DNA from: a virus
Length of the DNA: 25,357 bases
Reading direction: 5' to 3' (one strand)
Virus record (IMG/VR): IMGVR_UViG_3300030118_000930
Span: 1-25,357 of that record
The stretch's first letter is position 1, and every line of letters starts with the position of its first letter. The translations under genes and the position numbers were made by a program. The notes under the pieces are model-generated. The model searched no databases, had not been told where the DNA came from, and saw only the letters and a list, made by a program, of their open reading frames with translations. Shown in pieces: positions 1 through 25,357 of the stretch.

Positions 1-683
1 ACACCATTGAATGCACTAGCAGTCTGCTTATGACTGGCGGTCATTAATACTGTATCAGGTGAACCACCATTAGTGAAACATACTAAAAGACCAGCTTTTA
101 ATAATGCTTCTGTGTAGTCTCTTGCAGTACCACCAGCGATTGCAGCAGCACCAGTTCCTAGAGGAACTGCTGAAGGCGATCCATTTTTAGAGTAGTTGTT
201 AGTTGGTGATGCTGGGCCATACCATGTGCCTACAGATGCAGACTTTCTAGCAGTTGAAGCATTACCAGCTACTTTAGCTTGTTCTACTCCGATCATGGAG
301 CTTTCCATGTCTCGCTTGAGTTCTTTACCCATTTTAGCTAGTTGATAAGCCATCTGCTCACCCATACCAGCATTATCTACTGATGAATCTGAACCTGAAA
401 TGGTTACTGATTTTGCAGAGATTTGAGTATAGTTAGTTAAACGAGAAGTATCTGCTCTTGCTTCTCCTGTATAGTCGTCACCTTCAACTTGTGCGTTGGT
501 TGTACTAGCAGCAGTAAGTGAATCTGTCTGCCATTGATGTAGTGTGTTTGTAGCTGTACCTTTAGATGCGTTGCTCATAAAAGGGGTTTCTGTAGGACTA
601 ATATTGTATATTATGTCAGCTAAATCTTCCCTAATAGGATTAACTAAATCGTAAGTGTCCAGCGTATTGGTCGGTTGGGCCAT
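1..683 (-). CDS. Major capsid protein, SU10/DUF5309-like (3' end cut by window)
   Basis: This is probably the major head protein that forms the phage shell. Only the N-terminal 227 codons are present, because the gene runs off the left edge. The start at 683 reads MAQPTNTLDTYDLVNPIRED and is preceded by an AAAGGAAT ribosome site. The motif sequence ISPTETPFMS, followed by a TLHQWQTDSL stretch and a region rich in Ala, Gly, Ser and Thr, is typical of the DUF5309 group of HK97-fold capsid proteins; this is from family knowledge, not a search. It lies 25 bp downstream of the scaffold gene in the usual scaffold-then-capsid order. Confidence 0.85.
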   Translation of the reverse strand, partial: MAQPTNTLDTYDLVNPIREDLADIIYNISPTETPFMSNASKGTATNTLHQWQTDSLTAASTTNAQVEGDDYTGEARADTSRLTNYTQISAKSVTISGSDSSVDNAGMGEQMAYQLAKMGKELKRDMESSMIGVEQAKVAGNASTARKSASVGTWYGPASPTNNYSKNGSPSAVPLGTGAAAIAGGTARDYTEALLKAGLLVCFTNGGSPDTVLMTASHKQTASAFNG

Positions 684-708
684 TACTTATTCCTTTCTTT
701 AGTTATTA

Positions 709-1734
709 TTAAGAATACATCTCTTTAAGAATGGAAACTGCGTCTTGCATTTTTCCTGATCTTTTCAGAGTTGCTTTTTTAGATTTCAATCGTTTTGCAT
801 TATCACTATCATCTTGTACTTTAGGACTACTAGAACTAACCACTTTCGATACCTTCGTTACTTTTTTATTATTTAGATTAGCTTTCTTTAACTTATCGTA
901 TCGATAAGCATTGGCTAACATCATAACTGCTCGGTGATCTACTAACATTGCAATTTCTTGATCGGTATAACCAATAGACTTTGCATAGTTAGTTAAGTTC
1001 TTTACGAACTCTGGGCCTTTATCTTTGTCGCCATAGACAGGTAGTTTTTCAGCAAGAAGTTTTCTCTCATTATCTAAATATTGAGAATAGACCTTTTCGC
1101 TTTCTTGTTGTTTTTCTTGGCGAATACGATCTTGTTCTTGTTGAGCTGCTAGTTGTAACTCTTTTCTGCGATCTTGTTCAGCTTTCTGTTTTACAAACTC
1201 TGCTGGATCTTCTTGGTAGAGTCTTTCCATATCGACTTGAGGTTCGGTAGCTCTTAGTTGTTCGGATAATACTTGAAGTTGCTTTTCGTATTGATCTCTT
1301 TTGATTTTAGCCTCCTCGTTTAACCTGGTGTTTTCGTTTTTTAATTCTTCAACACTTTTTCTATCTTGCGATAGTTTTTCGGTTTTACGAGTATAATCAC
1401 TTTGTCGAGAATATCCCTTTTTGAGTTCTTCAAGTGTGACTTCAGTCTCCTCACCATTTACAGTAAGTTTATAAAGTTCTTGATTAGTATCTGAAGGTGT
1501 TTCATCTTCAATTTGATCTATTAGTTCTGAATCTTCTAAAGTTTCTTCGATATTCGTTTCCGAGTCGCTTCCTTCTTTAGTTGATTCTTCACTTGCAGTT
1601 TCTTGATTCCCTGAGGCATTGAGTAGGGTTTTCAAGTTTTCTGCTGCCTCTCCTATATTGAGAGAATTGGGCTTTGGTGCAACAGATTCATTTTGAGTTT
1701 CTGTTGCAGAGTCCATTGCTGGTTGTTCTGCCAT
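709..1734 (-). CDS. Capsid scaffolding/assembly protein
   Basis: This 341-aa protein is very acidic in its first 85 residues (Glu, Ser and Asp rich, no Cys). A short conserved-looking block at about residues 89-118 follows, containing LTVNGEETEVTLEELKKGYS and then RQSDYTRKTEKL. A long charged coiled coil spans about residues 118-225, and the C-terminus is basic (Lys-Ser rich). That layout, the block resembling known podovirus scaffolds, and its place directly before the capsid gene indicate an internal scaffold that guides procapsid assembly and leaves or is cleaved afterwards. The basic tail could be the capsid-contacting part, which is inference. No protease gene is visible nearby. Confidence 0.75.
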   Translation of the reverse strand: MAEQPAMDSATETQNESVAPKPNSLNIGEAAENLKTLLNASGNQETASEESTKEGSDSETNIEETLEDSELIDQIEDETPSDTNQELYKLTVNGEETEVTLEELKKGYSRQSDYTRKTEKLSQDRKSVEELKNENTRLNEEAKIKRDQYEKQLQVLSEQLRATEPQVDMERLYQEDPAEFVKQKAEQDRRKELQLAAQQEQDRIRQEKQQESEKVYSQYLDNERKLLAEKLPVYGDKDKGPEFVKNLTNYAKSIGYTDQEIAMLVDHRAVMMLANAYRYDKLKKANLNNKKVTKVSKVVSSSSPKVQDDSDNAKRLKSKKATLKRSGKMQDAVSILKEMYS

Positions 1735-1744
1735 TTAATTACTC

Positions 1745-1975
1745 CTATTTTTTTATGATTTTACCAGTCTCCATAACAGACTGTATTTGCATCACAACGA
1801 GTTCTAACATTCTCCTCATAACGAAAATGTTTTCCCTCTGTTCTGAACTTTTGAGATCACTATTTAACCATTCTTGATTAAGGTCGGATCGAATTTTGTT
1901 TACTGCTTCTATAAATAATGGGTGTTCTAGTATTTGTTTAGCTTCTTGACTTTGTTTTTGTTCGTTATCTGCCAT
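1745..1975 (-). CDS. Small hypothetical protein in the head module
   Basis: This 76-aa protein is charged and probably mostly helical, starting MADNEQKQSQEAKQILEHPL. No family is recognised. It contains a segment LEHPLFIEAVNKIRSDLNQEW resembling small helical proteins found between portal and scaffold genes in several podoviruses. Its start shares one base with the end of the preceding gene (stop/start junction at 1975), so it is likely translationally coupled. It is most likely a minor head or assembly factor, judged only by position. Confidence 0.6.
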   Translation of the reverse strand: MADNEQKQSQEAKQILEHPLFIEAVNKIRSDLNQEWLNSDLKSSEQRENIFVMRRMLELVVMQIQSVMETGKIIKK

Positions 1976-2898
1976 TATAAACCATATCTAAAACCAGCTT
2001 TCGCACCAGTTTTTGCAGTATCTTTGTATTTTTGCCTTCTGTTAAAGTTTTGCATTGATCTTCCACCTGATGTGTCACCTAAATTATTTGAATATGATTT
2101 TATTGTTGATGCACCAAAGTCAGATTGAAATGGTTGAGATGTAACATTAAGACCAGCATAGACATTACCCATATCATCAGCTTTATCACCTCTTGTAGTG
2201 ACATCAGCCATAGCTTGAGCTTCTTCTTCTGTTCTACCTAAAGTATTTTGTGCAAAATCCATCATGTTGTCTTTGGCTAATTGGTTTTCAAATGCCTGGT
2301 TAGCTTGTACTAAGTTTAAATTGCCACCTTTTGCCCAACTATAACCACCATCATCTCTTTTATTTATAACTCCAGCATCAGCTAATCTTTTAGCATCTAA
2401 ATAAACACCTAACTGACCAAAGGGTGTAAATCTTTTATATAAACCACTTAATCCATCACCATATAAATCTAGTTTTTTGTTAGGATCATTAGGATCAAAG
2501 TAAGATTGAACATCATCGGCTGTACTACCACCTAGACCTAAGTTCATAAAGGCATTTTGTTCAGGACTATAAACACTTCCGACACCCTCATAAGGTGAAG
2601 GTGTTGTTTCATTATCACTATCACCATTCAATTCTTCTGGTGCTACTTCAGCTATAACACAGGCCTGAAGCACAGGATCGTAAACTCTGCCCTCTCCAGG
2701 ATAAAGTTCTTCACAATTAGGAACTGTTGGATCAGGTGAGGGTTGGGCTGCTGGTGGCACAAAAGGAGTACTATCAACTAAATAGGGGTTTGTTGATGGT
2801 GTTGTGTAAGGAGGAAGGCCACCAGACATATTGTTGAGGTAATTGTTTATAATTCCTTGAGCTTGAGTTGATTGAAAAAATGGTGATTCAAATGCCAT
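1975..2898 (-). CDS. Hypothetical virion-module protein, 307 aa
   Basis: No family is recognised. The first 110 residues are rich in Pro, Ser, Thr and Asn and look disordered. They hold a Cys pair in the pattern CEELYPGEGRVYDP followed by LQACV, which resembles short Cys-bounded repeats seen in other phage structural proteins. The rest is Gly, Asn, Asp and Gln rich, with a helical part at about residues 190-235 and a basic Arg-Lys end. It begins at the portal stop (one-base overlap) and ends at the next start, so it is part of one tightly packed transcript. A minor head or internal protein is plausible by position only. Confidence 0.65.
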   Translation of the reverse strand: MAFESPFFQSTQAQGIINNYLNNMSGGLPPYTTPSTNPYLVDSTPFVPPAAQPSPDPTVPNCEELYPGEGRVYDPVLQACVIAEVAPEELNGDSDNETTPSPYEGVGSVYSPEQNAFMNLGLGGSTADDVQSYFDPNDPNKKLDLYGDGLSGLYKRFTPFGQLGVYLDAKRLADAGVINKRDDGGYSWAKGGNLNLVQANQAFENQLAKDNMMDFAQNTLGRTEEEAQAMADVTTRGDKADDMGNVYAGLNVTSQPFQSDFGASTIKSYSNNLGDTSGGRSMQNFNRRQKYKDTAKTGAKAGFRYGL

Positions 2899-4916
2899 TA
2901 GTTAATTCCTTGTTCTATAATTTTTGTTGCTAGTTTTTCTTTTTCTAATTGTCTTGCATCAGTCTCTTTTACAACTTGTGTTGCTAGTTTCTGTTGATCG
3001 AGATTTAACTTTTCTAATTTATATTGTTCATCAGACTGCTGCTTTCTAGCTTTCAGTTGTAGGTCTGCTTGATCTTTTGCTTGGAGTCTTTGAAGTTCTT
3101 GTTGTGCTAATTGTACTGTTGGATCTTGTTGTGGTTGTTTTGGTGGAGGAGGAGGCATTGTTGCTGGATTGTTAAAGAACTGACTTGCGTCTTTGTAACC
3201 AGCATTCTCTAAATACTTCTCTAAGGTATTATAAATCTTTTGAGGATCGACAATACCCATACCACCAGCACCGATTAGTTTTTCTTGGACTGCCAAAACA
3301 CGACTTAAAACTTCGAGTCTTTGATCTTGTGATCCTGTACCAAGTCCAACTTGTACTGTTGCGTTATATCTATCCACCCACTCTCTAGGGTTCATAGGTA
3401 CAAACTGATTTCTCAGTTTAATAATTCTTTCTTGATCCTGGTACTTACACACTAAGGTTAAGATACCTTGAAACATTCTTTTAATACCTTCACTAAAGTT
3501 ACGAGCATACAGCTCTATTCTTTGAGTAGAAGCATTCATCATCACATTCGCACTTGTAGCTGTAGTGTGTGATTTATTTATTTGATCGGCATCTAATCCC
3601 ATTTGGACTTTAGAAACACCTGATCTTCCTTCTCTTATTTGATCGACTTTCTCTATCATCGCCAATCCCTCTTGCATAAAGTTAGGGGAAGCTAGGGGTG
3701 TGACAGCATTGGGTGATTTCACTCTCACAATTCCCCCAGCTCTTGATGTAAGGAGATCATCAATGTTTGCTTGTCCATCTACTACAACTGTTCTTGCGTT
3801 GTTTTGTAGATAAGCATTATTAAGAGTTTGCCTGAGAAGGGTAGTCTTAATTTCTTGAACATCGCCAATTAAATCATAAATGGATAATCCATAGAACCGA
3901 TGAGGCATAGGGATAGCAGTAAGAGTAGCAAAAGGTATTTGTTCAATGGGTTCATTTTCTAATATGTGGTATGCGTTAGGCCCAGAACCTCCTACTACGA
4001 TGTGTCTAAGTTCAGCTATTCCATCATTGTCGTAATCGCACTTCATATAAGCATCGACTACTGATACTCTCGTCAATAAAGGATCGATGTTTTGGAACTC
4101 TTGAGGCATAGTCTCATCATCAAAAGACCTTCTAGTTACTGCCTCTGTGTTATAAACTTCTTCATCAGCTACAGGTAATTCATTAACAATCTTTTTGTCA
4201 AAACCTTCACTAATTAATTCTGATCTTGTTTTAAAAACTCTTTGTGCAATAAAATTACAATCATCTAAGCTAGTAGCAGTCTTACTAATAAGCATACTCT
4301 CTGGTGGAACATTCTCTACAACTACACGACCATAATTTTTAACTCTTTTAACAGTAACATTGTAGGTAGCTTCCATCATATCGATACTATCAATATCTAG
4401 TTCTGTATTAGTATCTTCTACTTCTACAACTTCTACTTCAGGATCAGCTAATAATGCCTGGTACTCAGCAGTAGATAAATTTTCATAAGACTCTTGTTTT
4501 TGTTCTTTGTCTTTTTTCCAATAGTATTTAACAAAACCATTTTTAGAGATCAGAGCATCTTTAAACATAGTATGTAGAATAGAATAACCATTGTTATCCT
4601 TCATAAAGATATGGTTGATGTAATCTGATGCTTGATCTGCGTAAGCAACATCTTCTGGGCCTTGTGGCTCAAATCGAACTATGCTTTCACCTTGAGTAAA
4701 GATACGCATCATAGAAGGCAAGATACTTTCTACTACTTCTAAAACATCTTGTGATCTTACTTGGGATTGTCCTTCGACTTCGTTGCCTAATGGCTCACCT
4801 AAATAAAACTTTAAAGCATTCTTTCTTTGTTGTGTTAGCTCTCCACCATAAAACCCTAATGAGTTTGTGATCTCTTGCGATATTAATGCTTTTAATTTTT
4901 CTTTTGTAAATTTCAT
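2898..4916 (-). CDS. Portal protein
   Basis: This 672-aa protein is the likely dodecameric portal through which DNA enters and leaves the head. The N-terminal region has a pattern common to podovirus-type portals: RSQDVLEVVESILPSMMRIF at about residues 53-73, a region beginning FEPQGPEDVAYADQASDYIN, and FVKYYWKK. The middle carries a conserved-looking IPFATLTAIPMPHRFYGLSI segment and then repeated turns with Asn-Asn and Asn-Ala. The last 80 residues are Gln and Lys rich coiled coil, with a Pro run before it. Length fits the 600-750 aa class. The start overlaps the terminase stop by 4 bp, which supports coupled translation. An exact subfamily was not assigned. Confidence 0.9.
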   Translation of the reverse strand: MKFTKEKLKALISQEITNSLGFYGGELTQQRKNALKFYLGEPLGNEVEGQSQVRSQDVLEVVESILPSMMRIFTQGESIVRFEPQGPEDVAYADQASDYINHIFMKDNNGYSILHTMFKDALISKNGFVKYYWKKDKEQKQESYENLSTAEYQALLADPEVEVVEVEDTNTELDIDSIDMMEATYNVTVKRVKNYGRVVVENVPPESMLISKTATSLDDCNFIAQRVFKTRSELISEGFDKKIVNELPVADEEVYNTEAVTRRSFDDETMPQEFQNIDPLLTRVSVVDAYMKCDYDNDGIAELRHIVVGGSGPNAYHILENEPIEQIPFATLTAIPMPHRFYGLSIYDLIGDVQEIKTTLLRQTLNNAYLQNNARTVVVDGQANIDDLLTSRAGGIVRVKSPNAVTPLASPNFMQEGLAMIEKVDQIREGRSGVSKVQMGLDADQINKSHTTATSANVMMNASTQRIELYARNFSEGIKRMFQGILTLVCKYQDQERIIKLRNQFVPMNPREWVDRYNATVQVGLGTGSQDQRLEVLSRVLAVQEKLIGAGGMGIVDPQKIYNTLEKYLENAGYKDASQFFNNPATMPPPPPKQPQQDPTVQLAQQELQRLQAKDQADLQLKARKQQSDEQYKLEKLNLDQQKLATQVVKETDARQLEKEKLATKIIEQGIN

Positions 4917-6163
4917 ACTATTCCTAATCTGGGATATTTAATTTCTGACGACCAGTTCTTTGTTTCTTGTAATCCTGTACAGACATATCTAAAGGCATCA
5001 GCACTATGTGATGTCCAATCGTGTTGTGGTCTGTTTTTTGTTTCACCTTTATCGGTGACTGCCCATCGATATTGTCTCAAGGCATCTAATCCATCTTTTG
5101 TTTTTTCATAGTCAAACCAACATCTACCAAGTGTCATTCTGGTTGCGTTAATACCATCTTCAATAGACATCTTCGGTACAATGCTTGTCACTAATCCTAG
5201 TGATTGAGCTATTTCTAATCTTGATTTACCAGTTCCAATCTCTCGTACATTAGCATCATGGGGTAGGTAGTGGGTATCATAGACATAACCTCGATCATCC
5301 AGGACTGATGCGTAATACTCTAGCGACTCACCACTATCTTCAAAGTAATCTATAAGGTGGATTGCTGAACCTTTTTGCTGCACAAACCATATTGCAGTCT
5401 TATCTCGCATACCTAGATCCCAGTAAGTATCTACTTTAATAGTAGAGTCATAAGGAACTTTCGTAATACGACCTTCGGTGTCTGCCTTAGCTAATGATTG
5501 TGAATAGATAGCTCCTATAGCAGAGCTTTCAAAACTACATTCATATTCTGCCTCGTATATTTCAGGAGGCATCATTGATTTAGCTGCTGCTAGTTCTTCT
5601 TCATCTACAATCTTTGTTTCACTAGCTTTAAAACTTTTTGCGTACCAATTCTCATCCTGAAGTCCATGATTATAGAGTTCAAAGAACGAATTATGTCCTT
5701 GTGGAGTTCCAATAGCCACCATAAACCCTTTACGATCAGATAATGCTGGTCTAATAACCTCAGTCCACATTTTGGGAGGCATTTGTGCTACCTCATCAAG
5801 AACCACACCATCCATATACAATCCTTTAAGGGTTTGTGGTCTCTCACAACCGAGTAATTGTATTCTTCCACCATTAGGAAGATCAGCTCGTAGTTCTGTT
5901 TCGTGATATTCCATCTTCGGGAGAACTGATGTGTAATATTTTAAGTAATCCCAGGCTATTCTCTTAGCCATGCTATAAGTCGGTGCTATATAATAATACC
6001 GAGGTCTCGGCAACTTACATTGTAGGCACTTCTTAATCAGCTCATTAACTGTGAGGACTGTCTTGCCAAATCTTCTATGACAGACCAGGACTGAGAACCT
6101 GGCTAAATTCTTATGTATTTCTTTTTGTAGTGGTCTTGGTTTGTAGGGAATGGTTATTTTCAT
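4913..6163 (-). CDS. Terminase large subunit (packaging ATPase-nuclease)
   Basis: This 416-aa motor protein pumps DNA into the prohead and cuts it. Visible motifs are the Walker A variant CHRRFGKT at residues 28-35, Walker B GVVLDE at 119-124, the coupling motif AIGTP at 150-154, and a C-terminal RNase H-like nuclease. The nuclease acidic residues are probably Asp249 (YWDLG), Asp303 (LPHDA) and Asp389 (HSADAFRY). The length is slightly short for the family but both domains are present. It overlaps the methyltransferase gene upstream and the portal gene downstream by 4 bp each. The small subunit is not adjacent; it lies about 2.5 kb upstream in the same orientation. Confidence 0.95.
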   Translation of the reverse strand: MKITIPYKPRPLQKEIHKNLARFSVLVCHRRFGKTVLTVNELIKKCLQCKLPRPRYYYIAPTYSMAKRIAWDYLKYYTSVLPKMEYHETELRADLPNGGRIQLLGCERPQTLKGLYMDGVVLDEVAQMPPKMWTEVIRPALSDRKGFMVAIGTPQGHNSFFELYNHGLQDENWYAKSFKASETKIVDEEELAAAKSMMPPEIYEAEYECSFESSAIGAIYSQSLAKADTEGRITKVPYDSTIKVDTYWDLGMRDKTAIWFVQQKGSAIHLIDYFEDSGESLEYYASVLDDRGYVYDTHYLPHDANVREIGTGKSRLEIAQSLGLVTSIVPKMSIEDGINATRMTLGRCWFDYEKTKDGLDALRQYRWAVTDKGETKNRPQHDWTSHSADAFRYVCTGLQETKNWSSEIKYPRLGIV

Positions 6164-7407
6164 TGATAACTTTCTACAATCGCTTGACCAATGTAATAGG
6201 GTATGTGAGGTACTACTGCGTTTCCGAGGGTTTTAAGTCTGTCCACCCTTTTGGGAATCCCATGAGCCACTCTACCCACTCTGGGTTCAGACTCCCACCA
6301 TTTTCCACCCAATCCTTTTTGTCGTTCTTCGCTATTGTTTGTGGAAGTGAGTTTCTGTGCGAATTGACTACTGCTTTCCCGCTGTCTTTGTAGTCTCTCC
6401 TCGTTGGTGTCGGCCACATTTGTCTCTCCACCACTTTTTCTATCAAAGAACCTTGTTTTCTCTCTCGACTGTTCATCAATCTTTGAGTTGCTTCTACTGT
6501 TTGAGAAGCTGTTGATGGACTTGTTGCTGGAGTTGGCCACATCAATCTTGGATGTGCTACTTGATCGTTCAAACTGATTGGCATTTTCTTTTCCAATTTC
6601 ATCTTCATTCTCTTTACTGAATTGGCCCCTCTGCCACAATGTGCGTCTGGAGTTCTCCACATTCTCACTTTGTCTGCTAGGTTCAGAGAATGACTGTTCT
6701 TGCCATCCTTCGTTAATCTTCTCCCAGTTGGAGTTAGTTTCATGTTGGGATGTTCTATCTCTTGTGTCGTTGGAGTCGGCCACATCTTCGGAGTCCAATC
6801 TTTCATTCGTGGAGGGGTGAGAGATCCCATTTGCATTCCCTCTGCCTCTTCCTTCGTAATAACTCCATGATCTACTTTTCTTCGATAAGCTGTTATCGAT
6901 CCCTCGCATGGCATTAGCGATGCTACCGGAGTAGGCCACAGTCCAGACTCGTTCTCTTTTGTGGTTGGCACCGATGCTAGCAGCTGAAATACTAAATGTC
7001 CTCGAGGAGTAACCTTCACTCGCCAAGTCCTCAAGTACCGAGTCGAGACCGAGTTTAATATGTCCACTAACATTCTCTCCAATAACCCATGTTGGTCGGA
7101 GTTCTTGGATAAGTCTAAAATACTCTGGCCAGAGGTGTCTCGGATCTTGCTCAGCTTTTTGTTTTCCAGCGACTGAGAAGGGCTGACAGGGGTATCCTCC
7201 TGTAATAATGTCGATTGTTCCAATATCTGTTCCTTTTAATTTGCGAATGTCATCAAAAATAGGAACATCAGGCCAATGTTTCTTTAAAACCTTTTGACAA
7301 TAGGGTTCAATCTCACAGAATGCAGCAGTCTCAAAGTGTCCTGTAGCTTCTAATCCTAAACTAAAACCCCCTATACCTGAAAACAGGTCTAGTATTTTTA
7401 ATTTCAC
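6160..7407 (-). CDS. C5 cytosine DNA methyltransferase (Dcm-like)
   Basis: This enzyme transfers a methyl group from S-adenosylmethionine to C5 of cytosine, probably to protect phage DNA from host restriction. Motifs in order are I DLFSGIGG (residues 7-14), IV with the catalytic Cys74 in GGYPCQPFS, VI ENV (111-113), VIII GANHKRERVW (147-156), and IX-X near the end with RVDRLKTLGNAVVP. Between about residues 160 and 365, where the target-recognition part should be, the frame is low complexity (Ser, Asn, Arg, Glu) with repeated VAD or VAN boxes. A second long frame overlaps exactly this part (see the next entry). The start is GTG at 7407, overlapping the previous stop. No partner endonuclease is visible, so it is an orphan enzyme. 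Confidence 0.9.
   Translation of the reverse strand: MKLKILDLFSGIGGFSLGLEATGHFETAAFCEIEPYCQKVLKKHWPDVPIFDDIRKLKGTDIGTIDIITGGYPCQPFSVAGKQKAEQDPRHLWPEYFRLIQELRPTWVIGENVSGHIKLGLDSVLEDLASEGYSSRTFSISAASIGANHKRERVWTVAYSGSIANAMRGIDNSLSKKSRSWSYYEGRGRGNANGISHPSTNERLDSEDVADSNDTRDRTSQHETNSNWEKINEGWQEQSFSEPSRQSENVENSRRTLWQRGQFSKENEDEIGKENANQFERSSSTSKIDVANSSNKSINSFSNSRSNSKIDEQSREKTRFFDRKSGGETNVADTNEERLQRQRESSSQFAQKLTSTNNSEERQKGLGGKWWESEPRVGRVAHGIPKRVDRLKTLGNAVVPHIPYYIGQAIVESYQ
6213..7223 (-). CDS. Overlapping gene inside the methyltransferase, WPTP-repeat protein
   Basis: A 336-codon open frame lies wholly inside the methyltransferase gene, on the same strand but in another frame. It starts with TTG at 7223, preceded by AAAAGGAACAGATA, a good ribosome site. 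The product carries WPTP-type boxes at residues 96, 148, 189 (WRTP), 229 and 270. It ends with GGSLNPEWVEWLMGFPKGWT. From memory, phage proteins with WPTP...RDYKDSG and NPEWVEWLMGFPxGWTD are frequent and often labelled methyltransferase, so this frame looks conserved and not random. Function is unknown; it might supply target recognition or act separately. The alternative is that it is only a mirror of a repetitive methyltransferase region. Confidence 0.6.
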   Translation of the reverse strand: MEQSTLLQEDTPVSPSQSLENKKLSKIRDTSGQSILDLSKNSDQHGLLERMLVDILNSVSTRYLRTWRVKVTPRGHLVFQLLASVPTTKENESGLWPTPVASLMPCEGSITAYRRKVDHGVITKEEAEGMQMGSLTPPRMKDWTPKMWPTPTTQEIEHPNMKLTPTGRRLTKDGKNSHSLNLADKVRMWRTPDAHCGRGANSVKRMKMKLEKKMPISLNDQVAHPRLMWPTPATSPSTASQTVEATQRLMNSRERKQGSLIEKVVERQMWPTPTRRDYKDSGKAVVNSHRNSLPQTIAKNDKKDWVENGGSLNPEWVEWLMGFPKGWTDLKPSETQ

Positions 7408-7574
7408 TCATTCTCTTTCTTATCCCCTTTGTAAATGTCTTGTATTCGTGCAACTGTACTATCAGTAACTATTCCACGACCTGAATTTTGTTTAACTGGT
7501 GTCTTTTCGTTCATGTGTTTAACCATCATGGCAAAGACATCTAATTTTTTTGTGTTTTTTTTAGCTTTTTTCAT
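7404..7574 (-). CDS. Small hypothetical protein before the methyltransferase
   Basis: This basic 56-aa protein starts MKKAKKNTKKLDVFAMMVKH and ends KGDKKENE. No family is recognised. An upstream start at 7604 exists, but it would place the first codons inside the tRNA gene on the other strand, so the internal ATG at 7574 is preferred; its ribosome site is weak. The stop overlaps the GTG start of the methyltransferase, which suggests the two are translated together. A central TDSTVARIQDIYKG segment looks like a short helix. It could be an accessory factor for the enzyme, by position only. Confidence 0.5.
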   Translation of the reverse strand: MKKAKKNTKKLDVFAMMVKHMNEKTPVKQNSGRGIVTDSTVARIQDIYKGDKKENE

Positions 7575-7589
7575 ATAATTAGTACCTAT

Positions 7590-7664
7590 GCTGGTGTAAC
7601 TCATTGGTAGAGTACCTTCTTGGTAAGAAGGGAGTAGGATGTTCGATTCATCTCATCAGCACCA
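7590..7664 (+). tRNA. tRNA-Thr(GGT), with encoded CCA
   Basis: All arms pair by eye. The acceptor GCTGGTG (7590-7596) pairs with CATCAGC (7654-7660). The D stem is ACTC/GAGT with an ATTGGTA loop. The anticodon stem CCTTC/GAAGG holds the loop TTGGTAA, so the anticodon GGT is at 7622-7624. There is a five-base variable loop, and the T stem GGATG/CATCT has a TTCGATT loop. The discriminator A at 7661 is followed by CCA in the DNA. It lies on the plus strand between minus-strand genes, so it needs its own promoter or readthrough. It would read ACC and ACT codons. It may be a translation helper or a relic of a host attachment site. Confidence 0.93.
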
Positions 7665-7665
7665 C

Positions 7666-7863
7666 TTAATCTTTATCCTCAAACTTTTTTTTATTTTCTA
7701 TTTCCCACAAAAGATGATCTCTAATTGTCTTTAAATTTTTTGCAGAGGTATAGTTAAAGAGAGCTTTTATACCAGCGATACCAAGCCAACTTTCTCCATC
7801 CCCACATTCATTTTCTAGTGAGATTTTTTGTATTTCGTCTAATAGTTTTTCTTTTTGTTTCAT
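7666..7863 (-). CDS. Small hypothetical protein
   Basis: This 65-aa charged protein begins MKQKEKLLDEIQKISLENEC and has a central GDGESWLGIAGIKALFNYT segment, then a Lys-Asp rich end. No family is recognised. The start is preceded by a plausible AGTAGGT site. The stop lies 2 bp from the 3' end of the oppositely oriented tRNA-Thr. Upstream are two dyad-symmetric elements and a TATACT hexamer, so this may be the first gene of a separately controlled leftward unit leading into the methyltransferase and terminase. Confidence 0.55.
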   Translation of the reverse strand: MKQKEKLLDEIQKISLENECGDGESWLGIAGIKALFNYTSAKNLKTIRDHLLWEIENKKKFEDKD

Positions 7864-7864
7864 A

Positions 7865-7929
7865 ACAGTTACCTACTTTCATAGTATATGTGTAGTAACT
7901 GTGTATATTTTGGAAAAAATTTTCCAAAA
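7865..7929 (-). promoter_or_regulatory. Putative promoter/operator with two dyads
   Basis: Two inverted repeats lie just upstream of the gene starting at 7863. ACAGTTAC (7865-7872) is mirrored by GTAACTGT (7895-7902) with 22 bp between. TTTTGGAAAA (7908-7917) is mirrored by TTTTCCAAAA (7920-7929) with 2 bp between. A TATACT hexamer (minus strand, 7883-7888) sits between the first pair of arms and could be a -10 box; no good -35 box is seen. The arrangement suggests a repressor-controlled promoter, but the region is very AT-rich and the function is inferred. Confidence 0.4.
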
Positions 7930-7957
7930 AAAATGGTAATTTTTTATTACAAGACCA

Positions 7958-8131
7958 CTATTTTTTTGGCTCTAGCTGACTTAATTTTTTTTCAGCCCTC
8001 AAAAATGCTTTTAATCTTTTAGGATCATCTTCAAAGCACTCTTGAAAATCTCCATTTAAAATTACTGTATGTAATGATTTCGTTTCTAAAATAGTAAGTT
8101 TCTTTATTTTGTTTTTTGTTTTTTTATTCAT
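7958..8131 (-). CDS. Very small basic hypothetical protein
   Basis: This 57-aa frame begins MNKKTKNKIKKLTILETKSL and ends with KLSQLEPKK. It contains a plausible helical part with DDPKRLKAFLRAEKKL. No family is recognised and no clear ribosome site precedes the ATG, so the evidence is mainly amino-acid composition and the gap it fills between neighbours on the same strand. Confidence 0.45.
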   Translation of the reverse strand: MNKKTKNKIKKLTILETKSLHTVILNGDFQECFEDDPKRLKAFLRAEKKLSQLEPKK

Positions 8132-8458
8132 ACTTAGTGATACAAGTTTAAATAAAATTTTTACAAAAAACTTTAGAGAATTTTGTTCTGAGTTGAAATC
8201 ACTTACAATGTCAATGACACAGACTCGATGGGTGGTGGTAATTCTAAAAATACTGAAAAATAAGGGTTTTTTTTAGAAAATTCCAGAAACTTTAGCCAAT
8301 TAATAAAATATCCTGGTAAAAGCTAGAAATATTCAGGGAACTACATCTTTAGTGAAGTGCTGCACTATATTTATCAATGGTTCTAGAGCTTTGTGTACCG
8401 ATATTGTCCTGGTATTTTATAAAAAAGAACAAAATACCAACAAAATTGTCATAAAATA
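8132..8458. other. Non-coding stretch with a 9-bp hairpin
   Basis: About 330 bp have no credible gene on either strand. The clearest structure is a perfect inverted repeat, TGGTATTTT (8410-8418) and AAAATACCA (8431-8439), separated by 12 bp. It sits 20 bp downstream of the small gene that ends at 8459. It lacks a following T run on the minus strand, so it is not a standard terminator. A short palindrome AGTGCTGCACT lies at 8356-8366. A TTGACA box (minus strand, 8209-8214) has no matching -10 box. Confidence 0.4.
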
Positions 8459-8590
8459 TTACTTTTTTCTTACGAGAAGCACCATGCAAGTATAGAGCTT
8501 TTTTGTAATATTCTTAACAAACTCAACACTTTCTCTAACAATCCCATCAACAAACATGATTACTTTATAACCATATATCTCTAATTTCAC
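8459..8590 (-). CDS. Very small hypothetical protein, GTG start
   Basis: This 43-aa frame starts with GTG at 8590, sharing one base with the stop of the 35-aa membrane protein gene (TAGTG junction). It reads VKLEIYGYKVIMFVDGIVRE and ends with a basic LLVRKK tail. No family is recognised and there is no separate ribosome site, so expression would depend on coupling to the gene upstream. It could be chance. Confidence 0.35.
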   Translation of the reverse strand: MKLEIYGYKVIMFVDGIVRESVEFVKNITKKLYTCMVLLVRKK

Positions 8591-8697
8591 TAAATATTCT
8601 GTACAATAAGTACAATTATAACTACTGCTACTGCTACTACAATGGTCTTACCCTTCTTATTAAGGTTATTCCATCTATCTGTTAGTTTTTGTATCAT
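8590..8697 (-). CDS. Small single-pass membrane protein, 35 aa
   Basis: The start MIQKLTDRWNNLNKKGK is followed by one strongly hydrophobic segment (TIVVAVAVVIIVLIV) and a short tail. A good AGAAGGG ribosome site lies 9 bp before the ATG. Small proteins of this build (amphipathic start with Trp, then one membrane helix) are common in marine phages. It sits just after the small terminase gene. The role is unknown; it could be a membrane-active or inhibitory peptide. Confidence 0.6.
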   Translation of the reverse strand: MIQKLTDRWNNLNKKGKTIVVAVAVVIIVLIVQNI

Positions 8698-8711
8698 ATC
8701 TATTATCCCTT

Positions 8712-9113
8712 CTACTTATCCCATTTAATAGAGAAACTTTGGTCTTTCATGTTCCCTATCTCTAAACTCTGCCGGTCTCCATACTTCTTCGCAGCTAACT
8801 TACTAGCCATCCATTGTTTATGTTTGATGAATGTATCTATAGCTTTAACATTAGCCATATCCATCTTAGTCTCTCCTGATTTCTTTACTGCATCTTTAGC
8901 TACTTTATCTACATCTGCCATAGAGTATTCAATACCATCTTCTTTTGCTTGACTGTATAATTCTCTTAAACCTGTTTTCTTATTTAACCATTGTCTCCAT
9001 ATCTCCCAAGATACATTAACTGTTTTTAATGCTTCTCTAATGGATTTACCTACTGCTAGTTCTTGTAAGACTGTATCTACTAGTTCTTTTGTATATTTTG
9101 TATGTGCTGCCAT
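8712..9113 (-). CDS. Terminase small subunit
   Basis: This 133-aa protein recognises phage DNA and regulates the large packaging subunit. The N-terminus has a helix-turn-helix region (about residues 9-45, with GKSIREALKTVNVSWEIWRQ). A motif LRELYSQAKEDGIEYSMADV follows, and near the end comes HKQWMASKLAAKKYGDRQSL. That last pattern (WMASKL.AKKYGDR) is a hallmark of small terminase proteins of many phages, from family knowledge. The ATG directly follows the previous stop with no clear ribosome site, so translation is likely coupled. It is unusually far from the large subunit gene. Confidence 0.88.
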   Translation of the reverse strand: MAAHTKYTKELVDTVLQELAVGKSIREALKTVNVSWEIWRQWLNKKTGLRELYSQAKEDGIEYSMADVDKVAKDAVKKSGETKMDMANVKAIDTFIKHKQWMASKLAAKKYGDRQSLEIGNMKDQSFSIKWDK

Positions 9114-9365
9114 TTAATGTATTGTTTTGTTTGTATATCCTAATTCTGTGAAGCTCTTATGATCTTTGAATACTGTAATAAAATCTTGTGCTTGTTCGTT
9201 TGTATCAAAGTTTGCGAACCTGATTAATACTATTGGTTTACCTTCTTCATTAGCCAGGAAGATAGTCGTCGTTAGGTCTGAGTCGTCTAATCCGAGTGTA
9301 GATAGCTGAGTAAACTCTGTCGGTAATATGTTTTTTCCCTTTTGTTTTTGCTTTGATTTTTTCAT
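9114..9365 (-). CDS. Hypothetical protein before small terminase
   Basis: This 83-aa protein has a Lys-Gln start, then a middle that looks like a small alpha-beta domain (LANEEGKPIVLIRFANFDTN) and an acidic and aromatic end. No family is recognised. Its first 39 codons overlap the end of the 102-aa gene in another frame (9250-9365), an unusually long overlap. There is no good ribosome site at this ATG, so a later start is possible. Its stop is immediately followed by the small terminase ATG. Confidence 0.5.
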   Translation of the reverse strand: MKKSKQKQKGKNILPTEFTQLSTLGLDDSDLTTTIFLANEEGKPIVLIRFANFDTNEQAQDFITVFKDHKSFTELGYTNKTIH

Positions 9366-9558
9366 GTAATTTCATTATGTAATCAGGATTAAGTTTCAGA
9401 TAACTGCATATAGTGTTAAAATCCTCTGTACCTAACCATTCTCTAGCTTCTTTAATAATTTTCCATTCTGATATGTCAAAGTTTGGATGAGTAAGACCTA
9501 CACTATCGCATAAACCTCTAACCAATGTGTTAAGCCAGAGTTGTTCCTCTGGTTTCAT
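9250..9558 (-). CDS. Hypothetical phage protein, 102 aa
   Basis: This protein starts MKPEEQLWLNTLVRGLCDSV and is mostly helical. It includes EFNTICSYL-like residues (DFNTICSYLKLNPDYIMKL) that resemble small phage proteins with a C..L.L.PDYI pattern near replication genes; the resemblance is from memory and weak. The end is basic (RIRRLRPNDD). A clear AAGGAATT ribosome site precedes the ATG, and a candidate promoter with a hairpin lies just upstream. The last 116 bp overlap the next gene. Confidence 0.6.
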   Translation of the reverse strand: MKPEEQLWLNTLVRGLCDSVGLTHPNFDISEWKIIKEAREWLGTEDFNTICSYLKLNPDYIMKLHEKIKAKTKGKKHITDRVYSAIYTRIRRLRPNDDYLPG

Positions 9559-9579
9559 TGTTATAATTCCTTGAAATTT

Positions 9580-9636
9580 GTATGGATTTTTTCCATACCT
9601 ATGGATCTTATTAAATAATATATATTAACTATTCAA
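9580..9636 (-). promoter_or_regulatory. Candidate leftward promoter with operator-like palindrome
   Basis: On the minus strand, TTGAAT (9631-9636) and TAATAA (9608-9613) are 17 bp apart, a plausible -35/-10 pair with imperfect match. Just downstream, GTATGGA (9580-9586) and TCCATAC (9592-9598) form a perfect inverted repeat with a five-base spacer, placed where transcription would start. A further half-like TATGGAT follows at 9600-9606. This would serve the genes from 9558 through small terminase. Inferred from sequence only. Confidence 0.4.
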
Positions 9637-9664
9637 TAATCTAAATGGGCATAAATTGGCATAT

Positions 9665-10189
9665 TTACATTCCCCAATGACTAATTAATAGATCAAGTGC
9701 ATCTCTATATTGATCCATTCTTTTATGAGTAGCAGCTTTATTATCTATGATTACATCCCAGACCAATGATTGATGTTGTACTGTTGCCTTCATAGCTTCA
9801 TTAAACTCTTGTTCATAATCTATTTTAAGGATGTTAAAGAACTCTGCACCATCTGGAATACCGGCTAATCTATTAAAGTTAAAGGTACAACTTTTCATTT
9901 TAGAACTAATTATCCCTAAATACTCTAGCTTTTGACCAGCTGCATACCTGGTTGCATTTCTTTTAGCATCAGTTGGATCTAATTGATGCCTGGCATAATA
10001 GCTCTCATGGACTGAATTAATCTTTTTAGCAATGTGTTTATTACCAATAACCATTTCGGCCATATCAGGTAATCTATATATCTTACCATTTTCACGAACA
10101 AGAGCTTGGCCACCATAGTCTATCTCTTGGACTTGTGAGACTTCTTTTGGTTTAGTTCGTTGCTGTTTTTTTTTCTTCTTTTTTGCCAA
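9665..10189 (-). CDS. Hypothetical protein after the replication gene, 174 aa
   Basis: The start is TTG at 10189 with an AGAGG site 6-7 bp upstream. The first 15 residues are almost all Lys, Arg and Gln. The body includes YARHQLDPTDAKRNATRYAA and GISSKMKSC-like residues (IISSKMKSCTFNFNRL), and ends in DALDLLISHWGM. The layout recalls small alphaproteobacterial proteins of the DUF6456 kind (a RYxAGxxL motif), but that is only a faint resemblance. It overlaps the end of the YdaU-like gene by 38 bp. A regulatory or replication helper role is possible. Confidence 0.55.
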   Translation of the reverse strand: MAKKKKKKQQRTKPKEVSQVQEIDYGGQALVRENGKIYRLPDMAEMVIGNKHIAKKINSVHESYYARHQLDPTDAKRNATRYAAGQKLEYLGIISSKMKSCTFNFNRLAGIPDGAEFFNILKIDYEQEFNEAMKATVQHQSLVWDVIIDNKAATHKRMDQYRDALDLLISHWGM

Positions 10190-10964
10190 AATAATCCTCT
10201 GCTTTTATTGATGTTCCATCTTTTTTATATATCCAGTCCATCATTCCCCAAGACTCTTTAGACATAAAAAATAAAAGATCATCTTTTTCTTCAACAAAGT
10301 TTGCAGTAATGCCATGTTTCTTTTTAAAACTATCAAGATTAAATACTTCTTCATCATTGTATCGTTCCTGAGATAACCAAGTGCTAAAGTGTGGTATAAA
10401 TATTTGATTTTCTGTATTACGACAAAGTTCATTGTATTTATCTATAATTAAATCTTCACTTATACTTACAGGCATATTTTTATATTTTTCGAGAGCCTTC
10501 TTCTTACTACCTCGCTTCACCATCAACGCATCCCATATATTATTAAAAGATACAGATACAGAATCAGATACAGATACAGAACACTTGCTAGAGGTTTGCT
10601 TCGCTTTTGCTAGACCACCTTTACGACCAGCTTCAGCTCTATGATTAATTTTTTCTACAGTTTTTTTATAATCTTCAAGTTGTCTTTCGTTATGCCATTT
10701 ATTATCTATAAGTTTAAACTTTTCTATTAATACAGTATTAATATCTGTCTTTAATGATTCTACTTTATCAGGGTCGTTACTGTAAACATTTACAATAGTA
10801 CAAAGTTTTTCAAAATTATTTGGTAATCCTTTTCCATTATAGACTCCAGCATAGCATAATAAAGTTATGTAAATTCCTCTTTGTTGGTGAGTAAAATCTG
10901 CTGTTCCTGTTAAAAAATCTTGGTAATAAAATTCAAACCAAGGTAATTTCATTTTCTCATCCAT
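10152..10964 (-). CDS. YdaU/DUF1376-type phage replication protein
   Basis: The N-terminal 100 residues match the YdaU pattern: PWFEFYYQDFLTGTADFTHQ, then QRGIYITLLCYAG, then a segment ending in LIDNKWHNERQLEDY. Such proteins are found in lambdoid and other prophages as replication initiators or helicase-loading partners. A linker SVSVSDSVSVS separates this from a helical C-terminal part (about residues 150-270, with FIPHFSTWLSQERYNDE). The ATG at 10964 is preferred over a TTG one codon earlier; an AAGGGTGG site precedes it. It overlaps the LexA-like gene upstream by 8 bp and the next gene by 38 bp. Confidence 0.75.
   Translation of the reverse strand: MDEKMKLPWFEFYYQDFLTGTADFTHQQRGIYITLLCYAGVYNGKGLPNNFEKLCTIVNVYSNDPDKVESLKTDINTVLIEKFKLIDNKWHNERQLEDYKKTVEKINHRAEAGRKGGLAKAKQTSSKCSVSVSDSVSVSFNNIWDALMVKRGSKKKALEKYKNMPVSISEDLIIDKYNELCRNTENQIFIPHFSTWLSQERYNDEEVFNLDSFKKKHGITANFVEEKDDLLFFMSKESWGMMDWIYKKDGTSIKAEDYFGKKEEKKTATN
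10549..10584 (-). repeat. Short hexamer tandem repeat within the YdaU-like gene
   Basis: Six consecutive six-base units on the plus strand: GATACA, GATACA, GAATCA, GATACA, GATACA, GAACAC. They encode the alternating Ser-Val linker of the YdaU-like protein. Gain or loss of a unit keeps the frame and changes the linker by two residues. Confidence 0.8.
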
Positions 10965-11238
10965 CAAGCCACCCTTCTTTTCTTAATATTTTTATATCTC
11001 TCGCTAACCCTGGGGTAAAATCTATGTATAGTTTTCTTTTTAAATTTTTTAAGTATCTCTGACAGTTGCTGCTGCTTTTGATACCTAACCCAAGCTGTAT
11101 TTCTGTATAACTTGGTGAGAATTTCTGAGTGTTTTGGTAATGGTGTATAAACCTTAATATTTTTTTCTCTAAGTCTTTTAAGTCTTTCTGAGACCTCAGT
11201 AATTCTTGACAATTCTGGCAAAGGATCTCTAAAACCAT
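10957..11238 (-). CDS. LexA-type winged-helix DNA-binding protein (no protease domain)
   Basis: This 93-aa protein carries a LexA-like DNA-binding domain at about residues 23-83: EKKILRFIHHYQ, then KFSPSYTEIQLGLGIKSSSN, then YLKNLKRKLYIDFTPGLARD and IKIL. The order helix, PS.TEI..GLG.KSS, wing, and closing IKIL is that of the LexA N-terminal fold. There is no peptidase part, so it cannot cleave itself. It is a candidate phage regulator and sits beside the divergent control region. The ATG at 11238 has a weak ribosome site. Another 138-codon frame overlaps it and starts further upstream, so the true start is uncertain. Confidence 0.65.
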   Translation of the reverse strand: MVLEILCQNCQELLRSQKDLKDLEKKILRFIHHYQNTQKFSPSYTEIQLGLGIKSSSNCQRYLKNLKRKLYIDFTPGLARDIKILRKEGWLDG

Positions 11239-11380
11239 TGACTCTCAATAGTTTTTGCCATATTTGTTCCCTGAAATTTACCCAAGTTGTTTTATTTTCC
11301 TTACATATTTCAACATATTTCTTATGTTGATCTAATATTAACAATAGTAATTTTTTTTCATAAATCAAATTATTCTTCAT

Positions 11381-11602
11381 TTCTATAAAAATAAATTTTA
11401 ATTATAATTTTTTTTTTAGTATTTTAATAGAGCTAATAATTGTAAACATTTTAGTTGATTTTATCAAATTAATGAAATAGTTTGTCATTTATGGCAAATA
11501 TTCGTCTGACTACTTTTAAGATTTTTCATAGTCAAATCCTTTTAAACAAATGTTATCCCTCCGATGTAAATGTAAGGGTGGAGTATTTGCCATACTTAAA
11601 AC
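11381..11602. promoter_or_regulatory. Divergent control region with TTTGYCAT operators
   Basis: This 222-bp AT-rich gap separates leftward and rightward genes. A near-palindrome TTTGTCATTTATGGCAAA (11481-11498; 14 of 18 bases symmetric) is followed by a second TTTGCCAT half-site at 11586-11593. TTGATT (11455-11460) and TAGTTT (11478-11483) are spaced 17 bp and would make a weak rightward promoter whose -10 overlaps the palindrome. This looks like the lysogeny/lytic switch, and the LexA-like protein is one candidate ligand. Promoter calls are tentative. Confidence 0.5.
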
Positions 11603-12229
11603 ATGGCACATACAGTTTATAAAAATATAGAAAATAAAAAGATACCTAGTGTTACTACAATATTAGGTCGTTTTAAAGACTCTGGTGCATTAATTAGATG
11701 GAGTAATGCAGAGGGTTTAAAAGGAAATAAATACGATGATGTAATGAAGAAGCACCAGGATATTGGTACTTCACTTCACGAGTTAGCTGAGATGCACATT
11801 CTCGATCAGTATTATGAACTTCCTAAAGATGAAACTCTTGTTTGCTTTAATAAATTTCTAACTTGGTGGGAAGAATCTGATTATAAAATTAATTGGACTG
11901 AGAAAAGTTTAACATCTGATCTTTATCAATATGGTGGTACAGCAGATGTACTAGTAAATGATGACACTATAATAGACTTTAAAACATCTAAAAATTTTTA
12001 CCCAGACTATTTAGTTCAGGGTTCTGCATATATGCAACTTATTGAAGAAGTTGATAAAAGAAAAATTAAAAAATTTATATTAGCTAGATTCCCAAAATCA
12101 GGTGATGATTTTGAAATTAGGGAATTTAACAGAGAACAATTAGATCAAGCATTTGAATATTTTAAAATACTAAGAACAGCTTTCGATCAAGATAAAGAAC
12201 TCAATAAAATAGTAAGGAGTAAAAAATGA
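11603..12229 (+). CDS. PD-(D/E)XK nuclease, likely recombination exonuclease
   Basis: This 208-aa nuclease belongs to the RecB/Cas4-like group. Visible motifs are PSVTTIL near the start, an HE pair (59-60) on the first helix, GGTADVLV with Asp115, IIDFKTSK with catalytic Asp125 and Lys127, and the Q..AY motif at 139-143. Such enzymes degrade dsDNA to give single strands for an annealase; the ERF gene lies two genes downstream. The ATG lies within a six-base hairpin (TGCCAT/ATGGCA), and the nearest GGTGGAG is 20 bp upstream, so initiation may be regulated. Confidence 0.85.
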   Translation: MAHTVYKNIENKKIPSVTTILGRFKDSGALIRWSNAEGLKGNKYDDVMKKHQDIGTSLHELAEMHILDQYYELPKDETLVCFNKFLTWWEESDYKINWTEKSLTSDLYQYGGTADVLVNDDTIIDFKTSKNFYPDYLVQGSAYMQLIEEVDKRKIKKFILARFPKSGDDFEIREFNREQLDQAFEYFKILRTAFDQDKELNKIVRSKK

Positions 12230-12843
12230 ATAGACAAAAACTTACCATGCAAGAATATAAAAAAGAGTGGTATCAAAAAAATAAAGAAAGAACTAAAGAG
12301 AAAAAAAAAGAAAATGCAAAAAAATGGTATCAGTTGAATAAAGAAAAAATATTAGAAAAACAAAGATTATATTATCTAAGCAATAAAGAAGCTATTGATA
12401 AAAGACAAAGAGAAAAATATTGGGAAAATCACACTAAATCATTAGAAAAAGGTAGAAGAAACTATCATAAACATAAACAAAGGTCTTTGGCATATCAGAG
12501 AAAATATAGAAATAAAAAATGGCAAGAAGATCCTTACTATAGATTAAAAACATTACTCAGAAGTAGAATAAATACAGCAGTAAGAGATGTTGCTAAATCA
12601 GAAAAGACACTAAATCTTTTAGGAGTAAATGATTTTGAAAATGTAAAAAAATATTTATCAAAAAAATTTAAAGATGGAATGTCTTGGGATAATTATGGTG
12701 AATGGCATATTGACCATATTGTTCCATGTGCAAGTTTTGATTTATCAAAAAAATCAGAGCAAAAAAAATGTTTTCATTATACAAACCTACAACCACTTTG
12801 GGCAAAAGATAATCTGTCAAAAGGTTGTAAATTATATTGGTAA
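12226..12843 (+). CDS. HNH endonuclease (free-standing)
   Basis: This 205-aa protein has about 100 residues of Lys-, Tyr- and Asn-rich repetitive helices (units resembling WYQ.NKEK and YY..NKE) that probably bind DNA. A C-terminal nuclease follows: WHIDHIVPCASFDL (His161, Asp163, His164), then CFHYTNLQPLWAKDN and KG. This HIDHI..P..SFDL...NLQPLW pattern is well known in phage HNH enzymes. It starts inside the stop of the previous gene (ATGA) after an AAGGAG site. It may be a homing enzyme inserted between the exonuclease and ERF genes. Confidence 0.85.
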   Translation: MNRQKLTMQEYKKEWYQKNKERTKEKKKENAKKWYQLNKEKILEKQRLYYLSNKEAIDKRQREKYWENHTKSLEKGRRNYHKHKQRSLAYQRKYRNKKWQEDPYYRLKTLLRSRINTAVRDVAKSEKTLNLLGVNDFENVKKYLSKKFKDGMSWDNYGEWHIDHIVPCASFDLSKKSEQKKCFHYTNLQPLWAKDNLSKGCKLYW

Positions 12844-12854
12844 GGAGAAGAAAA

Positions 12855-13313
12855 ATGAGTGAAATAGAACAATGTCCTAAGACTATTGCTACTGCAATTC
12901 ATGGCATCATGTCGGACATAAAAACACTACAAAAGGATAGCGATAATAAGTTTCAAAATTATAGCTATGTTGATGTAGATAGCTTTCTAAAGGCAATTAA
13001 TCCTTTATGTGCAAAACATGGATTAAGTATCTTTATGAATGAAAAGGATTGCAAGATTATTGGTGACACAAAAAAATGGATACACATTCTTTATGAATTT
13101 ATTTTAGTACATAAAGATGGCGATACCTGGAGTGAAGGAATCAATAAAAATATGTTTGTGCAAATGACTGGTGGCCAATCATTAGGTGCTAGTCAATCAT
13201 ATTCATTAAAACAATTTATGAGGCAGCTATTCCTTATACCAACTGGTGATAAGGATGATTTAGATGGCCATGAACAAAACTTTCAACCAAAAAAAAAGGA
13301 GCATAGAGGATGA
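12855..13313 (+). CDS. ERF-family single-strand annealing protein
   Basis: This 152-aa recombinase anneals complementary single strands, pairing with the upstream exonuclease. It has the ERF pattern of a helix with DIKTLQKDS, then FQNYSYVDVDSFLKAINPLC, KHGLSIFM, and later GGQSLGASQSYSLKQFMRQL followed by FLIPTGDKDDLDG. The internal ATG at 12855 is chosen because GGAG lies 7 bp upstream; an earlier start at 12837 would begin within the HNH stop. The protein is shorter than P22 Erf and has a short charged tail. It overlaps the next gene by 4 bp. Confidence 0.88.
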   Translation: MSEIEQCPKTIATAIHGIMSDIKTLQKDSDNKFQNYSYVDVDSFLKAINPLCAKHGLSIFMNEKDCKIIGDTKKWIHILYEFILVHKDGDTWSEGINKNMFVQMTGGQSLGASQSYSLKQFMRQLFLIPTGDKDDLDGHEQNFQPKKKEHRG

Positions 13314-13594
13314 GTGATGACAAAGAATTTATTGATGGTTTTTTTGCAAAAGAACCAAAGAGAGATTTTATCAAGTGTTCAATATCAATAAAAAAAGATG
13401 ACTTTACTAATTGGTATAAGAAACAACTTCAAAATAAAGAAGATGATTGGATTAATATTGATGTTAAAGAAGGTAAATCAGGTAAATGGTACGCAGAAGT
13501 TAATACCTGGAAACCAGAAAAACCATCTGAACCTAAAAATAATGATGAATTAAAATCTTTAGGTGACTCAATCCCAGAGGACATTCCTTTTTAA
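13310..13594 (+). CDS. Small protein with SSB-like C-terminal tip
   Basis: This 94-aa protein ends in SIPEDIPF, close to the DDDIPF tip with which single-strand DNA-binding proteins recruit partners such as RecO, PriA and helicases. The body has a short beta-rich part (KCSISIKKDDF, WINIDVKEGKSGKWYAEVNT) and then a Pro, Glu and Lys linker. The full OB fold is not obvious. The gene follows ERF with an AAGGAG site 8 bp before the ATG. A role in the recombination or replication complex is likely; whether it binds DNA itself is unknown. Confidence 0.6.
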   Translation: MSDDKEFIDGFFAKEPKRDFIKCSISIKKDDFTNWYKKQLQNKEDDWINIDVKEGKSGKWYAEVNTWKPEKPSEPKNNDELKSLGDSIPEDIPF

Positions 13595-13702
13595 ATGACA
13601 AATTTAATACTCCTCCTATCAATACTTATCCTATTGCTCATTAATCTTTTATTGGTTTGGGCAATAGGTTCAATCGTTAACGAAATTAAGGAGAAACAAT
13701 GA
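13595..13702 (+). CDS. Small membrane protein, 35 aa
   Basis: The frame starts directly after the previous stop. It reads MTNLILLLSILILLLINLLL and then VWAIGSIVNEIKEKQ, so it is one hydrophobic helix with a short polar tail. Its stop overlaps the next ATG by 4 bp (ATGA). It has no ribosome site of its own apart from coupling. Function unknown. Confidence 0.5.
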   Translation: MTNLILLLSILILLLINLLLVWAIGSIVNEIKEKQ

Positions 13703-13875
13703 AAAAAATAAACATATCACATATCGAAAAACATTTATTTAATGAAAATAAATATGGGTGGGATAGAAATCAATATCCCTTAGTTCAAATTAAAGATGTC
13801 AAAGTATTGGAGGTGTTGCATGCAAAACCACACGAAAGTCTGGCTAGAGTTCTTCAATATAAAAGACACAAGTGA
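13699..13875 (+). CDS. Small hypothetical protein, 58 aa
   Basis: This frame begins MKKINISHIEKHLFNENKYG and ends ARVLQYKRHK. A strong AAGGAG site precedes the ATG and a 4-bp stop/start overlap joins it to the gene before. Its last 56 bp overlap the start of the HNH frame, which has its own GGAGG site. No family is recognised. The stretch PLVQIKDVKVLEVLHAK looks like beta-alpha structure. Confidence 0.5.
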   Translation: MKKINISHIEKHLFNENKYGWDRNQYPLVQIKDVKVLEVLHAKPHESLARVLQYKRHK

Positions 13876-14099
13876 GTGTTCTTGTGTTTATTGTGGTGGA
13901 CAAGCAACTTCTTTACATCACTTAAAACCTCGTGGAATGGGTGGTTCAAAGTTTAAATCAAAAGATTATGTGGAAAATCTCGCCCCTCTGTAATGAACAC
14001 CATGTCAAAGCTGAACACAATCCAAAATTTAATGCAGAAATTAAATGTTTGGTGCTTGATATGGTGAAAGAGAAAGTGAAAATTGATGGAAAGTTTTGA
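13820..14099 (+). pseudogene. HNH nuclease, apparent frameshift after the zinc-finger half
   Basis: Starting at ATG 13820 (GGAGG six bases upstream), the frame encodes an HNH-type start: CVYCGGQA, LHHLKPRGMGGSK and DYVENLAPL, then a stop at 13991-13993. The continuation that an HNH protein needs is present in another frame, beginning CNEHHVKAEHNPKF and running to a stop at 14097-14099. Reading ENLAPL then CNEHH would need two extra bases in the CCCCTCTG stretch, such as one more CT. It is therefore a broken gene, a sequencing error, or a programmed shift. The domain resembles NinG-like or small phage HNH proteins near recombination genes. Confidence 0.65.
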
Positions 14100-14436
14100 T
14101 CCTAATAAAATTGCTGATGCAAAAATGACTGCCATAAAAGAATATAGGGCAGCTAAAAGAGAGAGAGATAGAACTGAAAGACTATTAGACTATCAACTCG
14201 ATCAAACATTCATTCAACTTAAATTTAATGAACTAAAAATGTCTATTGAAGATCGTAAGGCAAGAGCAAGAACTGATGAAACTGTTATTACTTTGAGAGT
14301 TGAATTAGAAAAGGCTCAAGAAAAGATGGATGATAAGTATGCAGAGCTTGAGAGAGTTATTACTAAAATAGAGTTCATGTTAGATGCGAATGCAACTAAT
14401 AGACAAGAGATGAGACTTGGATCTGTAGTAACATGA
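14086..14436 (+). CDS. Coiled-coil hypothetical protein
   Basis: This 116-aa protein is highly charged and almost all helix, starting MESFDPNKIADAKMTAIKEY, with a dense RERDRTERLL and KAQEKMDDKYAEL coil. No family is recognised. The ATG at 14086 is used because the upstream TTG has no site of its own. The first codons overlap the end of the shifted HNH frame. Its stop overlaps the next ATG by 4 bp. Confidence 0.6.
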   Translation: MESFDPNKIADAKMTAIKEYRAAKRERDRTERLLDYQLDQTFIQLKFNELKMSIEDRKARARTDETVITLRVELEKAQEKMDDKYAELERVITKIEFMLDANATNRQEMRLGSVVT

Positions 14437-14708
14437 AATATCCCACAAGAAGAATTGGTCGATTATGGCAAGGCAAGGCTTCCATAAAAGATTATGAAAT
14501 AGAAAAAGCCATTAAAAAAGGTGGCATGATTTTAAAGAGATTAGATAACAATGAACAAATGTTCCTAGATGTCGATCAACTTAAATCAGCATTATTAACC
14601 AAAACATCAAGGAGTTTTCCACCAAGATTTAAAGGTGAGTCTGAGTTTAGACTCTGCAATATCTTTTGGAAATCACCAGAAAATACAAATCAGGAGAAAT
14701 TATTATGA
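14433..14708 (+). CDS. Hypothetical protein, 91 aa
   Basis: This frame starts MKYPTRRIGRLWQGKASIKD by a 4-bp overlap with the preceding gene. It has a mixed alpha-beta composition and ends in a Lys-Leu tail. No family is recognised. The location directly before excisionase and integrase suggests a control or accessory function, by position only. Confidence 0.5.
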   Translation: MKYPTRRIGRLWQGKASIKDYEIEKAIKKGGMILKRLDNNEQMFLDVDQLKSALLTKTSRSFPPRFKGESEFRLCNIFWKSPENTNQEKLL

Positions 14709-14899
14709 TAGAAGAACTATACACAATGAAGGAAATATACCCCATTTTTAAGGCAAAATCAGAAAGGTCTTTTAAAATGACCTTAGATAGTTTATCTTCA
14801 AAGCACCCAAAAGAGCAATGTTTTAATCGATACTTCGGAAGTAAACGAGTGTTTACTAAAGAAGATGTAGAAAGGATTAAAACATTATGCTTAAAATAA
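14705..14899 (+). CDS. xis: Excisionase-like winged-helix protein
   Basis: This small 64-aa protein has an AlpA/excisionase-like layout: MIEELYTMKEIYPIFKAKSE, then RVFTKEDVERIKTL near the end. The FTKEDVERI type of ending is typical of MerR/excisionase DNA-binding proteins that bend DNA for integrase. The start at 14705 is set by an AGGAG site eight bases before and by an ATGA overlap with the upstream gene; an earlier start at 14666 has no such site. It overlaps the integrase start by 13 bp, fitting a xis-int pair. The symbol is functional, not a sequence match. Confidence 0.6.
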   Translation: MIEELYTMKEIYPIFKAKSERSFKMTLDSLSSKHPKEQCFNRYFGSKRVFTKEDVERIKTLCLK

Positions 14900-16029
14900 C
14901 TAAAAGACCTAATAGTAAGTATCTACAAATAAGAGGTACTTATAAAACTCCCTTTAAAAATTACAAAATAGTTTACGAGTCCACAGGCACAATTAACAAA
15001 AAAAAAGCTGAGGAATACTTATGGTTATTGCAAAAACAGTTAGATGAAGGAACTTATAAAGACAACCAGATCAAAAGAAAAACTTATGATGTTAAGTTTG
15101 TAACTGAAAAACTTTTAAATAGCTTTGACCAATGTCCAAGTGATGCAAGGAAACCTTTTTTTGAAAAGAATGCTGATTGCATTGGTTCTACACTTTTGGA
15201 AGATATTACAAATCAGAAAAAAGAAGAATTAATCTATTTGAGATATCCTAAAGGTACAGAAACAGGAGATTTGATTAGAAGATATCAAGGTAGAAAATTT
15301 ACTTCAATACCACTTAATGAGAGAAAAATATTATCCTCAAAATATAACACGATAAATACTGTGGTTATCAGACCTTTAAGCAGATTAATTAGTTTTGCAG
15401 CAGAAAATAATTGGTGTAAGCCATATAAAATTAAACAGTTACCACAAATATCAATCAGAGATAAAGATAAGTATGTATGGACTAAAGATGAAATAATCAG
15501 GTGTATGGACTTCTCAGACTTTGAAATAAAGTTCTTATTAATATTTCTTTATAGAACTGGAGCTAGAATACAAGAAGCTCTTGATATGAATTTTGCTAGA
15601 TTAGATCCTAACAACCGACCTATGATTGACCTGGATAATAATGAATTAAATATATTTGAAAATAAAACTCAATCCTGGAGGAACATACCTATACAAAGAA
15701 ATGATAATGAACCAGAATTATCTTTGTGGCATTGGTTACAAAAGATTAATGATAGAGAAGGTTATTTATTTTCTTGGAGGTTTGTAGGCCATAAAAAAAA
15801 TACTAATAATGGTTTAATACCAAGATGGAGAGAGATGTTAAGTTTTGCTAATGTCGATCAAAATAAAAAAAGACATTCATTAAGACACACTTTCGCATCA
15901 GAACTCTCTAATAAGGGTGCATCTACTAATGACATTATGACAGTAGGTGGATGGAAGTCTGAGACTATGGTTTATAACTATGCGAAAGTAGATAAAGAGA
16001 GAAAACAAAATTTAATAAATAAATTATGA
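14887..16029 (+). CDS. int: Tyrosine-family integrase (site-specific recombinase)
   Basis: This 380-aa recombinase integrates and excises the phage genome. The N-terminal part (about 1-70) is an arm-binding region, residues about 70-190 form the core-binding region, and the catalytic domain follows. Catalytic residues read as Arg227 (RTGARIQEAL), His330 with Arg333 and His334 (HSLRHT), Trp356 in the GGW position often taken by His, and the nucleophile Tyr365 (VYNYAK). All needed residues are present, so it looks active. It lies after the excisionase-like gene, and the intergenic stretch behind it has direct repeats and tRNA-like sequence. Confidence 0.93.
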   Translation: MLKITKRPNSKYLQIRGTYKTPFKNYKIVYESTGTINKKKAEEYLWLLQKQLDEGTYKDNQIKRKTYDVKFVTEKLLNSFDQCPSDARKPFFEKNADCIGSTLLEDITNQKKEELIYLRYPKGTETGDLIRRYQGRKFTSIPLNERKILSSKYNTINTVVIRPLSRLISFAAENNWCKPYKIKQLPQISIRDKDKYVWTKDEIIRCMDFSDFEIKFLLIFLYRTGARIQEALDMNFARLDPNNRPMIDLDNNELNIFENKTQSWRNIPIQRNDNEPELSLWHWLQKINDREGYLFSWRFVGHKKNTNNGLIPRWREMLSFANVDQNKKRHSLRHTFASELSNKGASTNDIMTVGGWKSETMVYNYAKVDKERKQNLINKL

Positions 16030-16252
16030 ACATTTCTCGTACATTTGATAATTACTTACAAAAAACCTTTAATTATCAATGTAAATTAGGTATTGACCTA
16101 TCATTGGTAATAGAGTACTTTCTTACCATAATGAACAAAAATCGACAAAAACTTGTTCTTTTGGGTAATGCCAAACTAAAGTGTGCGTTAAGTTACAAAA
16201 ATTGTTGTACATTTTGCGTACATTTTGGGATGGCTTTTTTAAGGAGAAAGTA
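16030..16252 (+). other. Post-integrase stretch, candidate attP region
   Basis: The 223 bp after the integrase hold the 10-mer GTACATTTTG twice (16207-16216, 16218-16227) and a related CGTACATTTG at 16038-16047. Segment 16101-16124 matches 20 of 21 bases of the tRNA-Thr D arm and anticodon stem, with a three-base insertion. TGGTAA (16105-16110) and TTACCA (16123-16128) form an inverted repeat. A 75-codon frame spans the stretch but looks spurious. Phage attachment sites commonly lie next to int, and such repeats suit arm sites. No full tRNA or proven core is present. Confidence 0.4.
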
Positions 16253-16909
16253 ATGGACTATACAAAAAAAATAACTGAAATGCACGAAGGTCAAAAGTTT
16301 TTAAGAAACTTGAATACTAATGGCAAGGCATTTCATTTAGACGATGATGTAAATGAATGTTTTAAGATTGGTAAAGATGGTGACCTTACTTTAGAGGAAG
16401 CAAATTTACTAACTAAAAGACAACAAGAACTACATAGTATTAATTGGGGAATGTTTGGCGATTGTCATGGGTTTCATTGTCATATTCATAATGATGGATT
16501 AGATACTGAAGGCAATTTTTATTTTAAACATAATTTTTTAGATCAATATACTATACAAGATGTAAAAGATGTTTTTAATGCAGCATCTAAAAATTTTGAC
16601 CATGAAAAATATTTAGGATGTAACAAAGAAACAGGTGCATTAACTTTTGGACATATAGATGATATACAAGAATGGCATTCAGGTGGTGGTTTTTATCACT
16701 TATTTATTCTTTTACAATCTGGTCATGTAATTTCACATAGTAAAGCTGACAAATTTTTAGAAATTTCTAAAAAGAAATGGGAATCTATCTTAAAGTATTA
16801 CGAGTCTGATAGTGAAGATGAAGAAGATGGTTTTGGATATGAGGCTAACAATGATGACCATGAAAATAGGTGTTTAGATTTTTCATTAAATAGTAAGGAA
16901 GTAAAATGA
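16253..16909 (+). CDS. Hypothetical protein, 218 aa
   Basis: No family is recognised. A strong AAGGAG site six bases before the ATG at 16253 decides the start; an earlier start would read through the repeats. The protein is rich in His, Asp, Asn and Phe, with a His/Cys cluster DCHGFHCHIHNDGLDTEGNF at about residues 64-83 and GHIDDIQEWHSGGGFYHLF in the middle. It ends with the acidic run YESDSEDEEDGFG. Bound metal is possible. Its stop overlaps the next ATG (ATGA). Confidence 0.6.
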   Translation: MDYTKKITEMHEGQKFLRNLNTNGKAFHLDDDVNECFKIGKDGDLTLEEANLLTKRQQELHSINWGMFGDCHGFHCHIHNDGLDTEGNFYFKHNFLDQYTIQDVKDVFNAASKNFDHEKYLGCNKETGALTFGHIDDIQEWHSGGGFYHLFILLQSGHVISHSKADKFLEISKKKWESILKYYESDSEDEEDGFGYEANNDDHENRCLDFSLNSKEVK

Positions 16910-17046
16910 CTAAAATATATTTTCATATCAAACTTGTGGATGGTTCTACAAAAATACTAGACCAAGAGACTTACAATAAAATTAAAAAAGATGGTGTCTT
17001 GGTATTTACTCATATTAAACAATGGGTAATAAGGGAGGTTGCGTAA
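16906..17046 (+). CDS. Small hypothetical protein, 46 aa
   Basis: This 46-aa frame begins MTKIYFHIKLVDGSTKILDQ and ends IREVA, and looks like a compact beta-rich protein. It is joined by a 4-bp overlap to the previous gene and by a one-base overlap to the next, whose GGGAGG ribosome site lies in its last codons. No family is recognised. Confidence 0.5.
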   Translation: MTKIYFHIKLVDGSTKILDQETYNKIKKDGVLVFTHIKQWVIREVA

Positions 17047-17321
17047 TGATTGAATCCATAACTTTAGAAAATACAAATCATCTCTTTTTATGTTCTTGGA
17101 ATGGAACAAATTGTGTTCAAATACATACAAAAGATACTTTAAAAAAGGAATATGAAGGTACAAACTTATTTGATGATAATGATTGGTATATTCCTAATTA
17201 TGATGGTTTATATTCTATAAATGATGTAATGAATGAATTAATCAAAAATCAAGATACAACCTCTATAGTTAGTAAAAATAATATGACAATTCAATATATT
17301 AAAGAAAAAGAGGTTGCGTAA
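17046..17321 (+). CDS. Hypothetical protein, 91 aa
   Basis: A GGGAGG site seven bases upstream marks the ATG at 17046, so the longer start at 17022 is not used. The protein begins MIESITLENTNHLFLCSWNG and contains WYIPNYDGLYSINDVMNELI. It ends with KEVA, like its upstream neighbour. No family is recognised. Both ends share one-base stop/start overlaps with neighbours. Confidence 0.55.
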   Translation: MIESITLENTNHLFLCSWNGTNCVQIHTKDTLKKEYEGTNLFDDNDWYIPNYDGLYSINDVMNELIKNQDTTSIVSKNNMTIQYIKEKEVA

Positions 17322-17449
17322 TGTTCATTTGTGTTATTGAAGATACTCCAGAATTTAATAGAAGGATTATCAAGTCTTATGTTCCTAGAAAAAAACACAA
17401 TATTTGGATTTTAAGGCGACTTAGTCCATTATTTTTTCCATTTATTTAG
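17321..17449 (+). CDS. Small hypothetical protein, 42 aa
   Basis: This is the last gene of the plus-strand run. The same GAGGTTGCGTAATG junction that starts the previous gene starts this one. It begins MFICVIEDTPEFNRRIIKSY and has a basic middle (VPRKKHN) and a hydrophobic end. It is followed at once by the terminator. No family is recognised. Confidence 0.45.
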   Translation: MFICVIEDTPEFNRRIIKSYVPRKKHNIWILRRLSPLFFPFI

Positions 17450-17457
17450 CTTTACAG

Positions 17458-17504
17458 GGGGGTTTTAATAACCCCCTAGTGTCTTTCTATGGGGTTAATT
17501 TTTT
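17458..17504 (+). terminator. Terminator at the convergent junction, with an alternative hairpin
   Basis: GGGGTT (17491-17496), followed by AATTTTTT, can pair with AACCCC (17470-17475) to give a standard plus-strand terminator. The same AACCCCC can instead pair with GGGGGTT at 17458-17464 in a tight seven-base stem with a five-base loop. The two structures exclude each other, as in attenuators. The site lies between the last plus-strand gene and the minus-strand 574-aa gene. Confidence 0.7.
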
Positions 17505-17506
17505 AA

Positions 17507-19231
17507 TTATGCAAAATTTCTTAACAATCCTGATTGTATGTTTGAAGAATATAAATCTTTAAAGTTTTTTAATTGATTAATTCTATCAGATTCAGAATTA
17601 TATTTATAAATTCTGTCAATACCATTTTCTTTTAATATTTGTATTGTTTCATTTGAAGTATTATAAGGAACAATAGCACCTTTAAACTCATTTATACCAA
17701 CAGCTCTGTTTGGTTTTATTTCAAAATATTCTGTAGGAGCATTTGCTAATTTTTTGAAAAATTCTTTTGTCATTAATATAGTTTCTTCACTAGCATTAGG
17801 ATAAAATTCTTCAAATGAACTATCTATTGAGTATTTTTTATCACTAAATATACTAATAAAATTATCTCCATAAGTGTCCATCGATGCTCTCTCAGGATGT
17901 TCTTCTGCTAGTCTTGTTATAATTTTATCTAAATCACCATAAAGTTCTGTTCTATTATCATTAAATTCTTGTGTGTTTACTATTTTATCTCTTGATGATT
18001 TTACTTCTTCAATATTTTTAAATTTACCTCTCATTGTAGAAGCTAAATTTCCTAGTGAAGTTGATCCAAATCCTTCTTCTTGACCAGACTTTGTACTCAT
18101 AGCATTTAAAACATTATCTAAATTATGATCTTTATATTTCAACCTTCCCATAGGAGTTCTTCCAACTATAATCTTTTCTTGACCTTCAACACCAATATTT
18201 TTGGCTAAATTATTTTCCCATACTTTGTATTCATTATTTAATTCTGGTGTGAAAACTTCTTCTAATGCTCTTTTATATTCATATTTATCTTTATAATTTG
18301 TAAATTCTGGTAATAATCCTTTTTCTTTTAAAAATGTCATTTCAAGCATAGTCTTATCTAAATTAGTAATACCTTCTTCAATTATTTGATTATACAAATT
18401 TCCAGAATAAAATATGTGTTGGTTAGAGCCATCTTCAAATTTGTAATTACCTATTTCTTTAGCATCATATCTAATGTCATTCACATCAAAAGTGTCTGAA
18501 AAATATTTTATTATTTTATTCATTTCATCATCTGAATATAAAGTTCTGACTATTGGGTATCTTTGAGTATAAGCATCTCCTTTATAAACAGGGTTATCTC
18601 TTGATGGGTTCATCATTGAAGGATCGCCAATTAAAGTAATTTCTCCAAATTTCATTTCATCAATATTTTCTTTTGCTATTGCCAAACTAGGTTTTGGTAT
18701 GCCACCTAATTTATTGTAATTCTGTATAGCACTTTCACCTGTATTATGAATAACAAACATTCCTTCACCTTCAGGATATTCGTTTTTATTTTCTTGAGAT
18801 GTATATATATAATCTGAAAGTAATGAAGGTGGTAATTCTTTTGTTACATTACTAGAGTCTATAGTTTCTGCTTCTGGAGTTGATAACAATCCACTAGGTT
18901 TATAACCTTCAGTAGTTATTAAAGGTTCTATGTTATTATTAGTTGGTAATGTAATATTCTTACCTAACTCTCTATTAAATTCTGCTTGTCTTTCAATATC
19001 ATCAGCATCAGGAGCAAACACTTGGCCTGATGGAGTATCTTTTAAGTTTAATGTTGGCGATCCCAATAACAAATTTAAACCTGAGCTAAGTAAACCTTTG
19101 TTATTAATAAAATTATCAATAATACTTTGAGAAACTCCTGGTTGTGATAAATATTGTGTTGCAGCAGTTCCTAGTAATCCTGAACTAATAATAGCTGGAG
19201 CTATATAAGGTGCTGCTAATAATCCTGGCAT
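17507..19231 (-). CDS. Large polyvalent-type phage protein, 574 aa
   Basis: The first 50 residues are hydrophobic and small-residue rich (LLAAPYIAPAIISSGLLG). A domain follows at about residues 155-225 with VIHNTGE, LGGIPKPSLAIAKENI, FGEITLIGDPSM, and a Lys-Gly-Asp-Ala-Tyr...Arg-Tyr-Pro end. Near residues 500-525 comes YFEIKPNRAVGINEFKGAIV. From memory, both resemble segments that recur in the large multidomain polyvalent proteins of phages and mobile elements, which enter the host with the DNA. It is probably a virion-carried, injected protein. No catalytic residues were identified. It ends at the convergent junction. Confidence 0.6.
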   Translation of the reverse strand: MPGLLAAPYIAPAIISSGLLGTAATQYLSQPGVSQSIIDNFINNKGLLSSGLNLLLGSPTLNLKDTPSGQVFAPDADDIERQAEFNRELGKNITLPTNNNIEPLITTEGYKPSGLLSTPEAETIDSSNVTKELPPSLLSDYIYTSQENKNEYPEGEGMFVIHNTGESAIQNYNKLGGIPKPSLAIAKENIDEMKFGEITLIGDPSMMNPSRDNPVYKGDAYTQRYPIVRTLYSDDEMNKIIKYFSDTFDVNDIRYDAKEIGNYKFEDGSNQHIFYSGNLYNQIIEEGITNLDKTMLEMTFLKEKGLLPEFTNYKDKYEYKRALEEVFTPELNNEYKVWENNLAKNIGVEGQEKIIVGRTPMGRLKYKDHNLDNVLNAMSTKSGQEEGFGSTSLGNLASTMRGKFKNIEEVKSSRDKIVNTQEFNDNRTELYGDLDKIITRLAEEHPERASMDTYGDNFISIFSDKKYSIDSSFEEFYPNASEETILMTKEFFKKLANAPTEYFEIKPNRAVGINEFKGAIVPYNTSNETIQILKENGIDRIYKYNSESDRINQLKNFKDLYSSNIQSGLLRNFA

Positions 19232-19244
19232 ATAAATTTTCTTT

Positions 19245-19499
19245 CTATAAGGTTAATTCTTTAACTTCTAGTACACATTTGTTTAAAATTAATTGAAGTG
19301 TTCCTTCATTGCCATCTACATATTCACCATTCTCTAATGAGTAACTAGAATATAAAATAGTTTTATCTTTAGTCTTTTTATATAACCATCCTACAGAATA
19401 ACAGATTGGCATAGATTTCTTTTCATAAGACTTTGCCTCTACCCAGCCAGAGTCACATAGACCACTATCGATCCATTTAACTATGACTAATTTGTTCAT
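19245..19499 (-). CDS. Hypothetical protein, 84 aa
   Basis: This protein begins MNKLVIVKWIDSGLCDSGWV and reads as a beta-rich fold with SVGWLYKKTKDKTILYSSYS. Similar short proteins with a VKW.DS...W and SVGWL pattern occur in marine phages near the lysis genes; that is memory only. It shares its start base with the stop of the tiny basic protein gene. Function unknown. Confidence 0.55.
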   Translation of the reverse strand: MNKLVIVKWIDSGLCDSGWVEAKSYEKKSMPICYSVGWLYKKTKDKTILYSSYSLENGEYVDGNEGTLQLILNKCVLEVKELTL

Positions 19500-19585
19500 T
19501 ATGTTTTCTTTTTATTCTTCTTTTTTTTCTTCTTTTTTGGTGGTCTGCCGACTTTTGATCCGTATGTTCCTTTTCCGTATGGCAT
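19499..19585 (-). CDS. Tiny basic protein with AT-hook-like core, 28 aa
   Basis: The sequence starts MPYGKGTYGSKVGRPPKKKK and then is nearly all Lys and Asn. The VGRPPKKK core resembles AT-hook peptides that bind the minor groove of AT-rich DNA. Its opening MPYGKGTYGSK resembles tiny phage proteins seen in other genomes, from memory. It shares single bases with the stop and start of its neighbours, so the frame is kept tightly. Too short for standard gene calling. Confidence 0.6.
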   Translation of the reverse strand: MPYGKGTYGSKVGRPPKKKKKKKNKKKT

Positions 19586-19878
19586 TATTCTTCTCCTAAT
19601 GATCCTAATTTAACTTGTTCTTGTTTTTCTAATTGATCTTTAAGTGATTGATTTTGTGATGAAGCATAATCAGCTTTTGCTTTTTGAAATGCAATCACAT
19701 CATCTACTGTTATCTTTAGTTTTTCTTCTCTAAGTTGAGCATTTTTTTCTGCCCAATTATCGAGTCTTTCATTTAGAAACTTAATATGGAAATCTTTTTC
19801 TTCGTTGTCTTTTTTGACTTCTCTTAGTTCTTTTTTAGTTTTGCGTAGCAATGCTTCTACTTCTTTGACTGTACTCAT
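19585..19878 (-). CDS. Coiled-coil protein in the lysis region, 97 aa
   Basis: This is almost entirely charged coiled coil, with EVEALLRKTKKELREVKKDN at the start and a QKAKADYASSQNQSLKDQLE part near the end. No membrane segment or signal peptide is present. It overlaps the holin gene end by 4 bp and touches the tiny basic gene. A structural or lysis-regulating role is possible, by position only. Confidence 0.55.
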   Translation of the reverse strand: MSTVKEVEALLRKTKKELREVKKDNEEKDFHIKFLNERLDNWAEKNAQLREEKLKITVDDVIAFQKAKADYASSQNQSLKDQLEKQEQVKLGSLGEE

Positions 19879-20267
19879 TTTTTAAACATCTTCATAGCAC
19901 CTGAAGCACCTTTAATTCCAAATGAAGCTGAAATACATAAAATTAAACAAGTAGAGAACCACGATGGGGTACTCTCATCAAGAAACTTAAATCCTTTTTC
20001 TACATACTCTTGAGTAAAAGGTAAAAAACAACCAAGTAAAATTGCACCAAAAATCAAAGTCCAAAATTCATCTTTCCAACTATTTTGCATTTGATCGACA
20101 GCACTTTTTTCCCAAGCAACTTTACCAGCAATTTGATCTTCTTTTAATTTTGTTTTAGCTTTAATTTCTGTTACAGCTAATTCTGCTTTTGCTTTTTTAG
20201 TATCTACAAAACCTTTAACTGCATCACCAGCTACTCCCATTAGTGGTTTTAATAACATTGTCCACAT
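19875..20267 (-). CDS. Holin of the gene-transfer-agent three-helix type
   Basis: This membrane protein would make holes in the inner membrane so the endolysin can reach the wall. After a charged helix (about residues 20-65), the motif NSWKDEFWTLIFGAILLGCF begins the first membrane helix. A second hydrophobic part (WFSTCLILCISASFGIKGA) lies at about 102-121. The SWKDEFW followed later by P.W and FGIKG fits the family called GTA holin with three membrane segments. The gene lies directly after the endolysin gene. Confidence 0.7.
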   Translation of the reverse strand: MWTMLLKPLMGVAGDAVKGFVDTKKAKAELAVTEIKAKTKLKEDQIAGKVAWEKSAVDQMQNSWKDEFWTLIFGAILLGCFLPFTQEYVEKGFKFLDESTPSWFSTCLILCISASFGIKGASGAMKMFKK

Positions 20268-20268
20268 A

Positions 20269-20724
20269 CTAGGCCTCCTCTATTAACTTAACCATTGGTT
20301 CATATCTTGAGGTAAGGGTTCTATAAAGACGACTATCTTTAAGTTGATTTGCCATTTCAACAAAATTACCATCTTGCATAGCTTGACGCATATTAACAAA
20401 TTGAAATAATTTAGGTTCACCAATATTGTAAGCAATCTCTATAACACAATCCTTGATAACTTCTGGAACTTCACAATCACCGATATATCGTTCTGCTGCA
20501 TGCAAATAGACAAGAAAGTCTTTTTCAAACTGTTGTTCTAATACTTCTTTTGAATATTCAACTCCTGGTTCATAAGGATCACCATCTACACACTTATGGC
20601 CATACCCAATCGTCATAAAATCTTCTTTAATGGTTTCACCATTTGCTCCTTTATACTCTAGGAAGTACCCAGTTGCAGAGAAACCTTCTGAAATCTTAAT
20701 CTTTTCTTTTACTTCTTCGTACAT
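20269..20724 (-). CDS. Endolysin, T4-lysozyme type (GH24)
   Basis: This 151-aa enzyme cleaves peptidoglycan glycan strands to lyse the host. Family marks are Glu13 in KISEGFSATGY, then a T-containing TIGYGHKC segment, then a helix-rich body with DCVIEIAYNIGEPKLFQFVN. Length is typical for a phage lysozyme. No signal peptide is visible, so it depends on the holin. The usual Asp between the catalytic Glu and Thr is not obvious. An AAAGGAG site precedes the ATG, and the start lies inside the end of the small gene upstream. Confidence 0.85.
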   Translation of the reverse strand: MYEEVKEKIKISEGFSATGYFLEYKGANGETIKEDFMTIGYGHKCVDGDPYEPGVEYSKEVLEQQFEKDFLVYLHAAERYIGDCEVPEVIKDCVIEIAYNIGEPKLFQFVNMRQAMQDGNFVEMANQLKDSRLYRTLTSRYEPMVKLIEEA

Positions 20725-20885
20725 TCTAACTCCTTTAATCGTTCATAAGAAATTTCTGTAATGTCTTTTAATAAAACATGGATGTTACCAATATCTATTT
20801 CTGTTATTTCGCCTGGTTTAATATCTTCATATTCCTTTTTTGTAAGGCTCATATAAAGTTTGCCAGATTGATAAACTATTCTCAT
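20709..20885 (-). CDS. Small hypothetical protein, 58 aa
   Basis: This frame begins MRIVYQSGKLYMSLTKKEYE and then KPGEITEIDIGNIHVLLKDI. It begins by a 4-bp overlap with the phosphoesterase stop, and its last 16 bp overlap the endolysin start while carrying that gene's ribosome site. The alternating charged and hydrophobic residues suggest a small beta-rich domain. No family is recognised. Confidence 0.55.
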   Translation of the reverse strand: MRIVYQSGKLYMSLTKKEYEDIKPGEITEIDIGNIHVLLKDITEISYERLKELECTKK

Positions 20886-21580
20886 ATTTTTTTATTCCAC
20901 CTATTTCCTCTTTTAAGAACCATTGGTATAAGTTGAGGAACTCCATCAAGAATAATTAAAGTTCCAAGAACTGGTCTTTTTATGTTTACTCTTGAATATG
21001 CAAAAGCTAGGGAGTCTTTATCTATAAGACACCCAATAGTAGCACCCCATCTAAGAGCTTCAGGTGAACTAAAAAATTTAAGTTCATACCTAGAGTGGTA
21101 GTGAGACTGGATATATCCAGAATAATTTAATGCTTGTGCTGACTTTAAACAATCAGCATTCATATTATGCGTAAAATAATAACTACCAAATTTATCTTTG
21201 ATAATTAATTTATCATGCCATTTCCATTTTTTAGGATTTACACCGAGTATATCGGCATAATCTTTTATGGCTTGTTTTGGAAACCCATAAGTTTTTCTTT
21301 TGCGATAAACCATTGATCCATGATTAGAATGCAATAAATCCATATTAGGAAATATTTTTTCTAATCTTTTTATATGTTTTTGTGCAAGTTCTAATTCTTT
21401 TGATGCACTTGGTAAATCCGGATCTGATTCATGGTACGACAAAGCTGAGTAATCAATTTCATCGCCCAACATCACGACTCTATCAAATTTATATTTTTTA
21501 TTTATTGCTTTTAAAAAAGATAAGTGGTCTTGATGTGCAAAAGGATAATGGGTGTCACTTATACAGAGTATATTTGACAT
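20882..21580 (-). CDS. Metallophosphoesterase
   Basis: This 232-aa enzyme of the calcineurin-like fold carries the metal motifs in order: DTHYPF (Asp9, His11), GDEID (Asp40, Asp43), SNHG (Asn86, His87), THN (His138) and SHYH (His160, His162). The third motif is SNHG where GNHE is usual, but the Asn and His needed for metal binding remain. It could cleave a nucleotide, phosphodiester or protein phosphate; the substrate is unknown. Phages often carry such enzymes near replication or lysis genes. It is followed by a tightly coupled gene and then the endolysin. Confidence 0.85.
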   Translation of the reverse strand: MSNILCISDTHYPFAHQDHLSFLKAINKKYKFDRVVMLGDEIDYSALSYHESDPDLPSASKELELAQKHIKRLEKIFPNMDLLHSNHGSMVYRKRKTYGFPKQAIKDYADILGVNPKKWKWHDKLIIKDKFGSYYFTHNMNADCLKSAQALNYSGYIQSHYHSRYELKFFSSPEALRWGATIGCLIDKDSLAFAYSRVNIKRPVLGTLIILDGVPQLIPMVLKRGNRWNKKI

Positions 21581-21588
21581 CTTACTCC

Positions 21589-21798
21589 TTATGTATCTGT
21601 CACCTCTTTTGTTGTGCAGAATGTAGTTAAATAAACATTAGGTAATTCCATATATTTACGAGCCAACTTTACTGATGCCTCTCTGCATTCTTCTCTGGTA
21701 TTGTAAGAGGTGTCATAAACAATACTAGATGCACAAGTTTTATCTAAAGGCAATGTGGGATTTTGCACACATAACCAAAAGATTAAAAAAATTTTCAT
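21589..21798 (-). CDS. Small secreted or exported protein, 69 aa
   Basis: A short hydrophobic start (MKIFLIFWLCVQNP) is followed by several Cys residues in the patterns CASS, ECRE and FCTT, and the tail is polar. This is consistent with a signal peptide and a small disulfide-bonded or lipoprotein-like periplasmic protein. No family is recognised. It lies 2 bp from the next membrane-coiled-coil gene. Confidence 0.55.
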   Translation of the reverse strand: MKIFLIFWLCVQNPTLPLDKTCASSIVYDTSYNTREECREASVKLARKYMELPNVYLTTFCTTKEVTDT

Positions 21799-21800
21799 AT

Positions 21801-21992
21801 TTAATTTCCATTAAGGTACTTTTCAATCCATATAATCTTTTCTTTAATAACAGCTATATCTTGTTGCATTTCAGATATTACATCTGCTTTTTTTTCTACA
21901 GCTTCAAGACGACTACTCCACATTCCCCAAGTCATTGCTAGAGAAACAATAATAACTAAGTATGGTAATATGGTTTTTAAATCTATATTCAT
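21801..21992 (-). CDS. Membrane protein with a coiled-coil tail, 63 aa
   Basis: After about 8 residues comes one membrane helix (LPYLVIIVSLAMTWGMW), then a helix with the repeating SRLEAVEKKADVISEMQQDI. It overlaps the next gene by 4 bp (stop/start). The build resembles the inner-membrane partner of a spanin pair or an anchor for a virion-associated complex, but no clear pair is recognised. Confidence 0.6.
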   Translation of the reverse strand: MNIDLKTILPYLVIIVSLAMTWGMWSSRLEAVEKKADVISEMQQDIAVIKEKIIWIEKYLNGN

Positions 21993-22450
21993 TTTGTTTT
22001 TGCTGACATTCCTGATAATGGGTTATTCAGAGCTTTATCTATATTTAATTGTAGTTCTTCTTCTATAATTTTAAGTTCATTTAAAACTTCTCTTGTGTCT
22101 GCTTTTTGTCTATCTTCCACATCATTAACAATTTCTGTAATATGTCTAATATCACCATTCATTTGACGCAAGTCTGCTTTCATATCTGAACGCATATCTC
22201 TGGCTACATCTGATATTATAGTTATTTCCTGGAGTATCATTTCTACTTCTGATTTTAATACTGCAAGTTGTTCGTCATAATGTGATAAATCAGGTTCTGT
22301 ATAAGATATGATTTTTTCTTTCATATCTAAATAGTCTTGGTAAAAAGTGAAACCAGTCCAAGCACCACCACCTAATGCAGATAAAAGAGTAAGAATAGCA
22401 AAGACTTTTCCACCAGATACTTTCATTCCAGAATACTCAATACTGGCCAT
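21989..22450 (-). CDS. Membrane protein with a long coiled coil, 153 aa
   Basis: The N-terminus has one hydrophobic stretch (KVFAILTLLSALGGGAWTGF, residues about 15-35). Helical heptads follow for over 100 residues, with repeated DMRSD, DLRQMNGDI and LNELKIIEEEL. The end is polar. It may form a rod anchored in the membrane and act with the adjacent 63-aa protein. It overlaps the 489-aa secreted protein by 14 bp. Confidence 0.6.
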   Translation of the reverse strand: MASIEYSGMKVSGGKVFAILTLLSALGGGAWTGFTFYQDYLDMKEKIISYTEPDLSHYDEQLAVLKSEVEMILQEITIISDVARDMRSDMKADLRQMNGDIRHITEIVNDVEDRQKADTREVLNELKIIEEELQLNIDKALNNPLSGMSAKTK

Positions 22451-23906
22451 TAATTAAATCCTCCATAGTTTGATTTTGTGCTGATTGAAATAAAAATCCA
22501 AACTGATCTTCTAAACTTTTATCAAGATATTCGTTTATATTATTGTCTTGAATTATTGATTGTGTATCAAAAAAACTTTTAGTATCACCTAATATTTGCA
22601 TAACAATTAAAGTTTTAATTTGTGCTGCATCATCATATCTAGCTTTGTCGTCAATCTTTTTAACTATTTTAGTAGCTGCTTTTTCTTTAGCAGAAGGTTC
22701 TTTTACAGGTTTTTCAGTTTCTTCCTGTTGTACTTCTTCTTGTTCGGTACTATCTTCTGCTTCCACAGAGGGTTCTTCAACAGTTTCGCTATTGGGTTCT
22801 GTTGTTTTTTCTTCTGGTTGTTCATTAGAAATTTCTTCTACTTCTGGTTCAGGTAATTCCATTTCCATTTCAATTTCTAATTCAAGTTCTAATTCTGTTT
22901 GTGCCTCAACTGTTACTATTTCAGGTTCAGGTAAATCTATTTCAAAGTCTATTTCAAATTCTTGTATTTCTAATTCTACAGTTTCGTATGAAACTTCTTC
23001 AGTTTCAGGTTCTATGGGAGTAAAATCAATTTCACCATCATCAAAACTAATATCGTTATATTCAAATACTTCTTCAACAAATTCTATTTCTGTAGGATCA
23101 AAAATGTTGAGGTAATAAATTTCTTCTAAGGTAGTTATGTGTTGTGTGACTATGGTGTTTATTACATTGTAAAATACATCAACAGTAACATCATCAAATA
23201 AAGGGCCAATAGCTAAATTAATATCCCTACCACCTACTTCAATAGTAAGTTTATTTAAAACACCAGAAAAATCGAAACTCCCATTGTATGACTGATATCC
23301 ACTAGCGACTCCAGTTTCAGACAAGACATCAGTTCCATTAAAGACTTGGTTTGATCCATTAAGACCTGTGATGTGCAAGTAAATTCTATCCTGAGCATCT
23401 TGTTTATCTACTTCTATTGAGTATTTAACTTCACCACCATTGTTTATTTGTAAATCAGAAATATCGACAGTTTGTATGAATGTCGTACCCATACCATCAA
23501 CTCCCATTGTAGAAGTTGTGTTTCCACTTCCTGTAATCATGGCACACTTATCAGTACCTAATCCATAACAAGAATTGCCACTTGGCATTGACGCACTACC
23601 TTGACCACCCCAATCAATATCCATATCGCCTTCTTTAGAAGATGAAACATATCCATTAGATCCATCTAAAATATCGTTTGAGTTTTCGTTAGTGACAGTT
23701 TCAGTTGTGGTTGTGACAGTAGTAGTTGTTGTTGTAACTATTTCTGTACCTAAATCTTCTTCAGTTATTTCAACTTGTGTATCTTCAGTAATAGTAATAC
23801 CAGGAGTACAAAGACCTTCATGGTCAATTAAACATTCTGCTTTAGAATATGAGGAGGCCAGTAGTAATAAGGAACAAAGTCTTATAAAGTGCAATATGAC
23901 CGACAT
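22437..23906 (-). CDS. Large secreted acidic protein, 489 aa
   Basis: A clear signal peptide (CSLLLLASSYSKA, probably cut before EC) is followed by a Thr-rich low-complexity part (residues about 57-71). A beta-sandwich-like body with DRIYLHITGLNGSNQVFNGT comes next, then a strongly acidic Glu-rich tail with repeats of ELELEIEME and LPEPE (about 290-400). A helical end of about 85 residues closes it. No family name is known to me. The strong Glu repeats suggest a flexible, ion-binding or shielding segment. An AAGGAG site precedes the start, and its first 65 bp overlap the end of the gene upstream. Confidence 0.6.
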   Translation of the reverse strand: MSVILHFIRLCSLLLLASSYSKAECLIDHEGLCTPGITITEDTQVEITEEDLGTEIVTTTTTTVTTTTETVTNENSNDILDGSNGYVSSSKEGDMDIDWGGQGSASMPSGNSCYGLGTDKCAMITGSGNTTSTMGVDGMGTTFIQTVDISDLQINNGGEVKYSIEVDKQDAQDRIYLHITGLNGSNQVFNGTDVLSETGVASGYQSYNGSFDFSGVLNKLTIEVGGRDINLAIGPLFDDVTVDVFYNVINTIVTQHITTLEEIYYLNIFDPTEIEFVEEVFEYNDISFDDGEIDFTPIEPETEEVSYETVELEIQEFEIDFEIDLPEPEIVTVEAQTELELELEIEMEMELPEPEVEEISNEQPEEKTTEPNSETVEEPSVEAEDSTEQEEVQQEETEKPVKEPSAKEKAATKIVKKIDDKARYDDAAQIKTLIVMQILGDTKSFFDTQSIIQDNNINEYLDKSLEDQFGFLFQSAQNQTMEDLINGQY

Positions 23907-24399
23907 CGCTTAACTCTCCTTTTACAGGTTTACTTGCCTGTATATATTCTGTTTTGTATCTACTTCCTTCTGGAATTTTATTAGGATTATTTTCCCAATA
24001 TGATGCAGCTTCTAGTCCAATCAAACCATTAACAGGGCAAGGAGTTCCAGCATCCATCATGCTTGTCCAGACTCGAGGATCTTGACAAAGTAAAGCAACA
24101 GCCGACACTCTCATGCCATAAGCGTATTGGCTGCGAGATAATTTTAAAAGCTGACACAGCTCATCATCTACTAAAATTCCTGTAGCTACACCTAAAACAT
24201 TATTTTGGACACTTCCACCAACACCAACTTTACAAATATCTGAATTTGAATTTGGAATTACTGGTGCGTTTGCTGTAGAAGGTGATGAGTTAGTAACAAC
24301 TGTACTTACAGTATTGGTTTCTGATTTAACCTCTGAACATATTAGCATTGTCATTAAAAAGACAACTGCTATTAAACTAGGATAAATTAAATGTTTCAT
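23842..24399 (-). CDS. Exported membrane protein with conserved-looking Cys core, 185 aa
   Basis: The start is hydrophobic (LIAVVFLMTMLICSEV) and suits a signal peptide. A Ser-Thr-Asn linker follows, then a region with DICKVGVGGSVQNNVLGVAT, CQLLKLSRSQYAYGMRVSAV, LLCQDPRVWTSMMDAGTPCP and later GLEAASYWENNPNK. That middle resembles a protein common in marine phages, from memory. It ends in a second hydrophobic helix (LYKTLFLITTGLLIF). The last 65 bp overlap the start of the acidic secreted protein gene. Confidence 0.6.
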   Translation of the reverse strand: MKHLIYPSLIAVVFLMTMLICSEVKSETNTVSTVVTNSSPSTANAPVIPNSNSDICKVGVGGSVQNNVLGVATGILVDDELCQLLKLSRSQYAYGMRVSAVALLCQDPRVWTSMMDAGTPCPVNGLIGLEAASYWENNPNKIPEGSRYKTEYIQASKPVKGELSDVGHIALYKTLFLITTGLLIF

Positions 24400-24617
24400 T
24401 AATCTACTTTACTCATAGACCTAATAAATTCGACACCCTCTATGGTTTCAATTTGTGCTTCAACTTTTGCACAAGATACTCTTGCAGTATCAGATTGCAT
24501 ATTGCGTTCAATGATTCTTTTCTTTTCAAGACAATCTTTAACACCATCAGTCACAGTATGTTCAATCATAGTTCCACCTGAGAATAAAATTAAAGCTATA
24601 ATAACTTTAGTTACCAT
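24399..24617 (-). CDS. Small secreted or membrane protein, 72 aa
   Basis: The frame starts MVTKVIIALILFSGGTMIEH, a short signal or anchor, then a Cys-containing amphipathic helix (DCLEKKRIIERNMQ, RVSCAKVEAQIETI). It shares one base with the stop/start of the next gene and overlaps the previous gene by 11 bp. Small Cys-pair proteins next to membrane coiled coils recur in this cassette. A periplasmic partner protein is possible. Confidence 0.55.
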   Translation of the reverse strand: MVTKVIIALILFSGGTMIEHTVTDGVKDCLEKKRIIERNMQSDTARVSCAKVEAQIETIEGVEFIRSMSKVD

Positions 24618-24963
24618 TGTTTCTTACTTTATCTTTTAATCCTTCTATATCTTCTAATGCTTTTTCCATATCAGCTTGTAATCTCATAATGTTTACTTTG
24701 TTATGTGCCATGTTTTCTAAATCTTCTGACATACCTTCTACTTGTCCAGCTATAAACTCTAGCAACATAAACTGTTCCTGATCTATAGGAGTTTGATCTG
24801 CGTTCTTAACAAGATCAGCTTCAAATAGAGTAGCTCTTGTTTCGAGATTATTTATTCGTTCTTGGATTGAGAAGAAAGCCATTGTGCCTATTGCGATTGC
24901 ACCACAAATAGCTATAAGGTTTCGCATCGGCATTGAAACCGATGTGTTGTCTGATATCTTCAT
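24607..24963 (-). CDS. Membrane coiled-coil protein, 118 aa
   Basis: This protein has MKISDNTSVSMPMRNLIAIC, then a membrane helix (IAICGAIAIGTMAFFSI), then a long charged helical part with NNLETRATLFEADLVKNADQ, DQEQFMLLEFIAGQ and a second helix to the end. The opening MKI.D.T.VSMPMRNLI and the ADQTP.DQEQFML segment recur in marine phages, from memory. The start shares a base with the stop of the Cys-rich mini-protein gene. Probably a membrane-anchored virion or infection-stage protein. Confidence 0.65.
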   Translation of the reverse strand: MKISDNTSVSMPMRNLIAICGAIAIGTMAFFSIQERINNLETRATLFEADLVKNADQTPIDQEQFMLLEFIAGQVEGMSEDLENMAHNKVNIMRLQADMEKALEDIEGLKDKVRNNGN

Positions 24964-25049
24964 TATCTACATACACATTCGCCATTACAATATTCACACA
25001 TGATTACTCCTTTACATATACAGTCATAATCTTCACAACATTCACACAT
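24963..25049 (-). CDS. Cys-rich mini-protein, 28 aa
   Basis: The sequence begins MCECCEDYDCICKGVI, then an internal second ATG continues MCEYCNGECVCR, so it holds nine Cys in 28 residues. Each half is preceded by an AAAGGAGTAA-type ribosome site: one before the start at 25049, and one inside the gene before the second ATG at 25001. It may thus make two forms, or be a duplicated short unit. The Cys pattern suggests metal binding. It is too short for standard calling. Confidence 0.55.
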   Translation of the reverse strand: MCECCEDYDCICKGVIMCEYCNGECVCR

Positions 25050-25052
25050 GAT

Positions 25053-25357
25053 TTACTCCTTTGGATTATCTGATTTAATTTTTGCGATTCTAGTTTTCCA
25101 AGCATCTATATCTTTATAGATTTCATCTAATTGATCGCCAATATTACCATAAGCTGATTTACGAGTAGCCCTAACAATATTGTTAGCTTCTTCTTTATTA
25201 CCAGCAGTTTCATAAGAAGCTATTTGTGAATCAGTAGGTTTAGAAAAACTATATGTCCATGTTTTTATATAATCACCTTTACCATCATTTTGTAAAGATA
25301 CTTTTGTATTATCCCAAGTTTTAGAATTTGCTTCTATGTATAATTTAACTTTTGTAC
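25053..25357 (-). CDS. C-terminal part of a tail or fibre protein (5' part outside window)
   Basis: The last 100 codons of a longer gene are present; the frame is open to the right edge. The visible part has a beta-rich region (TKVKLYIEANSKTWDNTKVS) and ends with RKSAYGNIGDQLDEIYKDID, then AWKTRIAKIKSDNPKE. That YG.IGDQLDEIYKDI ending is found at the C-terminus of marine phage tail or fibre proteins, from memory. Its last codons carry the ribosome site for the Cys-rich mini-protein. Function is inferred from this ending and the virion-gene context. Confidence 0.6.
   Translation of the reverse strand, partial: TKVKLYIEANSKTWDNTKVSLQNDGKGDYIKTWTYSFSKPTDSQIASYETAGNKEEANNIVRATRKSAYGNIGDQLDEIYKDIDAWKTRIAKIKSDNPKE

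Follow-up and report, generated by a model that had tools for sequence, protein, structure and literature searches.

Introduction

Polyvalent proteins of phages and plasmids, as portrayed in the passages of Iyer et al. (2017; PMC5512222) used here, are mosaics encoded among late genes, with a repertoire that includes PBECR, ART-PolyVal, GNAT and methylase domains. The same passages predict that PBECR domains are RNases with an active site formed by a histidine and a C-terminal Ser/Thr, and place the histidine of BECR RNases in an N-terminal helix (PMC5512222).

A different enzyme group, the ADP-ribosyltransferases (ART), includes the DarT toxins, which are encoded in DarTG toxin-antitoxin operons next to a macrodomain or NADAR antitoxin. 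Phages also make such enzymes: Alt of phage T4 is packaged and injected, and AcrIF11 inactivates a CRISPR complex. Here we describe a protein of an ocean bacteriophage, P0001, that is probably a virion-delivered, single-cassette and leader-bearing variant of the polyvalent-type effectors.

Results

The P0001 gene is the last gene of the late operon

The window analysed is a virus record of 25,357 bases. Its minus strand carries the late genes, with portal and large terminase at 2898-6163 and the tail-end and lysis genes at the right, and its plus strand carries the early genes, including a tyrosine integrase (14887-16029; PF00589, E 1.9e-18). The large terminase is closest to that of the HTVC010P group of Pelagibacter phages (∼50% identity). 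The record differs from this group in having an integrase and the P0001 gene, with its leader that is absent from the cultured phages searched. The presence of the integrase beside an HTVC010P-like terminase suggests a temperate or integrative relative. A C5 cytosine DNA methylase gene (6160-7407; PF00145, E 1e-45) adjoins the terminase and is overlapped on the same strand by a frame of 336 codons. Searches with defence-system profiles gave no match.

The P0001 gene (17507-19231, minus strand) is open from ATG to stop and encodes 574 residues, consisting of a leader, a PBECR5 cassette and a short C-terminal tail. Comparison of the domain with those of three relatives (L003, L010 and L117) gave dN/dS values of 0.12-0.28, and this purifying selection demonstrates that we are dealing with a maintained gene and not with a chance frame. 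A preliminary description of this DNA had already proposed the gene, without assigning a strand, and had rightly placed it next to the lysis cassette: the endolysin gene (phage lysozyme; 20269-20724, minus) is followed by small genes and then by P0001, which closes the minus-strand late operon and is convergent with the early operon. The small gene just upstream of P0001 (84 codons; 19245-19499, minus) marks a slot that is empty in most relatives. The hydrophobic start that had been suggested for the protein proved weak, since the highest mean hydropathy over 19 residues is 1.5 and the start is predicted to be disordered. No immunity or antitoxin domain, and no macrodomain or NADAR antitoxin of the DarTG kind, was recognised in the neighbouring genes scanned; P0001 differs from DarT in being encoded by a phage late gene instead of a toxin-antitoxin operon.

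Two conserved blocks form the ends of a single PBECR5 domain

The Pfam family PBECR5 (PF18814; phage-Barnase-EndoU-ColicinE5/D-RelE like nuclease 5) matches residues 151-359 of P0001 with 56.6 bits (E 4.4e-15), the curated gathering cut-off being 25 bits, and residues 366-562 are matched (E 1.7e-23) by PHROG 22978, whose profile spans 3,513 positions. PF18814 also passes its cut-off in L005, in L010 and in proteins of phages Carin1, CRP-901 and Ab9. Based on PF18814, an AlphaFold2 model and VIA-align comparisons, we place the domain, with its predicted ADP-ribosyltransferase-like fold, at residues 151-562 (17546-18781, minus). Its relatives are encoded in at least 472 viral contigs and in 18 bacterial contigs.

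Alignment of P0001 with the matching stretches of Acinetobacter phage Ab9, Cobetia phage Carin1, Roseobacter phage CRP-901 and Bacteroides phage BF1-TP2 revealed a variable insertion flanked by two conserved blocks, which correspond to the two segments singled out in the preliminary description. The first segment (HNTGE...GDPSM; residues 162-206; 18614-18748, minus) and the second (YFEIKPNRAV...FKGAIV; residues 502-521; 17669-17728, minus) are both conserved in a larger alignment of 42 sequences (A4). Invariant in A4 are H162, N163, G176, P181, S182, G196, L200, D219, T222 and P226, as well as R414, P499, F503, E504, K506, P507, R509, E515 and F516; K506 and R509 of the second segment stand out likewise in alignment A3. 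Both alignments also contain a conserved D-x-Y-T-x-R-x-P motif (residues 219-226) that includes R224 (18560-18562, minus). E504, which lies in a predicted strand, is a candidate catalytic glutamate. The insertion (residues 232-498; 17738-18538, minus) is mostly helical according to the alignment and the model, and its length varies among relatives.

The segments had previously been regarded as two polyvalent-type modules. The link to polyvalent families is supported by the profile matches given above and by the homologous domains in proteins of 2,839 and 2,854 residues (see below), so that the outcome named beforehand as refuting it, a lack of polyvalent matches, did not arise, but the division into two separate modules does not, since alignment and model place both segments at the two ends of one folded domain. 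P0001 shares the invariant blocks with the Ab9, Carin1 and CRP-901 proteins, although the Pfam match itself stops before the second block. A sequence search against solved structures retrieved no credible relative of P0001, and a HAD hydrolase hint at residues 486-542 (E 0.15) was below cut-off and was taken as chance.

The predicted fold resembles that of DarT-like ADP-ribosyltransferases

In the AlphaFold2 model of P0001, which was built on the 42-sequence alignment, residues 151-562 fold with a pLDDT of about 90, and residues 1-150 are disordered except for a helix at 76-91. When this model was compared with known structures using VIA-align, the top 11 rows were all chains of the ART superfamily, and these matches spanned both conserved blocks. 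The best was DarT (7omw; Z 8.0, rmsd 3.4, 127 residues aligned), the others including Mycobacterium DarT (Z 7.9), Tpt1 (7yw4; 7.3), DarT1 (7.0) and CteC (8ux2; 5.9). An independent model of L153, a homologue with 32% identity (pLDDT 90.5, pTM 0.82), likewise matched DarT best (Z 8.0 over 133 residues), followed by Tpt1 (6.6) and CteC (6.4); unrelated helical chains scored Z 5.8 or lower. A Z near 8 is a level at which chance arrangements occur, and Foldseek E-values exceeded 0.6 for both models.

H162 lies in predicted strand 1 (residues 158-164), and H16 in the L153 model lies in the strand formed by residues 12-18. A histidine in strand 1 is the arrangement of H-type ADP-ribosyltransferases. 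E504 lies in a late strand, and going by the predicted models these two invariant residues of P0001 may occupy ART-type positions, as in DarT; H162 is not in an N-terminal helix there, as it would be in a BECR RNase. BECR chains were absent from the best structural rows for both models, an absence that carries no weight against such a fold. Alt and AcrIF11, with which P0001 would share its chemistry if the fold prediction is right, were also not among the best rows for P0001.

P0001 differs from DarT in its large helical insertion and in having no detectable sequence similarity to it: comparison by hhalign with 12 DarT and 11 Tpt1 (PF01885) sequences gave probabilities below 1%, and the DarT profile PF14487 did not match P0001. 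The ART assignment is therefore a prediction at the level of the fold. Weighing the structural matches against the Foldseek values, the level of Z and the null profile comparison, we consider a DarT-like ADP-ribosyltransferase fold of the PBECR5 domain fairly probable and an RNase rather unlikely, and the nuclease label of the domain appears doubtful from the models. PBECR is not mentioned in a 2022 survey of viral NAD+/ADP-ribose systems that covers viral ADP-ribosyltransferases, and it is otherwise almost absent from the literature searched.

A leader is common to two pelagiphage-like lineages

The search with P0001 also retrieved three proteins (L011-L013) that share about 77% identity with P0001 over their N-terminal 150 residues and have C-termini unrelated to PBECR5. 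In L011 and L012 the C-terminal domain is ART-PolyVal, and that of L013 is ParB-like as judged by a DGHHR motif only. The leader of P0001 comprises residues 1-146 (18794-19231, minus), as delimited by these fusions, the model and a profile from a second lineage. Its core motif, DTPSG.V.AP...IE.....FN.EL.KN (residues 65-93; 18953-19039, minus; alignments A2 and A5), includes the sole well-predicted leader helix. The leader ends with a junction motif, SDYIYT (residues 139-144; 18800-18817, minus), near which DNA similarity stops and beyond which the cassettes differ; nearly all leader proteins have a comparable motif, [SE]D[YFLM]I.T, at this point.

A leader profile detected 46 viral loci, many of which belong to a second lineage whose terminase resembles that of pelagiphages HTVC023P and HTVC027P. 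In this lineage (fusions among L014-L107) the leader is followed by a GNAT, methyltransferase or unrecognised domain. A profile made from the second lineage only found P0001 at E 9e-18, the first unrelated sequence among 2,365 scoring 0.42, and therefore the leaders of the two lineages, which carry differing C-terminal domains, are homologous. In nearly every second-lineage contig that is long enough, the leader gene comes after the terminase genes and before portal. At the sensitivity used the leader was found neither in 50,697 phage records nor in GTDB genomes, and cultured phages had none, including HTVC023P relatives searched between terminase and portal. In the HTVC023P-like lineage (L014-L107), a tail of the approximate form K-R-G-G-x-I-S-L/I-P is also common among the leader proteins, whatever the cassette. 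A probable role of the leader is to direct the protein to the inside of the virion or to the ejection path.

Cassettes have been exchanged between conserved ends

Pairwise DNA comparisons of relatives showed where similarity is kept and where it is lost. L005 and L077 are 97% identical over their first 510 and last 29 nt, and for L011 and L013 the values are 91% over 432 nt and 84% over the last 38 nt, the middles being unrelated in both pairs; conversely, L003 and L005 have cassettes that are 96.5% identical and leaders that have diverged. It follows that the enzyme is exchanged between conserved ends, and that cassettes have been swapped recently between near-identical ends among these relatives. 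In three cases from the lineage of P0001 itself, the slot behind the last late gene is occupied by a PBECR5, ART or ParB-like version, and about 18 other relatives, near-identical ones among them, have nothing there.

Two further genes were observed in this region of relatives. One, a small gene with weak similarity to SprT/phage metallopeptidases, immediately precedes the effector gene in two relatives (L003:7072-7440 and L005:73-435) and recalls the peptidase domains of polyvalent proteins. The other, of about 206-214 codons and with weak DUF6875 similarity, lies at the late-operon end of some effector-less relatives (L045:6888-7508 and L049:3810-4454).

The C-terminal tail of P0001 comprises residues 563-574 (17510-17545, minus), and conserved tail DNA flanks the exchanged cassettes in relatives. 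It contains the tripeptide GLL (residues 568-570; 17522-17530), which is the most widespread tripeptide in both flanks of 29 PBECR5 representatives (N flank, 25 seen and 3.8 expected; C flank, 12 and 1.95). Of 27 solo PBECR5 proteins, 20 have a GLL no more than 40 residues from an end, compared with 5 of 95 other ORFs; because the sequences are related, the p-value exaggerates this contrast. The remaining proteins with a GLL near an end include long ones encoded on the same contigs, and GLL lies near the ends in L166:30-2021 and L163:2243-3463 too. The tripeptide is possibly a short packaging or docking motif. We regard the GLL pattern as a lead and not as a result.

PBECR5 genes of other phages lie near terminase, portal, lysozyme or internal virion protein genes

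The homologous domains of Ab9 and Carin1 are parts of proteins of 2,839 and 2,854 residues, respectively, whose genes directly follow those for internal virion proteins or lysozyme. Such giant proteins of the injected type carrying PBECR5 are found in T7-like phages. In many divergent contigs, solo PBECR5 proteins of about 530 residues are encoded either immediately ahead of the genes for small and large terminase or in the gap between terminase and portal; in L008-L010 the gene lies directly upstream of terminase. From gene contexts of this kind, packaging and injection of polyvalent proteins have been inferred in the cited passages (PMC5512222), and for the PBECR5 proteins the evidence that they provide is indirect.

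P0001, the last gene product of its late operon, and its relatives beside terminase and portal share with the polyvalent proteins described in those passages the domain repertoire, the late-gene context and the mosaic architectures (PMC5512222). The difference is that the strict class combines at least two disparate activities in one chain, and P0001 has one recognised enzymatic domain and a disordered leader; it is a single effector in which a fixed leader and tail surround an exchangeable cassette. The earlier assignment to the polyvalent type therefore stands for the domain and not for strict multi-domain membership. Leader-bearing relatives that are larger mosaics, such as L080 (GNAT and a further large region) and L018 (methyltransferase and a further region), come closer to the strict class. 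No leader of the P0001 type is described in the passages of PMC5512222 used here, and no virion proteomics for a PBECR5 phage was found in the literature searched.

Discussion

We give about an even chance to the view that P0001 is a virion-delivered, exchangeable enzyme for host takeover or counter-defence, built from a modular leader and a DarT-like ART cassette. According to this model, P0001 would be made late, together with the lysis and structural proteins, and then be packaged, its leader (residues 1-146) steering it into the virion interior or the ejection path. It would enter the next host with the phage DNA, and its exchangeable PBECR5 cassette (residues 151-562), with the predicted DarT-like fold, would transfer ADP-ribose from host NAD+ to a nucleic acid or protein of the host. 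This modification could help takeover or block a defence; a role in counter-defence or early takeover, as was proposed at the outset, is our best inference. The conserved ends, leader and tail, would serve delivery. Delivery is disfavoured by the location of the P0001 gene after the lysis genes and not in the head cluster.

The Pfam label offers another explanation, namely that P0001 is a metal-independent RNase of the BECR fold, delivered with the DNA, that cuts host mRNA or defence RNA. The match to a curated family above its cut-off, the RNase activity predicted for PBECR domains in the passages of the 2017 paper (PMC5512222) and the invariance of H162 are all consistent with it. However, the histidine lies in the first strand and not in an N-terminal helix in both models, and the best structural rows are all ADP-ribosyltransferases, although the absence of BECR chains from these rows carries no weight of its own; we therefore consider this explanation unlikely. 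Slightly less probable again is that P0001 remains unpackaged and acts in the producing cell as a late- or prophage-expressed cargo toxin, for instance in superinfection exclusion, host shut-off or lysis timing. The integrase of the phage and the location of the gene at the end of the lysis cassette, in an accessory slot that most relatives leave empty, would fit such a role, but in relatives the same leader or the same domain is encoded in the terminase-portal cluster or next to genes for internal virion proteins, and adjoining genes encode no recognised immunity or antitoxin domain.

That P0001 has no effector activity and serves in the structure or assembly of the particle, with residues conserved for folding, we regard as very improbable. 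A late gene, a largely disordered stretch at residues 1-150 and the nearby head genes in relatives would be expected of such a protein, but the gene is absent from most close relatives, unrelated enzyme-type domains replace the cassette, and the invariant residues include charged H, R, E and K.

Returning to the delivered ADP-ribosyltransferase, a broader proposal can be made, to which we assign somewhat less than an even chance: marine phages would possess a plug-in effector system, in which a fixed leader and tail carry one of many enzymes per virion, and the PBECR5 'nucleases' would be a hidden clade of DarT-like ADP-ribosyltransferases. If this is true, hundreds of phage proteins now labelled as nucleases would be NAD+-using enzymes, and the activities to be assayed for in host takeover and counter-defence would change. 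The common leader is a concrete, testable candidate delivery tag for phages related to the abundant pelagiphages, and it is evident from the cassette swaps that recombination between conserved ends allows a phage to switch its effector.
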